A DNA stretch of 64,000 bases, from contig NZ_CP168151.1 in the NCBI RefSeq assembly GCF_026913205.2, positions 1,736,001 to 1,800,000 on the forward strand, in the 5' to 3' direction. Position numbers and translations under genes: made by a program. Below, piece after piece: positions 1-64,000 of the stretch (positions are counted from its first letter, which is position 1; every line of letters starts with the position of its first letter). The notes beneath the pieces are model-generated. The model ran no database searches, was not told the DNA's origin, and was given only the letters and a program-made list of their open reading frames with translations. The stretch comes from Lentilactobacillus sp. SPB1-3 (GTDB lineage Bacteria; Bacillota; Bacilli; Lactobacillales; Lactobacillaceae).

Positions 1-1
1 T

Positions 2-241
2 ATTTATTATGGTGTTAAGGATGACTATGCCGTCGGAGTTCCTTTGGATAGTACCGTTTTAACTAATCCAAGATACAAGAAAACTGGTAAGTCATTTGTA
101 ATCGATAATAAAGTGTCCAAGCAACAAAATATTAGGACAACAATCCGTAAAATTTCGAAGAACAAAGCCACATTTTATTTTGGCGAAAAAAGTGTCCCAA
201 GTAAGAATATCCATATCGTTAGAATCAGTAAATTACCTTAA
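2..241 (+). CDS. Small secreted protein, 3' end only
   Basis: The reading frame is open to the left window edge, so the start and any signal peptide lie outside. The visible C-terminal half is clearly a paralogue of the protein at 905-1315: both share NPRYKKTGK, a run of KQN residues, an RKISKNKA motif and the ending RI(S/A)KLP. It is the first of three tandem genes of this family, each with its own terminator. Function is unknown. An apparent TTG start at 44 is internal, because the frame continues upstream without a stop. Confidence 0.75.
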   Translation: MYYGVKDDYAVGVPLDSTVLTNPRYKKTGKSFVIDNKVSKQQNIRTTIRKISKNKATFYFGEKSVPSKNIHIVRISKLP

Positions 242-255
242 AACTATATCAACTT

Positions 256-284
256 GCCACCATACAATTGTATGGTGGCTTTTT
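256..284 (+). terminator. Rho-independent terminator
   Basis: Near-perfect inverted repeat (GCCACCATACA with its complement) closed by a very short loop and followed by a T run. It ends the first small secreted protein gene. The same stem sequence CCACCATAC recurs in the terminator at 1329-1366, so the duplication unit included the terminator. Confidence 0.85.
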
Positions 285-381
285 GTTAGAAAAAATTATC
301 CACCGTTTCTTATTGCCTAAACATCCCTACTTCTTTGAGGTATACTTAACTTGTAAGTAATATAATCATAGGGGGAGAATT

Positions 382-777
382 ATGAAGAAAGTTATCTTAT
401 GGAGTACTATTGTTTTGGGAATGCTTGGGATTTTGGCGACTAGCACCACGACCGCAAATGCCGCAACTTGGCACAAAGGAGTTCCAACCATTCTGAAAGC
501 TGGATTCTGGAAAGACGAAGACAGCAAAGATTACTGGGGTTTCGATAATCATGGCGTATACTACATCGACATCAAGAATGTATACTCAACTAATCATCCA
601 ATGTATAGGAAATCAGGAAAGTCATACACCATAAAGAGTATGATGAAGGATCACAAATATACTTATTCAACCTTAACAAGAATCAACCATAATAAATTCA
701 GATTTTATTATCCTCACGATCTAACCGATCATGATCTCTATTACACATATTTAAATCGAGTATATTCACTTAAATAA
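382..777 (+). CDS. Small secreted protein (tandem paralogue 2)
   Basis: 131 residues with a Sec signal peptide: MKK, a hydrophobic core at about 5-20, and an Ala-rich cleavage region (TANA/ATW) near residue 27. The mature protein begins ATWHKGVPTILKAGFWK, almost the same as in the next gene, then diverges into a Tyr- and His-rich, basic region with no cysteines. No known domain is recognised. The start is set by an unusually G-rich Shine-Dalgarno (GGGGGAG) 5-6 bases before the ATG. A TATAAT-like box lies at about 361-366. The middle and C-terminal half differ strongly from the flanking paralogues, which points to old duplication or diversifying change. Confidence 0.85.
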   Translation: MKKVILWSTIVLGMLGILATSTTTANAATWHKGVPTILKAGFWKDEDSKDYWGFDNHGVYYIDIKNVYSTNHPMYRKSGKSYTIKSMMKDHKYTYSTLTRINHNKFRFYYPHDLTDHDLYYTYLNRVYSLK

Positions 778-784
778 ATAATCA

Positions 785-815
785 AAGACGTATTCAAATC
801 GGATACGTCTTTTTT
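785..815 (+). terminator. Rho-independent terminator
   Basis: Stem AGACGTAT (786-793) with ATACGTCT (803-810), nine-base loop, then six T. It closes the second small secreted protein gene. Confidence 0.85.
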
Positions 816-904
816 CATTATATGTAGAATGATAGCCGACTAAGAAGTTGCTTAGCATTGTGATATTCTTAAGATGAAATTAATTTAATTATAGGGGGAG
901 CATT

Positions 905-1315
905 ATGAAGAAAGTTATCTTATGGGGAACCATTGTCTTAGGTATGTTTGGAATTTTTATGACAAGTAACACGACAGCAAATGCAGCCACTTGGCACGGT
1001 GGTGTACCAACATTTCTTAAGTCAGGATTTTGGAAGTCCAATAAATCAGAAGATTTCTTTATTAAGTTTAGTAACCCCGCCATTTATTTTATTTCTGATG
1101 AAGATAGTGTTGATATTTTTGATGGCGGAACCATAGCAAATCCCAGATACAAAAAAACTGGCAAGAAATATATCATCGATAATAAGAATGCCAAGAAACA
1201 AAATATTATATCAACTATCCGCAGAATTTCTAAAAACAAAGCCATTTACCATATGATTGCAAGAGGCGACGACAATATAACTACTCATATCACTAGAATT
1301 GCCAAGTTACCTTAA
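905..1315 (+). CDS. Small secreted protein (tandem paralogue 3)
   Basis: 136 residues with a Sec signal peptide (MKKVILWGTIVLGMFGIF core, cleavage near TANA/ATW at about residue 27). The first 45 residues match the preceding gene closely; the last 60 match the partial gene at the left edge. It therefore links the two and shows all three belong to one family. It is basic, has no cysteines and no recognisable domain. The ribosome binding site is again GGGGGAG. A likely secreted or wall-associated protein of unknown role. Confidence 0.85.
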   Translation: MKKVILWGTIVLGMFGIFMTSNTTANAATWHGGVPTFLKSGFWKSNKSEDFFIKFSNPAIYFISDEDSVDIFDGGTIANPRYKKTGKKYIIDNKNAKKQNIISTIRRISKNKAIYHMIARGDDNITTHITRIAKLP

Positions 1316-1328
1316 AACTAAACTCACT

Positions 1329-1366
1329 AACCACCATACAATTCTTAGTAATCGTATGGTGGTTTT
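1329..1366 (+). terminator. Rho-independent terminator
   Basis: Stem AACCACCATAC (1329-1339) with GTATGGTGGTT (1354-1364) and a T run. It closes the third small secreted protein gene and repeats the stem of the terminator at 256-284. Confidence 0.85.
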
Positions 1367-1373
1367 TTGTTAC

Positions 1374-1402
1374 AAAAAAATCACCCAACCAAAGTTGAGT
1401 GA
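1374..1402 (-). terminator. Rho-independent terminator of the antiporter gene
   Basis: On the minus strand TCACTCAAC pairs with GTTGGGTGA (one G-U pair) over a four-base loop, then seven T. It lies directly against the plus-strand terminator of the converging gene. Confidence 0.8.
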
Positions 1403-1414
1403 TTAATTATTAGT

Positions 1415-3412
1415 CTAGATTTGTTCTCTGAACATTTCTGAATTTTGAATATATGTGATTTCATCAAATGATATTCGCTGTTGCAATCGTTCGGCAAGAT
1501 CTGAATCAATTTGCTTACTTGATAGTGCTTCTTGAATAAGCTCATATTCCGAATGGAAGGCCCGCATGAACATTTGATAAACGATATCTGGGTCAACATC
1601 CCCACTGTTAACTCGACGGTGACGAGTTCGGTAGAATCGACGAACGAAGTTCACTTCCATCCCGTGATCTGACTCATGATCCTTGAGAAATTCCATCACG
1701 GCGTCAAAGCCGGCTTTTTCAATTGGCAGGATATCTTCACCATGGTTTTTGAACTGTTGACGCCAATAGACTTCTTCCAACTCGATTGGAGCAGTCAAGA
1801 ACGCATCCTGAGCTCTGTGAAGGTCCTTGTACATCTTTCCCATGTGCAAACCAAATCGAATTCTGAGCCAAACGTTCTTCCAGATCTTATTATCAGCTGA
1901 GAAGTTATTCAGTTCCAGGAATTCGAAGTAGTACTTCAATTCATCATCGGTAATCTTGCCATCATCGTGCATCTGTTGGATGGCTTTTCGTTCAACGTCG
2001 TATGCTTCCTTAGTGATTTGGCGTTGAACTCGGTGACTTGGTGATCCGTCTAAGACCAATTGTTGTTGTAAGGAATCAATAACAATTTGGGCAGCAGCCA
2101 CATTTTCTTTTTCTTTAACTAAATCACTAATGGCCGCTTGAATCATCCGCTTAACCCACTTGTAACGTGGTTGATTAAGTGATTGAGTTGGGACTAACAA
2201 TGGAATCAAGACAGTTGGCATAATCAAGCTAATGATGATAATCACTGCTGCCAAGAAGATTAACGGACTACGGAAGATGAATGGTCCTCCATTAATCATT
2301 AATGGCATTGAGAAAGCCAATGATAATGTAATGGTTCCATGCGCTCCACTGAGTGCCATGATCAGGCTATCCCGCCATGAACGCTCCTTATTGCCGTCGG
2401 TTCTCAATAGGAAGTGACTCCACAGCAGACGAACTACTAATTGAGCAATGTATAATGCCACCCCAATTAGTAATAAACGCCAAATGGCAAATTCAGACTG
2501 GGCACTGTAATGCATAGCTTGAATAACAGTTGGCAAGGATAAGCCTAAGAGGATAAAGACGATTCCTGAAAGCATCCCAGAGATAACTTCCCAAACGTTG
2601 CTAGTGACGATTTGCATTCTAGATGAAGTTAATCGTAACTTACCCCGTTCAGAGCCTTGAGCTAATCCAGCAGCCACAACAGCTAAGATACCTGACATAC
2701 CGAATTTATCAGCTAATAGGTAAACCAAGAATGGTGTCAAAATCTGAATTGGCACCATGATAATTGGCGTATCGTCATGATTTCTAATCAAGAATAGTCG
2801 GGCACTAACGATGGCCACTCCTACCAGTGCACCAAATATTAATCCACCTATGAATTCCCACAAGAAAATCAGGATAGTATAGTTAACTGAGAATGAACCG
2901 GACATGTAGGCTCCAAGAGCCACATCAAACAACACGATACCGGCGGCATCATTGAACAATGATTCATTCTGTAAGATACCCATCTGCTCTTTAGCAATGG
3001 GACTACTCTCAAAGATTGAATTAACTGCTGAAGCATCAGTTGGCGTAACCACAGCCATTAATGCGAAGCTTAGGCTAAGTGGTAGCACCGGGAATAACCA
3101 GTGCAATCCAGTTCCGACGACTAGGACAGAAACTAAAACTAGCCCAACCGCTAACGATAATATGTTAACGATTGATCGCCCTATCCAAAGTCGTGAACTA
3201 TTCTGCGCTTCGTTATACAGCAATGGCGATATGATAGCCAACGAAAATGTCGCTGGATCAATAACAAATCCACGATAAAAAGGTAAGATAGCAAAAATAA
3301 TTCCAATTCCAATTAGAAAAAATGGTAGGGGAATTATCGTGATATGATTGGCCAAGATGTTCGCTAACACTACACCAGCCAAGATAATAATGATCAATAA
3401 GACTTGATCCAT
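1415..3412 (-). CDS. Na+/H+ antiporter, CPA1/NhaP type
   Basis: 665 residues. The N-terminal ~410 residues form about 12 membrane segments of the sodium/hydrogen exchanger family. The ion-binding signatures TPTDASAV (about 123-130) and NESLFNDAAGIV (about 147-158) are present; the Asp of NDAAG is the usual transport residue. The C-terminal ~250 residues are hydrophilic, probably cytosolic, with helical Gln/Glu-rich stretches as in other long NhaP-type exchangers. Expected role: proton-driven export of Na+ or K+ for pH and salt homeostasis. A GGGGGG ribosome binding site precedes the ATG. Monocistronic: it has its own terminator and a ~120-base upstream gap. Ion selectivity cannot be read from sequence. 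Confidence 0.9.
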   Translation of the reverse strand: MDQVLLIIIILAGVVLANILANHITIIPLPFFLIGIGIIFAILPFYRGFVIDPATFSLAIISPLLYNEAQNSSRLWIGRSIVNILSLAVGLVLVSVLVVGTGLHWLFPVLPLSLSFALMAVVTPTDASAVNSIFESSPIAKEQMGILQNESLFNDAAGIVLFDVALGAYMSGSFSVNYTILIFLWEFIGGLIFGALVGVAIVSARLFLIRNHDDTPIIMVPIQILTPFLVYLLADKFGMSGILAVVAAGLAQGSERGKLRLTSSRMQIVTSNVWEVISGMLSGIVFILLGLSLPTVIQAMHYSAQSEFAIWRLLLIGVALYIAQLVVRLLWSHFLLRTDGNKERSWRDSLIMALSGAHGTITLSLAFSMPLMINGGPFIFRSPLIFLAAVIIIISLIMPTVLIPLLVPTQSLNQPRYKWVKRMIQAAISDLVKEKENVAAAQIVIDSLQQQLVLDGSPSHRVQRQITKEAYDVERKAIQQMHDDGKITDDELKYYFEFLELNNFSADNKIWKNVWLRIRFGLHMGKMYKDLHRAQDAFLTAPIELEEVYWRQQFKNHGEDILPIEKAGFDAVMEFLKDHESDHGMEVNFVRRFYRTRHRRVNSGDVDPDIVYQMFMRAFHSEYELIQEALSSKQIDSDLAERLQQRISFDEITYIQNSEMFREQI

Positions 3413-3530
3413 GCTTGAACCCCCCGAGTTTTTATATGTAATATGCCAATTAATTAAGCATATATATCTATTGTTAATTATACTAGCTTTACTAGTATCT
3501 GTTTAATTTAACTAGTTTTTGATTATTAAC

Positions 3531-3719
3531 TCAGTACTTTGAGTTTCTAGTAACTAACCAAAAAGCCAGACCAACCGCCACCAAAGCTGAGATCAAAGCT
3601 AGTGCATTCAATAAACTACCCATGAAAGCTAACAACTGAACACCACTAAGCACTTTTAAGACGATGGAACATAGGATCAAGACAATGGCGATCATCTGCA
3701 GTCTTTGTTTATTCATCAT
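3531..3719 (-). CDS. Small membrane protein, two helices
   Basis: About 62 residues with two hydrophobic segments (about 5-22 and 27-52) joined by a short turn, and a short polar C-terminus. An in-frame ATG at 3725 directly abuts the AAAGGA ribosome binding site, so the ATG at 3719 (or 3716) with 5-8 bases of spacing is the better start. Not recognised as a named family; probably an integral membrane protein of unknown role. No cysteines or catalytic motifs. Confidence 0.6.
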   Translation of the reverse strand: MMNKQRLQMIAIVLILCSIVLKVLSGVQLLAFMGSLLNALALISALVAVGLAFWLVTRNSKY

Positions 3720-3785
3720 AACCATCCTTTCGTTACTAATAGCTTAGCGTAATTTTTCAATATCGTCATCTATCTGTTTGTAAAC

Positions 3786-3810
3786 AAAAAAGCTACCCTT
3801 TCAGGTAGCT
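3786..3810 (-). terminator. Terminator of gap
   Basis: Minus-strand stem AGCTACC with GGTAGCT (3791-3810), six-base loop and five T. It follows the GAPDH stop codon. Confidence 0.85.
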
Positions 3811-3831
3811 TCAAATATTAATTATTTAATC

Positions 3832-4842
3832 TTATTTTTCGCCGTAAACCTTAGCAGTTCTAACCATGTTAGCAACAAATCCATATTCGTTGTCGAACCA
3901 AGTAGCAGTCTTAACAACTTGGAAGTCACCGTTTGAAGTTACTTCAGTCAAGGTTGGGTCAAAGACAGCACCATGAGTGTTGCCAATGATATCTGAAGAT
4001 ACGATTTCGTCTTCGTTCCAACCAAATGCTGCGTTACCTTCAGTGTATGGCTTGATAGCATCGTTTACTTGATCAGCAGTAACGCCCTTCTTGCTGAATA
4101 CTGATACTAATTCGCAGACAGATCCATCAACAACGGCAACACGTTGTGCGTGTCCTTGAAGGTGTCCATCCAATTCTGGAATAACCAATCCAATGGCCTT
4201 AGCAGCACCAGTTGAATGAGGAATGGTGTTAGATGAAGCAGTTCTGTTAGGTCTGAACTTCTTGCTCTTAGGACCATCCAAAATCATTTGTGAACTAGTG
4301 AAGGCATGGATAACAGTCATGGTACCAACTTCGATACCGAATTCTTTGTTCAAGTAGTAAGCCATTGGTGCTAATGCATTAGTAGTACATGAACCAGCAG
4401 AAATGATTTGGTCGCTTGAATCAATAGTGTCATGGTTGACGTTGTAAACAACAGTCTTCATTGGACCAGCAGGAGCTGAAATTAAGACCTTCTTAACGCC
4501 AGCATCCAAATGAGCTTGTGACTTTTCTTTTGAAGTGTAGAAACCAGTACATTCAATTACCATTTCAACACCGTTGTTCTTAACCCAAGGAATTTGTGAA
4601 GCATCCTTTTCAGCGTACACAGGAATTTCCTTACCGTTAACTACGATACCATTATCAGTTGAGCTAACTTCGTATGGTGAAATACCATGTGTTGAGTCAT
4701 ATTTGAATAAGTAAGCAAGCATTGATGGAGTTGTTAAATCATTGATTGCAACAACTTCAAGTTCTGGATCATTAACTTCAAGAATTCTCTTTAATGTTAA
4801 ACGACCAATACGACCGAAACCATTAATTCCAATTTTTACCAT
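3832..4842 (-). CDS. gap: Glyceraldehyde-3-phosphate dehydrogenase, divergent
   Basis: 336 residues, full length. The Rossmann motif [10 protein letters not shown] opens the protein and Asp in AINDLT suits NAD over NADP. The catalytic Cys152 (SCTTN) and His179 (VIHAF) are at their canonical positions, as are STGAAKA and the AQRV arginine that bind phosphate. The S-loop (about 183-200) lacks the usual RRARA segment and reads RPNRTASS, and the motif after the active Cys is TNALAP rather than TNCLAP. The true start is the ATG at 4842, because a GGAGGG site lies just upstream; an in-frame TTG at 4857 falls inside that site. The gene stands alone, not next to cggR, pgk or tpiA, so it may be a second GAPDH. 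Confidence 0.93.
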
Positions 4843-4983
4843 TAATATTCCCTCCAAAAAACCTTTTTAAATTACTAAACATGAATCTATGACAACTAGG
4901 ATATTCACTAATCATCTTATTGTCGTGATTAGTATACAAAATTTTTCTGAAAAATGGTTAAATAAACCACTTTCAATTTGTAA

Positions 4984-6420
4984 TTAACTTTGAGCTGGCT
5001 TTCTCATTTGCACAAGCCGATATAATTCAACAGCTAAAGCAATCACAGCTAATCCAACAGTAATCCAGAAAACATTGGCATAAGCACTCATGAAGTGGGC
5101 ACCTAAAGCTGGTGTAACTCGCCTAGTTCCAGGCAATTGCATGAATAATGCTGATGAAGCAAAACTAATACCAATAGTCATACCCAAAGTTCTAGCAAAT
5201 GAGTTAAATGATCCAGCAACTCCGTATAATGACTTATCAACGGAACTCATGGTCATAGCGTTGTTTGGTGATAAGAACAATCCCATACCAATACCGTTAA
5301 TGACGACTGGGATAATGATTAGTGCAAGATTCAACTTAGCTGGGTACATTGCATAACCAACTTGAGAAATGGCTAAAATTATCAATCCCAAAGCAGTCAA
5401 CATACCACGGTTCCAGTGATCAGCTAAGTATCCAGAAATTGGGGTAACGAATAACATAGTCAATGACTGAAGCATCATGATAAGACCACTGTAGAATGGT
5501 GATAATCCAGAGAAACTTTGTAGATAAAATGGCAATAAAATGTTTGAAACCGCGTTGATCAACATTGCTGCTAACATAACAACAATGGAGATCATGTAGG
5601 TTGAATTTCTAAGTAATTCTCTAGCAATCCAAGGCGATTTTGAGCGATCGTCTTGGTAAAATGAGTAAATTGTTAATGCGGCACCGACTACTAGTAAGAC
5701 AACTGCTAACCAGATATTGCCTGTACCGCCTTGAAGCAAGGTTCCACTCATGAAGAAGATAATCATACCAATAGTAAAGATGTTTTGGCCAGTCCAGTTG
5801 GCACCTTTCATCTTTGGACGAATCTCACTGAACCCCCCCTTAGGCAATGGTAAGATCTTGAAACCGATAAATAGCACGATAATTCCTAGTGGCACGTTGA
5901 TTAAGTAAATCCAACGCCATGAAGCGAACGAAATGATGAAACCACCTAGAGCAGGTCCAGAAATGGTTCCAACTGAAGTGAACATTGAAATAGCCGATAA
6001 AGCTTCCGCCCGTTTATCATTAGGAATATTTTCCGTTACGATCCCCATCGAGTTCGCCATAATCATAGCTGAACCCACAGATTGAACGAATCGACCGATT
6101 AAAATAATTGGATAATTAGGCGCGATTCCAGTAACGGCAGAACCGACTAGAAAAGCGACACCACCCCAAATAAACACAAAGTCCTTTGACACTAAATCAC
6201 CTAAGTGACCAAATAGAACTAGTAAAATGGCAGTTGTAATCAACCCAATTTGTACGATCCAGGTTGATGCCCCACTACTGACTCCCAAATCCATCCCAAT
6301 TTTGGGAATAGCCAAGTTCGTACTAGATCCAGATAATCCACTTAAAATGGAAAACAAGCCAAGAACGAAAATGATTTGTCTGCTACTAGTTTTCTTAGGA
6401 GCAGTTGATTGTGTTTGCAT
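4984..6420 (-). CDS. MFS exporter, DHA2 (14-helix) drug type
   Basis: 478 residues with about 14 hydrophobic segments. Motif A-like LFGHLGDL after the second helix and GPALGGFI in the fifth helix (antiporter motif C) are typical of the EmrB/QacA proton-drug antiporters. It probably exports a toxic or lipophilic compound in exchange for protons; the substrate cannot be read from sequence. The ribosome binding site is AAGGGGGG. It lies between gap and pyruvate oxidase, separated from the latter by a terminator, so it is likely its own transcript. Confidence 0.85.
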   Translation of the reverse strand: MQTQSTAPKKTSSRQIIFVLGLFSILSGLSGSSTNLAIPKIGMDLGVSSGASTWIVQIGLITTAILLVLFGHLGDLVSKDFVFIWGGVAFLVGSAVTGIAPNYPIILIGRFVQSVGSAMIMANSMGIVTENIPNDKRAEALSAISMFTSVGTISGPALGGFIISFASWRWIYLINVPLGIIVLFIGFKILPLPKGGFSEIRPKMKGANWTGQNIFTIGMIIFFMSGTLLQGGTGNIWLAVVLLVVGAALTIYSFYQDDRSKSPWIARELLRNSTYMISIVVMLAAMLINAVSNILLPFYLQSFSGLSPFYSGLIMMLQSLTMLFVTPISGYLADHWNRGMLTALGLIILAISQVGYAMYPAKLNLALIIIPVVINGIGMGLFLSPNNAMTMSSVDKSLYGVAGSFNSFARTLGMTIGISFASSALFMQLPGTRRVTPALGAHFMSAYANVFWITVGLAVIALAVELYRLVQMRKPAQS

Positions 6421-6493
6421 ATTTATATACCCCCCTTACTAATTTCGATTATACCATTATCACTTAAAAATCTAATGGATATGCACCAGACAT

Positions 6494-6531
6494 AAAAAGC
6501 CGGCGTGATAACTTAATATCACACCGGCTTT
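6494..6531 (-). terminator. Terminator of pyruvate oxidase gene
   Basis: Fifteen-base inverted repeat (AAAGCCGGTGTGATA on the minus strand) with a six-base loop and TTTTT on the minus side. It separates the oxidase from the MFS exporter gene. Confidence 0.88.
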
Positions 6532-6555
6532 GAAAATTTCATTAATAGCTATTTG

Positions 6556-8319
6556 TTATTTTACACCATATTCATCCAAGAAAGCACTAAAAGGTTTCAA
6601 ATCTTCAGCATAATAACGTTTCTTGAAGCGATCAATTGCTTCTGGAGTGTTATCTGCTGGATCCAATTCAAGCTTTTCAACAGGAATTGGACGTTCACCA
6701 GTGATTTGAACTTCGATCAATACAGGTTCATTTTGATGTTCAGTCATTTCTACAGCTTCATCAAAGGCCTTAGGAAGGTCTTCAACTTTGGTCACAGAAA
6801 TTCCGTGAACGCCTTGAGCTTCAGCAATTTGGGCGAAGTTAATTCCACCGAGAGAGACACCGAAACGTTCTTGACCTTCATCTTCTTGTTCATCAACGAT
6901 AAATCCTAATTCAAAGTTCTTGAAGACAACGTTAATAATTGGAAGATCGTACATCTTTTCAGTAATCAAATCTTGCATAACCATAGTTTGAGCACCGTCA
7001 CCAGCAAGGTTAAAGACTTGCTTGTCTGGATGACTTAGCTTAGCAGCTAAAGCACCTGGAAGACCAGCACCCATAGTAGCAAATAATCCTGAAGTGAACC
7101 AACGTTGACGTCCAGTGTTCTTGATCAAACGAACAGCGTTTTGAGTAACATCACCAACATCGATTGAGAATAATGCATCTTCTTTAGCGATTCTGTTGAT
7201 TTCCTTAAATACTGGTTCGAATCTAAGGTCGCCATCAGTCTTGTTCATCATCTTTTCATTGTATTCACGCCAGTTATCAGCGTTAGCAATGTTTGCTTTG
7301 TACCAAGCAGTTTCTGGTTCTTTTTCAGACATTTCCAAGAACTTCTTGATAGCTTTCTTAGCATCAGCATACATAGAAATTTCAGTCTTGTGACGTTTAC
7401 CAAGCATAGCTGGGTTGCTATCGATTTGAATGAATTGTGCATCTGGATTGAAGAGAACTTCAGAGAATGGGAAGTTTGATCCAATGAACAACATCAAATC
7501 AGTTTCTTTTAAAGCCTCGTTAGCTGGTTTAGAAGCAACACGCATACCTGAACCCAATAGAGCTGGGAATTCATATGGGATGACGTCCTTACCTAAAGCA
7601 GCGTAGATAATTGGCATTTGTAACTTACGAGAAAGTTCCATCATGTCATCAGCAGCGCCACGAACACCTTGGCCCATGTAAATAACTGGCTTCTTAGCAG
7701 CCTTGATCATCTTCAATGCTGCAGCAACTTTTTCACCACTTGGTTCTGGAGCTTCAGCTTTTTCGAAGTTGGCAGCTGATGAGTAGTAACCATCAGCAGG
7801 AATTGGTTGACCAGCCAAGTCGTTAGGAACAACAACAAATGCTGGACCATGCTTAGCATAAGCTTGACGAATTGCTTCATCAACGACTTTTGGTAAGCTT
7901 TCTGCGGTAGTAACGGTACGGTTGTAAACACCGGCGTCACCAAATAATTGTGATTCGTCTTGTTCCTGGAAGAAATCTTGGTTCATGAAGTTGTGAGGAA
8001 CTTGACCAACTAAGAATAGCGTTGGTACACGATCCATCATGGCATCATAAGCACCTTGGAACAAGTGGGTAGCACCAGGGCCTGCTGATCCAAAAGCAAC
8101 CCCGATCTTACCAGTTACACGGCCATCATCCACGGCGGCTAAGCCACCTACTTCTTCGTGACGAACTTGGATGTAGTGAATATTACCGTTTTTTTGTTCT
8201 TCACGTAGAGCATACATAATGTTGTTAATACTTCCGCCAGGCAAACCATAAATATGATCTACGCCCCAGCTTTCTAAAGTTTTTACCATTGCAATACCTG
8301 AATCAATTGTATCTGCCAT
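6556..8319 (-). CDS. pox: Pyruvate oxidase (phosphate-dependent)
   Basis: 587 residues, the normal length for phosphate-dependent pyruvate oxidase (pyruvate + phosphate + O2 to acetyl phosphate, CO2 and H2O2). The ThDP-activating glutamate is in HEEVGG (about 54-59). The middle third is the FAD-binding domain, and the C-terminal ThDP/Mg motif starts at GDGAQ and ends at NVVFKN. The enzyme acts in the cytoplasm in aerobic growth and feeds acetate kinase. The ribosome binding site is AAGGGGGAAG. A perfect cre lies between promoter and start codon, so glucose repression through CcpA is expected, as known for pox genes in related lactobacilli. The family also holds acetolactate synthases, but the overall fit is to oxidase. 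Confidence 0.93.
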   Translation of the reverse strand: MADTIDSGIAMVKTLESWGVDHIYGLPGGSINNIMYALREEQKNGNIHYIQVRHEEVGGLAAVDDGRVTGKIGVAFGSAGPGATHLFQGAYDAMMDRVPTLFLVGQVPHNFMNQDFFQEQDESQLFGDAGVYNRTVTTAESLPKVVDEAIRQAYAKHGPAFVVVPNDLAGQPIPADGYYSSAANFEKAEAPEPSGEKVAAALKMIKAAKKPVIYMGQGVRGAADDMMELSRKLQMPIIYAALGKDVIPYEFPALLGSGMRVASKPANEALKETDLMLFIGSNFPFSEVLFNPDAQFIQIDSNPAMLGKRHKTEISMYADAKKAIKKFLEMSEKEPETAWYKANIANADNWREYNEKMMNKTDGDLRFEPVFKEINRIAKEDALFSIDVGDVTQNAVRLIKNTGRQRWFTSGLFATMGAGLPGALAAKLSHPDKQVFNLAGDGAQTMVMQDLITEKMYDLPIINVVFKNFELGFIVDEQEDEGQERFGVSLGGINFAQIAEAQGVHGISVTKVEDLPKAFDEAVEMTEHQNEPVLIEVQITGERPIPVEKLELDPADNTPEAIDRFKKRYYAEDLKPFSAFLDEYGVK

Positions 8320-8335
8320 AATAAACTTCCCCCTT

Positions 8336-8349
8336 TGAAAACGTTATCT
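8336..8349 (+). promoter_or_regulatory. cre (CcpA operator) before pyruvate oxidase
   Basis: TGAAAACGTTATCT matches the consensus TGWAARCGYTWNCW at all 14 positions. It lies downstream of the predicted -10 and 17 bases before the start codon, a roadblock position that would repress transcription when CcpA is active. Confidence 0.8.
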
Positions 8350-8365
8350 GTATACTTACAACTGA

Positions 8366-8394
8366 ATAATACCGTTATCAAAATTAACTATCAA
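8366..8394 (-). promoter_or_regulatory. Promoter of pyruvate oxidase gene
   Basis: TTGATA (8394-8389), 17-base spacer, TATTAT (8371-8366) on the minus strand. Predicted start of transcription is near 8359, just upstream of the cre. Confidence 0.6.
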
Positions 8395-8447
8395 CTAAAA
8401 CGCACTTTGAAATAGTAAGCCAGCTATCATTGCTTAGTAGGTACAAA

Positions 8448-9182
8448 TCAGATCTTAGCTCCCATCTCATCAATATGGCGGCGAACTTCATGTTCACGCT
8501 CTCGCTGCTTAAATGACGCACTATGAATCGTACTTCCAGGACGAGAAATTTTGTCATATAGTGGTTGAGCATCAAACAAGAAATTATTTGTCGCATAAAC
8601 ATAATCTGCGGTGAATAGTAAGTCTTCTGCAAGATCCAGTGTTTCGTCAAATCGAATTTGTTTATCACGAAGAATGCTGACACGAAAGGCTTTATTCCAG
8701 ACGTAGCCACCAATTAAGTTACCTCGGGTATTGATGGAATCACAAACTTCTCGTTTTGATACTTCGATAAGTCCCTCATGTTCCAACTGACCCGCACCAC
8801 GGAACCCCCAACGATAGCCGACAGTGACCATATCAATCTTAGGATCACTCATGCCAACCGCCATGACTTGCAAGAATTCTGGATCAACAATATCGTCGCC
8901 ATCCACAAAGGTCAAGACGTTCCCCTTGGTTTCATCAATTCCCATATTGCGGGCCTTTGACACGCCAACGTGATCCTTTAATGCGATTACTCTGAATCGT
9001 GAATCTAATTTTTCATAACGCTTGGCCACCGTAACCGTTTCATCAGTTGAGGCATCGTCGACAACCAAGACTTCAAACTGTTGATACTTTTGATTAGCAA
9101 GTGCATCTAGGGTCTTACCAATATAATCCGCCAGGTTGTGAGTTGGGACAACCACAGTAATTAATACATCATCAGTCATCAT
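8448..9182 (-). CDS. Family 2 glycosyltransferase, short
   Basis: 244 residues. The N-terminal GT-A domain is clear: VVVPTHN at the start, VVDDASTDET (nucleotide binding), NMGIDETKG and FVDGDD (metal-binding DxD-like). Such enzymes add a sugar from a nucleotide donor to a wall or capsule glycan; substrate unknown. Most relatives are 300 residues or more, so the C-terminus seems short. A different frame continues for 25 codons past the stop (see findings). The ribosome binding site is GGGGGAAT. It follows the TetR gene by 64 bases with no terminator between, so the two are probably co-transcribed. Confidence 0.8.
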   Translation of the reverse strand: MMTDDVLITVVVPTHNLADYIGKTLDALANQKYQQFEVLVVDDASTDETVTVAKRYEKLDSRFRVIALKDHVGVSKARNMGIDETKGNVLTFVDGDDIVDPEFLQVMAVGMSDPKIDMVTVGYRWGFRGAGQLEHEGLIEVSKREVCDSINTRGNLIGGYVWNKAFRVSILRDKQIRFDETLDLAEDLLFTADYVYATNNFLFDAQPLYDKISRPGSTIHSASFKQREREHEVRRHIDEMGAKI

Positions 9183-9246
9183 TATTCCCCCTTAAATTTC
9201 AACCAAAATTGTACGCCAGAAAAGGTCAAAATCAACTAAAAAGGTT

Positions 9247-9822
9247 CTATTGCATATACCGGGTAACGATATCGGCAAGGACACTGGCAATTTTTTCTGG
9301 ATCTGTTTTATAATCATGGTCTTCAAAGTCAAAGTAAAAATTAATGACGACTCCCACCAATGCCGCATAACTATGTTCAGGCGCAACTCCGCGAATACGA
9401 ATAATGACCGGTCGCCAATGTTCATAAAATTCAGGATTTTGATTAGTCATGTTTCTTAAAACAGTGATTTTACTGCTATTGATCAATAATAATTTCACTT
9501 CTTGATGGTGGTCTTGAACGAATTTAAATAATGCAGAAAAATAAGTTTTGACTAACTGATGCGTATCTCCGAGTGAATCGCCACCAGTGACTGGATAGTC
9601 ATGCTTGATTTGAATGATCTGTTTGATAGTATTTTCTTGAACTTTTTCTAACAGATCATACTTATCAGTATAGTAAGAATAAAAAGTTGTTCTGTTAAGA
9701 CCAGCTTCATCTATAATCGATTTCACGGTTATCTTATCAATGGTTTGTCGATCTAATAATTTAAAAAGCGCGTTTCTTATCTTTATTTTGGTGCGCTGTA
9801 CCCGCTTATCATTATCATTCAT
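9247..9822 (-). CDS. TetR/AcrR family regulator
   Basis: 191 residues. The N-terminal DNA-binding domain (about 8-55) has the TetR pattern: IRNALFKLL, then the helix-turn-helix TVKSIIDEAGLNRTTFYSYY and YDLLEKV. The C-terminal ligand domain is divergent, as in the YbiH/DhaS-like lactic acid bacterial group. A TATAAT box lies upstream at 9857-9862 (minus strand). Probable targets are its own gene and the downstream glycosyltransferase; the inducer is unknown. Confidence 0.85.
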   Translation of the reverse strand: MNDNDKRVQRTKIKIRNALFKLLDRQTIDKITVKSIIDEAGLNRTTFYSYYTDKYDLLEKVQENTIKQIIQIKHDYPVTGGDSLGDTHQLVKTYFSALFKFVQDHHQEVKLLLINSSKITVLRNMTNQNPEFYEHWRPVIIRIRGVAPEHSYAALVGVVINFYFDFEDHDYKTDPEKIASVLADIVTRYMQ

Positions 9823-9914
9823 AAAAAATTATTCCTTTTTTTGCTAATTAACCAACATTATACTACATTGTGTTGTTGAAATGTTTTACCTAAATGCCTA
9901 GAATAGTTTTAGTG

Positions 9915-9930
9915 AAACGGTAAACCGTTT
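9915..9930. promoter_or_regulatory. 16-base palindrome, possible TetR operator
   Basis: AAACGGT and ACCGTTT form perfect seven-base arms around a two-base centre, the size and symmetry of many TetR-family operators. It lies about 50 bases upstream of the -10 box of the TetR gene, which is further than usual for autoregulation, so the assignment is tentative. Confidence 0.35.
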
Positions 9931-10049
9931 TTTCATAATTCCCACATACTAAAGACATCGTTTTAATTGTGATATTTGTAAAGACCATCAACGGTCAGTG
10001 ATAACATGTCCATTGTGAAATCACTTATTCAATTGACGATACTTCCTTA

Positions 10050-10268
10050 ATTTTGTTAGCGACCGGCTCCCCACCGGACATGTTTCGTCTATATCATATA
10101 CGTTTCTGGAATGCCATCTCATTACCTACTTTCCAGAACTCCCCCAATTTATTTGATATTCTTTATAGTAATAACTATAGACACTACAAGCACTTACCGA
10201 AACAGCTAACAAAATGCAAGATAAATAAAAGCACTAGCGTGGATTCCCCTCCACTACTAGTGCTTTTT
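10050..10268 (+). ncRNA. Candidate C-rich small RNA
   Basis: The gene-free stretch 9823-10290 holds three C-rich motifs in the plus orientation: CCGG-CTCCCCA-CCGG (10063-10077), an unpaired CTCCCCCAATTT (10139-10150) just after a long-loop stem TTCTGGAA/TTCCAGAA (10104-10138), and a strong terminator whose loop is TTCCCC (10228-10268). A weak promoter (TTGTGA, GATACT at 10038-10043) would start it near 10050. The 76-codon frame crossing this stretch runs through the terminator and has no ribosome binding site, so I take the region as non-coding. The motif pattern resembles the two RNAs at 39.9-40.3 kb. Ends are estimates. Confidence 0.4.
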
Positions 10269-10270
10269 TG
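10228..10270. terminator. Strong terminator, active on both strands
   Basis: AAAGCACTAG with CTAGTGCTTT, a small internal bulge, then GTGGA/TCCAC closing a TTCCCC loop. T runs occur on both sides, so it can end both the candidate plus-strand RNA and the SpoIIM-like gene on the minus strand. Confidence 0.85.
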
Positions 10271-10290
10271 TATTCTAACTTAATTACTTA

Positions 10291-10884
10291 CTACTTGATA
10301 ATAAAGTTATGAATTAAGATTGGCGTAATATTTTGTTCGATAATCGCAGCAATGAACAACAATGGCAATACATATACTAACGTATCGATAGCCGTCGTTT
10401 TGACCATTTCACCAAAGGTCTCTGATCGTTGACGATGCCTTATAAATCGATCAATCATGTACCATGCCAGTCGAGCACTAATGGCCGCCGAAATAATTTG
10501 ACCTGGTATCTCAAAAATTCCGTGAGGTAATATACCGAATAAAAATAACAAGATTGGCTGTGGCCCAATAGTTAGAACCGCACCAACAGATGATGCATTA
10601 AACAAAAGGAACAGATAGTACAGTGGAATTGGAATTAATCCTAAGACAATAATCGTCAAAGAACTACCGAAATTATGGAAAAATAATGGTAAAAAATTAT
10701 GTGAACTAGCACCGCTACTATCGCCACTAAGTGAAGATGTTAAAAGATGTTTAGCAGCTTCAGTCGATGATGTTAATTCAATACCTGCATAGACAACAAT
10801 CCAAATAACCACCATGATTAATAAGAACTGCCAAAAACGCTTGCGGTAATCTGTGTTGAATCTCCCTAAACTTTCTCTAATCAT
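10291..10884 (-). CDS. SpoIIM-like (DUF95) membrane protein
   Basis: 197 residues with about five membrane segments. The motif GILPHGIFEIPGQIISAA (about 116-133) is the hallmark of the stage II sporulation protein M family, which is also widespread in bacteria that do not sporulate. Role in lactic acid bacteria is unknown. GGAGGGG ribosome binding site. A 50-base gap separates it from the alarmone synthetase gene upstream, so they could share a transcript. Confidence 0.8.
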   Translation of the reverse strand: MIRESLGRFNTDYRKRFWQFLLIMVVIWIVVYAGIELTSSTEAAKHLLTSSLSGDSSGASSHNFLPLFFHNFGSSLTIIVLGLIPIPLYYLFLLFNASSVGAVLTIGPQPILLFLFGILPHGIFEIPGQIISAAISARLAWYMIDRFIRHRQRSETFGEMVKTTAIDTLVYVLPLLFIAAIIEQNITPILIHNFIIK

Positions 10885-10934
10885 AATCTTCCCCTCCTTA
10901 CATGTTGATATTATAAGACATTTTATGGCAAAAC

Positions 10935-11642
10935 TTATGATTGATGCTCATCGTTTTCAGACTGAAGCCCAGTAAATATGCGTTGCATGTTTTCTTCAAT
11001 ACCAAATAATGCGTTAGCATATTGAGCTAATTCAGCGGCATATTGGTCAGCCTTTTCCTGATCTGCAAAGCTTTTATAGCGTAAATCATGTTCTAGACTG
11101 GCCCAAGTATCCATCCCTACTGTCCGAATCTGAATCTCGACGGGGGCTTCTTGAACTCCTTCATCTTGAAAGACTGGGACTGATACGATCAAGTGATAGC
11201 TACGGTAGCCATTAGGTTTAGGATGGTTAATATAATCTTTTTCTTTGATTACTGTCACGTCACTTTGCTTGACCAAGGCATCACGAACTTTAATAATATC
11301 ATCGAGATAATTGGTGATTACTCGAATTCCAGCGATGTCGTATATGTTGCCAAATAGATCGTTGGTGTCTACCGGAATTTGTTTACGAGAAATTTTGCCC
11401 AATAAACTGCCTGGTTCTTTCATTCGCTCTTCCATATGATGAATGGGATTGTGATCAAAGTTAGCTGAGTATTCGTCGTCCAGATTTTCTAATTTTGTGC
11501 CAATTTCATTTAATGCTGAATGTCTTAATAAATATAATTGACTGATTTTGCGGATGCTTTCATATCCTTGAGCCAAGCCAGCATCACGGAATTGTTTTTC
11601 GTACTTTTTAATACTAAATAAATTTGACCGCTGAATAATCAT
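10935..11642 (-). CDS. Small alarmone synthetase (RelA/SpoT domain only)
   Basis: 235 residues, with a synthetase domain but no hydrolase, TGS or ACT domain. Catalytic features are visible: DIAGIRVI, KEKDYINHPKPNGYRSYH (the G-loop and substrate Tyr) and EIQIRTVGMDTWASLEHDL. It transfers pyrophosphate from ATP to GTP or GDP to make (p)ppGpp. It is not next to NAD kinase, as relQ usually is, so it may be of the RelP/YwaC branch; that is uncertain. The start is placed at ATG 11642, because GGAGG lies eight bases before it; the in-frame ATG at 11657 overlaps that site. Confidence 0.88.
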   Translation of the reverse strand: MIIQRSNLFSIKKYEKQFRDAGLAQGYESIRKISQLYLLRHSALNEIGTKLENLDDEYSANFDHNPIHHMEERMKEPGSLLGKISRKQIPVDTNDLFGNIYDIAGIRVITNYLDDIIKVRDALVKQSDVTVIKEKDYINHPKPNGYRSYHLIVSVPVFQDEGVQEAPVEIQIRTVGMDTWASLEHDLRYKSFADQEKADQYAAELAQYANALFGIEENMQRIFTGLQSENDEHQS

Positions 11643-11741
11643 CGAGTCGACCTCCATATTTTTAACATACTGTCTGGTATTTATTACGCCATCTATTGTA
11701 TACTTTAAATCTCGTCTTTTTTAACCATGAAGGAGGAATTT

Positions 11742-12905
11742 ATGCAAAGTTTTAAAACAAGAAGCTTCATCCTTGTCGCCATAGGCTTTATTTTAGGGAT
11801 GAGTGAATTCATTATGGTCGGAATTTTAAATGACCTTGCTAGCAGCTTTCATGTTGGTATTGCCAGCGTTGGATTATTAGTAACATTATTTGCAATTGTT
11901 TATGCACTAGCCACACCAATCTTAACGATTATGGTTGGTTCACATCGCCTATATCGCGTGATGATATTATTATTAATTATCTTCATTGCTGGCAATGTGA
12001 TGACTGCCGTCGCTCCCAACTACCTAATTTTAACGATTTCTAGAATTTTGACCGCCGTCGTTTCCGGCATCACCGTCTCCATTGCCATCACTTACTCAGC
12101 AGTAATTGCCCCCAGAGAAAAACGAGCTTGGTTGGTATCTTGGGTCTTTTCAGGATTCAGCATTGCTTCAGTTTTTGGCGTTCCACTGGGAACTTGGATG
12201 AGTGGCAAATTCGGTTGGCGAACAGTTTTTTGGCTAATCGTTGGAATTTCAATTTTATTTACTATCCTATTTTCCTTGTCCTTGCCACGAGATGTTCGGC
12301 AAGGAAAGATGGATCATTTTACACAGCAACTAGCCATTTTTAAAGACCGCCGTATCTTGTTGGGAATTCTCTTGCCCACTTTAAATCTGGCTGGAGTGTA
12401 TGTAGTTTACACCTATTTGAGACCGATTATCGTCGAAGGGATTAATTTTCCAGGAGCCTTTGTGACACCCATTTTGTTTGTCTATGGATTCGCATCATTA
12501 GCAAGTAACCAAGTAAGTGGTCGCATCGCGAACTATGATGGATTGACCACGATGCAGAAAATATATGTATTGCAAATTGTCGCACTGATTGCCTTACCAC
12601 TTTTATTCAAACTACAATGGTTAGCGTTAGTTGCACTAATTATTCTTGGGTTTACTATGTATTTACAAAATTCACCTATGCAGCTATTTTATTTAGAAGT
12701 GGCCGAAACTGACTATCCACAATCAATCGTCATGGCCTCTTCTCTAAATTCAATTTTTAGTAATCTGGGAATTGCGATTGGCTCAGCCACTGGTGGAGTG
12801 ATGGTCAGTTCCTTGGGGTTGCCTTCACTGGGATTTGGTGGTGCCTTTTATACAGTATTAGCACTAATTGTGTTGGTAACACTAAACCACGTTCGCAATA
12901 AATAA
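11742..12905 (+). CDS. MFS exporter, DHA1 (AraJ-like) type
   Basis: 387 residues with 12 hydrophobic segments. SEFIMVGILNDLASSF in the first helix region and GVPLGTWMSGKFGWRTVFW near helix five are typical of the AraJ/YdhP/SotB exporters. It probably exports a sugar, purine or drug with proton antiport; substrate unknown. AGGAGG (11731-11736) sets the ATG at 11742 as start rather than the in-frame ATG at 11727. Monocistronic, ended by a shared terminator. Confidence 0.85.
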   Translation: MQSFKTRSFILVAIGFILGMSEFIMVGILNDLASSFHVGIASVGLLVTLFAIVYALATPILTIMVGSHRLYRVMILLLIIFIAGNVMTAVAPNYLILTISRILTAVVSGITVSIAITYSAVIAPREKRAWLVSWVFSGFSIASVFGVPLGTWMSGKFGWRTVFWLIVGISILFTILFSLSLPRDVRQGKMDHFTQQLAIFKDRRILLGILLPTLNLAGVYVVYTYLRPIIVEGINFPGAFVTPILFVYGFASLASNQVSGRIANYDGLTTMQKIYVLQIVALIALPLLFKLQWLALVALIILGFTMYLQNSPMQLFYLEVAETDYPQSIVMASSLNSIFSNLGIAIGSATGGVMVSSLGLPSLGFGGAFYTVLALIVLVTLNHVRNK

Positions 12906-12920
12906 CTTATTAACCAAAAT

Positions 12921-12963
12921 AAAAACTTCCGAATTTTTCAATAAGAAAATTTGGAAGTTTTTA
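12921..12963. terminator. Bidirectional terminator
   Basis: AAAACTTCC-GAATTTT pairs with AAAATTT-GGAAGTTTT with T runs on both sides. It separates the converging MFS and Asp23 genes. Confidence 0.85.
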
Positions 12964-12970
12964 TTTTTTA

Positions 12971-13411
12971 TCATGATTCGTGATCATGTTTATCACTTTT
13001 ATCCCGTTTTTTCTCTGACTTTGGTTCGTTCTTTTTAGCCCATTCATCACGTGTTAGCATGTCTTGAACAGTCAAATCGATTTTGTCGACCTTCATGTTA
13101 GTCATTTCTTCAACTGAGTTAGTGATCTTTTGAGACATCTTGTTGAATACTTGTTCAGCGTTGCGGCCGTATTCTAAGATGGCATTGATTTTTAACTCAA
13201 CCCGGTTATCATCTTCGTTCATATTAACGTCAACGCCAGCTGTAGGATCGTCACCGCTAGAAAGTTTGTCAGTCATCTTTTCGAAGACGTTACCTTCTAG
13301 GTCTAATACTCCATCAACTTCGCAAGCTGTTTTACCAGTAATTTTAGCAATTACATTATCATCGAAAACCATTTTAGTTTCTGGCATGTTAGTAGTTGTG
13401 TTGTTTGACAT
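12971..13411 (-). CDS. Asp23/Gls24 family protein (second copy)
   Basis: 146 residues. The Asp23/Gls24 domain covers about 10-120, with the family pattern of a start like ...FDDNVIAKITGKTACEVDGV, a charged loop, and AILEYGRNAEQVF. The highly charged tail (Lys, Asp, Glu, His) is typical. Asp23 proteins coat the inner membrane face through AmaP and are linked to envelope stress. It is last in an operon of four genes (amaP, DUF2273, asp23, asp23). RBS AAGGAG. Confidence 0.88.
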   Translation of the reverse strand: MSNNTTTNMPETKMVFDDNVIAKITGKTACEVDGVLDLEGNVFEKMTDKLSSGDDPTAGVDVNMNEDDNRVELKINAILEYGRNAEQVFNKMSQKITNSVEEMTNMKVDKIDLTVQDMLTRDEWAKKNEPKSEKKRDKSDKHDHES

Positions 13412-13439
13412 AGTATATTCTCCTTTTCTAAGAACGTTA

Positions 13440-13853
13440 TTATGAAGTTTCTTCAGTGCTCAATGCTGAATTTGGTTTACCAGAGTTACTATCCTTCCAC
13501 TCTTTTTTGCTCATAACTTCATTGATGTGCAAGTTCAGTTCTATAACTTTGAGTCCAGTTAATTTTTCAATTTCTGCGCTAACTACATTACAGATTTGGT
13601 TGAACATCTCACGGATATCATGGCCATATTCAACAGTGGCGGTCATATCCAAGGCTACTTGCTTATCACCAACATCAGCGGATATTCCTTGGGTAGGGTC
13701 ACTCTTACTACGGAAACGATCAGTTATATTACCAATCACACCACCATCGAATGACAAAATGCCCTCGATATTTCTGGCAGCTAGGCCGGCAATCTTTTCG
13801 ATAACTGAATCTTCAAAAGTTAAGTTTGCTTGTTCAACTGTTGGGTTTTGCAT
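13440..13853 (-). CDS. Asp23/Gls24 family protein (first copy)
   Basis: 137 residues. It shares the pattern of the following gene: FEDSVIEKIAGLAARNIEGI, then VGDKQVALDMTATVEYGHDI and a conserved helical C-terminal part. The start at ATG 13853 follows GGGAGG; an in-frame ATG at 13868 overlaps that site. Probably a membrane-associated stress protein that forms mixed assemblies with the downstream paralogue and AmaP. Confidence 0.88.
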   Translation of the reverse strand: MQNPTVEQANLTFEDSVIEKIAGLAARNIEGILSFDGGVIGNITDRFRSKSDPTQGISADVGDKQVALDMTATVEYGHDIREMFNQICNVVSAEIEKLTGLKVIELNLHINEVMSKKEWKDSNSGKPNSALSTEETS

Positions 13854-13871
13854 TGCAATTCCTCCCATCTT

Positions 13872-14063
13872 CTACTTTCTTTCAATGTTCAAGGCTGACA
13901 TCGTGGAATCGAGTAACTGTCTAAGAATCACCCGTGAATATTTAGCAACCAAATATCCAACGATTCCAATTAAGCCCACTAGTAACGCATTTAAGAATCC
14001 AAACGCTACCCAGACCGTTCCAAATATCATGGCGATCAATGCGCCACTTAACTCGGTATTCAT
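13872..14063 (-). CDS. DUF2273 small membrane protein
   Basis: 63 residues with two hydrophobic helices (about 7-24 and 27-45) and a basic C-terminal part. DUF2273 proteins almost always lie between amaP and asp23, exactly as here (12-base gap to amaP, about 18 to asp23). They are thought to help anchor the Asp23 layer. GGAGGG ribosome binding site. Confidence 0.85.
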   Translation of the reverse strand: MNTELSGALIAMIFGTVWVAFGFLNALLVGLIGIVGYLVAKYSRVILRQLLDSTMSALNIERK

Positions 14064-14075
14064 CGCAATCCCTCC

Positions 14076-14624
14076 TTACATAACCTTTAAGCGTTGCGTC
14101 GATTTGCTAAGAGGAACTAACCGCACCTTAGTTTTACTGGGAATCCCCAGATGTAAAGCGAGACAGTTATCAACAACTTGCTGAATTTTCTTAGCAACTG
14201 TTCGATAATCATCATCACTCAAGTTAATTGCCTTCACGTTCGCTTTAACACGTTGGCCAGAGCGATTGATGCTCACCTTAGTTTCAATATTTCCAACTAG
14301 GTTGCTATCAGCAATCGTTTGATTGACCATTTGTTCCAACGAATCTTTTGAGACAACTAAGTTCCCCTGATTACTGCGAAATTGCAGATCTTTTTGGGTC
14401 GTCCGACTAATTCCTAACAGGCCGAAAATAATCAATACTAACAAGATTGTCATTCCTGCTAGCACCAAGGCTGTGATCTCTGTCGCACCTTGATTATTGA
14501 TCCACGCTGTTTCAAACCATTCGGACAGGTACGGAATGTGTACGATGATTGAAATAAACCAGACGGCTTGGACTAGTGCAACTAATGAAATTATGCCAAT
14601 AATCCATTTAATATACCGATTCAT
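14076..14624 (-). CDS. amaP: Alkaline shock response membrane anchor protein AmaP
   Basis: 182 residues. Two N-terminal membrane helices (about 7-28 and 50-72) precede a cytoplasmic Asp23-like domain (LVVSKDSLEQMVNQTI, then VSINRSGQRVKANVKAI). It recruits Asp23 to the membrane. First gene of the amaP-DUF2273-asp23-asp23 operon. The 110 bases upstream contain no obvious sigma-B promoter; I could not define one with confidence. Confidence 0.87.
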   Translation of the reverse strand: MNRYIKWIIGIISLVALVQAVWFISIIVHIPYLSEWFETAWINNQGATEITALVLAGMTILLVLIIFGLLGISRTTQKDLQFRSNQGNLVVSKDSLEQMVNQTIADSNLVGNIETKVSINRSGQRVKANVKAINLSDDDYRTVAKKIQQVVDNCLALHLGIPSKTKVRLVPLSKSTQRLKVM

Positions 14625-14731
14625 ATTTCGCTCATCCCTTCCCTAAAATCATTGATCAAGAATTCATAACTTCTTGATTACCCAAAAGATAACATGGATG
14701 TAATGCTTATCTCAATATATATGCCTACAAT

Positions 14732-14778
14732 AAAAAACGCTTTAAAGTCTTTACACATCGAGACTTTAAAGCATTTTT
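14732..14778 (-). terminator. Terminator of the DMT transporter gene
   Basis: ATGCTTTAAAGTCTC and its partner AAGACTTTAAAGCGT on the minus strand with a nine-base loop, followed by TTTTTT. Confidence 0.82.
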
Positions 14779-14783
14779 AAAAA

Positions 14784-15689
14784 CTAGTATTTAGTTCCTA
14801 GGGCCTGAATAAATGTAGTTAACAATATCAAAGCTCCTCCGATAAGTTCTACTGAAGTTAACGGTGTTCCTAATACCGTCACGGCAAGAATTGTAGCAGT
14901 TAATGGTTCAAAGGCTCCTAACATACCAGTCGTAGTCGCCGAAATGTATTTCAAACTACTGAGATAAAAATAATAGGTGAAGACAGTTCCGACCACCACG
15001 ATAATGGCCACCCAGAATAACAAGTCAGGAGTTAATGGAAGCCCACCAGTATTCGTAAATGTGTTATAAAGAAATGGCAGACCACCTATCAGCATTGCCC
15101 AACCAATCACGAAACGTGCGTCATACTTTCTTAGCAAATGGCGAGGCATTAATGTATAGACCGCTGTGGCCACCCCGGCCATAACTCCCCAAAATAGTCC
15201 CCGAGGCGTCAACGCTAATTGATCAAAATGACCATTGGTAGCTAGCATGAATGTCCCCAGCAGAGCAATTACAATGGAGATCGTATCAATTCGGCGCGGA
15301 AGTTTACTACTAATAATAGCTACATAAATAATAATGAAGAGTGGTCCAAGGTTTTGTAGCACGGTCGCCGTTGGCGCATTGCTATAGTTAACGGCGCTGA
15401 AGTAACACAGTTGTGAAGGCATCATCCCTAATAGACCAAACAAAATCAATATAATCGTGTCATGCCGATTTTTAAAAATCTGTAGTACTTTGGCACCATC
15501 AGTAATGAGCGACCAGATAATTAGAAATGATCCGGCGAAGAATAACCGTACACCCACTACCCAGACTGGGGATGCGTGGTAAGTGGTAAATACATATTGA
15601 GCGATAGTTCCAGAAACGCCCCACAGGATAGCTCCCAGTACAACATAAAAGATGCCCTTTGCGGAATGATTATTGGTAGTGGTCTGCAT
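14784..15689 (-). CDS. DMT superfamily transporter (EamA type)
   Basis: 301 residues with ten hydrophobic segments made of two EamA repeats. The first has GAILWGVSGTIAQYVF; the second starts at GLFWGVMAGVATAVYTLMPR. Such proteins export amino acids, nucleobases or other metabolites; substrate not predictable. Short GGAGC ribosome binding site nine bases before ATG. The 130 bases upstream hold no gene I can support. Confidence 0.85.
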   Translation of the reverse strand: MQTTTNNHSAKGIFYVVLGAILWGVSGTIAQYVFTTYHASPVWVVGVRLFFAGSFLIIWSLITDGAKVLQIFKNRHDTIILILFGLLGMMPSQLCYFSAVNYSNAPTATVLQNLGPLFIIIYVAIISSKLPRRIDTISIVIALLGTFMLATNGHFDQLALTPRGLFWGVMAGVATAVYTLMPRHLLRKYDARFVIGWAMLIGGLPFLYNTFTNTGGLPLTPDLLFWVAIIVVVGTVFTYYFYLSSLKYISATTTGMLGAFEPLTATILAVTVLGTPLTSVELIGGALILLTTFIQALGTKY

Positions 15690-15819
15690 GTTTTAGCTCC
15701 AATCGAAAAAAGTTATATAACTAGCCTATCTGAAAACTAAAGCATCTGCAAGGTATCCTAAAAAATCATAGCCAATCACATATAATGTCATATCTGATTA
15801 TGAAAATTATTTAGTTTTT

Positions 15820-16035
15820 TTATTTTCTTGGTTTATGGTCATAATATTCCCAAAACGCCAACCATGCGCATATTAAAAATAAGCCAAAAAATATCATAGG
15901 GACACTGAATAATCCAGAATCATAATAATTAATTACGCTATCATCACTATCATAATTTTGTGAAAGCTGGACTATAAAAGTTGTCAATAAACCCCAACAA
16001 AGAAATTTGACTGCATAATCAATGTATTTAATCAT
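15820..16035 (-). CDS. Small membrane protein (71 aa)
   Basis: Two hydrophobic helices (about 3-22 and 41-62) flank a short acidic stretch with several Asp and Tyr; the tail is basic. No family recognised. The start is ATG 16035 after GGGGGAGAT; an in-frame ATG at 16059 lies upstream of that site. It follows another tiny membrane protein by 24 bases, so the pair is probably one transcript. Confidence 0.6.
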   Translation of the reverse strand: MIKYIDYAVKFLCWGLLTTFIVQLSQNYDSDDSVINYYDSGLFSVPMIFFGLFLICAWLAFWEYYDHKPRK

Positions 16036-16059
16036 TGTATCTCCCCCAAAGATAATCAA

Positions 16060-16167
16060 TTAATTAGAAGCGTAAAAATAGAACACACCTATAAGCATAA
16101 GAAGAATAATAATTATCACGATAAATAATAATACCTTCATCGATTGCTCAAATAGTGAGCCTTTCAT
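16060..16167 (-). CDS. Single-helix membrane micropeptide (35 aa)
   Basis: ATG at 16167 is preceded by AGGTGAT at good spacing. The 35-residue product starts MKGSLFEQSMK, then has a single hydrophobic helix rich in Ile, Leu and Val, and ends FYFYASN. It lies 24 bases upstream of the next small membrane protein in the same direction. Type I toxins and membrane regulators have this form, but no antisense RNA is evident, so the function is open. Confidence 0.55.
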   Translation of the reverse strand: MKGSLFEQSMKVLLFIVIIIILLMLIGVFYFYASN

Positions 16168-16269
16168 TCTATCATCACCTAACTATATTTTTGAATCGTA
16201 TTTGTATTAATATTATTCACTTTTAGTTATAGCACTGTGAATTTATGAATCAATAATATACTCGGGCAC

Positions 16270-16302
16270 AAAAAAAGACCGATAAGATTAATCGGTCTTT
16301 TT
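16270..16302 (-). terminator. Terminator of the beta-propeller protein gene
   Basis: AAAGACCGAT with ATCGGTCTTT over a seven-base loop (16274-16300), followed by a T run on the minus strand. Confidence 0.85.
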
Positions 16303-16308
16303 ACGTAT

Positions 16309-17880
16309 TTAGTTAAGTGGCTTGCTTGAAACCATCAACTCAGGTGGCCAAAGAGCAAGTAAGTAGCCATAACCTTCTTGGTCAAAAGCTAAACTTTCAA
16401 ACTCACGTTTAGAATTGAATGCTTGGTAATGAATATCGCTAGCACCAAACTTACCTGAGCGAACCAAGTTAGCTGGAATTGAAGTTAGGATATCATCTGA
16501 AACAAAGTATACTCGACCATTTGCAGGGTTAACAGAAACACCTTGGTTAGTATCTCCACCACGATTACCTACATATGATGGACTAGCAGCAAACTTAACT
16601 GAGTTTTCATCTAGGCGTCCGTAGAATAACATGTAACCATTACCCATCTTACGACCCCAGTATGCATTACCGTCATTATCGAAGGCAAGTGTGTGAAGTT
16701 GTAAGTTAGAAGTCTTAGAACCATTGTTATGAAGCATCTTGAACTTGTATTGACGAATTGGCTTCAATGTATTTGGATCCATTTCCATCACCACATTGTC
16801 TTGATCGGTCTTTAAATCTGATAATGTGTTATCTTCTGCAAGATAAAGATGTTGATTTTGTGGATTAAATGTCAAAGTTTGTCCATGACCGATATTAACT
16901 TGTGGTGAAAGTTGAGCGGTCTGAGCAATATCAACATATTTAAACATATCAGGATTTTCGTCCTTAACTGCATCAACCTTAGTTTGGTGACCGTCGATTT
17001 GGCTTTGGATTGAGCTAAGTTTCTTGTCATAAGCCTTAACCTTAGCTTTATGACTTTGATATGACTTCATCCATTGTGCCATCTTGGTCTTAGATTGTTT
17101 AACAACCTTCTTGGCATTTTGACGAGTCTTGTAAGAGTACTTAGCTGAAGTTAATTTCTGATACTTATTACGCTTATTCTTCCAAGAATAATACCATTTC
17201 TGAGCATTTTTTTGCCAGTTTTCTTGGTTATCTTGGTAAGATTTATTCTTGTTTAAAGTATTAGTTAATGACTTAATAGCGTCAAAATCAGATTGCATCT
17301 TGCTGTAAGCTGCATCGTATTCTTGATTATGTTGCATTCCTTCATCAGTATATGGATTGAAGTAATCAAATGAACGCCATAGAGCATTAATATCAGTAGT
17401 AACACCTAACTTAGCCAATTTTGTTAAGTCGAACTTAACAATGGCACCATAGTTAGTATTACTTCCGTTAGATTCAACGAAGTAAATGTTGTTACTGTTA
17501 TCCAATGCAACAGATTGGAAGTTTCCATGTTGGTAATTAGAAACGTTAAATCCATCTGGCAAGAAGAACTTAGTAGTGAACATGTTGCTTTGTGAACTTC
17601 CAGAAATAGTTTGGTAAGTGTTGCTTTCGTTAATTCCGGTTGGATCAAGCTTGTACTTAGTGTACTTGCGACTTTTGTTTCCTTGCGGAGTATCGTTATT
17701 AACGGTGTTAAGTGATTCTTCACTATAATCCGTTAGAACATTTCCAGCATTAACGGTCTTAATGCTACCAGCATTACCTGGTGCATCAATAACGTCGGCT
17801 CGAACTGCTGATGCTCCCGCTAGTCCTAATGACGTAAATAAAATAGTCATTAAAACTGTTTTCTTAAACTGTATCTTCAT
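16309..17880 (-). CDS. Secreted beta-propeller-like protein with helical insert
   Basis: 523 residues with a Sec signal peptide (cleavage near VRA/DV, about residue 28). Repeats such as QSVALDNSNNIYFVE, HTLAFDNDGNAYWGR, VNPANGRVYFVS and ESLAFDQEGYGYLLAL have the blade pattern of NHL- or SMP-30-like propellers. Between blades, about 190-310, lies a strongly basic helical stretch rich in Lys, Tyr, Trp, Asn and Gln that looks like a coiled coil. No wall-sorting motif or enzyme residues were seen. Probably extracellular and perhaps wall-bound through the basic insert. A perfect cre upstream suggests glucose repression. Function unknown. Confidence 0.75.
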   Translation of the reverse strand: MKIQFKKTVLMTILFTSLGLAGASAVRADVIDAPGNAGSIKTVNAGNVLTDYSEESLNTVNNDTPQGNKSRKYTKYKLDPTGINESNTYQTISGSSQSNMFTTKFFLPDGFNVSNYQHGNFQSVALDNSNNIYFVESNGSNTNYGAIVKFDLTKLAKLGVTTDINALWRSFDYFNPYTDEGMQHNQEYDAAYSKMQSDFDAIKSLTNTLNKNKSYQDNQENWQKNAQKWYYSWKNKRNKYQKLTSAKYSYKTRQNAKKVVKQSKTKMAQWMKSYQSHKAKVKAYDKKLSSIQSQIDGHQTKVDAVKDENPDMFKYVDIAQTAQLSPQVNIGHGQTLTFNPQNQHLYLAEDNTLSDLKTDQDNVVMEMDPNTLKPIRQYKFKMLHNNGSKTSNLQLHTLAFDNDGNAYWGRKMGNGYMLFYGRLDENSVKFAASPSYVGNRGGDTNQGVSVNPANGRVYFVSDDILTSIPANLVRSGKFGASDIHYQAFNSKREFESLAFDQEGYGYLLALWPPELMVSSKPLN

Positions 17881-17905
17881 TCAAACCCCACCTCATTTTT
17901 TAGAC

Positions 17906-17931
17906 TTACACGTTAAGTGTAAACGTTAACT
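17906..17931. promoter_or_regulatory. cre plus overlapping inverted repeat
   Basis: TGTAAACGTTAACT (17918-17931) matches the cre consensus TGWAARCGYTWNCW at all positions. Overlapping it, TTACAC and GTGTAA form an inverted repeat around GTTAA (17906-17922). A TATACT box on the minus strand (17950-17945) lies upstream, so both sites would sit just after the transcription start of the beta-propeller gene. Confidence 0.72.
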
Positions 17932-18019
17932 ATCTGAAAGTAAAAGTATAGTGTTGCATTTTAAAGGAAAAGAAAAAAAGTAATCCCAATGTAATATGAA
18001 TTACTTTATAGAAACATTA

Positions 18020-18673
18020 TTAATAATTGATTTTCTTTAATCGCTTAACGGTTCGGCGAATGTCAGTGCTTTGAGCAATCACCGAAATAACTGAACTACC
18101 TGCCACACCTGTGTGAGCCAATTCTGCGACGTTGTTTTCACTAATGCCACCAATAGCCACAATCGGATATTGACTATATTTAACCAGCTCTGCAATTCCG
18201 TCAGTACCAATGACTGGATCCGCATCATCTTTAGACTGGGTTGGAAAAACGGGACCGCTTCCCAGATAAGCTAACTCAGATAGCTGATTAGCGGCCTGGA
18301 CTTGGGCAATCGTATTACACGAAAGACCGATAAACATTTGCTGACCAATTTCAGCAATCACTTGGTTAATTCTTTCATCCTTTTGACCAACATGAATCCC
18401 ATCAGCCTTCACTTGTCGAGCCAGAGCGACATCATCATCAACGATGAAGGGTACCTGATACTGAGCACAAAGTTGCTGCAACTGCTTAGCCATTGCTAAT
18501 TTGTCGTCACCAGTTAACGCATGTGTACCCTTTTCACGAAATTGAAAAGCAGTAATGCCAGCTTCAAGGGCCTCGGTTAATACCGAGGGTAATGTCTTCG
18601 TGGCATCCTTAATATCTTGAGTGCCACAAATGAAGTAGGCTGTCAGCATTGACCGTTTAAATTTCATCGTCAT
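18020..18673 (-). CDS. thiE: Thiamine-phosphate synthase
   Basis: 217 residues, TIM barrel. It joins hydroxymethylpyrimidine diphosphate and thiazole phosphate to thiamine phosphate. Family signatures: QFREKG (diphosphate binding), IVDDDVALA, DGIHVGQKD, YLGSGPVFPTQSK and AIGGISENN. The ATG at 18673 follows AAAGGAG and overlaps the end of thiD by 17 bases, which suggests translational coupling. Last gene of the riboswitch-controlled thiM-thiD-thiE operon. Confidence 0.93.
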   Translation of the reverse strand: MTMKFKRSMLTAYFICGTQDIKDATKTLPSVLTEALEAGITAFQFREKGTHALTGDDKLAMAKQLQQLCAQYQVPFIVDDDVALARQVKADGIHVGQKDERINQVIAEIGQQMFIGLSCNTIAQVQAANQLSELAYLGSGPVFPTQSKDDADPVIGTDGIAELVKYSQYPIVAIGGISENNVAELAHTGVAGSSVISVIAQSTDIRRTVKRLKKINY

Positions 18674-19484
18674 TGGCTTCTCCTTTAACATGAGCCCAGT
18701 GATTCAATGGTCCATGACCATGACCGACTTGGATGCCCTGTTCAATCGTGGCAGAAACATATTCCTTACCGATTCGAATGGCATCTTCAACTGACTTGCC
18801 CTTAGCTAATTCAGAGGTAATGCATGAAGAAAGCGTATCTCCGGTACCATGAGTGCGGTTAGTATCCACGCGGGGACTTGTCATCCAGAAACTGTCGCCA
18901 TTTTCTAGTAAAACAAAGTCTGATGATTCATTGTCATCAGCTTCATGACCACCTTTAACTAACACATTTTTGGCACCCATGTCTTGAAGTTTCTGTGCTG
19001 CAACTAACATATCGTCAGAAGATTCAATCTGCATGCCAGTCAATTCAGCAGCTTCAGGTAAGTTGGGCGTTAAAATCGTGGCCAACGGAACAAGCTCTTG
19101 CTTAACAGTTTGAATGGCATCTTCTGAAAGTAATCGTGCACCACCCTTGGCAATCATAACTGGATCCACGGTTAATGGACCTAGATCATACTTCTTCAGA
19201 TTAGCGACGACTGCTTTGACTGATGGAACGTCTGCCAACATCCCTGTTTTTGCCGCACGAATCTTCAAGTCATCAGCGACCGCTTTGAATTGTTCATCAA
19301 TCAACTTTTCAGGCATGGCCATAAAATCTGCCACCCCAATGGTGTTTTGGGCGGTTACCGCCACAACAACGGCTGCTGAAAACACATGACGTTCCTGCAT
19401 AGTTTTTATATCGGCCATGACTCCGGCACCACCACCACTATCAGTACCGGCAATCGTCAAAGCTTGAATCGTATCATTTATCAT
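18657..19484 (-). CDS. thiD: Hydroxymethylpyrimidine/phosphomethylpyrimidine kinase
   Basis: 275 residues, ribokinase fold. It phosphorylates HMP and HMP-phosphate for thiamine synthesis. Typical motifs: TIAGTDSGGGAGVMADIKTM at the start, DPVMIAKGGARLL and the catalytic region THGTGDTLSS with its Asp base. It sits 14 bases after thiM with an AAGGAG site. No thiC or thiG is nearby, so HMP and thiazole are probably salvaged. Confidence 0.93.
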   Translation of the reverse strand: MINDTIQALTIAGTDSGGGAGVMADIKTMQERHVFSAAVVVAVTAQNTIGVADFMAMPEKLIDEQFKAVADDLKIRAAKTGMLADVPSVKAVVANLKKYDLGPLTVDPVMIAKGGARLLSEDAIQTVKQELVPLATILTPNLPEAAELTGMQIESSDDMLVAAQKLQDMGAKNVLVKGGHEADDNESSDFVLLENGDSFWMTSPRVDTNRTHGTGDTLSSCITSELAKGKSVEDAIRIGKEYVSATIEQGIQVGHGHGPLNHWAHVKGEANDDEI

Positions 19485-19498
19485 ATGCTTAACACTCC

Positions 19499-20287
19499 TT
19501 AGTCAAATTGGGCTGTGTGTTCAACATCAGCAACACTAATCAAATGCAGTTCATCAATCAATTGAGGACCAAATGAGCCAGCCAATGGAACCTGCATCTG
19601 ATTGGCCACTATTTCACCAGCAGTTGCAAATACCGTTGCTGCTACTTGGGCAGCCTCAAAGTAATCATCTTCAATGGCCACAAAAGTACCAATAATGCTG
19701 GAGAGCATATCCCCTGAACCCACATGAAGTTTGAATAAATCAGTGTTGTTATAAACTCGAATGACCGCTTGACCGTTAGTAATGATGTCGGTCTTACCAC
19801 TGAGCACAACCACGCAATTGCGTTTATTTGCCAAAGCCTTGGCAATTGCTTCTAGATCAGCATCGCCTTCCCCAGCATCAATTCCCTTAGCCTGCCATTC
19901 AACATCAGCGAGTGCGGCAATTTCACCAGCGTTACCACGAATCACAGCGACATCAACATTATCTAGTAGCTCATTGCAACGATCCAATCGATATTTCACT
20001 GCACCAACTGCCACAGGATCCAACACGATTGGTTTGTGGTATTGGTTCGCGAATTTAGTGACCGCAGCAATCTGTTTTAACTGACCCTCAGTAAATGCTC
20101 CTAAGTTCACGGTTACCGAATGGGAGATGTTGACCATTGCTTCGGATTCATTTTCTTCTTCAGACATAATTGGTGAAGCCCCAATTGCGTTAATTCCGTT
20201 AGCCACATCTTGGACTGTCACGAAATTGGAAATATTAAATGCAATGGGATTCTTTTGCCGTAATTTATCTAACAATTCAATTTTCAT
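19499..20287 (-). CDS. thiM: Hydroxyethylthiazole kinase
   Basis: 262 residues, ribokinase fold. It phosphorylates the thiazole alcohol for salvage. FNISNFVTVQDVANGINAIG near the start, VLDPVAVGA and the C-terminal HVGSGDMLSS are family signatures. The start is ATG 20287 after AAGGAG; the frame extends upstream into the riboswitch terminator but that part is not coding. First gene of thiM-thiD-thiE, directly behind a TPP riboswitch. Confidence 0.93.
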   Translation of the reverse strand: MKIELLDKLRQKNPIAFNISNFVTVQDVANGINAIGASPIMSEEENESEAMVNISHSVTVNLGAFTEGQLKQIAAVTKFANQYHKPIVLDPVAVGAVKYRLDRCNELLDNVDVAVIRGNAGEIAALADVEWQAKGIDAGEGDADLEAIAKALANKRNCVVVLSGKTDIITNGQAVIRVYNNTDLFKLHVGSGDMLSSIIGTFVAIEDDYFEAAQVAATVFATAGEIVANQMQVPLAGSFGPQLIDELHLISVADVEHTAQFD

Positions 20288-20301
20288 ATGCGCTCTCCTT
20301 A

Positions 20302-20343
20302 ATAAAAATGCCGTCGCCCAGACATTGCGTATGGACGACGGCT
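20302..20343 (-). terminator. Riboswitch expression-platform terminator
   Basis: GCCGTCG with CGACGGC on the minus strand, a long loop and a T-rich tail, placed between the TPP aptamer and thiM. It would form when TPP is bound. Confidence 0.8.
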
Positions 20344-20358
20344 TAAAAAGTCGAGTGA

Positions 20359-20447
20359 CACATTCCCTACGCAAGTGTTGGCTTACAGGTTCAAAGGGAT
20401 CGAGTTGTTCAAACTCATCTCAGCTGCTATGGCAGCACCCCTAGTGT
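20359..20447 (-). ncRNA. TPP (THI) riboswitch aptamer
   Basis: The minus strand shows all conserved blocks in order: GGGGTGC, GCTGAGATGAG, CCCTTTGAACCTG, then CTTGCGTAGGGAATGTG. The outer helix CAC...GTG closes the aptamer. It precedes the thiM-thiD-thiE genes and a terminator, so TPP binding should stop transcription. Confidence 0.95.
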
Positions 20448-20477
20448 TTAACTAGTTATTCTATTTATACTATAAGA

Positions 20478-21362
20478 TTACTTGGTTTCTGTGCTTGGGT
20501 CAACTTGATTGCGTTGAGACTTTTCTTGGTTGACCATTCGTTGGGCCATAATGCGGACCTGTTCCATCAAAGCATCAAATGCCTTATCTGGCAAAAGACG
20601 TTTTAACATAATCGATGCTTTGGCACCATAGCCACCACTGTATCTGGCTTTAGGCTTGGCAGAAAAGGCTGCTTGATCAACCATTCGAGCAATTACCATC
20701 GGTTTAGATGCATAACGATATGACAACTCGAAGAAGTCAGCTAACCGACGACTAGCACCAGCATAAGGACCATCACTAGAACTTTCTTTTAACTTATTCA
20801 TAGCGATAGAACTCCAATTTGATTCAATAGCACCGGGTTCAATTACGACCACATCAATGCCAAATTCTTTTAATTCTTCTCTGATTGAATCACTCATTCC
20901 TTCAATCGCAAATTTAGAGCCAACGTACCAACTACCGAGTGGCATCCCTGTCTTACCAGCCATTGATGACATATTAATAATTCGGCCACTGCCTTGTTTA
21001 CGCATGAATGGTAGAACTGACTGAATCATTTTCATGGCTCCAAAGACGTTGACCTTAAATTGATATTCGCCATCTTTAAGCGGTACTTCTTCCACAGAAC
21101 CGAACGAACCAAAGCCAGCATTATTAACCAAAACATCAATCCGACCAGCATCCGCATAAATATTTTGGATAGCTTCATCAACACTGTCATAATCAGCTAC
21201 ATCTACATATCCAGTCGTAATACCTAGATCATCTAAATCATTCATCTGATCTACGCGGCGAGACAAAGCATAAACTTGCATTCCATTTCGTTTGAGGTGT
21301 TTGGCGATTTCTTTACCGATACCTGAAGAACCGCCCGTCACTATTGCCACTCTTTTTGTCAT
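20478..21362 (-). CDS. Short-chain dehydrogenase/reductase
   Basis: 294 residues, classical SDR. The cofactor loop is TGGSSGIG, followed by VNNAGFG, the catalytic Ser in NMSSMAGKTG and the YVGSK Tyr-Lys pair. Arg residues after the second strand (LSRRVD) favour NADPH. The ~30-residue C-terminal extension is charged. Substrate unknown. It is divergent from an aldo/keto reductase gene and a cre-like site overlaps its probable -35. GGGGGCG ribosome binding site. Confidence 0.88.
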   Translation of the reverse strand: MTKRVAIVTGGSSGIGKEIAKHLKRNGMQVYALSRRVDQMNDLDDLGITTGYVDVADYDSVDEAIQNIYADAGRIDVLVNNAGFGSFGSVEEVPLKDGEYQFKVNVFGAMKMIQSVLPFMRKQGSGRIINMSSMAGKTGMPLGSWYVGSKFAIEGMSDSIREELKEFGIDVVVIEPGAIESNWSSIAMNKLKESSSDGPYAGASRRLADFFELSYRYASKPMVIARMVDQAAFSAKPKARYSGGYGAKASIMLKRLLPDKAFDALMEQVRIMAQRMVNQEKSQRNQVDPSTETK

Positions 21363-21412
21363 TAAGTACGCCCCCTAAATTATTTTTACTACGTTCATAA
21401 TACCATTATTTA

Positions 21413-21426
21413 TGATAGCGTTAACT
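21413..21426 (+). promoter_or_regulatory. cre-like site between SDR and AKR genes
   Basis: TGATAGCGTTAACT matches the cre consensus TGWAARCGYTWNCW except for T at position 4. On the minus strand it overlaps TTAACG, which sits 16 bases from TATTAT and is a plausible promoter for the SDR gene. Confidence 0.55.
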
Positions 21427-21507
21427 ATTTAGAATTTTAAACTGAATAGTTGAATTTTAAATTTGTTAGGAATAAAATTTTAGTATCAAATTTAAGGAGG
21501 AAACAAA

Positions 21508-22356
21508 ATGTCATTAACTGATACTTACACTTTGTACAATGGAGTGAAGATTCCTCAAGTTGGTTTTGGAACCTGGCAATCTGCTGATGGGGATGAAGCC
21601 TACCAAGCCGTTAAATGGGCTCTTGAAGCAGGTTATCGTCACATTGATACTGCTGCTGCGTACGGCAACGAAGAAAGCGTGGGCAAAGCCATTAAAGATA
21701 GTGGTATTCCCCGTGACGAATTATTTATCACTACTAAACTATGGAATGAAAACCATGGCTATGAAGAAACTAAGCAAGCCTTTGGTGAGTCTCTAGAAAA
21801 ATTAGGTTTGGATTATGTTGACCTTTACCTAATTCACTGGCCAAACCCAGCTAAGTTCCGTGATAACTGGAAGGAAGCTAATGCTGGTAGTTGGAAAGCA
21901 TTTGAAGAATTCTACGAAAACGGTACCGCTAAGGCTATCGGAGTTTCAAACTTCAGACCTAAGCATTTGGACGCCTTGTTAGAAACTGCTAAGATCAAGC
22001 CAATGGTCAACCAAATGTTCATCAACCCTTCAGACATGCAGCCTGGAATTGTTGAATATAACGATGATCACGATATCTTGACTGAAGCTTACAGCCCTCT
22101 TGGTACTGGCTCAATCTTCAAGATTCCTGAATTAAAGGATATTGCTGATAAGTACGGTAAGTCACCAGCACAGGTTGTTCTACGTTGGTCTCTTCAACAT
22201 GGCTTCTTGCCACTACCAAAGTCAGTTCACCAAGAATACATCAAAGCTAACACTGACATCTTTGATTTCGAACTTACTGAAGATGATGTTAAGACCATTG
22301 ATGGTTTCCATGGTAAAGCTGGTTTAGCAACTGATCCAGATACAACCAAATTCTAA
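21508..22356 (+). CDS. Aldo/keto reductase (AKR5-like)
   Basis: 282 residues, TIM barrel. The catalytic tetrad is visible: Asp in HIDTAAAYGNE, Tyr of the same motif, Lys in ITTKLW and His in LIHWPNP. The NADPH-binding end has PLPKSVHQEYIKAN. It reduces aldehydes or ketones, close to the 2,5-diketo-gluconate/methylglyoxal reductase group; physiological substrate unknown. AAGGAGG ribosome binding site. Confidence 0.9.
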   Translation: MSLTDTYTLYNGVKIPQVGFGTWQSADGDEAYQAVKWALEAGYRHIDTAAAYGNEESVGKAIKDSGIPRDELFITTKLWNENHGYEETKQAFGESLEKLGLDYVDLYLIHWPNPAKFRDNWKEANAGSWKAFEEFYENGTAKAIGVSNFRPKHLDALLETAKIKPMVNQMFINPSDMQPGIVEYNDDHDILTEAYSPLGTGSIFKIPELKDIADKYGKSPAQVVLRWSLQHGFLPLPKSVHQEYIKANTDIFDFELTEDDVKTIDGFHGKAGLATDPDTTKF

Positions 22357-22376
22357 ACTTCATTTAAACAACACTT

Positions 22377-22411
22377 AAAGTCCGCTGAGGTTATCTCAGC
22401 GGACTTTTTTA
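22377..22411 (+). terminator. Rho-independent terminator
   Basis: AAAGTCCGCTGAG with CTCAGCGGACTTT over a five-base loop, then a T run. It ends the aldo/keto reductase gene. Confidence 0.9.
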
Positions 22412-22489
22412 ATGCTGTGCCAGAACTGAAATGTTAAAATGTGTTATCATGTCTTATACTGCTTACGATTTTATATTAAGGAAGATTTA

Positions 22490-23890
22490 ATGGAAAACTA
22501 TAATTCATCATTTTACGAAACAGACGATGTTCGGGTTGATCCCGGGCAACAATTCAATCTCAAAATTAAACGTTTAGGGATCAACGGTGAAGGAATCGGC
22601 TACTATCAACATAAGTTAGTCTTCGTTCCTGGCGCCCTCCCAACTGAAACAGTCACAGTAGAAGTTCAAAAAGAACTCAAGAACTTCATTCGTGCCAACC
22701 TGGTAAAAGTCTTAGAATCCAGTGCAGATCGAGTAGAACCTGTGGACGATTACGCAAATAACGTTGGTGGTTTCGAATTAGAAAACCTGTCTTACGACGC
22801 TCAATTAAAGTTCAAGCGTGACATCATTGCTGAAACTTTGGAAAAATTCCAACCAGAAGGCTACAAACGCTATAAATTATTACCAACGATTGGAATGGAC
22901 ACTCCAGTTGGTTATCGAAATAAAGCAACTTTCCAAATTCGCGAACAAGACGGCAAAATAGTAGCCGGTCTTTACAAGTCACGGAGCCATGAAGTGGTTG
23001 ATTTAAAAGAATCTGCGCTTCAACACCCACTGACTATGAAAGTCATGCGAGCAATTGTCGACATGATTCAAGAATTAGGCATTCCAGTCTATGATGAAGA
23101 AAAGAACTCCGGCATTATCAAAACTGTTGTGGTTCGTGTTGCTGCCGCTACTAACGAAGTTCAAGTTACCTTCATTACTCAAAGTAAAAAATTATTAAAG
23201 AAGCATCAATTAATCGAACGCATTCATGGAGAATTACCAGAAGTTGTTAGCATCGCTCAAAATGTTAATCCTGGTGAAACATCCCTCGTTTGGGGTGATG
23301 AAACCATGGTAATTGATGGCAAAAACACCATCACTGAACGCATTGGGGATGTTAACTTCGACTTATCCGTGCGAGCATTTATGCAGTCCAACCCATACAT
23401 GATTCCTGCTTTGTATGACGAAGCTTTCAAGGCTTTGAACTTACGATCAAAGGACCGTGTCGTTGATGCCTACTCTGGAGTTGGAACCATCGGTTTGACT
23501 ATCGCCAAAGACGTCCGAGAAGTTCGGGGAATGGATACGATTGCTGAAGCAGTTGAAGACGCTAACGTCAATGCCATTAAAAATGGGATTATGAATGCTA
23601 GTTATGAAGTCGGCAAAGCTGAAGAATTACTACCAGCTTGGATTGAAGAAGGTTTCAAGCCGGACGCAATCATTGTCGATCCGCCACGTACTGGTTTGGA
23701 TGATGCCTTGATCGACACCATTTTAAAGACAGAACCTAAAAAGTTCGTTTATATTTCATGTAATCCATCAACTCTAGCCAGAGACTTAGTTCAATTAACA
23801 ACTAAGTATCGGGTTGAATACATTCAATCCGTTGATTTATTACCACAAACTGCCAGAATTGAATGTGTTGTTAAATTCATTAAAAGGTAA
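22490..23890 (+). CDS. rlmCD: 23S rRNA (uracil-C5)-methyltransferase, RlmCD type
   Basis: 466 residues. An N-terminal TRAM domain (about 15-75) is followed by a class I methyltransferase domain with DAYSGVGTIGL (SAM binding), DPPRTGLDDALID and the catalytic Cys in YISCNPSTLARDL. The four cysteines that hold a 4Fe-4S cluster in E. coli RlmD are all absent: the usual C...CGGC region reads DDYANNVGGFELENLSYD. The start is the ATG at 22490 after AAGGAAG. Gram-positive members of this type modify U747 and U1939; target not provable here. A membrane protein gene follows after 12 bases. Confidence 0.88.
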   Translation: MENYNSSFYETDDVRVDPGQQFNLKIKRLGINGEGIGYYQHKLVFVPGALPTETVTVEVQKELKNFIRANLVKVLESSADRVEPVDDYANNVGGFELENLSYDAQLKFKRDIIAETLEKFQPEGYKRYKLLPTIGMDTPVGYRNKATFQIREQDGKIVAGLYKSRSHEVVDLKESALQHPLTMKVMRAIVDMIQELGIPVYDEEKNSGIIKTVVVRVAAATNEVQVTFITQSKKLLKKHQLIERIHGELPEVVSIAQNVNPGETSLVWGDETMVIDGKNTITERIGDVNFDLSVRAFMQSNPYMIPALYDEAFKALNLRSKDRVVDAYSGVGTIGLTIAKDVREVRGMDTIAEAVEDANVNAIKNGIMNASYEVGKAEELLPAWIEEGFKPDAIIVDPPRTGLDDALIDTILKTEPKKFVYISCNPSTLARDLVQLTTKYRVEYIQSVDLLPQTARIECVVKFIKR

Positions 23891-23902
23891 GGAGTCGAGT
23901 AA

Positions 23903-24319
23903 ATGAGAAATCCATTTGGTAACGGAAACGATGACGATGAGAATCAAAATATGATTCCCATTCCACCTAACTATGCCACTATCACTAAACCAGAAACTGG
24001 CGAAATTAGAATTGCCAAAGTTGGCTTTTCATTTACTAGTTTACTGTTTAACGTTTGGCCATCTGCTTTTAGAGGCGATTGGTACAATTTATTGTGTATG
24101 CTAGGAGTGCAATTTGCACTTTCAATGGGCTTAGTCATGTGGTCTCCAATTCCCCTAAACCAGATTGAACCAATGGCCAACTGGGCCCTTGGAATTCTCT
24201 GGGGATTCTTATACAATATGATGTACTTCAAACACAAGTTCAACCAAGGATTTGTTCCTGCTGATGAACGATCAAAACAGTTGTTAATGCAGGCTAATTA
24301 TTTAAAGGCTGATAAATAA
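23903..24319 (+). CDS. DUF2628-like membrane protein
   Basis: 138 residues. An acidic Asn/Asp-rich N-terminus precedes KVGFSFTSLLFNVWPSAFRGDW, which matches the KxGFSW...FPALFRGDW pattern of DUF2628/HrgC-like proteins, then two membrane helices (about 62-80 and 90-108). Role unknown. It is 12 bases after rlmCD and shares its terminator, so the two are co-transcribed. AAGGAG ribosome binding site inside the upstream stop region. Confidence 0.7.
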   Translation: MRNPFGNGNDDDENQNMIPIPPNYATITKPETGEIRIAKVGFSFTSLLFNVWPSAFRGDWYNLLCMLGVQFALSMGLVMWSPIPLNQIEPMANWALGILWGFLYNMMYFKHKFNQGFVPADERSKQLLMQANYLKADK

Positions 24320-24321
24320 AG

Positions 24322-24357
24322 AAAAGCTTCACTACTTTTAAGTAGCGAAGCTTTTTT
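24322..24357. terminator. Bidirectional terminator
   Basis: AAAGCTTC-ACTACT pairs with AGTAGC-GAAGCTTT, short loop, T run on the plus side and A-rich sequence on the other. It lies between converging genes. Confidence 0.85.
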
Positions 24358-24358
24358 G

Positions 24359-26203
24359 TTATTGATTATCAAATTTTTGATACAACTTATCAAAATTAAT
24401 TGTTCCTAGACCAGTAGCCTGATTATATAACTTACCTGGTTGGCCTGTGTAATAAAGATTATTATTGTTCTTATCACTATCTAAGACATTAAATGGGGTA
24501 TCTGGTTGAACCGCAAACCGATAAATTTGTGGATTCCAGAAACCGACTGGTTGAGATAACTTACTATTTAAATCTGCATTAGCTGCAGCGATTTGTGGGG
24601 AAGCAAAACTAGTCCCACCATCAACCATCCAGGTAGTTTTATTTTTACCCTTCTTATTTGTGAATGTGGCCACTGTTGCATAACCGGTACGAATATCTGA
24701 GTTAGCTGAAACATCAGGCATATTGCGACCAGAACGCTTGCCAGTAATCATCTGTGGATCGTGATTTAACACAAAACGACCATCTTTATAACTCAGTAAT
24801 TTAATCGCTCTGAACGTGCCAACTCCTGAAACACCAGCTTGGTATCCTGGAAGAGGATTTAAAGTTGAAAATCCGCCACCGCCGCCGGCAAACATACCAG
24901 CCTTTAATTCAAGACCATCAAGACTGTAAGTATCCCCCCAAGCTCGTTCTTGTTGAACGTTAATCAACTTACCACTAACCACACTTTCATATGGCAGTGT
25001 GGTTCCACCAACATCAGTTACATACGGTGAACCAGTTGGGAAGTCATGCTGTTCTTTACCACTTAATGAGTTGATATCATATGGTCCGTGATCTCCAGCA
25101 GCATTGAACACAGAAATTCCTTGTAAAGCCGCCTGCTTAAGTAATTGGTTAAACGCATTGTTATATTGCCGAGTAGTACCACTTTCACCAGCAACATACT
25201 TTAATCCTTCGGTACCAGCACCAAAACTAGTTGATATTTGTTTATCAATATTGTCATTGATTGCCTTAGCAAAAGTCGTATATAAAGCGGCATTGCCAGT
25301 GATATTATCATTGACTGAATCACCGATATACACATCAATGTTAGCCTTAGGTGCAACTGAACTAGATTGCTCAACATCTAATGAAACCTCAAGTTGACCA
25401 ATATACCTGTCTGTCGATACCCTTCGACTATAGATTTTATTCATTGCCGCCGCTGATGAATAAACATAGTGATTATGAATACGACTAGTGTCTCCAGATA
25501 ACCCATTTTGTTTCAGATAACGACTTACATCGGGTTTACGATAACTACTTAGAGCAATTAAACCGACAGATTGACCAGAACCATCAGCACCGTTATTGAT
25601 CATATTGGTTAAATTATACCGATCAGTAAACTTCTTAGCACCATATTTTTTAGAAAATGTAGTGGCACTTTGGTTAATATTAGGCTTTTGATCAGTTGGT
25701 TGAACATGGGTAGTGAACTTACCGGAAGTCTTGCCCTTTGGCCCTTGTAAGCCAATTACTGTCAATGTCTGGCTGCTTAATGACTTAGGTAAAGAAGTTT
25801 TGGTATAAGTATATGATCTATGCTTCGCATTCTTAGCCTTAAAAGCCTTAATTAAGTTACTCCGAGTCCCAGTGACTGTGAGCACTAAATTACTGTTAAT
25901 CGCTTTAGAAGATAAATGATATTTTTTAAAGTATTTTTGAAACTTATTAACGGTTGCGTTACTTTGACCATAATTTTGTTTGAATTGATCGGTTGATAAA
26001 TACTGATGATACAGTGGCGAATTAGGATCAGTAACATCAAGGACACGATTCGTTAAATCACCGGAATTTCGCGCTTTTAAAACTACCGTTGTTGTCGTAG
26101 TCTTTGCCTTAGCAGCATACGCAACACGGTTGGCCGAAATTACCCCCAGTAGAATTGGCACCACAAATAATGGTGCCTTAAGCATTTTTTTATTCATTAT
26201 CAT
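24359..26203 (-). CDS. Secreted S53 (sedolisin/kumamolisin-like) protease
   Basis: 614 residues. A signal peptide (about 1-31) is followed by the pro-kumamolisin activation domain (about 35-165) and the catalytic domain. The sedolisin residues are present: Glu272 and Asp276 (EVSLD), Asp371 (AAGDHG) and the nucleophile Ser532 (GGTSFASP). A C-terminal calcium-site-like segment with YNQATGLGTINF fits the family. Sedolisins are acid-active endopeptidases, which suits an acidifying organism. Self-processing is expected after secretion. GGGGAG ribosome binding site; either ATG 26203 or 26197 may start it. Monocistronic. Confidence 0.9.
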   Translation of the reverse strand: MIMNKKMLKAPLFVVPILLGVISANRVAYAAKAKTTTTTVVLKARNSGDLTNRVLDVTDPNSPLYHQYLSTDQFKQNYGQSNATVNKFQKYFKKYHLSSKAINSNLVLTVTGTRSNLIKAFKAKNAKHRSYTYTKTSLPKSLSSQTLTVIGLQGPKGKTSGKFTTHVQPTDQKPNINQSATTFSKKYGAKKFTDRYNLTNMINNGADGSGQSVGLIALSSYRKPDVSRYLKQNGLSGDTSRIHNHYVYSSAAAMNKIYSRRVSTDRYIGQLEVSLDVEQSSSVAPKANIDVYIGDSVNDNITGNAALYTTFAKAINDNIDKQISTSFGAGTEGLKYVAGESGTTRQYNNAFNQLLKQAALQGISVFNAAGDHGPYDINSLSGKEQHDFPTGSPYVTDVGGTTLPYESVVSGKLINVQQERAWGDTYSLDGLELKAGMFAGGGGGFSTLNPLPGYQAGVSGVGTFRAIKLLSYKDGRFVLNHDPQMITGKRSGRNMPDVSANSDIRTGYATVATFTNKKGKNKTTWMVDGGTSFASPQIAAANADLNSKLSQPVGFWNPQIYRFAVQPDTPFNVLDSDKNNNNLYYTGQPGKLYNQATGLGTINFDKLYQKFDNQ

Positions 26204-26254
26204 CGAACTCCCCTAAAACGAATTTAATACATTCAGTTTACCACGTTAACTTAA

Positions 26255-26749
26255 TTAGTATGCCAAATGAATCCCCGCAATTTCTGCTTTCAAATGATCT
26301 ATATCACCATCGCAACGAAAGCCCGCAATCATCAGTGCATGTTCATCGTCAATCAATTGTTGCATATGTGGCTTAGTGGCCTCAAATGGTGTACTGGAAC
26401 TGGTAGAAAATGCGACAATTTTTTTGTCGGCAAAACTAAACTTATCAAATAACGAATCAATAATCCGCGGTGGCTCCCCCCACCAAGTCGGATATCCAAT
26501 AAAAACAACATCATATTGATTTATATCATCGATTGCAGTTGCAACCGGTGGCATTAATTGCAATTCTGTTTCGTGCTTAGCAATTTTAAAGTACTGGTCA
26601 AAATCTTCTGGATAAGGATTTACCGGCTTAATTTTCTGCATTTTACCGCCAGTAACATCTTGAATTTGTGTAGCAGCACTTTCAGTGTTTCCTGATAATG
26701 AAAAATATAAAATCAAAGACTTAACATCTTGCCATTCATTTTCAGCCAT
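26255..26749 (-). CDS. Flavodoxin
   Basis: 164 residues, flavodoxin fold. YFSLSGNTESAA is the FMN phosphate loop, GYPTWWGEPP and FSTSSSTPFEATKP are the isoalloxazine-side loops typical of the flavodoxin_4 group. It probably carries electrons or acts as a small flavin reductase. A reading TTG directly upstream (26752) is less likely than ATG 26749, which has GGAGGGG seven bases before. Confidence 0.85.
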   Translation of the reverse strand: MAENEWQDVKSLILYFSLSGNTESAATQIQDVTGGKMQKIKPVNPYPEDFDQYFKIAKHETELQLMPPVATAIDDINQYDVVFIGYPTWWGEPPRIIDSLFDKFSFADKKIVAFSTSSSTPFEATKPHMQQLIDDEHALMIAGFRCDGDIDHLKAEIAGIHLAY

Positions 26750-26843
26750 CAATACCCCTCCTTATTACATGATAACGCGTATCTGATACCGCTTACCTAA
26801 ATCTTAGAATACCATGAATAAATTATCAACACTCGATTAACAA

Positions 26844-27533
26844 TTAATAGAAGTTAATTAGTTCATTCAATGTCATTTCATCTGGAGTGACGTGGCAATT
26901 ACAGGCAACTACCTGCACGCCAACCGCTTGTGCTTCAGCAATTGCCGTAGCTAACAATGGTGCTAACGGTTCGTTAATTCTCATCTGGTGAACATAATCC
27001 ATTTGAACAACAAAATACAAGTAGGCATCACTTCCATTTTTGGTTGCCTCAGCCAATGTGTGAACGTGTTTGACTGCTCGAACCGTTGGTGCATCCGGAA
27101 ATTGAGCTAAGCCACCATCTTCTAAGGTCACTCCCTTAGTCTCTAACCAACAATCTCTACCATCCTGAGTTTCGCCCCAGAAATCAATTCTAGAATCAGC
27201 CAACTTAGTTTCAGGTTTGAATCGTTGTAATGGTTGGATTCCTGGTACAACAAGTGAGTTACCTAGCGTCTCTTTTACCACTGCATTGGGTGCTTGACTA
27301 TCAACGTTGACCCAGTGACCCAGTTTATTAACTGCCACTAAATCATAGGATGTCTTGCGATTAGGATTGTCGCTAAATACTAGACTGACTTCATAACCTG
27401 GTACTAAAAGTTCATGATTACGGCCAGTATTCTTTAAGTGGGCCTCGACATCTTGACCGTCAAGATCACAAATTACCGTGAAGCGATTAATTTTTTTAAC
27501 GAACCTAGCAAGATGAAAATTGGCGTATTTCAT
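26844..27533 (-). CDS. sfsA: SfsA family protein
   Basis: 229 residues. The pattern RFVKKINRFTVICDLDGQDVEAHLKNTGR near the start (split here across about 10-38), then RIDFWGE, CWLETKGVTL, FPDAPTVRAVKHV is the SfsA signature, with a nuclease-like acidic/Lys core (D...E-x-K). In E. coli it was named for stimulating maltose use, but its molecular role is not settled. GAGGTTACC site before ATG. It is divergent from the PTS EIIC gene. Confidence 0.9.
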   Translation of the reverse strand: MKYANFHLARFVKKINRFTVICDLDGQDVEAHLKNTGRNHELLVPGYEVSLVFSDNPNRKTSYDLVAVNKLGHWVNVDSQAPNAVVKETLGNSLVVPGIQPLQRFKPETKLADSRIDFWGETQDGRDCWLETKGVTLEDGGLAQFPDAPTVRAVKHVHTLAEATKNGSDAYLYFVVQMDYVHQMRINEPLAPLLATAIAEAQAVGVQVVACNCHVTPDEMTLNELINFY

Positions 27534-27596
27534 CGGTAACCTCCAAAGATTTCTTCTTAATTATTTATTATACGCTCATGCCTATCCTAATGGCTT

Positions 27597-27631
27597 TCAC
27601 AGCGTTTTCAAAAGCTAGCAAACGCTTTAAC
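27597..27631. promoter_or_regulatory. Paired cre-like sites before the PTS gene
   Basis: A minus-strand TGAAAACGCTGTGA (27610-27597) has two mismatches to the cre consensus, and a plus-strand AGCAAACGCTTTAA (27618-27631) has three. Together their cores make an inverted repeat AGCGTTT/AAACGCT. Placed in the sfsA-PTS divergent gap. Either CcpA or a sugar-specific regulator could bind. Confidence 0.4.
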
Positions 27632-27738
27632 ATCAATACTTTTATGTAACAAAACCAATACAAAACGAGCAAAAGGATTGCATATTTTCTGAAAATAGGT
27701 AGACTAGCAAAAGTGATTTTTTTAGGAGGAAATTTAAT

Positions 27739-28941
27739 TTGTCAATTACTAAAATTTTGCGAAGCGGTAAAGATAACTTTTTAAAGTTCATTAATACCCT
27801 CGCCGATATTTTTGTCCCAATCATTCCCGCAATCGTGGCGGCCGGTTTATTAATGGCCCTTCACAACGTGTTGACTGCCCCCCATTTATTCTCAGCGAAT
27901 TCGCTAGTTCAGATGTACCCGAATATCAAAGGGTTCGCTAGTTTCATTAATACGATTTCAAATGCTCCATTCACATTTCTGCCAGTATTAATTGGCTTTG
28001 CTGCCACCAAACGGTTTGGTGGTAATCCTTATTTAGGAGCTGCTATGGGGATGATGATGGTCTCACCAGCACTTGTTAGTGGTTACGATGTTAGTGCTGC
28101 TGTTGCCAACCATACCCTTGGTTACTGGAACTTTATGGGACTTCCTGTTGCTCAGGCAGGATATCAAGGTTCCGTAATTCCGATGTTAGCTGTGGCTTGG
28201 ATCTTAGCAAAAATTGAAAAATGGCTTCACAAGAAAATGCCAGAAGCTCTTGATTATACCTTTACTCCACTAATTGCCGTTTTGGTAACTGCCATTTTGA
28301 CATTTATCATCGTCGGCCCAGTTATGAGAAGTGTCAGCGATGGGATTACTAATGGTCTATTATGGTTGTACAATACTACTGGTCCTATTGGAACCGGTGT
28401 CCTTGGCCTATTATATGCACCATTAGTAATTACTGGTTTGCACCAAAGTTTTCCAGCGATTGAAACTCAACTGATTGCTAATATCAAGCAAACTGGTGGG
28501 AGTTTTATCTTCCCAATTGCTTCCATCTCAAATATTGCTCAAGGAGCATCCGCACTCGCAGTGTTCTTCTTAGCAAAAGACAAGAAGCAAAAAGGCTTGG
28601 CTTCTTCTGCTAGTTTCTCAGCTTTACTGGGAATTACTGAACCCGCAATGTTTGGAGTTAACTTGAAGCTGAAGTTTCCATTCATATCTGCAATCATTGG
28701 TTCAGGAATCGCATCAATTTACCTTGGTCTCACTCACGTGTTAGCTGTTTCAATGGGATCCAATAGTGTGCTCGGATTTATCAGTATTGCCACTAACGCA
28801 ATCCCATCATTCTTAATCGCGGCTGTGATCAGTTTCGTGGTTAGTTTCACGTTGACCTACGTTCATGGACTTCGTCAAACTGAAGATATTTTTGCGGCAA
28901 TGATGGCTGCAGAAACTGCTCCAGAAGTTGAGACTGCTTAA
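27739..28941 (+). CDS. PTS sugar permease EIIC (sucrose/trehalose-like), no EIIB
   Basis: 400 residues with about ten membrane segments. The EIIC signature GITEPAMFGVN (about 298-308) and TNAIPSF are of the glucose-glucoside/sucrose family, which normally has a ~90-residue EIIB domain in front. Here the protein begins only about 15 residues before the first helix (FVPIIPAIVAAGLL), and nothing EIIB-like is found upstream. EIIB and EIIA must act in trans, or the protein is not a phosphorylating transporter. TTG start after AGGAGG at good spacing. Monocistronic, divergent from sfsA. Confidence 0.85.
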   Translation: MSITKILRSGKDNFLKFINTLADIFVPIIPAIVAAGLLMALHNVLTAPHLFSANSLVQMYPNIKGFASFINTISNAPFTFLPVLIGFAATKRFGGNPYLGAAMGMMMVSPALVSGYDVSAAVANHTLGYWNFMGLPVAQAGYQGSVIPMLAVAWILAKIEKWLHKKMPEALDYTFTPLIAVLVTAILTFIIVGPVMRSVSDGITNGLLWLYNTTGPIGTGVLGLLYAPLVITGLHQSFPAIETQLIANIKQTGGSFIFPIASISNIAQGASALAVFFLAKDKKQKGLASSASFSALLGITEPAMFGVNLKLKFPFISAIIGSGIASIYLGLTHVLAVSMGSNSVLGFISIATNAIPSFLIAAVISFVVSFTLTYVHGLRQTEDIFAAMMAAETAPEVETA

Positions 28942-29007
28942 TTTACTGTCATGCTAAAATTCAGCATATAAATATCAACAAGTAATGCATAAATTCACTT
29001 TGTAATC

Positions 29008-29050
29008 AAAAAGATGGAAGTTTTCTTAATTGAAAACTTCCATCTTTTTA
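29008..29050. terminator. Bidirectional terminator
   Basis: AAAAAGATGGAAGTTTTC pairs perfectly with GAAAACTTCCATCTTTTT over a six-base loop. It lies between converging genes and includes the stop codon of the EF-G-like gene. Confidence 0.92.
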
Positions 29051-30988
29051 TTTACTCACATAAGGGACATGTGCCATCTGTGGTACTTCATCCCAAGGAA
29101 CTGGATATCCAGCACCATGCGCACAAAATACTGAATCTGGGGTGTTAGCCAAATCACTAACTGGTTGATAGCCTTCGCTTTCAACCACTTCTGCCTCGTT
29201 ATGAGCAGGTCGATAACCATCCACCACACAATCAAGTTGGCCTTTACCATGCGTATAAGCTTGCACGGCTCGCGGATAATCCTGCATTTCAGATACAGGC
29301 GCAGTACCTATCAGTACAGCCATCTCGCCTGTCGTTGTTGGTGCTTCAAACTGCCCACTCATTGCTTGAATATCAGTCATTGCCCGGCCGATTTGATCTT
29401 GTGGCACCATCAATCTAAATCGATACCAAGGCTCCAATAGCTGAGCATTTCCGGCTTGTCGGGCCATCATTAATCCTTGGCGAACTGCGCGCCAAGTAGC
29501 TTCCTTAAAATCGCCACCAACTGAATGGACGATGCTAGCTTTACCGGCAACCAAAGTTAACTTCACATCAGTTAAGGGTGCACCAACCAGAACACTAAGT
29601 TGGGTTTTAGCCTGCAAATTACTAATAACCTGATGTTGCCAATTTTTACCAAGTACATCAACATCACAATCAGTCGCAAAAGTTAACCCAGTTCCAGGAG
29701 CTGTTGGTTCCATTAATAAATGTACTTCAGCGTAGTGTCGAAGTGGTTCGAAGTGTCCGACTCCTTCAACTGGCTGAGTAATAGTTTCTCGGTATAAAAT
29801 GCCACCTTCATCAAAGTCGACATCTAAGTCAAAGCGATCATGCAGCATTTGTTTCAACACTTCTAGTTGAATCGTCCCCCTCAATTGCACACGAATTTCT
29901 TGTAATTGTTCGGACCAAGATACTCGCAACAATGGATCTTCATCCTCTAATTCACGCATAGCAGATAATACAGAGTGAACTTCTTCATTTTGTAAGTTCA
30001 CGGCATACGTCAATACAGGTTGCATCGTTGGTAGTTGAGAATCGCGAGCTGTCCCTAGTCCCTGACCAGGAAAAGTATCCTTCAATCCTGGCACCACGAC
30101 TATATCACCAGCAGCAACTCGCGGAACTACTTCATATTTTGTCCCGTTATATAACCGTAACTGGTTAACCTTTTGTTCTGGTAGAATCAATTCTTTAGTT
30201 GCTAAAGTTCCACCTGTCATTCGCATCCAAGTCAAACGCTCACCATTTGCATGAGATATTTTAAAGACGCTGGCGGCAAAATCTTCTTCATAAACAGTCT
30301 CCTGCGTCCATTTTGCCAACCCCGCTAATAAGTTATCGATTCCCGTCATCTTTAATCCTGAACCGAAATAAACAGGAAAAACTTGTCGATTAGCGATCAT
30401 GTTCTTAATCACACCATTATCAAGGTCGCCACTATCCAAATAATTGGCTAGCACATCGTCATCTTGTAAGGCAATCTCTTCTGCATCCTCAGCTGGAACT
30501 GTTTCTGTATCCCAATCAAATGGCAAACTGCCAGCTGATAAAGTCTGTTGTAATTGGTTGATAACATCATCCCGATTAGTTCCAGGAGCATCCATCTTGT
30601 TCACAAAAATAAACGTGGGAATATTGTATTGTTTCAATAGTCCCCATAGCGTTTGGGTATATCCTTGCACACCGTCAGTAGCTGAAACCACCAAAATAGC
30701 ATAATCTAACACACTTAAAATTTGCTCAGTCTGAGCCGCAAAATCCACGTGACCAGGAGTATCCAAAAGAGATACATATAAATCATCATATTTAAAATTA
30801 GCTTGATGAGAAAAAATCGTAATTCCGCGCGCTTTTTCTAAATCATCAGGATCCAAAAAGGCATCCCCGTTATCTACTCTACCGAGTGTCTTTAGCGCCC
30901 CAGTTTTATAGAGTAGTGCTTCTGACAGCGTGGTTTTCCCAGCATCAACATGGGCCACGATTCCTGCCACAATTTTCTTCATAATCAT
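29048..30988 (-). CDS. EF-G/Tet(M)-like translational GTPase
   Basis: 646 residues in the arrangement of ribosomal protection proteins: GTPase domain (AHVDAGKTT P-loop, DTPGHVDF G3, NKMD G4), domain II, then EF-G domains III-V. The domain IV loop that in Tet(M) reads YSPVSTPADF is shortened to HSVGGDF. The C-terminal end has the motif CAHGAGYPVPWDEVP, seen in a chromosomal family of uncharacterised relatives. So it is a Tet(M) relative by fold but probably does not remove tetracycline. The start is ATG 30988 after GAGGAACC; ATG 30982 is also possible. Confidence 0.85.
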   Translation of the reverse strand: MIMKKIVAGIVAHVDAGKTTLSEALLYKTGALKTLGRVDNGDAFLDPDDLEKARGITIFSHQANFKYDDLYVSLLDTPGHVDFAAQTEQILSVLDYAILVVSATDGVQGYTQTLWGLLKQYNIPTFIFVNKMDAPGTNRDDVINQLQQTLSAGSLPFDWDTETVPAEDAEEIALQDDDVLANYLDSGDLDNGVIKNMIANRQVFPVYFGSGLKMTGIDNLLAGLAKWTQETVYEEDFAASVFKISHANGERLTWMRMTGGTLATKELILPEQKVNQLRLYNGTKYEVVPRVAAGDIVVVPGLKDTFPGQGLGTARDSQLPTMQPVLTYAVNLQNEEVHSVLSAMRELEDEDPLLRVSWSEQLQEIRVQLRGTIQLEVLKQMLHDRFDLDVDFDEGGILYRETITQPVEGVGHFEPLRHYAEVHLLMEPTAPGTGLTFATDCDVDVLGKNWQHQVISNLQAKTQLSVLVGAPLTDVKLTLVAGKASIVHSVGGDFKEATWRAVRQGLMMARQAGNAQLLEPWYRFRLMVPQDQIGRAMTDIQAMSGQFEAPTTTGEMAVLIGTAPVSEMQDYPRAVQAYTHGKGQLDCVVDGYRPAHNEAEVVESEGYQPVSDLANTPDSVFCAHGAGYPVPWDEVPQMAHVPYVSK

Positions 30989-31069
30989 GGTTCCTCTTTT
31001 CGTTTCGCAACTGTCGGTTAACCGAACATTTTCTTCCGTACATTGTATCATGTTTCCTTAACTAGACAT

Positions 31070-31111
31070 AAAAGAACCCTCGGTATCATAAATGACACCA
31101 AAGGCTCTTTG
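31070..31111 (-). terminator. Terminator of the five-gene ABC operon
   Basis: An imperfect minus-strand hairpin (AAAGAGCC...GGTGTCAT with ATGATACC...GGTTCTTT) followed by TTTTAT. Less regular than other terminators in the window. Confidence 0.6.
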
Positions 31112-31121
31112 CTGTTGGGAA

Positions 31122-31895
31122 TTACTCCCGTTTTAATTGTTTTCGTTCAAACATGACCTTGGTAAACCAAGACATGGCTCCTGACCACAGAACCATGGCC
31201 ACCATCATACGCCAAGGCACTAAGTGAGTGCCTTGAGAATCAGTGTAACCTAAAATATATTTCATGAAATTAGCCACCCAAGTTGCGGTTTGGTCACTAA
31301 CCTTAAACATGTTAACGGCGAAAGCTAGGATAACAAATAAGAACACTGGCACAGCGATAAAAATCACTCGTTGAATTCGTTTTGAAAATAACGACATTAA
31401 ACTACCAATGGCAAGACCAGTTAGTGCGAATGCAAGAATCCATAACCAACTAAATACGAAGTTGGTGGCTCCTGCTAGAAAATAATTGCTAAATGTGGAT
31501 TGATACATTGATGTGAAAACATTAAAGTTCGGCGAATCACGGAATGGTTGTGTCAACACGCCGAAAAGCAAATTAACCGTATTGGCGATCAATGTAACAA
31601 GTATTAATGAAATAACTTCTCCCCTAAAGAAAGTTATTCGTGAAATTCCGTTTTGAATCAGTAACTTGAAGTTAGTGTAAGTTAACGACGAGATCACAAA
31701 AACAAACGCTGTAACTAAAAATCCAATTGGAGTACCAGCCAGTTGATCAGTGAATGAAAAGTCTTGAATGGTACCAGTGATTAAGGCTAATAATGCCGGT
31801 AATATCAACATTACTACGATAGTCCATAAGTACATTTGTCCGACCAAAGAAATCTGGTGTTCAAACAAATACTTACTAACTTGTTTAACTTTCAT
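31122..31895 (-). CDS. ABC-2 type permease of the GntR-linked exporter
   Basis: 257 residues with six hydrophobic segments and no ATPase motif. It pairs with the ATPase gene directly upstream, whose stop overlaps this start (TAATG), a sign of translational coupling. The ribosome binding site GGGGGGAG lies inside the ATPase gene. With the GntR regulator it resembles Ytr-type or YhcH-like exporters induced by cell-wall antibiotics. Last gene of a five-gene operon. Confidence 0.8.
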   Translation of the reverse strand: MKVKQVSKYLFEHQISLVGQMYLWTIVVMLILPALLALITGTIQDFSFTDQLAGTPIGFLVTAFVFVISSLTYTNFKLLIQNGISRITFFRGEVISLILVTLIANTVNLLFGVLTQPFRDSPNFNVFTSMYQSTFSNYFLAGATNFVFSWLWILAFALTGLAIGSLMSLFSKRIQRVIFIAVPVFLFVILAFAVNMFKVSDQTATWVANFMKYILGYTDSQGTHLVPWRMMVAMVLWSGAMSWFTKVMFERKQLKRE

Positions 31896-32770
31896 TAGTA
31901 GCTCCCCCCATTTCCTTGAATATTAGTTAAAAAGATAAATAGTTTTTGTAGATCAAAACTGCCAACCTGCACTGTATCAGGGATTGGTCGATCATCGTTT
32001 AAATTACCAAACACATAATTAGTTTTCAAATTACTCATTTGCTCGCTGCCGATAACGTTTAAACCATTAGTGTATTGGTCAACTTCTTCAGATGGGCCGA
32101 CAACTGAATGATTTTTGGTCAAGATACTTTCAACTGATTGATCTAGCAGTACGTGCCCCATATCGATCATCACAACATCACTCACGATGTTAGCGACTTC
32201 TTCAATCAAATGAGTTGAAATGATAAAGGTTCTTGGACGATCTGAGAAGGTCTGAATCAATTCACTATAAAAGAGTTCTCTGTGATTAGCATCTAGTCCC
32301 AAGACCGGTTCATCTAACAGAATAAACTTAGCCGGAACTGACAATGCCACGATGAGTTTAAAAATTGAATTATAACCGGTTGAAAGCTTACCAAACTTTT
32401 GATTAAGATCTAAGCCAAATTTGGTAGCGAGGCTTTCTGCTAATTCGTGATCAAATCCGCCATATAGCAATTCAGTATCCTTCATAATTTTGGTTAACTT
32501 ATCACCATCATTATATAAGTCGACCTCACTCATCAAATACATCATGCCAAGCTTACTATCATTATCAGCAACATTTTCTGAATCCATATGAACTTCACCA
32601 CTATTGGCAAAGATTCGGTCAGTAATAATGTTTAATAACGTCGATTTACCAGCACCATTTCGGCCAAGCAAACCATAAATTTTCCCCTCTTCAAACGTCA
32701 AACTAATATCGCTTAGGACATTATGTGATCCGAACGCTTTAGAGACGTGATCAATCGATAACAAACTCAT
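31895..32770 (-). CDS. ABC transporter ATPase (Ytr type)
   Basis: 291 residues. Walker A GRNGAGKST (about 36-44), a signature LSTGYNSIF that is a little unusual, Walker B FILLDEPVLGLD and the switch His in STHLIEE. The C-terminal ~70 residues are an accessory region. It overlaps the GntR gene by four bases (ATGA) and the permease gene by one, so the three form one coupled unit. Confidence 0.88.
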   Translation of the reverse strand: MSLLSIDHVSKAFGSHNVLSDISLTFEEGKIYGLLGRNGAGKSTLLNIITDRIFANSGEVHMDSENVADNDSKLGMMYLMSEVDLYNDGDKLTKIMKDTELLYGGFDHELAESLATKFGLDLNQKFGKLSTGYNSIFKLIVALSVPAKFILLDEPVLGLDANHRELFYSELIQTFSDRPRTFIISTHLIEEVANIVSDVVMIDMGHVLLDQSVESILTKNHSVVGPSEEVDQYTNGLNVIGSEQMSNLKTNYVFGNLNDDRPIPDTVQVGSFDLQKLFIFLTNIQGNGGSY

Positions 32771-33135
32771 TCAGTAAAACCTCTCTTTATTTGATTTATT
32801 AAATCTTCCTCGGAGATATTCAAACTCTTGGCTTCAGTCACCAAGCTTTTAACGAAGTTATCATAGAATTTACTTCGACGATCTTCAAGAATCTTTTCTC
32901 GAGCGCCAACTGTAACAAACATTCCTAAGCCCCGACGCTTTTCAATCAATCCCTTATCAACAACCATATTCATTCCCTTTAACACGGTGGCTGGATTAAT
33001 GTGAAACTCTTTAGAAATTTCAGTGGTTGAAGGAATCTGTTTGCCCTCATCAAAACCACTAGTAACGATGGTTTCTTCAATTTGTTCTGCAACTTGCCGA
33101 TAAATCGGCTCCGAACCATCGAATGAAAACTGCAT
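32767..33135 (-). CDS. GntR family regulator, YtrA subfamily
   Basis: 122 residues. A winged-helix DNA-binding domain (PIYRQVAEQIEETIV, then PSTTEISKEFHINPATVLKG and LIEKRRGLGMFV) is followed by a short helical tail, the YtrA arrangement that lacks a ligand domain. Usually these repress the ABC genes they lie with. It starts only 13 bases after the Bce-type permease gene, so it belongs to the same operon. RBS AGGTGAT. Confidence 0.87.
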   Translation of the reverse strand: MQFSFDGSEPIYRQVAEQIEETIVTSGFDEGKQIPSTTEISKEFHINPATVLKGMNMVVDKGLIEKRRGLGMFVTVGAREKILEDRRSKFYDNFVKSLVTEAKSLNISEEDLINQIKRGFTE

Positions 33136-33148
33136 GTGATCACCTCAG

Positions 33149-34978
33149 TTACTTTTTAATTTTAGTTTTCGGAACTACGAAACTCTGATAAATTTTAATC
33201 GTGACAATATAGTATACGCAATATAAAACTAAAAATGCAATAAGTGACCAGCCAAAAACTGGGTACGGTTGATCAAGCAAACCGCTCTTAACAAACAATT
33301 GTAGACCAAACGCAACATCTATAATTCCTAAAATCGCTGGTAGTACGAACAGTCCTAAAATTTGTAAATTAATTGAACGTTTAGCAACTGAACGACGGGT
33401 ACCAATTTTATTAAGCATCTCGTAACGTTTGATATCAGTCGAAGTACCGCTAAGAATCTTAAACATCAAGCAACTAGCTAACATAGCTAAAAAGGCGATT
33501 CCTAAGAAGATACCCATAAATTCAAGACTACCAAGTAATGATTTTAAGACCATGTAGTTGGCGAAGATTCCACCAAACGGAATACCACTTTTGTCTCCAC
33601 TAGTCTTAGTCTGTTCATTAGTGATTTTAGTTAAGGTGTCGTAATTAGCATCCATGTCCTTAACTTTGACCATCTTCAAATCTGCGCTGTTAGTTCTCAA
33701 AGTGGCAAAACGGGTACCGCTAATCAACTTAATGCTTTTAGCCATTTGATCAGTTGGTGGTAACATTCTCACAATACTACTCTTGGCATTGTCATTTTGA
33801 TTGACTTGCTTAGCAGTTAACTTAAGAGTCTTGGTCTTAGCAAAATCAACCTGACCATCTTTAGTAGATTTAACATCCACATATGCATAAGGTTTTTGGT
33901 TGACGTTATCAGCATTAAAGTAGAGAACATTGCCAACTTTTTTATACTGATAATTAGTAGTCTGCTTATTATCTAACTCGGTGATCCAGTGGTTAATTTT
34001 AGCACTCGGATTTTTAACAGCCACTGCATATTCACCCTGGATGTGGGCGATTTCTGGAATTCGTTGTGCAAATCCGACACCAACTGTGATAGCTCCTAAA
34101 GCTAAAGCGAACAATAATGAAACTACTGAAAGAATCTTAGTAAAATCATTAATTCGGAATTTAAGTTGGGAAATGGTAAATGTGTTTAATCCCTTAGCAG
34201 CCAAACTAGATTTTTGCAGACCATTTAAGATGGCCACAAAGAATGAATTAAAAACGAAATAAGTTCCTAAAACAATCGTGACTAAAGCTAATGGGATGGC
34301 AATTGATTTCAGTTTTTGAATTTCATACATTGAAACATAGCCAACAACCAAGAAAATAATCCCTAGAATAGCTTCAACCCATAAAACAGCCTTCTTTGGT
34401 CGCTTCCATTTAGTACTTGACTCTGACTTTAATAAATCTAATGCAGATGACTTAACAAATGTCCGGTGATTAAATAGGCCAGAAATCAAGAATAGTAACA
34501 TGAAAAATACGAAAGTATAGATGATGGCTTTAGGATAAAAAGCTTGGAATCCACTTGCAGGGATCGCTAACTTATCAAACAAATAACCGCTTAACAATTG
34601 TGTGATTCCAGTACCAAGTAAGACACCAATGAAAGTACTGATAAATCCGATAGTCAGTGTTTCTAATGTAATCAAGCGACCAATTTTTCTAGGTCGGGCT
34701 CCCAACATCATGAAGACTCCGTAATCATGCTTTCTCATGGTTAATAGGAACGTGTTCGCGTATGAGACGTAAACCAAAGTTATCAACGCCAACAACACAG
34801 CACCGAAAACGAATACTAACTTGGCACTTTGAACTGAAGTGCTTTCAACAAACTTATCATTCGTTGAAATAGCTTCAAACATGTAGAAAATTGCTGATGC
34901 CATTACTAGTCCCGAAAACAGCACTAGATAATCTTTAAACCGTGAACGAATTCCGGTTAGTGAAAGTTTAAATAACAT
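33149..34978 (-). CDS. BceB-type FtsX-like ABC permease
   Basis: 609 residues with about ten membrane helices. The order is FtsX domain (GIRSRFKDYLVLFSG start; helices to about 310), an extracellular part of about 180 residues (about 315-500), and a second set of helices. This is the layout of BceB-type peptide-antibiotic exporters/sensors such as BceAB, VraG and BcrB-like proteins. The large outside domain binds the antibiotic in known systems. No BceRS-type histidine kinase or regulator gene is nearby. Confidence 0.87.
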   Translation of the reverse strand: MLFKLSLTGIRSRFKDYLVLFSGLVMASAIFYMFEAISTNDKFVESTSVQSAKLVFVFGAVLLALITLVYVSYANTFLLTMRKHDYGVFMMLGARPRKIGRLITLETLTIGFISTFIGVLLGTGITQLLSGYLFDKLAIPASGFQAFYPKAIIYTFVFFMLLFLISGLFNHRTFVKSSALDLLKSESSTKWKRPKKAVLWVEAILGIIFLVVGYVSMYEIQKLKSIAIPLALVTIVLGTYFVFNSFFVAILNGLQKSSLAAKGLNTFTISQLKFRINDFTKILSVVSLLFALALGAITVGVGFAQRIPEIAHIQGEYAVAVKNPSAKINHWITELDNKQTTNYQYKKVGNVLYFNADNVNQKPYAYVDVKSTKDGQVDFAKTKTLKLTAKQVNQNDNAKSSIVRMLPPTDQMAKSIKLISGTRFATLRTNSADLKMVKVKDMDANYDTLTKITNEQTKTSGDKSGIPFGGIFANYMVLKSLLGSLEFMGIFLGIAFLAMLASCLMFKILSGTSTDIKRYEMLNKIGTRRSVAKRSINLQILGLFVLPAILGIIDVAFGLQLFVKSGLLDQPYPVFGWSLIAFLVLYCVYYIVTIKIYQSFVVPKTKIKK

Positions 34979-34996
34979 TTCTTTATCTCCTTACGC

Positions 34997-35749
34997 TTAT
35001 TGTTCAAACGTTCCTAATTTTTCAAGAATTTCACGATAGAATTCTTGACGATCACGACCCCCAGCCTTTAGCTCTTCACCAATCTGACCATCTCTAATGA
35101 ATAGAATGCGCTGGCAGAAACTTGCTGAGAACGGATCATGCGTTACCATCAAAATCGAAACACCTTGTTCGTTGATATGTTGTAAAGTTTCCATTAGTTC
35201 ACGGGCATTGTTAGAATCAAGCGCTCCTGTTGGTTCATCACCAAAGACGATTTTAGGATCAGCTACCAATGCTCTGGCAGCAGCCACTCGTTGTTTTTGA
35301 CCACCAGATAGTTGATTTGGAAACTTAGTTAGTAGGTCATCAATGTTTAATTTCTTAGCTGACATTTCAATAGCTAATTGGATTTGCTTAGGTTTGGCAC
35401 CTTGAAGTGATAATGGTAATCCGATATTTTCACTGACGGTCAAGGTTTCAATCAAGTTAAAGTCTTGAAAGATAAATCCTAGTTGTTGTGATCTAAAATC
35501 AGCCATTTGATTAGCTGATAATTTAGTAACATCTTGACCGCCGATTTCAACTTGGCCGCTAGTTGGTTGATCTAGAGTGGCTAAGATATTTAATAACGTG
35601 GTCTTACCAGAACCAGAGGCTCCCATGATACCAACAAATTCTCCTTCGTCAGCGTCAAAGGTAATTCCCTTAAGTGCTTCATATGGTTTTTCAGTTTTTT
35701 CACCATAAGTTTTATGAACATTGTTTGTAGTTAATATTTTATTTGTCAT
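34997..35749 (-). CDS. BceA-type ABC ATPase
   Basis: 250 residues. Walker A GASGSGKTT, Q-loop, signature LSGGQKQRVAAARAL, Walker B IVFGDEPTGALD, switch His in VTHDP. It is the MacB/LolD-like ATPase that powers the BceB-type permease encoded 18 bases downstream. First gene of a five-gene operon with a consensus-like promoter. GGAGGTC ribosome binding site. Confidence 0.9.
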   Translation of the reverse strand: MTNKILTTNNVHKTYGEKTEKPYEALKGITFDADEGEFVGIMGASGSGKTTLLNILATLDQPTSGQVEIGGQDVTKLSANQMADFRSQQLGFIFQDFNLIETLTVSENIGLPLSLQGAKPKQIQLAIEMSAKKLNIDDLLTKFPNQLSGGQKQRVAAARALVADPKIVFGDEPTGALDSNNARELMETLQHINEQGVSILMVTHDPFSASFCQRILFIRDGQIGEELKAGGRDRQEFYREILEKLGTFEQ

Positions 35750-35773
35750 CTAATTGACCTCCATGTTGGTTTG

Positions 35774-35817
35774 TTACTTATGTAATTAACCATACATGTA
35801 CGAAAGTAATAAGTCAA
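35774..35817 (-). promoter_or_regulatory. Promoter and dyad before the Bce-type operon
   Basis: TTGACT (35817-35812), 17-base spacer and TATGGT (35794-35789) on the minus strand. TTACTT (35774-35779) and AAGTAA (35804-35809) form a widely spaced inverted repeat around the -10, a candidate binding site for the operon's own GntR regulator. Confidence 0.5.
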
Positions 35818-35837
35818 CCTATTTTATTTTAGTGCAC

Positions 35838-35880
35838 AAAAAAACTGCCATTAGCTTTGTAAGAAGCCAATGACAGTTTC
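35838..35880 (-). terminator. Terminator of glpK
   Basis: AAACTGTCATTGGCTT with AAGCTAATGGCAGTTT on the minus strand, six-base loop and a T run of seven. Confidence 0.88.
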
Positions 35881-35893
35881 ATTTAATTACTGA

Positions 35894-37408
35894 TTAATCA
35901 ACCTTGAATGACCTGGCAGCATTCACTGCTTGTTGCCAGCCACTATATAATTTAATTCGTCGCTTATCATCCATGTTTGGATCGAATCGACGACCAGTTT
36001 CCATTTGTTCTTTAATCTCATCAACGCTATCCCAGTACCCGACAGCGAGTCCGGCTAAGACCGCAGCACCAAATGCAGTGGTATCTTCATCCTGGGCTCT
36101 TTGAATTGGAATATTCAAGATGTCGGCTTGGAATTGCATTAAATAGCTATTCCGTGAAGAGCCCCCATCTGCCATTAGGCTAGGAATCTTCATCCCCGTA
36201 TCTTTTTCCATGGTATCGATAATGTCCTTCGTACCGTAAGCAATTGATTGCAATGTCGCTTTGACGAAATCATTTTTAGTGGTTCCTCTGGTCAATCCAA
36301 AAACAGATCCCCGGACATTTTGATCCCAGAAAGGAGCCCCCAAACCATTAAACGCTGGAACGACATACACTTCATCGTCATCGCTTGAATTCATGGCTGC
36401 TTGACGTGATTCAGGAACATTGTCAATCAATCCCATACTGTCAGCCAGCCAACTCATAGCTGTTCCGGCAGCAAAAATAGAACCTTCCAAGGCGTAGTTC
36501 AAATGACCGTTAATGTCATAAGCAATGGTCGTTAACAAGTTATCATCTGATAATTCTGGCTTCTCACCTGTATTCATCATGATAAATGCACCATCACCAT
36601 AGGTGTTTTTAACCATCCCTGGTTCAAACGCCAACTGACCGATCAAAGCTGCCTGCTGGTCTCCGGCAATTCCGGCGATAGGAACTTCAATACCATAGAA
36701 TTGGAAGTTTTCAGTGACACCATAAACCTCACTGGAAGTTTTAACTTCTGGTAGCATCTGCTTAGGAACATTCAGTAGTTTTAAAATATCTTCATCCCAC
36801 CGTAAGGCGTGGATGTTGAACATCATCGTACGACTAGCATTAGAAATGTCAGTCACGTGAAGCTTACCACCAGTTAATTTCCACACTAGCCAAGTGTCAA
36901 CGGTTCCAAATAATAATTCGCCCTTCTCGGCTCTTTCTTGGGCTCCATCTACATGATCTAAAATCCAACGAACTTTGGTTGCTGAAAAGTATGAATCGAT
37001 AATCAAGCCAGTTTTCTTGTGGAATAGATTACTGTAACCGTCGTCTTTTAGCTTTTGGGCGAGCTTAGCAGTCTGCTTTGATTGCCAACCAATCGCATTG
37101 TAAATTGGCTCACCAGTTTCTTTATCCCATATAATAGTAGTTTCACGTTGGTTAACTATGCCAATTCCAGCTAAATCTTCTGGATGAATCCCCGCATCAA
37201 TGAACGCTGAAGAAATCACGTTCAACACTGATGTCCAGATTTCATTAGGGTCAGTTTCAACCCAACCGCTTTGAGGAATAATTTGCTCAACCGGTTTGAA
37301 GGCTTCAATAACTTTCCGACCACTTTGGTCAAAAATCATTGCCCGTGTACTAGTAGTACCTTGGTCAATAGATAGTACATATTTATTTTTATCAGTTAAA
37401 GCTGACAT
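35894..37408 (-). CDS. glpK: Glycerol kinase without the PTS-phosphorylated His
   Basis: 504 residues, full-length FGGY kinase (glycerol + ATP to glycerol 3-phosphate). [11 protein letters not shown] at the ATP loop, NQRETT, GWQSKQT and GDQQAAL are intact. In other Firmicutes a histidine in a HFYG/HFFG segment before the PIAG motif is phosphorylated by HPr and activates the enzyme; here the segment is FQFYG, with Gln236 in that place. The start is ATG 37408 after GGAGGGGGA; an in-frame ATG at 37429 lies upstream of that site. No glpF or glpO is adjacent. A cre lies upstream. Confidence 0.93.
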
Positions 37409-37483
37409 CCGCTTTCCCCCTCCAAACATTATCTGTCGTCTTAATAATGAATAATACCATACATAGTAGGTCTTAAGACAGAA

Positions 37484-37497
37484 AATAAGCGTTTACA
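37484..37497 (-). promoter_or_regulatory. cre before glpK
   Basis: Minus-strand TGTAAACGCTTATT differs from TGWAARCGYTWNCW only at position 13. It lies about 75 bases upstream of the glpK start, next to a perfect palindrome GTCTTAAGAC (37470-37479). Confidence 0.65.
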
Positions 37498-37581
37498 CAC
37501 ATAAAACACACTATGAACTATACCACAGTACATTCTAAGGTACAAACGCCTATTGTTTAAACAATCAGTTGACTATACCAA

Positions 37582-37824
37582 TTATCTTTTGACAAGAATT
37601 GAGATATCAGTATCATCACTAGGATTCAAAGTCTCGTTGTAACTATAATCGGCCTCTTCAAAATATTTCTTAATTTCTGAATTAATTTCATCGAGTGGCC
37701 GTACATCCCCATCTTGGCGGTGAATTAAAATTGAATACTCTTTGTTATCATCGTCGGTATTTTCGAATTCATATAAAACATCAACGGTATTTAAAATTTC
37801 TTGAATCATTTGACGTTCAGTCAT
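37582..37824 (-). CDS. Small acidic protein of unknown function
   Basis: 80 residues, soluble and acidic, rich in Asp, Glu and Asn, no cysteines. Predicted helix at the start (TERQMIQEILNTVDVLYEF), then strand-like YSILIHRQ and DISILVK at either end of a helical middle. Not recognised. The start at ATG 37824 follows GGGAGG by eight bases; the frame upstream to 37875 lacks such a site. Monocistronic. Confidence 0.6.
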   Translation of the reverse strand: MTERQMIQEILNTVDVLYEFENTDDDNKEYSILIHRQDGDVRPLDEINSEIKKYFEEADYSYNETLNPSDDTDISILVKR

Positions 37825-37979
37825 AATAAAGCCTCCCACAACATATTCTTTCTTTACTTTAGTCTTATTTGGCAAAAATGTTAACGCTTTATATCATTTA
37901 TTTATCAAATTGGCTGAATTATTTACTTTAAGCCTGAAAAGACTATACTTAATACTTATTAACTATCGAGGTGATAAGA

Positions 37980-38183
37980 ATGAATTCAACTTCTTCTCGA
38001 CTCACAAGTCAGCTTATGGATGCTTACTTACATCAACAAATGGTATCCATTGAACTAACCAATCGTCATTTATCAGGGCTTGTAGTTGGGGTTCAAAATA
38101 ACGAATTATTCATCAAAGGACCAGCTAACCAGATTACCAAACTTTCACTTGATAAAGTGAAGTCAGTAACGGTTCTTCAATGA
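37980..38183 (+). CDS. Small protein with Sm/Hfq-like pattern
   Basis: 67 residues. A short N-terminal helix (SRLTSQLMDAYLHQQ) leads into alternating strands: MVSIELTNRHLSGLVVGV, then ELFIKG, then ITKLSLDKVKSVTVL. This helix-plus-five-strand order, with V-x-I-x-L-x-N-x-x-x-L-x-G, resembles the Sm1 motif of Hfq, and less closely YolD-like proteins. The Sm2 motif (YKHAI) is not conserved. The start is ATG 37980 after GAGGTGAT, not the GTG at 37971 inside that site. It is 30 bases upstream of a YczE-like membrane protein gene. RNA binding is a hypothesis only. Confidence 0.6.
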   Translation: MNSTSSRLTSQLMDAYLHQQMVSIELTNRHLSGLVVGVQNNELFIKGPANQITKLSLDKVKSVTVLQ

Positions 38184-38213
38184 TCAAAACTTGCAATACT
38201 GGAGAAGTAATCA

Positions 38214-38870
38214 ATGGCAAAAACCAAAGATCTTAATCAACGACTTTATTATCTTGGATTATCCCTAATCATTAATTCAGCAGGGAATGCGCTGGCAATC
38301 TCAACGAATCTAGGGAGTGCTGTTTGGACTGCTTCTGCAGTGAATTTGTCAAATTTAACAGCTGTATCATTAGGTACCACTCTGTTTATTTATGGGGTAG
38401 TCGTGACATTACTCAATCAGCTGCTCTTAGGAACGTTTGACCGGAGAAGATTCTTTTCCAATTTAATCTTTACGGTACCATTTTCGTACTTAATCGCGTT
38501 ATTTCAATTTATCTTCAAGGAATTAGGAGTTCCAACATATGATTTTGCGATTCGAATTTGCTTAGACGTTCTGGGACTGTTCATGGTTGCAGTGGCGGTC
38601 TCACTGTACTCCCGGGCGAATTTATTCATGCACCCAAATGATGATTTGACCTACATCATCAGGTTCAAGTATATTCATGGCAATCCAGTTCTTTCTCAAT
38701 GGGTCAGTTACCTGCCACCAGTATTAGTGATTTTAACCTGTTACTGGTTAGCCGGAAAAACATATGCCGTCGGATTTGGGACCATCTTCGCCCTCCTGTT
38801 TCAAGGAGCAATGATGGGGTGGGCTGATACCCATGCATTCACCAAGCTGAAACATCATATTGATCTGTAG
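38214..38870 (+). CDS. YczE/YyaS-like membrane protein
   Basis: 218 residues with five hydrophobic segments. LGLSLIINSAGNALAISTNLGSAVW near the start (about 14-38) and a second segment with YSRANLFMHPNDDLTYIIR match the YczE/YyaS (DUF6198) group. Role unknown. RBS GGAGAAG. Co-transcribed with the small Sm-like protein gene. Confidence 0.75.
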   Translation: MAKTKDLNQRLYYLGLSLIINSAGNALAISTNLGSAVWTASAVNLSNLTAVSLGTTLFIYGVVVTLLNQLLLGTFDRRRFFSNLIFTVPFSYLIALFQFIFKELGVPTYDFAIRICLDVLGLFMVAVAVSLYSRANLFMHPNDDLTYIIRFKYIHGNPVLSQWVSYLPPVLVILTCYWLAGKTYAVGFGTIFALLFQGAMMGWADTHAFTKLKHHIDL

Positions 38871-38875
38871 ATACT

Positions 38876-38909
38876 AAAAAGTGGGCCAGTTAAAAGCTGG
38901 TCCACTTAT
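38876..38909. terminator. Bidirectional terminator
   Basis: AAGTGGGCCAG pairs with CTGGTCCACTT (one mismatch) with A and T runs on either side. Between converging genes; the hydrolase stop lies within it. Confidence 0.82.
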
Positions 38910-39754
38910 TTATTAGCGATAAATTTAGTTACTTGCTTGTTAGTTTGCTTTGTTTCCCGTAATGCGTGCCATAAAATATATTCATGAAAGGCCTCAGAAA
39001 ATTCCACGACTGTGACACTAGTTTTAGCTGCTTGCCTTAACGTAGCAACAAATCGTTCATTATCTGGAACCAGCATCTCGTTAGCACCATAAAACAAAAT
39101 GACATTGAGCCCAGTTAAATTATTTGGGTCAAACAAATCAACTGTGTCGCCTTTATCCAAGCCATCAATAAATTGCTGGCCAATGGTTTGTAAAACGTCT
39201 AATTCCAAAAAGACATCGGCATCATCACGTTTTTGAACGGCCAAATTGGTCAATGTTAAATCAATCCACGGAGAGATGATGATAGTTTTATCAATCCAAA
39301 CAGAACGACGACTAGCTACTTGGAGCATTAAATAGGCACCGGCAGAGTCACCAAGCATATTGATTGGTAGATCCGTCAGCATGCATTCATCAAAAGCTTT
39401 GATACAAAAATCAATCATTTCACTAGCTTTATGGGCCAATAACAAGGGGAAATCAATGATTTTCAGTTGAGAATTTGTTTTTTTAGCTATATTAATCGCA
39501 AACGCTAGTTGATCGTCATTCAGTGGTACTGTGAATGCGCCCCCATGAAAATACACCAGCTGGCTACCCGGGTCATCAACGACATTAAATGTCACGATAC
39601 GACCATTATCAATTTCTTGAACATCAACACTTTCTGCTGATTTGTTGGTTAACCAATCACGGTTCTGGTTAGGCATTAAAAAAAGATGAGAAATATTGGC
39701 TTTATATTGCTCAATTTTCATTTTATGTATTAGTCTTCTTGAACGAAAGCTCAT
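38906..39754 (-). CDS. Alpha/beta hydrolase, HSL-like
   Basis: 282 residues. The oxyanion motif HGGAF (about 70-74) and the nucleophile elbow LGDSAGA with its Ser are of the hormone-sensitive-lipase family. The late motifs LFYGANEMLVPD and FHEY supply Asp and His. A lipase/esterase of unknown substrate with no signal peptide. The start at ATG 39754 follows GGAGGTG; an in-frame start at 39769 overlaps that site. Confidence 0.85.
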   Translation of the reverse strand: MSFRSRRLIHKMKIEQYKANISHLFLMPNQNRDWLTNKSAESVDVQEIDNGRIVTFNVVDDPGSQLVYFHGGAFTVPLNDDQLAFAINIAKKTNSQLKIIDFPLLLAHKASEMIDFCIKAFDECMLTDLPINMLGDSAGAYLMLQVASRRSVWIDKTIIISPWIDLTLTNLAVQKRDDADVFLELDVLQTIGQQFIDGLDKGDTVDLFDPNNLTGLNVILFYGANEMLVPDNERFVATLRQAAKTSVTVVEFSEAFHEYILWHALRETKQTNKQVTKFIANK

Positions 39755-39827
39755 TGCTGACACCTCCAAAGGTATACCGCTTACATAAATATACCACTAT
39801 TAGATATTTTTGTCTGATTTTCATAAA

Positions 39828-39855
39828 TTCACAAAATCTTCACAATTCGTTCATA
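39828..39855 (+). promoter_or_regulatory. Three TTCACA-type direct repeats with 11-base period
   Basis: TTCACA at 39828, TTCACA at 39839 and TTCATA at 39850 are spaced exactly 11 bases apart. Such one-turn direct repeats are bound by OmpR/PhoB-type response regulators. The third repeat could serve as -35, 18 bases from TATATC (39874-39879), giving a start near 39886 for the first C-loop RNA. Confidence 0.5.
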
Positions 39856-39885
39856 GTTAAGCAACATTTAATCTATATCATCCTT

Positions 39886-40021
39886 TAATGAAACAGAAGC
39901 ACATGTGCATCTGTGTGGTTATAAATTAAATCCCCCTTTAATTTATTACTTTTATATTCATATTCTTCCCCTAGAATATAGGTATCTTGAAGATAAGACA
40001 TCCCCGTGTCTTATCTTTTTT
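39886..40021 (+). ncRNA. C-loop small RNA, copy A
   Basis: Three successive perfect hairpins, all with six-base C-rich loops: ATAAATTAAA/TTTAATTTAT around TCCCCC (39921-39946); ATATTCT/AGAATAT around TCCCCT (39960-39979); and the terminator AGATAAGACA/TGTCTTATCT around TCCCCG (39991-40016), followed by T7. The T run only on this side fixes the plus strand. The 69-codon frame over it lacks a ribosome binding site. The 5' end is an estimate. The build, with repeated UCCC loops, resembles Listeria LhrC RNAs that pair with Shine-Dalgarno sequences. Downstream is a related second copy. Confidence 0.7.
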
Positions 40022-40109
40022 TGTGCCCAAATTTTGAACAATTATCATCTTCACAAAAAAAACATATTTTCATCGTTGTTTGTTAACAGTTATTGTGTAT
40101 TATTTAAAT

Positions 40110-40268
40110 CATAGAGAAGATGATCAATTATAAATCCATCTTCTTTCCCCCATATCGTAACAAACTAACCCCCCATTAATTTGTTGCATCGATATATTCC
40201 CCTCAGAATATAGAAAATAGACATACTTAATCAAACGGATAAGACACCCCCATGTCTTATCCGTTTTT
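40110..40268 (+). ncRNA. C-loop small RNA, copy B
   Basis: A paralogue of copy A about 240 bases downstream. Hairpins: AACAAAcTAA/TTAaTTTGTT around CCCCCCA (40159-40185, one mismatch); TATATTC/GAATATA around CCCTCA (40193-40212); and a 14-bp terminator stem around CCCCCA (40233-40266) with T tail. The terminator core GATAAGACA/TGTCTTATC is identical in both copies. A 5' hairpin AGAAGATG/CATCTTCT (40115-40144) is followed by a further unpaired TTCCCCCAT. Possible promoter TTGTTT (40076-40081), 16 bases, TATTAT (40098-40103). Between the copies, 40022-40109, I see only promoter sequence. Confidence 0.68.
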
Positions 40269-40280
40269 CATTACTATTAT

Positions 40281-40332
40281 AAAAAATAACCGATTCTAGG
40301 TAATTATGCACACCTAGAATCGGTTATTTTTT
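40281..40332. terminator. Bidirectional terminator behind purB
   Basis: A 21-base near-perfect inverted repeat (AAAAAATAACCGATTCTAGG and complement) with a ten-base centre. It ends purB on the minus strand and insulates it from the small RNAs. Confidence 0.9.
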
Positions 40333-41623
40333 AGTTAAAAACACGTTCTAAAATCTCATCGACATTGCGAATATGATAATGATAGTCAAAAGCATCAGCG
40401 ATATCCTCTGGAGATAACCGGTCAGTAATTGGCTGACTAGCTGTTACCAATTCAATGAATTGAATCTGTTCATCCCAAGCCTTGGCCGTTAATGGCTGGA
40501 CTAGATCATAAGCGGCCTCTCTGGTAAGACCACTATCGATCAGTTTTAGCATAACCCGTTGGCTATAGATTAATCCATAGGTTCGGTTCATATTCTCCTT
40601 CATAGTTTCTGGAAAAACGTCTAAATCAGCGATTATTTTAGTGAAGCGGTGAATCATATAGTCAACTAACATTAGAGTATCTGGAATGATGACTCGCTCT
40701 GCTGAAGAATGAGAAATATCTCTTTCATGCCATAACGCAACATCCTCATATGCAGTCACCACATGACCCCGAACAACTCTGGCTAACCCACAGATGTTTT
40801 CAGAACCAATCGGATTGCGTTTGTGAGGCATCGCAGATGAACCTTTTTGACCGGGATTAAAATGTTCTTCGACCTCATGAATCTCAGAACGTTGCAACCC
40901 GCGAATCTCAGTCGCAAATTCTTCCAGACCGGTCGCAATCAAAGCCAAAGTAGCAATGTAGTTGGCATGTAAATCACGCGGCAATATCTGAGAAGTGATT
41001 TCTTGGTTTCGAATTCCCAGTGATTGGCAAACATATTCCTCAACAAATGGTGGAACGTTCGCAAATGTGCCAACTGCTCCCGAAATTTGGCCGACTTCGA
41101 CTTCCTTAGCAGCAGCTTCAAACCGTTCTTGGTTCCGTTTCATTTCCGAATACCAACGAGCAAGTTTTAATCCAAAAGTCGTGGGTTCTGCTTGAACCCC
41201 ATGTGTTCGACCGATCATAACGGTATCTTTGTACTGATAGACTTTGTCTTTAATGACGGCCATCAGATCAACGATGTCTTGGCGAATAATCGCATCCGCT
41301 TGCTTAATTCTCACACCATAAGCAGTATCAACAACGTCTGTGCTGGTGACACCATAATGGATCCATTTACGTTCTTCACCAAGTGATTCAGAAACGTTTC
41401 TAGTGAATGCAACGATATCATGGTGAGTCACGGATTCAATATCTGCGATTTTATCAACATCAAATTTGGCATTCTGCTTAATCTTTTCAACGTCGGTTGC
41501 TGGGATCCGTCCAAGCTTAGACCATGCTTCATCAATGGCAATTTCGACTTTCAGCCAAGCCGCATACTGATTCTCAAGGGACCAAATGTGGTTCATTTCT
41601 GGACGCGAATATCTATCGATCAT
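40331..41623 (-). CDS. purB: Adenylosuccinate lyase
   Basis: 430 residues, fumarase/aspartase fold. The family signature SSAMPHKRNPIGSE (catalytic Ser loop) is at about 261-274; TSTDVVDTA and the general acid His in GRTHGVQAEPT are also present. It splits SAICAR and adenylosuccinate, so acts in both IMP and AMP synthesis. It is divergent from purA-guaC across a 232-base regulatory gap. Confidence 0.95.
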   Translation of the reverse strand: MIDRYSRPEMNHIWSLENQYAAWLKVEIAIDEAWSKLGRIPATDVEKIKQNAKFDVDKIADIESVTHHDIVAFTRNVSESLGEERKWIHYGVTSTDVVDTAYGVRIKQADAIIRQDIVDLMAVIKDKVYQYKDTVMIGRTHGVQAEPTTFGLKLARWYSEMKRNQERFEAAAKEVEVGQISGAVGTFANVPPFVEEYVCQSLGIRNQEITSQILPRDLHANYIATLALIATGLEEFATEIRGLQRSEIHEVEEHFNPGQKGSSAMPHKRNPIGSENICGLARVVRGHVVTAYEDVALWHERDISHSSAERVIIPDTLMLVDYMIHRFTKIIADLDVFPETMKENMNRTYGLIYSQRVMLKLIDSGLTREAAYDLVQPLTAKAWDEQIQFIELVTASQPITDRLSPEDIADAFDYHYHIRNVDEILERVFN

Positions 41624-41666
41624 AGTTAATCCTTCCTCTTGCAGTCTTAATATCTTGATATTAACA

Positions 41667-41743
41667 TATCGTTCATGTTTTATCTACATATCATCATAAA
41701 TTAGAAATTATATTCTTATTTTTTCGTACAAACACGAACGATT
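41667..41743. promoter_or_regulatory. Purine-gene divergent control region
   Basis: Two near-identical motifs, ACATGAACGATA (minus strand, 41678-41667) and ACACGAACGATT (plus, 41732-41743), face opposite ways in the purB-purA gap, each near one gene's probable promoter. The GAAC core recalls the PurR PurBox, but three mismatches and the 53-base spacing do not fit the usual pair. The purA leader also has a stem ATTGCTG/CAGCAAT (41812-41836). Confidence 0.35.
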
Positions 41744-41855
41744 TATGGATACGATATGGAAATTATAAATATTTGAGGTTGATTATTTAATTTCCTCCTG
41801 CTAACATATAAATTGCTGGGTCAGTTGCTCAGCAATAAAATTTAGAGGTGTTTAA

Positions 41856-43139
<1,284 letters not shown>

Positions 43140-43157
43140 TTCAGGAGGAAGCTAACT

Positions 43158-44129
43158 ATGGAAGCATTTGACTACGAAGACATTCAATTAGTACCCGCAA
43201 AGTGCATTATTAAGAGCAGAAATGAGGCCGATACTTCAATCAAATTCGGTCCGAAAACGTTCAAGATTCCAGTTGTTCCAGCCAACATGGAAACGGTAAT
43301 GAACGAAGACTTAGCAATTTGGATGGCCAAAAATGACTACTTTTACATCATGCACAGATTCCAACCCGAAACTCGAATTGATTTCGTTAAAAAATTACAC
43401 TCAATGGGTCTTTACGCATCAATCAGTGTGGGTATCAAAGATGCTGAATATCAATTTATTGACGAGTTAGTAGCTGAGAATTTAAATCCAGAGTATATTA
43501 CCATTGATGTTGCCCATGGGCATTCGGATTTTGTTATTGATATGATCCATTACATCAAGAAACGGTTACCAGAAACTTTCTTGATAGCTGGGAACTTAGG
43601 GACTCCTGAAGCGGTTCGCGAAATCGAAAACGCGGGTGCTGATGCCACTAAAATCGGTATCGGTCCTGGTAAAGCCTGCATCACTAAACTCAAAACTGGG
43701 TTTGGAACTGGAGGTTGGCAATTAGCTGCTTTGCGTCTGTGCTCTAAAGCTGCTAAAAAGCCGATGATTGCAGACGGTGGTATCCGCTTTAATGGTGACA
43801 TTGCCAAATCAATTCGCTTCGGAGCCTCCATGGTTATGATTGGTTCCATTTTAGCTGGCCATGAGGAGACACCTGGTAACTTGATCAGTATTGACGGTAA
43901 AAGATACAAGCAATACTGGGGATCGGCTTCTGAGCGTCAAAAAGGTGCTTATCGGAATGTTGAGGGTCGCCAGATGTTAGTACCATACCGCGGTCACTTG
44001 GCAGACACTTTAACTGAAATGCAAGAAGATCTGCAATCATCCATCTCATATGCTGGTGGCAAGCAGTTAAGTGACATTACTAAAGTTGATTATGTAATCG
44101 TTAAAAACTCTATTATGAATGGCGACTAA
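43158..44129 (+). CDS. guaC: GMP reductase
   Basis: 323 residues, IMPDH/GMPR barrel without CBS domains. It reduces GMP to IMP with [18 protein letters not shown] start, DVAHGHSDF, the catalytic Cys in [12 protein letters not shown] and the [13 protein letters not shown] phosphate loop are seen. Its place behind purA fits conversion of GMP through IMP to AMP. AGGAGG ribosome binding site. Confidence 0.94.
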
Positions 44130-44139
44130 ATGTAATCAC

Positions 44140-44175
44140 AAAAAAGGTTCTTCCCGTAGAGGGAAGAACCTTTTT
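44140..44175. terminator. Bidirectional terminator
   Basis: AAAAAGGTTCTTCCC with GGGAAGAACCTTTTT over a five-base loop, between converging guaC and the first YhgE/Pip gene. Confidence 0.92.
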
Positions 44176-44182
44176 CAATTTA

Positions 44183-46330
44183 TTATAATTCTGATTTTTC
44201 GACGCCGACTTCTAGTTCATGAATAGGTTTTCTGAACAATCTTCGCATCAATGGTGTAAAAATAACTAGAATAATTCCCATCAAAAAGAGAATCCACAAG
44301 TCATGAAAATAAATTTCCCAATCAGGGCCAGCAATTGATTCCCTAAAGGCACTCACCGCATAAGTAAATGGCAAAAATTTAGCAAAGTTAGTTAGGCCAT
44401 TCGGAATAACTTCAAGCGGATAAAGCCCTCCAGTCCCAAAGATTTGTAGAATCATCAACAGGACCGCGAACACCTTACCCACGTTACCAAATGAAAAGAC
44501 TAAGCTAAAAATTATCATTGTAAATACAAATGCCGTGAAGAAGTCGATTCCCATAAAGGCGAGCAAACTGCGTGGTCGAATTCCCAACCATAATATCTCA
44601 CCAATTAACGTAATTAGCGTCTGGGTGAATGCGATACTCAAATATAGTAGGAACTTTCCACCATAGGTCTGATAATAGTAGATTTTATTTTCACGCATAG
44701 TCTTACCAGCTGGATATCTCCAAGCAACTACAGTTGTTAATAACAGAATACCAATCCAAATCGACAAAACCGTATAGAATGGAGTGGCACCATATCCAAA
44801 GACACCCATGTTATACAACTCTTTAGTTTGAAGCTTAATTGGAGTTGCTAAAATGTTGGAGACATCTGGACTAGTTTCTAACAGCCCTATTAATTTGTTT
44901 AAATTCTTATTGTTAATAAAGCTAAGTTGCTGATCAAGACCGTTTAATTGTGCTTTAATATCGTTTAACTTAGTGCTGATTGAATTGACTTGATTAATCG
45001 ACAAACTACTGATAGAACTGCCTGCGCTTTGTAATGCCTTTAACTCAGGAATAATTTCCTTTAGTGAAGCAATCAATTCAGCATTTCTTGATGAATTACC
45101 ATCTGCAGCATCTCCAACTGCATCTAGGCTATCTGTAGCAGAACTAGCACTAGCTGCTGCCGAAGTTAAATTGTTCTGAATCTGTTCATTCAACTGATTA
45201 ATTCGTTTAAGTAGTTTCGATACAGAAGAACGACTAGTACTTTTAGCACTAACTTGATCCAAATACCTTTGTTGTTGCTTTATGCTCTTCTTAGCATTCG
45301 TAAAATCTATGACTAATCGGTTAGCTTGGCTGTTAGGGATAATTGAGTTAACCACATCAAATACCCTTATTCCATCGTTTAAGGCATTAATTAGCGTATT
45401 ACCCGCGGTTTTAGTAGCTGCCACTTGGCTTCTAATTAAACTAGGTGAACTATCAGCATTAAGCGAACTAACATTTGATTGCAACGAATCAGTCGAACTT
45501 TGCACAGAATTCAAAGCGTTATTGACGCTATTCTTCGTGGCATCAGCATTGTTTTTGGCAGTGTTCAATAGATTTTGCTGCTGAGTTAAGACGTTGCTTA
45601 GATCATTGATCTGACTAGAAACCCGCGGTATACCGTTTTTAACGGTCGCCAAATAGTTTTTCACATCTTGAGAATTCTTATTCACTCGTTTGAGTTGATT
45701 GTCAGCCTTTCTAATAGTAGCCATCGAATCATTAAGTGAATCACGAATTCCAAGAATTCTTGATTTATTGGCGCTAACATCAATGCCGGTTTTATTTAGT
45801 TGTTTTAAAATCATCCGACCACTTAGCTGGGTAAAACTACTACGAATTTGCTCCGTCAGGGTATCTTTAGCCTGACTAGTGATTTTAGTTGCAGCCGGAT
45901 TTAACTTTTCGTTAGATTTATAAACAACCGTCGGCTTTTGCGGCGCATCACTTGCCAGTGATCCCAGACGATCAGAAAAATCACTGGGAATCTCGATCAT
46001 GGCATAATATTTCCCCTGATCCAATCCATTATTGCCGTCCCAATCGTCAGTAATTACCCATTTAACATCATGGTTTTTTTTCAATTGACCAATGATTTGC
46101 TTACCAATATTCATATTCTTACCGTTAATAGAGCTACCTTCATCATCGTTGACCACCGCGATTGGCAATCGGCGAATATTTTCAGTAGAATATGGATTCC
46201 ATGATGCTTTAATGTTTAAAAGTGCGTAGGAAGCTGGCACCAGACAGAAAGCCATGATAGTGATTAACACCGGTTTACTGTGGATTATTTTTGAAATGTC
46301 TTTTTTTAATAGTTTAAAAATAGTTGACAT
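44183..46330 (-). CDS. YhgE/Pip family membrane protein 1
   Basis: 715 residues. One N-terminal helix (about 19-38) precedes SWNPYSTENIRRLPIAVVNDDEG, the YhgE/Pip start motif. A ~450-residue outside part rich in Ser, Asn and Gln with long coiled-coil helices follows, then five or six C-terminal helices of ABC-2 type (about 525-700). Relatives include the Lactococcus phage infection protein Pip and the type VII secretion component EsaA; functions are mostly unknown. It is 18 bases downstream of a secreted-protein gene, likely one operon, and is a paralogue of the protein at 47184-49343. Confidence 0.85.
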   Translation of the reverse strand: MSTIFKLLKKDISKIIHSKPVLITIMAFCLVPASYALLNIKASWNPYSTENIRRLPIAVVNDDEGSSINGKNMNIGKQIIGQLKKNHDVKWVITDDWDGNNGLDQGKYYAMIEIPSDFSDRLGSLASDAPQKPTVVYKSNEKLNPAATKITSQAKDTLTEQIRSSFTQLSGRMILKQLNKTGIDVSANKSRILGIRDSLNDSMATIRKADNQLKRVNKNSQDVKNYLATVKNGIPRVSSQINDLSNVLTQQQNLLNTAKNNADATKNSVNNALNSVQSSTDSLQSNVSSLNADSSPSLIRSQVAATKTAGNTLINALNDGIRVFDVVNSIIPNSQANRLVIDFTNAKKSIKQQQRYLDQVSAKSTSRSSVSKLLKRINQLNEQIQNNLTSAAASASSATDSLDAVGDAADGNSSRNAELIASLKEIIPELKALQSAGSSISSLSINQVNSISTKLNDIKAQLNGLDQQLSFINNKNLNKLIGLLETSPDVSNILATPIKLQTKELYNMGVFGYGATPFYTVLSIWIGILLLTTVVAWRYPAGKTMRENKIYYYQTYGGKFLLYLSIAFTQTLITLIGEILWLGIRPRSLLAFMGIDFFTAFVFTMIIFSLVFSFGNVGKVFAVLLMILQIFGTGGLYPLEVIPNGLTNFAKFLPFTYAVSAFRESIAGPDWEIYFHDLWILFLMGIILVIFTPLMRRLFRKPIHELEVGVEKSEL

Positions 46331-46347
46331 AGTCCCTCAAACTTCTT

Positions 46348-47043
46348 TTATGGTAACAGGTTCAAAATCATCTGAATAAAGTTAGCCACCTGCTGAGTGA
46401 CTTGGTGGATACTTGTAACGGTTGTATAAGTTTTATTGATAAGCGATTGCGTTAATTGAATAATCTGCTTACCATCTTGAAGTAAAATTTGGTTAATTTC
46501 TTTGATTTTTTTGACATCACTAGAATTGTTGAAGGTCTTAGCAAGACTATTCAGTTTGTTAACAACTGAGGACAGTGAATCATGATTATTAATGGTCTCT
46601 AACAACTTAATCACGTTTTGACGATTCTTTGATGAAATAGAATTAATCAATGAAACAATTCTTCGTAATTCTGAACGTTGTTTGCTAAAATTCAGTAATG
46701 GCACGAGATTACCACGCCAAATCCAGCCCTTAACCTTACCGTTACCATTTTTAACATAATAATAAACAGCTGAATTACCATTAGCTCTTCTAATAGTTGC
46801 GGAACGATAAGTGTAAAATGTTGTTGTAGGATAGTTATCTGCATTGTGAGCCTTTTTCGTTAACTTAGCTGACGTATACATGTAACCATTCACGGCACGA
46901 TTACTAGATTTTGCCATTTTAGTATTACGAATGACAGTGACCCCTTTTGACTTCGCAGCAACTGAAACGGTTGAGAGACTAATAACTCCCATCAATATAC
47001 TAAAGAATAGTGCGATATTTCTAATAACTTGCTTCTTATTCAA
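46348..47043 (-). CDS. Secreted protein with SH3-like and helical regions
   Basis: 231 residues. Signal peptide of about 31 residues (cleavage near VAA/KSK). The region about 38-115 has a GYMYTSAKLTKKAHN segment and ends KVKGWIWRGNL, the pattern of GW/SLAP-like SH3 wall-binding repeats. The last ~110 residues are a Ser/Asn-rich helical stretch similar in composition to the outside part of the flanking YhgE proteins. TTG start at 47043 after AGGTG; a GTG at 47052 overlaps that site. Probably wall-bound and working with the YhgE protein downstream. Confidence 0.7.
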   Translation of the reverse strand: MNKKQVIRNIALFFSILMGVISLSTVSVAAKSKGVTVIRNTKMAKSSNRAVNGYMYTSAKLTKKAHNADNYPTTTFYTYRSATIRRANGNSAVYYYVKNGNGKVKGWIWRGNLVPLLNFSKQRSELRRIVSLINSISSKNRQNVIKLLETINNHDSLSSVVNKLNSLAKTFNNSSDVKKIKEINQILLQDGKQIIQLTQSLINKTYTTVTSIHQVTQQVANFIQMILNLLP

Positions 47044-47183
47044 ATAGTTCACCTCATTTTTAGTTTAGCACCTAACTTAGACGGCGCTTGTTAATAGTTA
47101 ACGTATGCATTACTATATAATATAACCCATTTGTAAATTGAACAATACCTTTTTAATAGTTTAGAATTCCGAGGTTCTTATTA

Positions 47184-49343
47184 ATGATCAAAAATATCCG
47201 CTCAATATACTTAAGAGATTTAAAAGCGATTTTCAAACATAAGGCAGCATTGCTCACGATTACTGCACTCTGTGTGCTTCCAAGTTTGTACACGTTGGTT
47301 AATGTTGGTGCTATCTGGAACCCTTATAGTACAAAGGAAACCGGTCAAATCCCAGTTGCTGTCGTAAATCAAGATGCTGGCTCAACATTAAACAACCAAA
47401 AACTAAATTTCGGTTCTCAAGTTATCAAAACACTTAAATCCAATAATAAAGTTGGTTGGCGTTTCGTGGACAAAAATACTGCTGAACATCGATTGAAGCA
47501 AGGAAAATACTACGCGGAAATTATCATTCCAAAGGATTTCTCATCTAAGCTAGCTAGTGTAACTACTGGTAACCCACAAAGAGCTAAGGTAGTCCTTAAA
47601 ACTAACACCAAAAACAGTCCTATGGGAGTTAAAATTACCGAAACGGCTGCCCAAACATTAGTCACTGAAATAAAAAATAAATTCGTTTATCAGATTAACG
47701 AAACTGTCTTTTCCTATTTAAATAAAGCTGGAAATAAGTTAGGAAATCAGCAAGCAAACATTCTTCAACTAAAAGATTTGATAATCTCATTGGATGACGG
47801 AATGGATTTAGCCACTAATTCTCTGTCGACAATTGGTGATACAGCAACCGGAATGGCAGCTGCTTTGTCTGAACTAAAGGCATTCAATACTGCAACACAA
47901 GGTAATAATACTCTACAGACTATCGCAGATATCAACGGGTCTGGGTTACAGTCAGCTAGAAGCTCATTAAACTCGGCTGCTGACAACGTTAAGGATAACA
48001 TAAATCAAGTAACTACCAGACAATCACGTTTGAATCGACTTTATAGTCAATTAAGTCGAGCAATTGACCAAAACAATCGTTCCAGGGTAGCAAGCCTATC
48101 TCAATCAGCAAAGTCGGAGATAGATATTTTAAAAACACAAACCAAAATATTGGCGGCTTTTCTTAATGCGCTTGGTAGTAATAACCCACAAATTAATAGC
48201 TTAAGTCGGCAATTAAATAACGCCAACAGTCATTTGAATTCTGAAGAAGCAGCAATTAGGTCACTGGAATCGTCAGTCGGCGGTTCAAACAATGCAGTGC
48301 AATCCGCTATTAATCGTGCTATCAGGACTAATCAGAAAGTCAATAGCGATCTTAATGCCAACCTAAACACTTCTATTAATAGTGCAACCGGATCAATCGA
48401 CAGTGCGGTAGCCAGCATGATTCATAGTTCTCAGCAAGCTAGTACCATTCTGGGCAGTTTTAATCGCGTTAAGCAGCTTAACAATGAAGCTCTTGACAAT
48501 GCCATTAGCGGCAATAAACTAATTGCTAATTCAGCTAATAAGCTATACAAACAGCTTCTCACTAATCGTGGCATGATTAACAAAATTAGCAGCCAGTTAA
48601 AATTAACAAGCGATGGCGATATAGCTAAAATTCTGAGCATACTTCAAAGTAATCCAAAATTAATGGCTGGCAACTTAACTAGCTTGTTCAACGTAAAAAC
48701 TGAATCAATTTATAGAGTCGCTTCATTCGGTGAAGCTTTTGCTCCAAGTTATATGGCAATATCGGTATGGGTCGGTTGTACAATGTTAATTTCAGTTTTA
48801 AAGACCACCATTCCGAGAAAGGGTAGATTCAAAACCTTTACTCGCCACGAAGAATATTTTGGTAAGATGTTCTTATTTTGGACTTTGTCATTAGTCCAAA
48901 CATTTATTATCATTACATCATCCCTGTTTATCCTTCACATACATGTCGCCAATATGTTTATGATGTATATCGTTGGCGCGTTTGTTTCAATCACTTTTTC
49001 AACAATGATATACACTGCTTCATCGTTGCTTGGTAATCTTGGTACTGCCTTAATGGTAATGATGATTGCATTACAACTGGCAGGTAGTGGTGCCATGTAT
49101 CCAGTTCAATTAAATCCACTGTTCTTCAGAATCATCCAGCCCCTATTCCCATTCACTTATGGTGTGGGTGCCTTCAGAGAGGTTATAGGTGGTATTAATA
49201 TTTCCAGTCTTACTGTTGATTTCTTCTTCCTGACAGTCATGTCTGGAATCGCAATCTTAATCGGTTCCATTCTTAAAATTCGTATCGTCAAGATATCTGA
49301 TAATTTGCACCAAGCCTTCAAAGATACTGGCATTGGCGAATAA
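47184..49343 (+). CDS. YhgE/Pip family membrane protein 2
   Basis: 719 residues with the same layout as the paralogue at 44183-46330: N-terminal helix, IWNPYSTKETGQIPVAVVNQD motif (split across about 47-67), a long Asn/Ser-rich coiled-coil outside part, and about six C-terminal helices with AGSGAMYPVQLNPLFF. It is divergent from the secreted-protein gene by 140 bases, so the three genes look like one functional island. Role unknown. Confidence 0.85.
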   Translation: MIKNIRSIYLRDLKAIFKHKAALLTITALCVLPSLYTLVNVGAIWNPYSTKETGQIPVAVVNQDAGSTLNNQKLNFGSQVIKTLKSNNKVGWRFVDKNTAEHRLKQGKYYAEIIIPKDFSSKLASVTTGNPQRAKVVLKTNTKNSPMGVKITETAAQTLVTEIKNKFVYQINETVFSYLNKAGNKLGNQQANILQLKDLIISLDDGMDLATNSLSTIGDTATGMAAALSELKAFNTATQGNNTLQTIADINGSGLQSARSSLNSAADNVKDNINQVTTRQSRLNRLYSQLSRAIDQNNRSRVASLSQSAKSEIDILKTQTKILAAFLNALGSNNPQINSLSRQLNNANSHLNSEEAAIRSLESSVGGSNNAVQSAINRAIRTNQKVNSDLNANLNTSINSATGSIDSAVASMIHSSQQASTILGSFNRVKQLNNEALDNAISGNKLIANSANKLYKQLLTNRGMINKISSQLKLTSDGDIAKILSILQSNPKLMAGNLTSLFNVKTESIYRVASFGEAFAPSYMAISVWVGCTMLISVLKTTIPRKGRFKTFTRHEEYFGKMFLFWTLSLVQTFIIITSSLFILHIHVANMFMMYIVGAFVSITFSTMIYTASSLLGNLGTALMVMMIALQLAGSGAMYPVQLNPLFFRIIQPLFPFTYGVGAFREVIGGINISSLTVDFFFLTVMSGIAILIGSILKIRIVKISDNLHQAFKDTGIGE

Positions 49344-49355
49344 AAATGTAGGTAC

Positions 49356-49392
49356 AAAAAATGGTTACGCACAATTGCGTAACCATTTTTTT
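49356..49392. terminator. Bidirectional terminator
   Basis: AAATGGTTACGCA with TGCGTAACCATTT around CAAT, and A/T runs on both sides. Confidence 0.92.
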
Positions 49393-49422
49393 AATATAAA
49401 TAAAACTAATTATTTCTACTTA

Positions 49423-50004
49423 TTAGTACCAACCATGAGCTTCCCAAAATGACTTGGCGTTGCTCCATGATCCGTACCGGTTGTTGACGTAATTGTTAGC
49501 AACCTTTTCTTGATTAGCTGGTGAAAAATCACCTTTCAAATATGCAGCATCTAATTGATATCTGCCAATATATTTACCGTTTGTCACACCATATGAACCT
49601 CTTGATTCATGATAAGCAATCCAAGCTTTTGGTGAGCCATCTGCAGCTTGTTGAGCAAGCTGATCAGCTACCTTAACAGAAACTGCAGCTGTTTGGTTGT
49701 AAGTATTAACCTTAGGTGTTGCTGGCTTTGACACTGGAGCTTTCTTAACTGGTTGTTGATTAGTTAACTTTGCAGTTTTCTTAACACCGGCAAGAACATT
49801 GAGCTTTTGACCTACCTGAATCAAGTTGCTTTCAAGATTATTGGCTTCTTTAATCGAATCTACTGAAACATCGAATCTTTTAGAAATCCCATCAAGGGTA
49901 TCGCCCGATTGAACCGTAACGGTAGTTGCCTCTCCAGCGGTGAAGCCTCCGAGGAAGAGTAGTGCAACGAACGCTGCGAAAATAATAGAAAATAATTTCT
50001 TCAA
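49423..50004 (-). CDS. LysM protein, aggregation-promoting-factor (Apf) type
   Basis: 193 residues. Signal peptide (cleavage near GEA/TTV), one LysM domain (VTVQSGDTLDGISKRFDVSV...QKLNVL, about 28-72), a Lys/Pro/Thr-rich linker, and a C-terminal domain with WIAYHESRGSY, YIGRYQLDAAYL and RYGSWSNAKSFWEAHGWY, which is the Apf/lysozyme-like pattern including the Glu of HESRGS. Apf-like proteins are abundant wall proteins that affect cell shape and aggregation. TTG start at 50004, because AGGAG lies eight bases before it and a GTG at 50013 overlaps the site. Confidence 0.88.
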   Translation of the reverse strand: MKKLFSIIFAAFVALLFLGGFTAGEATTVTVQSGDTLDGISKRFDVSVDSIKEANNLESNLIQVGQKLNVLAGVKKTAKLTNQQPVKKAPVSKPATPKVNTYNQTAAVSVKVADQLAQQAADGSPKAWIAYHESRGSYGVTNGKYIGRYQLDAAYLKGDFSPANQEKVANNYVNNRYGSWSNAKSFWEAHGWY

Positions 50005-50142
50005 AATATACACTCCTATGACTAGATGTTAGTTGATTTTTTAAGAACAACGGACAACATACTATAGGATAATTATTACTATAAAATTTCGCTAATGTTA
50101 AAAAAACAGGCTAAATTGTCATGTGTGTAACCAATTTGCAAC

Positions 50143-50197
50143 AAAAAAGATGTGATTATTGGTCCGTGGTACCACTTTCAAACCGACAGTGGCACAT
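50143..50197 (-). terminator. nhaC terminator containing a T-box-like core
   Basis: On the minus strand ATGTG/CACAT form the outer stem with a T run behind it; an inner CCAC/GTGG stem follows. The segment AGTGGTACCACGGACC (50161-50176) matches the conserved T-box antiterminator core. No stem I is possible, as the sequence upstream is nhaC coding. It ends nhaC or is a remnant T-box before the Apf gene. Confidence 0.5.
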
Positions 50198-51588
50198 TAT
50201 TTCGCCTTGTCACCACTTCGCTTAATTCCAATGCCAGTGTAACCACTTAAAATTGAAAAAATTGGTGAAGCTAAACTAAAGATTACAAAAGGCAAATAAC
50301 TTAATGTGGAAACCTTTAATGCATTGGCGGCAAAAACTCCGGCAACTCCCCAAGGAATTAAGTAGTTGATTACAGTCCCTCCATCTTCCAAGGCACGACT
50401 CAAACTAACTGCAGCAAGTCCTTCCCTTTCAAATGTCGCTTTGAAGGCATTTCCTGGGAGAATTACTGAAAGGTATTGTTCACCAACAAAGATGTTCACA
50501 CCAATTCCGCTTAAGATAACAGCTAAAATCAATGAACCAGTTGATTTCAGGCGTTTTGACAATGGAATCATGATTGAATCAATGATTCCAAACTTCATCA
50601 AAAGACCACCTAATGCTAAGGCACAGATAATCAAACTAACTGTGGCCATCATGGAGGCCACTCCACCACGACTTAATAGTGCATCCACTGCTTGATTACC
50701 AGTATGGGATACAAAACCATTACTCATGATATTAACTACGTCAGCAATTTTGGTCTTTGGTGCAGAAATGAATAGCATCCCTGTTGCCACCACAATGTTA
50801 ATAAACAAAGTAAAGATTGCTGGAATCTTGATCCAAGCACAAATGAACATCAAAGCGATCGGTAAGAATGCCCAAGCTGAAACGCTAAAGTGGCTAGTTA
50901 AAGAATTAACTGTTTGATTGATGGAGTGACTAGAAAGTGCCTTGCCACTTTGGCCAATTAATATGAAAACTACGAAAGAAGTTAGCCATGCGGGAATTGT
51001 TGACCACATCAAGTTTTTAATATGTGCGAACAAATCAGCGTCAACAACGGCAGATGCTAGGTTAGTAGAATCTGATAAAGGTGAAGTTTTATCACCAAAG
51101 ATAGCACCTGAAATAATAGCACCAGCCACCATTGCTGGATTCATGCCCATAGTTATACCCATACCCATAAAGGCAATTCCAACAGTTGAGATAACCGTAA
51201 AGGCACTACCAATTGCCGTGCCGACAATTGTACAAACAATAAATACTGAAGGTAAAAACCACTCAGCTGAAATCAAATGGAAACCAAAAACCATCAAGGA
51301 TGGAATAACCCCTGAGGCGATCCAAGTACTGATCAAGATTCCAATCAAGATGAAAATAAAGATTGGAATAATTCCTGTTTGGATACCATTCACGATTCCA
51401 TCATTTATTGAACTCCAAGAAAAGTGACGAACTTTAGCCCAACAAATCAATAAAAAAATGACCAATAAAATGGGAATTTCAGGAGATAAAGCTAGCTTGA
51501 TAACACTAAATCCCATGATCAATAGCATAACCACTAAAATAATTGAACCTTCCATGAGGCTCACTTTCGATTGAGTCTGTTCTTCCAT
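50197..51588 (-). CDS. NhaC family transporter under T-box control
   Basis: 463 residues with about 11-12 membrane segments. The NhaC pattern is clear: GTAIGSAFTVISTVGIAFMG, AIFGDKTSPLSDSTNLAS and a C-terminal SRALEDGGTVINYLIPWG. NhaC members are annotated as Na+/H+ antiporters, but T-box-controlled ones in Lactobacillales are thought to carry amino acids, mainly tyrosine (YheL-like). The leader T-box here has UAC (Tyr) as the best specifier. So tyrosine uptake coupled to Na+ or H+ is the favoured role. Confidence 0.85.
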   Translation of the reverse strand: MEEQTQSKVSLMEGSIILVVMLLIMGFSVIKLALSPEIPILLVIFLLICWAKVRHFSWSSINDGIVNGIQTGIIPIFIFILIGILISTWIASGVIPSLMVFGFHLISAEWFLPSVFIVCTIVGTAIGSAFTVISTVGIAFMGMGITMGMNPAMVAGAIISGAIFGDKTSPLSDSTNLASAVVDADLFAHIKNLMWSTIPAWLTSFVVFILIGQSGKALSSHSINQTVNSLTSHFSVSAWAFLPIALMFICAWIKIPAIFTLFINIVVATGMLFISAPKTKIADVVNIMSNGFVSHTGNQAVDALLSRGGVASMMATVSLIICALALGGLLMKFGIIDSIMIPLSKRLKSTGSLILAVILSGIGVNIFVGEQYLSVILPGNAFKATFEREGLAAVSLSRALEDGGTVINYLIPWGVAGVFAANALKVSTLSYLPFVIFSLASPIFSILSGYTGIGIKRSGDKAK

Positions 51589-51627
51589 ATCTATCCCTCC
51601 AGGATGTTATTAACTAGTTTTTTGAAT

Positions 51628-51854
51628 AAAAAAAGTCCCTACTGCAACAAAAGTTACAGTAGGGACGAATTAATTATCCGTGGTACCACCCAAATTAAGC
51701 CAAATAAATTAGCTCACTCACTAGATGGTAACGGTTCTAGTTATTTTCCGAATGACATCCACGGTATTTGGTTTAACTGCCCTGACCGGTTCGCATCAAC
51801 CACCGGCTTTCTTACGCCCAGACAATCAAACTACTTAAATGTGAATTCGTCATT
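51628..51854 (-). ncRNA. T-box riboswitch, probable Tyr specifier
   Basis: Stem I is bounded by AATGAC/GTCATT (51854-51849 with 51756-51751). The T-box core GGGTGGTACCACGG is at 51690-51677, and a terminator GTCCCTACTG/CAGTAGGGAC with T7 follows (51666-51628). In the specifier loop the sequence AAATACC leaves TAC (Tyr, 51766-51764) as the most likely codon, though it is followed by C rather than the usual purine. It precedes the NhaC transporter. Confidence 0.88.
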
Positions 51855-51895
51855 AATATGTTTATGATAATAACATTAAAAATTTTGAGAGTCAA

Positions 51896-52456
51896 CTATA
51901 CTTCTAATTGCCGTTCCTTAAAGAATTCAAGTGGATAATAAACTTTTCCACCCTTATTATATAAAGCACCATCACGCAATAATTTAATTAAATTAGCATT
52001 TAAATTAATGGATAAAGTTGAGTGAATATTAAAATTATCAGCAAAGATATACCCGTTTTCAGTAAAGAAATCACTAAAGTCAACGGCACTCATGGCTCCG
52101 TAACCAGCTAATCGAGCTCTAGATTCCATTTCCATCAAGACCTGTTGGCCAATTCCTTGACCTTGATATTCTGGAACAACACTTAGTTCTACAATTGAGG
52201 TAATCCCAAATGGTTTAGCGTTATCGCCAACGGTCACTTCAATCATCATCGCATGACCTAAGATATCGCCACTGGTTGTTTTAACCACTATTTCAAAATC
52301 ATCACGATACTTGGCATATTCTCGTAGGCGGTTAACCATCGCGATTTCATCACCATCATGATTTTCACTACCGTTACCATATCCTTTGGCTATCACCTCA
52401 TCAATTTTATGATGATCATTTGGAACAGCTGTTTCGATTGTATATTGCAAATCCAT
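51896..52456 (-). CDS. GNAT family acetyltransferase
   Basis: 186 residues. The acetyl-CoA loop VVPEYQGQGIGQQVL (Q/R-x-x-G-x-G) lies at about 93-107. The fold then runs to a C-terminal extension of about 50 residues. Substrate unknown; could be a small molecule or a protein N-terminus. No neighbouring gene in its operon. Confidence 0.82.
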   Translation of the reverse strand: MDLQYTIETAVPNDHHKIDEVIAKGYGNGSENHDGDEIAMVNRLREYAKYRDDFEIVVKTTSGDILGHAMMIEVTVGDNAKPFGITSIVELSVVPEYQGQGIGQQVLMEMESRARLAGYGAMSAVDFSDFFTENGYIFADNFNIHSTLSINLNANLIKLLRDGALYNKGGKVYYPLEFFKERQLEV

Positions 52457-52530
52457 TCATCTCTCTATCTGTGTGATTACTAATGATATATAATTATCAA
52501 TAAACTTAACTGAAAGCAGGTATCCCCTAT

Positions 52531-52920
52531 ATGAAAAACAAAACCAGATGGACACTTACTGGTATTTTAACATACTGTCTTTTTGCTGCGATCACTTTCG
52601 GATTTAATTTGTTATCTCCATCCAGAATTGGTGTGACTTGGACCGTTTTTTGGTACATTGCCGCTGCATTGATCATTTATTACCTCTGCTTTAAAAACTA
52701 CGTCTTTAGAAGAATGCTATACAATGCGCGTCAGTTACATATGACCAAAGATGAACTTGCTGAGATGTTACCAGATATTAAGCAAAGCCAAGACATCCCT
52801 AATCCTCAAAGGCATCAACCATTCAGCCCGCTATTCACATTCTCTCTGCAAAACTTGGATAAATTAGATCAAGAATTACAAAAAAAAGCTACCGAACATG
52901 GTATTGAACCTTATGAATAA
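52531..52920 (+). CDS. Membrane protein with soluble tail
   Basis: 129 residues. Two helices (about 8-27 and 35-54), then a basic to acidic cytosolic tail with predicted helix (MTKDELAEMLPDIKQ) and Pro/Gln-rich linker. Not recognised as a named family. The ribosome binding site is weak (GCAGG). Confidence 0.6.
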   Translation: MKNKTRWTLTGILTYCLFAAITFGFNLLSPSRIGVTWTVFWYIAAALIIYYLCFKNYVFRRMLYNARQLHMTKDELAEMLPDIKQSQDIPNPQRHQPFSPLFTFSLQNLDKLDQELQKKATEHGIEPYE

Positions 52921-52923
52921 AGA

Positions 52924-52962
52924 AAACAGGCATCAACTCTTAGAGCTGATGCCTGTTATTTT
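52924..52962. terminator. Bidirectional terminator
   Basis: AACAGGCATCA with TGATGCCTGTT and an inner CTC/GAG, T-rich on both sides, between converging genes. Confidence 0.88.
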
Positions 52963-53293
52963 AGTTAGCTGCTTTTACTTCAGCTAATTTTTTATCTAAA
53001 TAGGAAGCTAATTTTTCCTTGGGGTAAACACCAGTAACCTTTTCCGTGGCCTTTCCATTTTTAAAGATTACTAAGCTAGGAATACTCATCACCTTATATT
53101 GTTCAGCAATATCCTGGTTTTGATCGACATTCATTTTACCAAAATGAATCTGGCCATCATATTGAGTTTCCAAATTTTCTAAAACAGGATCCATTATCTT
53201 ACAAGGCCCACACCAAGGAGCCCAAAAATCAATCACTGTTATTTCATTGTCTGTTTCTTGCTTAAGATTGTCCCGAGTTATTGTCACGCTCAT
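52961..53293 (-). CDS. trxA: Thioredoxin
   Basis: 110 residues, complete thioredoxin fold with the active site FWAPWCGPCK (about 23-32) and cis-Pro in SIPSLVIF. It reduces protein disulfides. The start at ATG 53293 follows AAGGAG; the start lies inside the end of the terC-like gene (32-base overlap), so the two are translated together. Confidence 0.93.
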   Translation of the reverse strand: MSVTITRDNLKQETDNEITVIDFWAPWCGPCKIMDPVLENLETQYDGQIHFGKMNVDQNQDIAEQYKVMSIPSLVIFKNGKATEKVTGVYPKEKLASYLDKKLAEVKAAN

Positions 53294-54020
53294 GTTTATT
53301 CTGACTCCTTCTAATAAAGTGAATTGCAATAGTAATTGCAATAGATAATAACACAATTATTCCAAACCAAGTGGCAGGAATTTCAATATCGATTGCAGGA
53401 ATTGATAGCATCAACTTAATCGCAATCAACGCAATCAATATATATGCCATAGTCTGTAATTCAGGAATTTTAGCCATTAATTTCATAATCACTTCAGCTA
53501 CACCCCGCATTGCGAGAATTCCAATCATCCCTCCAATTAAAACGATAACTGGGTTAGATGAGATCGCCAATGATGACAAAACCGAATCAATAGAAAAGAC
53601 GATATCCATAAATTCAATTTGAATAACTACTGACCAAAATAGCGAAAGCTTACCACCACTTCGCAATTTGCGAGTATGAACAACTTTTGTCTTCCGGAAA
53701 TACGTCCAGACCAGGTATAACAAGTATAAACCACCGATAATCTTGATTTCCCAAAAGTTGATGAGATATGTTCCGATTCCAATAATTAAGAATCTGAAGA
53801 TATATGCCCCCCACAAGCCATAAAATAATGACTTTTCCTGCTGACTCTTAGTTGGCAGGACTTGGGTCTGAGCAGCTAAGACAACAGCATTATCAACTGA
53901 TAATAAGCATTCAATAATCACCAGCGACAATATAATCAGCCAATCAGCTGAAGATGTAATAACCATTTCCCAATTATGAACATCAAAAAATGGTCCATAT
54001 AATTTATCTAGTATGCCCAA
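53262..54020 (-). CDS. TerC family membrane protein
   Basis: 252 residues with about seven helices. The TerC metal-site motifs ECLLSVDNAVVLA (about 37-49) and VFSIDSVLSSLA (about 141-152) with their Asp/Glu are present. Family members are linked to Mn2+ or other metal efflux (YceF/YkoY-like) and metalation of secreted enzymes. TTG start at 54020 after GAGGGAG. It overlaps trxA, which follows. Confidence 0.88.
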   Translation of the reverse strand: MGILDKLYGPFFDVHNWEMVITSSADWLIILSLVIIECLLSVDNAVVLAAQTQVLPTKSQQEKSLFYGLWGAYIFRFLIIGIGTYLINFWEIKIIGGLYLLYLVWTYFRKTKVVHTRKLRSGGKLSLFWSVVIQIEFMDIVFSIDSVLSSLAISSNPVIVLIGGMIGILAMRGVAEVIMKLMAKIPELQTMAYILIALIAIKLMLSIPAIDIEIPATWFGIIVLLSIAITIAIHFIRRSQNKHERDNNSGQS

Positions 54021-54049
54021 TGCGCGAACTCCCTCTCAGATAAGTGATA

Positions 54050-55030
54050 TTAATTCATTTCAACAAAATTAATTTTATCATTGATCTCAAAAAATCGTGG
54101 TGTTTCTGCCGTAATCATTTCAGATGTTAGCTTAATTTTGATGATTTGTTTTTCCGAATAAGATTGATAGTAAAGCGTCCGACTCTCAGAACACACCGCA
54201 GCGCGGTAAACCGAATAAGTTGGTTGATGCTCACTACTCTTAGGAACGTTTACTGAATCCAAAATATGCCAACAATTATCAACAGCGTCTGCTTCATTGT
54301 CAGGTAGATCAATCCGTTCCTTCAAATATGCAGCGCGAATAAACCGAGAACCAGGAGTGTACGAACCTGGAGGAGTCATTTTGCCAGACACCTTACCAGT
54401 AGTCACCCTTGGTGCATTCAATGGAACGGTCCGATTATTAAAATCACTAGTAAAATCAACATAATCCCCTAGTCGATCAATCTGGCGTTGGAAGTGATTA
54501 GAATTAGTGACGATTCCTAAAGGATTATCAATAACTTCAATGGGTTGCGTAACTGGTTCGATAACCACTATTCGACCTGTGGAATCACTAGCTGCGAAGT
54601 GCAATTCTGAATGACCATACTTTGTTAAGCTGTAATTATCAGCCATCAACTCAATTTGGTCAATATGAGAAATAATTTCTTCAACTGATTTAAATGTCGA
54701 TAATAGATAGTAGGATAATTCAAATGGTGCGAGATGAACCTTATCACTTGTCGGTTCGACTGTTAGATTTGAACCATTGGTAAAAGTCAGCTTTTGTACT
54801 GCTAGACCATATTCATTCACGCCGTCCGAAATATCAATTTCATGGTCATGTTGACTACCTGAACCTAAAACAGCATATTGACTAATGAATTCATGGTTAT
54901 CAAATACAGATTGCCAATGAAAACTTCTGGGAACTGCCACTGGTTTAGCTCCTAATCGTGGCCAATCCATTGTTCTAGCCAGTACATGGGCACCATCTTG
55001 CTGTCCAATTTGAAAGACACTCGTACACAA
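54050..55030 (-). CDS. Choloylglycine hydrolase / penicillin V acylase family
   Basis: 326 residues, Ntn hydrolase. The nucleophile Cys2 directly follows the initiator (MCTSVF), as needed for exposure by Met removal. Arg19 and Asp22 (ARTMDW), Asn in VTNSNHF and Arg in GSRFIRAAYL complete the catalytic set. It could split conjugated bile salts, penicillin V or N-acyl homoserine lactones; the sequence cannot decide. TTG start after GGAGGTGAT. It is divergent from the MMPL gene. Confidence 0.85.
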   Translation of the reverse strand: MCTSVFQIGQQDGAHVLARTMDWPRLGAKPVAVPRSFHWQSVFDNHEFISQYAVLGSGSQHDHEIDISDGVNEYGLAVQKLTFTNGSNLTVEPTSDKVHLAPFELSYYLLSTFKSVEEIISHIDQIELMADNYSLTKYGHSELHFAASDSTGRIVVIEPVTQPIEVIDNPLGIVTNSNHFQRQIDRLGDYVDFTSDFNNRTVPLNAPRVTTGKVSGKMTPPGSYTPGSRFIRAAYLKERIDLPDNEADAVDNCWHILDSVNVPKSSEHQPTYSVYRAAVCSESRTLYYQSYSEKQIIKIKLTSEMITAETPRFFEINDKINFVEMN

Positions 55031-55171
55031 AACCGATCACCTCCAAAAAAATTTCGAACAAATATTGATATTTTGTTAACGATTATCAAAATTTACTTAA
55101 GCGCTTTAGTGTTAAATGGTATTCTTAATATTATAGTTATTTTTAAAAACATTCTAGGAGACCGATTAAAT

Positions 55172-57883
55172 ATGAAGCAAATCATAAAAAACTTACATAA
55201 CAATCGCGTATTTACGCTAATAGTATGGTTAATAGCCGTCTTAATTGCAATTATTTCAGCTCCCAACATCACTAATTCTATTCAGCAATATAACGAACCG
55301 CCACTGGCTTCAAATTCTCAACCGATAAAGGCGCAAAAAATCAGGGATAATTGGGGATACAACCTGAAAGATACCATCACTATGAATTTAGTGTATCAAA
55401 ATCCCAACAAAAAAATTACCAATAAGCAGCAACAGCAGATTACCAATAAGTTAGCCTCATTGATTAAGCACCAATCATATTACAACATTAAAAAAATAAC
55501 TACTATTAACACTAATCTACAAGGAAAGCCCGCAATGCTTTCAAAAGACGGATCCACAGAAGTCGCCACCATCCAAATTGCTGCTAATGGAAACAGTCTA
55601 AGAGTCCTAACTGATCAATTGACTGAACAAGCCAAAATTGCTGGACTTAAATCATACATAACTAGTCCTCAAATTGTTCGAGACGTTAACAACGCTAAGA
55701 TAGCTCAAGTAACTCAAATCAGTTTGATTGCCTTGTTTATCGCCGCTACATTAATCATCGGCATTTACTTACGTTCGGTTTTAGCCGCTCTAATTTCATT
55801 TGTGGTCTTATTCTCATCGTTTGTTACTACCTATAGTCTAAGTCTTCATTTAGCTAGTCATTTTAATTGGCCATTCTCAGAATATTCAGTCTTAGAAATT
55901 GGAATTGCTATCTTGGTAATTGGAACAATCTGGAATATTTACATTCTCAGACGCTTCGGTGAATTACTAAAAAATCAGCCGGAATCGCACTATTCTACCA
56001 AGCAAACTATTGCGGATATTCGCTTCCCAGTAACTATCGTGGGGTTAGTCCTAGCATTAATTTTTGCTTGCACTAGCTTCATTAACTTCAGTGAGGTCCA
56101 ATCATTATATGTCTTAGCTTTAGCATATGTCATTTTGATTTTAGCAGTCTTAACATTGATGCCTGTATTCATGGCTGCTTTGGGTGAGAGTATCTTTTGG
56201 CCTAGCGTATCAACTGGCAAAGTTGGTAAATCAAGGTATTTCGAAAAAGCCGCTGCTTTCTCAATGTGGCAACCTTTTGCAAGTTTATTACTAGTTCTTT
56301 ACCTGACTCTACCCTTTATTTACTTCTTCAATAACCGCCTAGACTATTCACCAATGACCAATCTCACACAGCAAACTCAAGCGATTAAGGGTGCCCAAAC
56401 GTTAGATGCTCACTTCACCCCTGGAATGTCGACTCCAGTCACGGTCTATATTCAAAGTAAGACACCGCTTAATAATGAAAAAGATCTTGGGACCATCGAT
56501 ACATTAACAACTAAGTTAAAATCTACTAACAGCGTTAACTCAGTTTATTCATTAACTCAACCCGGTAGCATGCCAATCGAAAAGTATTACGTCGCCAATC
56601 AGTTACAAGCTATTGCTTTTGATACGAAGCAAGCAACCGGCCAGTTAACTAAGGCATCTCTTGGAATCAAAGCTAACGCCCAAAACTTAGATTTGGCTAA
56701 CTTACAACAACAAGTCAAATCCATGCAGGCTATGGTGGCGCGAAGTAACAGCATCGTTAATCGAAGCAGTAATTTGTCAAACCAGGTCAGCCAAGCAACT
56801 AGTTCAGTGAGTCCAACTGAACGACGAAGTGCATCAAGAAGAATTCGCCAATATCAAAACCGCATTAATTCCTTAAATCAGGAACTGCAATCAGTTCAAT
56901 CAGGACTAAATCAATTAGTGACCACCGGTCAAGCGATTCAAAGCTTTAGTCAAAGCAATTACACTTACTTGAAAAATTACCGTGAACAAATCAAAGAAGT
57001 TAACCGTCAGTTAAAAGTCGCCAACCGTAGTGTGGTAGCTTCCAACTCGCAACTTAATAGTATTTATGATTATCTTGATGGACTGCAAAACTCACAAGCA
57101 GCTAATGTTTACTTCATTACCAAGCAACAATTACAAGGGAATGACTTCAAACAATCATTAGCCAACTTTGCTAGCCAAGATCAAAAGACTACGATGTTAC
57201 AAGTTGTCTTCAACAAGACGACCGATAATGGTAATAATCGTAAACGTGTCGATCAGTTACAACAACAAATCAAATTACAACTTAAAGGAACTTCGCTAGC
57301 TAACGCAAATGTGGCCATCGATGGTGAACCAGTAGTTGAATCGACTGTTGAAACCAAAATGAACAATAACTTTGTAATCTTCATTTCCGTAATGATAATC
57401 GGACTATTATTAAGTGTCTTCATCCTTAGTCGAGCTATTTTACAGCCACTTTACTGGACCGCAGCTTTCGTTGCTTCAGCATTTACAGGCTTCCAATTAG
57501 CTTATATCACGATGCATTTTATAGCCCATGTAGACTCATTTGACTGGCAAGTGCCAATTATTGCAGTTGCCATCTTGACCGCGATGGGATCATGGCAAAT
57601 CATTAGTTTAGGTTTGTCACTACGGTACACGGAATTACCGTTACTAGATTGGTTAATTCCAACTGTTAAGAGCTATGGAACCATCGTTCTTTACATTCTG
57701 TTAGTTGTCGCAGCGATTGCCATCTCATTGACATTTGGCGCTTCAAATGCCTTAATTGAAATCGCATTGATAGTCATTTATACGACCTTAGCTTTCTACT
57801 TTGTGTTACCAATGATTATCGTTTCGCTTGGAAAATTAGCGGTAACCTTGCCAAATAAAGACAATATCATCAAAAATAAGTAG
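55172..57883 (+). CDS. MMPL/RND-type membrane protein
   Basis: 903 residues. Two halves each have an N-terminal helix, an outside part and about five to six helices, the MMPL/YdfJ layout. The second outside part (about 470-720) carries a coiled coil of Gln, Ser and Asn (IRQYQNRINSLNQELQS). The Asp-Tyr pairs that conduct protons in mycobacterial MmpL3 are not obvious. Such proteins move lipids or envelope molecules. The long frame to 54986 is not used; ATG 55172 follows AGGAGA and starts MKQIIKNLHNN. Confidence 0.8.
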   Translation: MKQIIKNLHNNRVFTLIVWLIAVLIAIISAPNITNSIQQYNEPPLASNSQPIKAQKIRDNWGYNLKDTITMNLVYQNPNKKITNKQQQQITNKLASLIKHQSYYNIKKITTINTNLQGKPAMLSKDGSTEVATIQIAANGNSLRVLTDQLTEQAKIAGLKSYITSPQIVRDVNNAKIAQVTQISLIALFIAATLIIGIYLRSVLAALISFVVLFSSFVTTYSLSLHLASHFNWPFSEYSVLEIGIAILVIGTIWNIYILRRFGELLKNQPESHYSTKQTIADIRFPVTIVGLVLALIFACTSFINFSEVQSLYVLALAYVILILAVLTLMPVFMAALGESIFWPSVSTGKVGKSRYFEKAAAFSMWQPFASLLLVLYLTLPFIYFFNNRLDYSPMTNLTQQTQAIKGAQTLDAHFTPGMSTPVTVYIQSKTPLNNEKDLGTIDTLTTKLKSTNSVNSVYSLTQPGSMPIEKYYVANQLQAIAFDTKQATGQLTKASLGIKANAQNLDLANLQQQVKSMQAMVARSNSIVNRSSNLSNQVSQATSSVSPTERRSASRRIRQYQNRINSLNQELQSVQSGLNQLVTTGQAIQSFSQSNYTYLKNYREQIKEVNRQLKVANRSVVASNSQLNSIYDYLDGLQNSQAANVYFITKQQLQGNDFKQSLANFASQDQKTTMLQVVFNKTTDNGNNRKRVDQLQQQIKLQLKGTSLANANVAIDGEPVVESTVETKMNNNFVIFISVMIIGLLLSVFILSRAILQPLYWTAAFVASAFTGFQLAYITMHFIAHVDSFDWQVPIIAVAILTAMGSWQIISLGLSLRYTELPLLDWLIPTVKSYGTIVLYILLVVAAIAISLTFGASNALIEIALIVIYTTLAFYFVLPMIIVSLGKLAVTLPNKDNIIKNK

Positions 57884-57893
57884 TTTTTACTAG

Positions 57894-57932
57894 AAAACAC
57901 TCCGTTTTGTTACAAAAAACGGAGTGTTTTTG
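57894..57932 (+). terminator. Terminator of the MMPL gene
   Basis: AAAACACTCCGTTTT pairs with AAAACGGAGTGTTTT; five-base loop and T run. The next 180 bases (to 58110) hold only promoter sequence for the NlpC/P60 gene. Confidence 0.92.
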
Positions 57933-58110
57933 TTACGGCGTAAAACGCTGTTATATCAACATTTACAAAGGCTGCATTAAAATGATTGTGAACTATGTTG
58001 CAATCTGAAAAATTCATTTAACTGCTTTGATATTATTTTGTCACACTTATGAAACATTCTATTGGTATTCTATTCATTGTTAAATACGAATAGGAGTTGT
58101 TGAAGAAATT

Positions 58111-58593
58111 ATGAAATTACATAAAAACATTTTATTAAGTCTAGTAGCATTATTCACATTATTAACTGCAGGTGCTTTCCAAATCGATGCCAGTGCAAAA
58201 GCAAAGGCTGATACGGATGACACTATTACTTATTCACAAGTTTACAACACAGCTAAAGCAAAACTTGGTTCACCATACATATGGGGTGCAACTGGTCCTA
58301 CAGGATTTGATTGTTCTGGATTCACTAGCTACGTTTACAAGCAAGCTGCAGGTGTTACCATTGCCCGCACTGCTCAAGCACAATACAACACCAACAAACA
58401 TGTTGCTTACAAGAACATTCAAAAAGGTGATTTAGTATTCTTTGGTGGCAACGCTGCCTCAATCTCACACGTTGGTATGTACATCGGTGGCGGTAAGATG
58501 ATCGATGCTCAAAACCGCGGTGTGATTACTGAAAACGTTAAGGCACCATGGTGGCACTACGTTGGTTCAGCTCACGTTACTGACCTTGACTAG
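58111..58593 (+). CDS. Secreted NlpC/P60 peptidoglycan hydrolase
   Basis: 160 residues. Signal peptide (cleavage near ASA/KAK, about 29) and then only the NlpC/P60 catalytic domain, without LysM or SH3 wall-binding parts. Catalytic Cys68 (FDCSGF) and His120 (SHVGMYIG) are present. It cuts D-Glu-diamino acid bonds in stem peptides. A short single-domain form. AGGAG lies a little far (13 bases) from the ATG, so the start is slightly uncertain. Confidence 0.88.
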   Translation: MKLHKNILLSLVALFTLLTAGAFQIDASAKAKADTDDTITYSQVYNTAKAKLGSPYIWGATGPTGFDCSGFTSYVYKQAAGVTIARTAQAQYNTNKHVAYKNIQKGDLVFFGGNAASISHVGMYIGGGKMIDAQNRGVITENVKAPWWHYVGSAHVTDLD

Positions 58594-58629
58594 TATTTAA
58601 CATAATCTAACAACAACTAAATAAATAAT

Positions 58630-58668
58630 AAAAAGTACGTATGACGGAAGGTCATACGTACTTTTTAT
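58630..58668. terminator. Bidirectional terminator
   Basis: AAAAAGTACGTATGAC with GTCATACGTACTTTTT over a five-base loop, between converging genes. Confidence 0.92.
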
Positions 58669-58672
58669 TTAT

Positions 58673-59104
58673 CTATCTTTTAAGTTCCATCATTCGATGC
58701 CTTATCCCAGCTTCTACAAATGGTTCTGAGGTAACCGCAAATCCCAGCTTTTCGTAAAAACCGATTGCCGTTTCTTGAGCCCCTAAATAAAATTCAGTGG
58801 CACTGGCGAACTCCGGTGCGGCAAGGACGGCTGTAATAACCTCTCTAGCGATTCCTTGGCCACGATAAATCTTGAGAGTAGCTACCCGTTGAATATGAAC
58901 GCGGTGATCCTCTAGAGTCCCTCTAGCAGTCGCAGCAGGTTTACCGTCAATGTAGGCTACAAAATGAACAGCATTGTCATCGCTGCCATCAAACTCAAGA
59001 GCTGGAACTACTCCCTGCTCTTCAATAAACACAGTTTTACGAATCATTCTAGCATCATCATATGTCTGACTAGTTAAGTCAGTCGTTGTTTTAACTTGCA
59101 TCAT
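58673..59104 (-). CDS. GNAT family acetyltransferase (YjcF/ElaA-like)
   Basis: 143 residues, complete GNAT. IRKTVFIEEQGVVPALEFDG at the start and LKIYRGQGIAREVI (acetyl-CoA loop) followed by GFYEKLGF fit YjcF-like members. Substrate unknown. It starts five bases after the end of the phosphatase gene, so the pair is an operon. Confidence 0.85.
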   Translation of the reverse strand: MMQVKTTTDLTSQTYDDARMIRKTVFIEEQGVVPALEFDGSDDNAVHFVAYIDGKPAATARGTLEDHRVHIQRVATLKIYRGQGIAREVITAVLAAPEFASATEFYLGAQETAIGFYEKLGFAVTSEPFVEAGIRHRMMELKR

Positions 59105-59109
59105 AATAC

Positions 59110-59772
59110 CTACTTTTTATTGTATGCGGTGATTTTGGCTTCATCGCCGTTAATCTCTAACTTAGTTAAGCTACCGTTGTCTGGTCGCTCAGAAATGTCA
59201 TATTGTCCATTACCATAACGTTCAACCAAGCTTAATAATGTATTTCCGTGGCTAACTAACAGAACGTTATCGCCGTCAGAAATATCTGGATTTTGTTTGA
59301 TCAACTCTATACCCGCGTCGACCCGTTGCCAGTATTCATCGTTATTTTCGGCTTGATGAAATGGATCGGCTTCTTTTAAGAGATCCTTCGCCTTGCCAAT
59401 CGAATATTTGGCAACAATATCTTTAAATGTAGGCAAGCCATGTGGCGCACCAGCTAAATACCAAGCTTGATCCATATCAGTTCCTTCAAAGTAACCATAA
59501 AATTCCTCACGGAAATGCATGGATGGATTGGCCTTTTCAATGCTTGATGCCCGATTCTTATCCAAAATAATTTGAATGGTATCCATTGCCCGCGTTGTAT
59601 CACTACAGTAAGCAGCTGCAAACTTCACGTTCGCCAACTTGTCTCCTGTATCCACAGCGTTTTGAATTCCTTTTTCTGTTAGTGGTGAATTACTCCATCC
59701 CTGTAACTTATTATATATATTGAAGTATGTTTGACCGTGCCGCACCATATATAACGTGAATTTCTTTGACAT
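59110..59772 (-). CDS. Histidine phosphatase family protein
   Basis: 220 residues, phosphoglycerate mutase-like fold. The phosphohistidine motif MVRHGQTYFN opens the protein; the second His is in LLVSHGNTL and Glu in FREEFYGYFEG. The length and loops fit a broad-specificity phosphatase rather than a glycolytic mutase. First gene in a pair with the GNAT gene. Confidence 0.85.
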   Translation of the reverse strand: MSKKFTLYMVRHGQTYFNIYNKLQGWSNSPLTEKGIQNAVDTGDKLANVKFAAAYCSDTTRAMDTIQIILDKNRASSIEKANPSMHFREEFYGYFEGTDMDQAWYLAGAPHGLPTFKDIVAKYSIGKAKDLLKEADPFHQAENNDEYWQRVDAGIELIKQNPDISDGDNVLLVSHGNTLLSLVERYGNGQYDISERPDNGSLTKLEINGDEAKITAYNKK

Positions 59773-59931
59773 CTAAATCACACCCCTTACTTTTCTAACT
59801 CAAGTATAACAACTATCCCAAATTTTCGGGCTTAATCAGTTAAGATTTTGGCAAGGTTATAAAATTAGCTTAACTTTCGTTATTACTCTGGTAAGATGTA
59901 ACAAGTAAACAACATTGAAGGAGCACCTGTT

Positions 59932-62073
59932 TTGAAATATATAACAAACATCCTGAAAAAAGGTAACACTCGACAAGGATTTTTGGTTTTACTATCTGTC
60001 TTATTTTGGGTAAAAACAATGATCGCGTACTTTGTCGACTTTAAATTAGGCATTCAAAACCCTTTCCAATTTTTGATTGTACTGATTAATCCAATTGCCA
60101 CAACGACATTATTAATGAGCATCCCACTATACTTTAAAAGAAGCCGGGTCTTTTATCCGGTTGCAATGTTAATTGACATCTTGCAAACCGTTCTTTTATA
60201 TCTGAATGTCATTTACTTCCGTGAATTCACTGACTTTATGACTGTAAGTACAATGACGGGATATTCTAAAGTTAATCAGGGCTTAAGTGGAAGTTCCATG
60301 GCGCTCACTAACTTTCACGATATTCTTTATTGGATTGACATTGTTGTGATAGTAGTTTTAATGGCCTTCCGAAAGGTTAAAATCGATCACCGCCCATTAA
60401 ATAAAAGAGTCGGACTTGCCACTAGTTCTCTAGCAGTCCTTTTATTCACAGTTAACCTGTCTTTAGGTGAAATGGATCGTCCCCAATTGTTAACCAGGAC
60501 GTTTGATAGAACCTACATAGTTAAATACCTTGGGTTAGACGCTTTTACCACTTACGATGGTCTAAAATCTCAACGAAGCAATGATTTGCGGGCAACTGCC
60601 ACGAAATCTGAATTAAACGACGTGCTTAAGTTCACTCGTTCGCACTATGCTAAGCCTAATCCGAAATACTATGGAATTGCTAAAGGCAAAAACGTAATCG
60701 TCATTCATTTGGAAAGCTTCCAACAATTTTTGATTGGCCAAAAAATTAACGGTCGCGAAGTGACTCCATTTCTAAATAAGTTATATAAAAGTAAGTCGAC
60801 CTTTGCCTATCGGAACTTCTTCCACCAAGTTGGCCAAGGTAAGACCTCTGATGCCGAAAACATGCTTGAAACTAGTACTTATGGTTTACCTCAGGGTTCA
60901 CTGTTCGCTCAACTAGGTAGTGACAATGTTTTCCAAGCCGCACCCGCAATTCTTAATCAACGGGCAGGTTATTCTAGTGCAGTGTTCCATGGGAACGTAG
61001 CTAGCTTTTGGAACCGAAATAATGTTTATAAAAACATGGGTTACCAAAACTTTTTTGATGCTAGTTACTTCAACACCACCGGTGACCGCTCACTAGGGTA
61101 TGGTTTAAAAGATAAACTATTGTTCAATGATTCCATCAAATATCTGCAACATCTGCAACAACCGTTTTACGTTAAATATATAACTGTTACAAACCATTTC
61201 CCATATGACCTGGATAAAGAAGATACCAACTTCAAAACAGCCAACACGAGTGACAGTGCAGTCAACAACTACTTCTTAACGGCCCACTACCTTGACCAAT
61301 CAGTCCATGAGTTCTATAACTATCTTAGAAAATCTGGATTATTAAAACACTCAATGATCATCTTATACGGTGACCATTACGGAATTTCTGATTCAGAAAA
61401 CAAGAGTTTGGCCAAGGCAATCGGTAAAAATCCTGATACTTGGGACGACTTTGACGACGCGCAAATGCAACGGGTCCCATACATGATTAATATTCCTGGG
61501 ATGAAGAAAGGCTTTATTTCTAATACGTACGGTGGCGAAATTGATGCCTTACCAACCGAAATGCATTTATTAGGAATCAGCACCAAACGCTACGTACAAT
61601 TTGGAACTGATCTGCTCTCTAAGCAACATGATCAAGTCGTTGCTTTCCGTAACCAAGACTGGGTCAGCCCAGCCTATACTTCAATATCTGATACGATATA
61701 TAATAACAAGACTGGTCAAATTGCTAATTTAACTAAGAATCAAAAGAAGGCAGTTAAACGAGATGAGGATAAAGTTCAGAAAGAACTGTCATTATCTGAC
61801 TCACTCAACTCAAAGAACTTGTTAAGGTTCTACCATCCAAAAGATTTTAAGGCAATTGATCCTAGAAAATATAATTATGCCAACAGCTTAGCGAAAGAAG
61901 TCAACATCGAGAAAAAGCTAGGTAAAAAATCGAAGAGTTTGTATTCTGAAAACGGTGATAAATCAACTTATGGTCTATACAAAACCAATGCTCCTGAAAT
62001 CCACCACAAGTCCACTGATTCAAACCGAATTAAAATCACCAACCCAGATGCAACACACGAAAGTTCTCGGTAA
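59932..62073 (+). CDS. ltaS: Lipoteichoic acid synthase family protein (LtaS type)
   Basis: 713 residues. Five N-terminal helices (to about 180) and an extracellular sulfatase-like domain. Metal and nucleophile sites fit LtaS: Glu261 in HLESFQ, Thr305 in GKTSDAE, and Asp-His in YGDHYG. It polymerises glycerol phosphate from phosphatidylglycerol. The C-terminal ~110 residues are Lys-rich and helical. TTG start after AAGGAGC. A potassium-channel gene follows after 15 bases. Whether it is the main synthase or a primase/stress form cannot be told. Confidence 0.88.
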   Translation: MKYITNILKKGNTRQGFLVLLSVLFWVKTMIAYFVDFKLGIQNPFQFLIVLINPIATTTLLMSIPLYFKRSRVFYPVAMLIDILQTVLLYLNVIYFREFTDFMTVSTMTGYSKVNQGLSGSSMALTNFHDILYWIDIVVIVVLMAFRKVKIDHRPLNKRVGLATSSLAVLLFTVNLSLGEMDRPQLLTRTFDRTYIVKYLGLDAFTTYDGLKSQRSNDLRATATKSELNDVLKFTRSHYAKPNPKYYGIAKGKNVIVIHLESFQQFLIGQKINGREVTPFLNKLYKSKSTFAYRNFFHQVGQGKTSDAENMLETSTYGLPQGSLFAQLGSDNVFQAAPAILNQRAGYSSAVFHGNVASFWNRNNVYKNMGYQNFFDASYFNTTGDRSLGYGLKDKLLFNDSIKYLQHLQQPFYVKYITVTNHFPYDLDKEDTNFKTANTSDSAVNNYFLTAHYLDQSVHEFYNYLRKSGLLKHSMIILYGDHYGISDSENKSLAKAIGKNPDTWDDFDDAQMQRVPYMINIPGMKKGFISNTYGGEIDALPTEMHLLGISTKRYVQFGTDLLSKQHDQVVAFRNQDWVSPAYTSISDTIYNNKTGQIANLTKNQKKAVKRDEDKVQKELSLSDSLNSKNLLRFYHPKDFKAIDPRKYNYANSLAKEVNIEKKLGKKSKSLYSENGDKSTYGLYKTNAPEIHHKSTDSNRIKITNPDATHESSR

Positions 62074-62088
62074 TCGAGGTTAGTTAAC

Positions 62089-62865
62089 ATGAAGCTAAAT
62101 GTAAAATCAGGTACCATCCTACTTTATAACATTTTCTTGTCGGCACTGGCCCTCTTCTCGATGGGTCTGACCGCTCTTTCATTGATGAGAATAATTTCCC
62201 TTCATCATGGAATATTTAGCATACTTTTTTTTCTAACTTGGATAGTATTCTTCTTCGATTACGTAGTTCGTTTTTGGTTTGCCAAATCAAAAAAAGATTT
62301 CTTAATTCAAAATATGTTTGATTTGATTGCTTTAATTCCCTCCCATCCGGTATTTGCGTTTTTCCGGATTTCAAGAATTATCCAAATCATCCGCTACTAC
62401 CACTTATTTTGGAAACTCGGTTGGTCAGGCAAGTTCACTAAAAGCTTTCATCGTTTCTTCTATGACACTGGCTTTATTTACCTACTATCAATTAGTTTGG
62501 TAATTGTGATATTTAGTTCTTTGATTTTTGCCGCCTTTGAACATGATTCACTTGAAAAGTCACTCTGGTGGGCCATCACCACTGCCACTACCGTTGGTTA
62601 CGGTGACGTAACGCCAACAACCGGTGGTGGAAAAATCATCTCTGCTGTCCTAATGCTCGGCGGAATTGGTTTTATTGGTTTGTTAACATCGACCATTACT
62701 GACTTCTTCACAGATCAAGACCAAGAAGATGAACAAACTAAGAGTATCCAACAACTAGCAAATCAAGTTGAGCATCTTTCAAAGCAAGTTGCTAAGATGC
62801 AAAAAACTTTGAATGCCAATCAGGGTAAGCAACCTGCCAAAAAGAAACACAAGCCTAGTAAATAG
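62089..62865 (+). CDS. Voltage-gated-type potassium channel
   Basis: 258 residues, six helices. The selectivity filter TTVGYGDV (about 167-174) with its pore helix lies between the last two helices. The segment FFRISRIIQIIRYYH resembles a sparse S4 voltage sensor. A C-terminal Gln/Lys coiled coil (about 215-245) may form the tetramer stalk. No RCK domain. It lies in an operon with ltaS. Confidence 0.88.
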   Translation: MKLNVKSGTILLYNIFLSALALFSMGLTALSLMRIISLHHGIFSILFFLTWIVFFFDYVVRFWFAKSKKDFLIQNMFDLIALIPSHPVFAFFRISRIIQIIRYYHLFWKLGWSGKFTKSFHRFFYDTGFIYLLSISLVIVIFSSLIFAAFEHDSLEKSLWWAITTATTVGYGDVTPTTGGGKIISAVLMLGGIGFIGLLTSTITDFFTDQDQEDEQTKSIQQLANQVEHLSKQVAKMQKTLNANQGKQPAKKKHKPSK

Positions 62866-62874
62866 GTTAAATAC

Positions 62875-62911
62875 AAAAGTCCCACACCTTTTATTGAGGT
62901 GTGGGGCTTTT
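62875..62911. terminator. Bidirectional terminator
   Basis: AAAAGTCCCACACCT with AGGTGTGGGGCTTTT (one G-U pair), seven-base loop, between converging genes. Confidence 0.9.
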
Positions 62912-62927
62912 AGTTTACGTATAAAAA

Positions 62928-63917
62928 TTATCTCTTCATTGATGTGCTATGGACTGGTCCTCGTCGATCAGGATAAATACTACTCATTGCTGCATTAACG
63001 GCCTGTGGTGCTTCACCAAAGCCGGTGGCAATCAATGCCTGCTTAGTATCATAATCAGCAACATCACCAATCGTAAAGACATTTTTGACATTAGTTTTAC
63101 CACTAATGCCACTGTTTATTTTTCCACGACTGCCCTCTGGATGAACATCCCAACCAGCTAAAGCATCATCTTGAGCAATAAAACCATAATTAACGACAAT
63201 GTCGTCGACGTTCATAGTTTTTTCTTCATCGCTTTTCATTTTTTTAGCGGTAATTTTAACTTGTTGGCCATCATGATCTAATTGACTGATCAAATAAGGC
63301 GTTACCGGTTCGACTTTGGATTGTTCCAGCAAGTCGACACTATGTTCCATAGCCCGAAACTTATCGCGGCGGTGCAGCAAATACACTTGTTTAGCGACTG
63401 ATTCTAGTAACAGTGCCTCATCAATTGCCGCATCCCCACCACCAGCAACCAAAACAGTTCGGTCAGTGAAGTGCCCTAAATCTTTCACACTGTAAAACAG
63501 GTTTGTACCTTCAAACTCTTCACTATTATCCACCGCTAGTTTACGAGGATTAAATGCACCCACCCCTGTGGCAATGATAATAGCCTTAGACATACTGCTT
63601 CCTTGATTAGTGACGATTTTAAACTCATCACCAACCTGCTTAACATTTTGCACAGTCGTGTTCAATTTGACTTCTGTATCAACCGTCTGTAATTGTTGTT
63701 CCAGTTGAGACACCAATTCTCGACCTTTAATTTGGGGATAACCACCAATGTCCAGAATTGTCTTTTCAGGATATAACGTAGCCACTTGGCCACCCAACTC
63801 AGACAGACTTTCTAGAACCTGAGTCTTGGCATTTCTCAACCCAGCGTAGAATCCCGCGAACATTCCAGTTGGTCCACCACCAATAATAGTAATATCGTAA
63901 ATTTTATCGTTATCCAT
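62928..63917 (-). CDS. Ferredoxin/flavodoxin-NADP+ reductase (thioredoxin reductase-like)
   Basis: 329 residues. FAD site IIGGGPTGMFAGFYAGLR, the NADP site VAGGGDAAIDEALLL and the C-terminal FTIGDVADYD motif are present. There is no CxxC redox pair, so it is not a thioredoxin reductase. It fits the YumC type (FNR2) with the C-terminal end GPVHSTSM. It passes electrons between NADPH and flavodoxin or ferredoxin; a flavodoxin gene is in this window. The start is ATG 63917, eight bases after AGGA. Confidence 0.9.
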   Translation of the reverse strand: MDNDKIYDITIIGGGPTGMFAGFYAGLRNAKTQVLESLSELGGQVATLYPEKTILDIGGYPQIKGRELVSQLEQQLQTVDTEVKLNTTVQNVKQVGDEFKIVTNQGSSMSKAIIIATGVGAFNPRKLAVDNSEEFEGTNLFYSVKDLGHFTDRTVLVAGGGDAAIDEALLLESVAKQVYLLHRRDKFRAMEHSVDLLEQSKVEPVTPYLISQLDHDGQQVKITAKKMKSDEEKTMNVDDIVVNYGFIAQDDALAGWDVHPEGSRGKINSGISGKTNVKNVFTIGDVADYDTKQALIATGFGEAPQAVNAAMSSIYPDRRGPVHSTSMKR

Positions 63918-63931
63918 AATCTTCATCCATC

Positions 63932-64000
63932 CTAATTACTTTTTAATCGTTTAATGATTCTGCGACTAGCTTTTTTATTCGTAATAATCTGCCCTTGTAG
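63932..64000 (-). CDS. 3' end of an unidentified gene, cut by the window edge
   Basis: On the minus strand a frame is open from the window edge and ends with TAG at 63934-63932. It would encode a basic C-terminus ending ASRRIIKRLKSN. The stop overlaps the ribosome binding site of the reductase gene, 15 bases before its start, so the two would be one operon. Only 22 residues are visible, so family is unknown. Confidence 0.4.
   Translation of the reverse strand, partial: LQGQIITNKKASRRIIKRLKSN

What the first reader, a model, noticed from the sequence alone, without database searches (positions are those of the whole stretch)
10050..10268. Possible third C-rich small RNA at 10 kb
The 468-base gap between the TetR gene and the SpoIIM-like gene carries CTCCCCA between CCGG arms, an unpaired CTCCCCCAA, and a terminator whose loop is TTCCCC. 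The terminator has a T run on the plus strand as well as the minus. This is the same logic as the RNAs at 40 kb but with different stems.
Basis: inference. Interest (0 to 1): 0.6.

Follow-up and report, generated by a model that had tools for sequence, protein, structure and literature searches.

The report
TetR-linked C-rich-loop small RNA gene
The gap next to a TetR-type regulator gene in this lactobacillus very probably encodes a folded regulatory RNA of about 220 to 360 bases whose exposed runs of C could block the start sites of messenger RNAs; it is a good new example of a known kind of small RNA, with what may be a private regulator beside it.

Summary
All three C motifs lie where stated, unpaired, in a plus-strand fold far more stable than shuffles (z -7.1). 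The locus is syntenic in 3 of 24 genomes held for the genus (Lentilactobacillus, by one named member). In all three the fold recurs, 12 of 50 consensus pairs carry changes on both sides (0 of 500 shuffles), and C runs stay at the three sites plus a fourth upstream.

A sigma-A-type promoter with 17-base spacing is conserved on the plus strand at 9876-9904, so the RNA probably starts near 9911 and is about 360 nt. Between it and tetR lies a palindrome found exactly once in each of the three genomes. TetR orthologues occur only in the genomes that hold the RNA.

Best reading: a trans-acting RNA that blocks Shine-Dalgarno sites with several C-rich loops, like Listeria LhrC or Staphylococcus IsrR, switched by its divergent TetR. 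Structure, strand and conservation are shown by computation; transcription, TetR control and targets are inferred. The 40-kb RNA resembles it in logic only: it is in 24 of 24 genomes.

The parts
9247..9822 (-). TetR-family regulator gene (191 aa), divergent from the RNA
   Evidence: Pfam TetR_N 28.0 bits, cut-off 24
9852..9878 (.). palindromic operator candidate CCAACATT-N10-GTGTTGTTG between the divergent promoters
   Evidence: exact match once in each of 3 genomes, only at this locus; arms kept, centre changed in G001; alignment
9876..9904 (+). sigma-A-type promoter TTGAAA-17-TAGAAT
   Evidence: 10 of 12 consensus (10 sites found in the region, 7.8 expected in shuffles); G023 TTGAAA-17-TAAAAT, G001 TTGTAA-17-TAGAAT in the alignment
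9910..10271 (+). predicted full RNA, about 360 nt (start inferred from the promoter)
   Evidence: folds of -84.1, -86.7, -94.1 kcal/mol in three species; z -5.7, -7.4, -4.3 on +
9915..9930 (+). 5' hairpin P0, AAACGG/CCGTTT
   Evidence: G023 AAACGAC/GTTGTTT, G001 AGCAAC/GTTGTT
9937..9943 (+). fourth C motif AATTCCC, identical in 3 of 3
   Evidence: unpaired p of the C run 0.95 in the window, 0.54 in G023, 0.09 in G001
9957..10040 (+). 5' domain closed by ATCG..AATTG / CAATTG.CGAT with two inner hairpins
   Evidence: weak on its own in the window (region 9910-10048, z -0.8)
10051..10214 (+). core domain: closing helix P1 10051-10060/10205-10214, adjoining P3 10081-10087/10198-10204
   Evidence: covariance model R1 finds it in 3 of 24 genus genomes at E below 1e-26
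10063..10077 (+). P2 hairpin with C-loop CTCCCCA
10104..10138 (+). P4 hairpin TTCTGGAA/TTCCAGAA, the helix with most compensatory changes (6 of 9 pairs)
   Evidence: helix 3
10139..10147 (+). single-stranded CTCCCCCAA
10164..10179 (+). P5 hairpin TATAGT/ACTATA
10227..10269 (+). intrinsic terminator with C-loop TTCCCC and T6 tail; may also serve the convergent SpoIIM gene
10889..10897 (-). SpoIIM Shine-Dalgarno GGAGGGGAA, 9-base complement of the terminator loop; possible target in this species only
   Evidence: one of 4 sites in the own genome; not kept in G023 and G001
16041..16049 (-). TTGGGGGAG before a 71-aa small membrane protein gene, 9-base complement of CTCCCCCAA; candidate target
   Evidence: kept in G023

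Best explanation
The gap encodes, on the plus strand, a structured non-coding RNA (core 10051-10269, probably about 360 nt from near 9911). Its stems hold three, probably four, short C runs unpaired. It most likely acts in trans by pairing these runs with G-rich Shine-Dalgarno regions and blocking ribosome entry; several redundant motifs let one RNA serve several messages. Its promoter faces away from tetR, and the TetR protein most likely represses both through the palindrome between them, releasing the RNA when TetR binds its unknown ligand. Shown by computation: fold, covariation, strand preference, exposure and conservation of the C runs, co-occurrence with tetR, uniqueness of the palindrome. 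Inferred: transcription, start point, TetR binding, targets, direction of control.
For: Fold z -7.1, 0 of 200 shuffles. Same fold in three species, each about -60 kcal/mol on its own, though DNA identity is 76-80% to G023 and lower to G001. 12 of 50 pairs with changes on both sides against 5.3 +/- 1.7 in shuffles, 0 of 500; at most 2 in slid controls. Strand: consensus energy -42.0 on + against -37.6 on -, and A.C cells 3 on + against 14 on -, with similar G.U counts of 16 and 15; full-length z better on + in 3 of 3. C runs conserved and exposed. Conserved promoter spacing. TetR orthologues (70 and 58% identity; next best 29%) only in the two other genomes with the RNA, while SpoIIM relatives occur in three further genomes without it (6 of 24 in all). 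Palindrome exact only here in 3 of 3 genomes. No conserved reading frame in the RNA. Precedents for the mechanism: LhrC (PMC4132741) and IsrR (PMC9410917), passages read.
Against: No expression data. Only three sequences, all from one genus; the controls do not fully remove relatedness. The minus strand also folds better than shuffles (z -4.2, -5.8, -1.1). The 5' region is not exceptional in the window itself (z -0.8), so the start is uncertain. The fourth C motif is predicted paired in G001 (0.09). Target evidence is thin: over 26 genes with orthologues, cognate RNA-mRNA pairs are no better than cross-species pairs on average (difference 0.0, sd 1.22), and the SpoIIM match is not conserved. 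The tetR frame is broken in G023, so control there may be lost, or the draft is in error. The palindrome could serve tetR alone.
Confidence: 0.62

Rival explanations
1. Long untranslated region: the structured stretch is the 3' end of the SpoIIM message (minus strand), or only a bidirectional terminator with chance stems beside it.
For: The terminator is T-rich on both sides and the minus strand folds well.
Against: SpoIIM relatives in 3 further genus genomes lack the RNA and the tetR neighbour; consensus fold and A.C counts favour +; a + promoter with conserved spacing lies upstream.
Confidence: 0.12
2. A structured RNA gene that does not act by antisense: the C loops bind a protein or a small molecule, or the RNA is a leader or riboswitch-like element.
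For: The closed multi-branch core (P1 with P3, P2, P4, P5) is larger than a pure antisense RNA needs; no target is proven.
Against: No open reading frame follows it in cis on the plus strand (SpoIIM is convergent); what stays constant is C runs in loops, which is the mark of Shine-Dalgarno-pairing RNAs (PMC4132741); no Rfam match.
Confidence: 0.17
3. A dedicated antisense control of the neighbouring SpoIIM gene: the terminator loop UUCCCCUCC pairs with its Shine-Dalgarno GGAGGGGAA.
For: 9 of 9 complementarity; the 9-mer occurs only 4 times in the 1.93-Mb genome, once in the RNA gene itself; duplex -17.4 kcal/mol.
Against: Falls to -10.4 in G023; in G001 the G-rich site is AAAAGGGGGTAAG, where by eye no more than five G.C pairs form; the adjacency was noticed after the fact.
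Confidence: 0.15

Closest known systems
LhrC sRNAs of Listeria monocytogenes (PMC4132741; search listing and passages read)
   Different: Multicopy (five homologues) and controlled by the two-component system LisRK. Here single-copy in the own genome, with a closed multi-branch core and a TetR gene beside it. No Rfam match here.
IsrR of Staphylococcus (PMC9410917; search listing and passages read)
   Same: Three conserved single-stranded C-rich regions among stem-loops and a terminator; blocks translation starts.
   Different: Controlled by Fur; no long-range closing helix of this kind is described in the passages read.
csRNAs of the CiaRH regulon, Streptococcus (PMC3091779; passages read)
   Same: sRNAs with complementarity to Shine-Dalgarno and AUG, with a discrete promoter and terminator.
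   Different: 51-202 nt, driven by CiaR through TTTAAG-N5-TTTAAG, two stem-loops with an unpaired region between them.
LuxT (TetR family) repressing the Qrr1 sRNA in Vibrio (PMC8043402; passages read)
   Same: A TetR-family protein represses an sRNA gene by binding its promoter.
   Different: In the passages read qrr1 sits next to luxO, not next to luxT; Qrr1 is a sigma-54-dependent quorum-sensing sRNA.
C-loop RNA at window 39905-40026
   Same: Several hairpins with C-rich loops and a C-loop terminator (read).
   Different: About 120 nt, in 24 of 24 genus genomes, often in 2-3 copies, best copies mostly 90% or more identical; different stems and upstream region.

Membership tests
C-rich-motif, Shine-Dalgarno-pairing sRNAs of Firmicutes (a functional kind, not a homology family) | UCCC-type motifs in loops or single strands, conserved among relatives | tested here: met
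   3 of 3 homologues
C-rich-motif, Shine-Dalgarno-pairing sRNAs of Firmicutes (a functional kind, not a homology family) | discrete transcription unit with promoter and intrinsic terminator | tested here: inconclusive
   both predicted and conserved; terminator scan reported none; no transcript data
C-rich-motif, Shine-Dalgarno-pairing sRNAs of Firmicutes (a functional kind, not a homology family) | pairing with and control of target messages | tested here: inconclusive
   candidates only; experiment needed
LhrC, csRNA or any other family held in Rfam | match to a family covariance model | tested here: not met
   no match at gathering score in the gap; only chance-level matches to unrelated families at E up to 10
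TetR-controlled sRNA (as LuxT-qrr1) | TetR protein binds the sRNA promoter and changes its transcription | not testable with these tools
   palindrome position, uniqueness and co-occurrence only

The most novel reading that the evidence does not exclude
A self-contained two-gene switch: a one-component TetR sensor whose only target besides itself is a large structured multi-motif RNA, so that one ligand signal is turned directly into translational control of many messages. The pair is inherited or lost together.
Probability: 0.35. Interest if true: 0.6.

Novelty: new member of a known kind. Interest (0 to 1): 0.45.

Why it matters
Few regulatory RNAs of the lactobacilli turned up in the papers searched. 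A conserved, covarying RNA with exposed anti-Shine-Dalgarno motifs next to a probably private TetR gives a small system in which signal, switch and RNA output could be tested together, and its restriction to 3 of 24 species beside the genus-wide 40-kb RNA would let one ask how such RNAs are gained and lost.

Tried and rejected
Rfam at gathering and at E up to 10: no usable match in the gap. Plasmid collection: no match. A coding reading: small frames exist but are not shared by the three species. A near promoter at about 10013-10043 was considered and dropped, as it is not kept in the alignment. Wider search: model R1 found 2 of 301 family genomes, both in the genus (stricter filters; G023 gave no row there, so it was evidently not drawn). 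In the genus 6 of 24 genomes had a match at E up to 1, of which three (G000, G023, G001) are real and three (G003, G012, G010; E 0.34-0.69) are taken as chance, as is a second weak match in G001. DNA search hits in G020 and G046 (24 and about 45 bases) were taken as chance. Target searches gave candidates only: the shuffle control (0 of 200) also destroys the C run, and cognate against cross-species pairing showed no general signal. In one search the helices were read off plus-strand folds, so its 7 G.U to 0 A.C count is biased, and one G001 terminator helix was entered in a wrong register; the strand argument rests instead.

Full report
Where it is. The gap 9823-10290 separates a TetR_N gene and a SpoIIM gene, both on the minus strand, so anything on the plus strand runs away from tetR and towards the end of SpoIIM.

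The fold. The plus strand of 10040-10275 folds to -60.3 kcal/mol, 7.1 standard deviations below its shuffles. A ten-pair helix, TTTTGTTAGC 10051-10060 with GCTAACAAAA 10205-10214, closes the core; its 3' strand runs straight on from that of P3 (TGTTTCG 10081-10087 with CGAAACA 10198-10204), with the CCGG hairpin P2 let in between on the 5' side. Inside P3 lie P4 (TTCTGGAA/TTCCAGAA), then the free CTCCCCCAA, then P5. The terminator follows at 10227-10269. The minus strand folds well too, as inverted repeats must, but less so (z -4.8).

Relatives. DNA search found the locus in G023 (76% over the gap) and in part in G001. In G001 it lies in the same place between tetR and SpoIIM. Folded alone, the three give the same architecture at -60.3, -60.0 and -58.9 kcal/mol. 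In a plain sequence alignment, 12 of 50 consensus pairs have a change on both sides, 5.3 +/- 1.7 being the shuffled value (0 of 500) and 0-2 the slid values; 89.9% of 148 cells pair. P4 alone has 6 such pairs of 9. These controls do not fully remove relatedness, and three sequences are few. A covariance model from the three finds them and no other convincing place in 24 genus genomes or in 301 family genomes drawn.

Strand and limits. Folding the alignment in both senses gives -42.0 (+) and -37.6 (-), with 3 and 14 A.C cells at similar G.U counts. Upstream, TTGAAA-17-TAGAAT (9876-9904) is kept with its spacing in all three species while the spacer changes. From it the RNA would start near 9911 and include the hairpin P0, which changes sequence but pairs in all three, and an invariant AATTCCC. 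The 5' region as a whole is less convincing: z -0.8, -2.7, -3.5. The promoter scan finds about as many sites as shuffles (10 against 7.8), so conservation, not the match, is the argument.

C runs. In the window RNA all four C runs of three or more are predicted unpaired (0.95-1.0); in G023 1.0, 0.89 and 1.0 for the three main runs and 0.54 for the upstream one; in G001 1.0, 0.82, 1.0 and 0.09, with four further C runs of its own. No G run of three or more occurs in the window or G023 RNA; G001 has two.

TetR link. The best TetR relatives outside the own genome are the syntenic ones in G023 (70%) and G001 (58%); the next in 24 genomes is 29%. So tetR and RNA are together in 3 of 24 and absent together in 21 of 24, whereas SpoIIM relatives occur in 6 of 24. 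A palindrome, CCAACATT-N10-GTGTTGTTG at 9852-9878, touches the -35 box of the RNA promoter. With no mismatch it occurs once in each of the three genomes, always here; with up to two mismatches there are 7 places in all. That the TetR binds it and represses both sides is inference from how divergent TetR genes usually work (general knowledge). In G023 the tetR reading frame is split, which is either loss or a draft error.

Targets. The complement of CTCCCCCAA, TTGGGGGAG, occurs 12 times in the own genome, 10 in G023 and 14 in G001. Of the 36 places 30 were read: many are 23S rRNA copies (recognised from recall of the sequence) or the RNA gene itself. The one start-site match shared by two species is before the 71-aa membrane protein gene at 16041 (G000 and G023). 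Over 26 window genes with a Shine-Dalgarno in all three species, the pro-kumamolisin-type protease gene at 26203 scores best (-18.5, -14.4, -21.9 kcal/mol; cognate better than cross by 3.9), but the mean over genes is nil. The adjacent SpoIIM site is a 9-base match that occurs 4 times in the genome, one of them in the RNA gene itself, but it is not kept in relatives. These are leads, not results.

Compared with what is known. The layout, one C motif in a hairpin loop, one in a single strand, one in the terminator loop, is that described for LhrC of Listeria (PMC4132741, passages), and the IsrR paper (PMC9410917, passages) makes the general point that in AT-rich staphylococcal genomes G-rich stretches are infrequent outside Shine-Dalgarno sites. 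It works like these; it is not a member by sequence, as no Rfam family matches. TetR control of an sRNA has a precedent in LuxT-qrr1 (PMC8043402, passages). I found no report of this RNA in the papers library, which lacks most subscription journals.

Verdict. I rate a plus-strand RNA gene at about 0.85, the Shine-Dalgarno-blocking mechanism at about 0.6, TetR control at about 0.6 (my own estimates).

Noticed in passing
window 39905-40026 (+): C-loop RNA found in 24 of 24 genomes of the genus, often two or three copies, best copies mostly above 90% identity, without an Rfam match: a genus-wide sRNA family worth its own study.
   Followed up: partly
window 39828-39855: TTCACA/TTCACA/TTCATA at 11-base spacing upstream of the 40-kb RNA, like the direct repeats bound by OmpR/PhoB-type regulators (recalled), and a looser set near 40051-40078.
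   Followed up: no
window 51640-51845 (-): Very strong minus-strand fold (z -9.4) ending in GGGTGGTACCACGG and a terminator upstream of an antiporter-like gene: looks like a T-box leader (motif and gene type recalled), although Rfam gave no match at gathering score.
   Followed up: partly
G023:C1:154407-154978 (L165): The tetR orthologue is read in two frames with stops in one of them: broken gene or draft error.
   Followed up: no
L121 about 1144-1620 (G001:C1 near 570064 and 570421): Two intergenic TTGGGGGAG sites in G001, each before a tiny reading frame.
   Followed up: no
window 20346-20452 (-): TPP riboswitch, 64.9 bits, upstream of what look like thiamine genes.
   Followed up: no

Follow-up and report, generated by a model that had tools for sequence, protein, structure and literature searches.

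A conserved family of multicopy RNA units with C-rich loops in Lentilactobacillus and their probable action on translation start sites

Two tandem RNA units with C-rich hairpin loops, encoded within a 64,000-nucleotide stretch of the genome of Lentilactobacillus sp. SPB1-3 (hereafter the window), belong to a conserved family that is absent from Rfam. Conservation, a secondary structure with covariation, a common promoter architecture, and best-match complementarity to translation start regions were observed for these units. They are considered likely to form a new family of trans-acting small RNAs (sRNAs) that occur in several copies, are probably under two-component control, and pair with Shine-Dalgarno (SD) sequences, akin in their working to the LhrC RNAs of Listeria and the csRNAs of streptococci.

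Locus and structure of the two units

The host genome consists of a single contig of 1.93 Mb, in which both units are located in a gap flanked by an esterase gene and purB, the best named match of the latter being from Lentilactobacillus (84% identity). Both units are non-coding and separately terminated, and the gene-free gap amounts to the 576 bases given in a preliminary description of this DNA, provided that the esterase start is the ATG at 39754. The features of the locus, in window coordinates, are as follows.

Start near 39754-39769, minus strand, divergent: alpha/beta-hydrolase (esterase) gene, Pfam Abhydrolase_3
39886-40022, plus strand: sRNA unit A, approximately 137 nt, start predicted from the promoter; covariance model R1, 102.6 bits
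39893-39914, plus strand: 5' hairpin of A from folding, loop not C-rich, sequence variable among relatives
39917-39950, plus strand: hairpin H2 of A, loop TCCCCC at 39931-39936, stem nearly all-AU with covariation, reverse complement AAAGGGGGATTTAATTTAT
39950-39980, plus strand: linker and hairpin H3 of A, loop TCCCCT at 39967-39972, near-invariant and retained in 27 of 27 A units
39990-40022, plus strand: intrinsic terminator of A, loop TCCCCG at 40001-40006, from folding and covariation
40112-40268, plus strand: sRNA unit B, approximately 157 nt, predicted start; model R1, 73.7 bits
40113-40146, plus strand: 5' hairpin of B from folding, loop not C-rich
40147-40151, plus strand: single-stranded C-run CCCCC of B from folding, a fourth C-rich site, ACCCCCCAATAA in most relatives
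40157-40187, plus strand: hairpin H2 of B, loop CCCCCC(A) at 40169-40175, from folding, alignment and RNAalifold
40193-40212, plus strand: hairpin H3 of B, ATATTC-CCCTCA-GAATAT, loop at 40200-40205, identical in the 17 of 17 B units gathered by the H3 motif
40233-40268, plus strand: intrinsic terminator of B, loop CCCCCA at 40247-40252; many stem sequences among relatives, loop retained
40331-41623, minus strand: purB, Pfam Lyase_1 and ADSL_C

Loops and stems agree with the preliminary description, which had reported tandem related units with three C-rich-loop hairpins each, and the terminator stem core that it had found common to A and B is indeed present in both (GATAAGACA/TGTCTTATC). Beyond that description, each unit has a 5' hairpin, unit B contains the fourth C-run, and the sequence of H3 is itself conserved. 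The predicted fold energy is far below that of shuffled sequences for A (z=-6.2), for B (z=-7.9), and for both together (z=-8.6), and none of the shuffles was as good. Elsewhere in the window, a TPP riboswitch (20346-20452, minus strand) is the sole Rfam family found at gathering score.

Conservation within and outside the genus

The locus was compared by blastn with 100 related genomes, and every one of the other 23 Lentilactobacillus genomes gave a match, mostly several per genome. The esterase gene adjoins the array in 22 of these 23 loci, and purB is within reach in several. A hairpin finder detected C-rich loops in 23 of 23 genus loci, in the order type A, type B, with extra single units between them, the number of units varying from 1 to 4 per genome and differing between species. 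Since all 23 genomes match and covariation is strong (see below), a chance origin is ruled out.

The third type of unit, between A and B in L119, L121, L126, L128, L134, L137, L139, and L140, consists of one C-loop hairpin-terminator (for example AGAAAAGGTG-CCCCCA-CACCTTTTCT), sometimes with TTCACA boxes of its own, and matches model R1 weakly (26-44 bits). In the small genome G020, ATTCCCCAAT loops are repeated in one more stretch outside the main locus (L341:880-1010).

Among 301 genomes of the family, model R1 with strict filters found units outside the genus only in G057 (two loci), G130, and G339, where the units occupy other genomic positions and combine a terminator and C-loops with repeats resembling TTCACA or TTCATA. 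In named purB loci of Secundilactobacillus and Levilactobacillus, the R1 matches beside purB have E values between 5e-5 and about 0.5 and are for the most part weak. The S. malefermentans array at this position comprises four tandem C-loop hairpins, the last with loop CTCCCC and a terminator-like stem. The stem sequences of such purB-linked arrays are unrelated, and TTCACA-type boxes are present in some; the arrays occupy gaps in L044, L051, L057, L062, L066, L076, and L079, at about 4290-4890 in each locus.

Relatives of unit B were also seen elsewhere in two Lentilactobacillus genomes, G019 and G012, at L336:997-1108 (minus), L337:1036-1129 (plus), and L338:1031-1124 (minus). These carry the ATATTCCCCTCAGAATAT hairpin behind an ordinary TATAAT promoter lacking TTCACA boxes, and the group is possibly mobile because two of its members are carried by contigs as short as 17 and 27 kb. 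Plasmid and phage collections contained no match to the locus or to the outlying units, L337 included.

The position of the array invites the explanation that the units act in cis, as a leader or attenuator or as antisense to the purB or esterase transcript, and have no function in trans. It is favored by the short distance of the units from the esterase gene in almost every genome of the genus and from purB in other genera. Neither flanking gene is downstream of the units, however, because both are oppositely directed; moreover, each unit has its own terminator, the units have multiplied in tandem, and related units are found at other loci (L237-L240, L336-L338), so that a purely cis-acting role appears very improbable.

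Covariation and sequence constraint

Alignment of 21 A and B units and analysis by RNAalifold with no structure supplied returned the same three helices, with two-sided changes in 14 of 26 pairs. With model R1, 60 matches were collected in the window and the genus loci; 95.3% of the cells are paired, two-sided changes affect 26 of 28 pairs (14.2 in shuffles), and the covariation score is 0.433, as compared to 0.156 for shuffled alignments and at most 0.084 when partners are slid. Because the 60-unit alignment was fitted to the structure, RNAalifold, run unaided, provides the cleaner evidence. Compensatory base changes, the absence of which had been named beforehand as a possible refutation, are present, and the loops are conserved in related genomes.

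The terminator 5' arm occurs in 10 distinct sequences among 27 A units and in 16 among 17 B units, with retention of the C-run. C-runs are likewise kept in nearly all loops, two species having an H2 loop of unit B without one. The earlier proposal of selection on the loops amid freely changing stems is well supported by this covariation together with the persisting C-rich loops. Unlike the other hairpins, H3 has a stem that scarcely varies. The identity of H3 among B units arises partly by construction, because these units were gathered via the H3 motif ATATTCCCCTCAGAATAT; nevertheless, the neighboring columns are conserved too, and the 14-base core of the motif turns up again in L238 and L239, which were found independently.

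Tandem copies whose number changes between species would also be expected of a repeat family at the DNA level that owes its form to duplication and not to RNA function. Such an origin is hardly credible given the conserved promoter of each unit, the compensatory stem changes, the retained loops and H3, and the fixed locus across genera.

Promoters, TTCACA boxes, and candidate regulators

Direct repeats precede both units, as listed below.

39828-39833, 39839-39844, and 39850-39855, plus strand: unit A promoter boxes TTCACA, TTCACA, and TTCATA, spaced by 11 bp, the third at the -35 position
39874-39879, plus strand: probable -10 of unit A, TATATC, 18 nt after box 3, a conserved column that reads TATA-T in relatives
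40050-40075, plus strand: unit B promoter boxes, TTCACA at 40050-40055 followed by a degenerate AACATA at 40061
40096-40103, plus strand: probable extended -10 of unit B, TGTATTAT, which is TGTATATT in relatives

Throughout the genus, A units are preceded by TTCACA-N5-TTCACA-N5-TTCA or near variants, with box 3 about 18 nt before a TATA-like -10, an arrangement suggestive of a response-regulator-type promoter. Relatives of unit B show TTCACA-N5-TCACA-N5-GTC (17 B units aligned), the first box alone being intact in the B unit of the window. The exact three-box pattern was found 28 times in 24 genus genomes, of which 26 at sRNA loci, versus 0 for the reversed control; in the genome of SPB1-3 it is found once, at the unit A locus. 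Allowing two mismatches gave an excess over the control in several genomes (for example 20 versus 0 and 16 versus 3) and none in SPB1-3 itself (5 versus 5), where two-box sites with one mismatch were also about as frequent as in the reversed control, a comparison that is uninformative alone.

Box sites away from the sRNAs are near genes for S-layer-type proteins, a GlsB/YeaQ-type protein (Pfam Transgly_assoc) with an Asp23-like gene downstream, and ABC-type membrane or permease proteins, as well as other surface and secreted proteins, in varying orientation to the gene and with several of the gene names being our own reading of the sequences. Collectively, these sites resemble what an envelope regulon might look like.

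Several individual sites were recorded. TTCACA repeats occur in either orientation near S-layer-type genes of several species (L271:1112, L272:1521, L276:1478, L285:1354-1403, and L203:2621, 2796, and 3927), and three two-mismatch sites in SPB1-3 are located between S-layer-type paralogs. Strong three- to four-box sites lie upstream of ABC-type membrane proteins in L145, L172, and L273, the site of L145 and L172 being placed between a lipoate-ligase-like gene and that of a 318-amino-acid membrane protein without a Pfam family. A further site, between Spx-like and metallo-hydrolase-like genes and directed away from the former (L283:1394, L204:1797), is present in G010 and in SPB1-3.

SPB1-3 encodes seven OmpR-type regulators. 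For four of them, namely WalR, the L292 type, the LisR/ArlR/CovR-like L293, and the L295 type, each of the five further genomes with sRNA units that were tested has a reciprocal-best ortholog. Autoregulation did not single out a candidate, as no convincing box was detected at the seven OmpR-type loci of SPB1-3 or at those of five other genomes. CiaR was rejected because the CiaR-like regulator of SPB1-3, L297, has no ortholog that could be found in G020 (88% complete) and G339, both carriers of the family. Control by PhoP or phosphate was set aside as well: the pstS loci of the genus have no boxes nearby, the one site among 30 pstS loci scanned being a weak one in a genome of another family, and G020, G339, G057, and G130 have no reciprocal-best ortholog of PhoP.

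The units could also be SD-pairing sRNAs under a housekeeping, phosphate, or other regulator and not under an envelope-stress system. PhoB/PhoP-type boxes have a period similar to that of the TTCACA repeats, and WalR is among the four common regulators. The pstS and PhoP results argue against this possibility, as do the further box sites at S-layer-type and envelope-stress genes; it is regarded as doubtful, but as one to be taken seriously.

Complementarity to translation start sites

The linker and H3 of unit A have a reverse complement (ATATTCTAGGGGAAGAATATGAATATAAAA) that reads as an SD sequence, a spacer, AUG, and codons for Asn, Ile, and Lys. Complementarity to a whole initiation site would provide a reason for the conserved sequence of the unpaired linker and H3. 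G-rich SD sequences of the form AAAGGGGGA-N3-8-ATG number 2-10 per genome, compared to 0-2 for the reversed control.

In SPB1-3 and seven related genomes, 15 of the 25 best antisense matches examined for unit A are on SD or start-codon regions, often those of secreted proteins, a count taken without a genome-wide shuffled-query control. Within SPB1-3, a blind blastn search placed four of the seven non-self matches examined antisense to an SD and start codon; these belong to genes for a 132-amino-acid protein, a membrane protein that begins with TTG, a short-chain dehydrogenase, and a secreted 5'-nucleotidase-like protein. The dehydrogenase and nucleotidase genes are located near bases 395674 and 108378 of the genome, respectively. 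The 76-nt core of A was compared with the seven relatives, and of the 18 non-self loci inspected, 11 are antisense to a start region. Among these are the start regions of proteins with signal-peptide-like starts (lectin-domain, beta-lactamase-fold/GW-domain, and histidine-phosphatase-domain proteins), of gapA, and of the dehydrogenase and nucleotidase orthologs in G023. The occurrence of the last two in both genomes may be inherited, because G023 and SPB1-3 (G000) are close. Unit B has one match on the ribosome binding site of metK.

Bulk tests gave no support. The duplex energy with the 52 start regions of the window was equaled by 42 of 60 dinucleotide-shuffled sRNAs for A and by 11 of 60 for B, and exact complementary words in 156 start regions showed no excess over shuffles, which means that C-richness alone accounts for average SD pairing. 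The reversed A core, included as a control for the word counts, exceeded its shuffles, for which reason this statistic is not specific and is not used as support; its score may come from C-runs and an SD-complement-like order, and we have no other explanation for it. The proposal that the units act on SD sequences finds indirect backing in the antisense matches at start sites and in the G-rich SD sites of the genus, but not in the bulk comparisons with shuffles. Such action is probable on grounds of design, conservation, and best matches, and not of a general statistical excess.

The negative bulk tests bear on a further explanation, in which the units serve as sponges or decoys and their C-loops, instead of binding mRNAs, sequester an RNA containing G-runs or a protein, for instance an RNA-binding regulator. 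We know of no C-loop-binding regulator in this group, which counts against it. Identical loops repeated on many stems do typify protein-sequestering RNAs, the repeated-loop design of LhrC having been likened to CsrB/Rsm RNAs (PMC4132741), and bulk complementarity to mRNA is no higher than that of C-rich shuffles. A sponge would nevertheless leave unaccounted for the conservation of the unpaired linker and the 5' arm of H3 as the complement of SD, AUG, and codons, and the location of the best antisense matches on start regions. A role as sponge or decoy is therefore judged unlikely.

Proposed mode of action

Judged from sequence, the units appear to be transcribed, to be controlled by a response regulator, and to have mRNA targets. 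In the preferred model of trans-acting sRNAs, an OmpR-type response regulator, probably sensing cell-envelope stress, would bind the TTCACA repeats and switch the units on, after which each transcript would stop at its own terminator and expose C-runs, three in A and four in B. Pairing would begin between one C-run and the G-rich SD of a target mRNA and would then extend into the weak A-U stem and the linker, which are complementary to the spacer, AUG, and first codons, thereby blocking translation initiation. Targets would likely be a subset of mRNAs, many of them encoding secreted or surface proteins, and the several copies with differing stems could provide dosage as well as somewhat different target sets.

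A bolder version of this model holds that linker and H3 are a generic antisense to SD-AUG-Asn-Ile-Lys, as a common start of secreted proteins, and that the family is an envelope-stress brake on the synthesis of secreted and surface proteins across several Lactobacillaceae genera; this version is speculative and, as it stands, rather unlikely.

If the preferred model is correct, lactobacilli own an LhrC/csRNA-like control layer that is absent from Rfam and has kept a single locus throughout Lentilactobacillus and, it appears, in Secundilactobacillus and Levilactobacillus too. A near-invariant anti-initiation hairpin amid freely changing stems would then offer a testable case for target choice by C-loop sRNAs, and the TTCACA boxes a way into an envelope regulon, so far unnamed, that seemingly includes S-layer genes. 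The strongest testable points are the regulator and the question whether the family brakes the synthesis of secreted proteins.

Comparison with known sRNA systems

At gathering score Rfam returned no sRNA family for the window; LhrC was absent even at E<=10, the best sub-threshold sRNA being sbrA (E=0.14). In line with the earlier remark that no relative had been described in lactobacilli, this family does not appear in the literature covered on sRNAs of lactic acid bacteria, which lies mostly outside subscription papers.

Other Firmicutes sRNAs with a UCCC motif, including RsaE, FsrA, and SprD, bind the translation starts of mRNAs with a C-rich motif (PMC4132741). They share this motif with the Lentilactobacillus units but have other sequences. 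To our knowledge, sRNAs of this type do not form arrays of units with repeated C-loops.

The csRNAs are preceded by the CiaR box TTTAAG-N5-TTTAAG, with the -10 ten bases on, and are complementary to SD and AUG (PMC3091779). The csRNAs or Ccn RNAs of streptococci, which depend on CiaRH, resemble the Lentilactobacillus units in being several per genome, in direct-repeat response-regulator boxes with an 11-bp period, and in complementarity to SD and AUG. In contrast, the Lentilactobacillus promoters show TTCACA-N5-TTCACA-N5-TTCA in place of the CiaR box, and most csRNAs consist of two stem-loops that flank the pairing site.

LhrC1-5 and Rli22 of Listeria monocytogenes are driven by the two-component system LisRK, and LhrC is a multicopy sRNA whose UCCC sites, located in two loops and in a single-stranded segment, pair with a surface-protein mRNA at its SD region (PMC4132741, PMC5880928). 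As in LhrC1-5, Rli22, and Rli33-1, there are several copies here, with a repeated CU/C-rich motif in the loops and in the terminator loop, whereas sequence and hairpin number differ, as does the presence of the H3 anti-initiation element. The LisR/ArlR/CovR-type regulator L293 is present in six of six sRNA-bearing genomes tested and is a candidate for the link to the units.

Membership in the LhrC or csRNA families is not supported, because there is no Rfam match and the box is different. The likeness in design that had been proposed at the outset stands as regards the multiple copies, the C-rich loops, and the two-component-type promoter, and does not extend to the CiaR box or to Rfam. In keeping with the functional class of multicopy, two-component-driven sRNAs that pair with SD sequences, the Lentilactobacillus units are conserved structured RNAs with exposed C-rich sites and with a promoter and terminator of their own.
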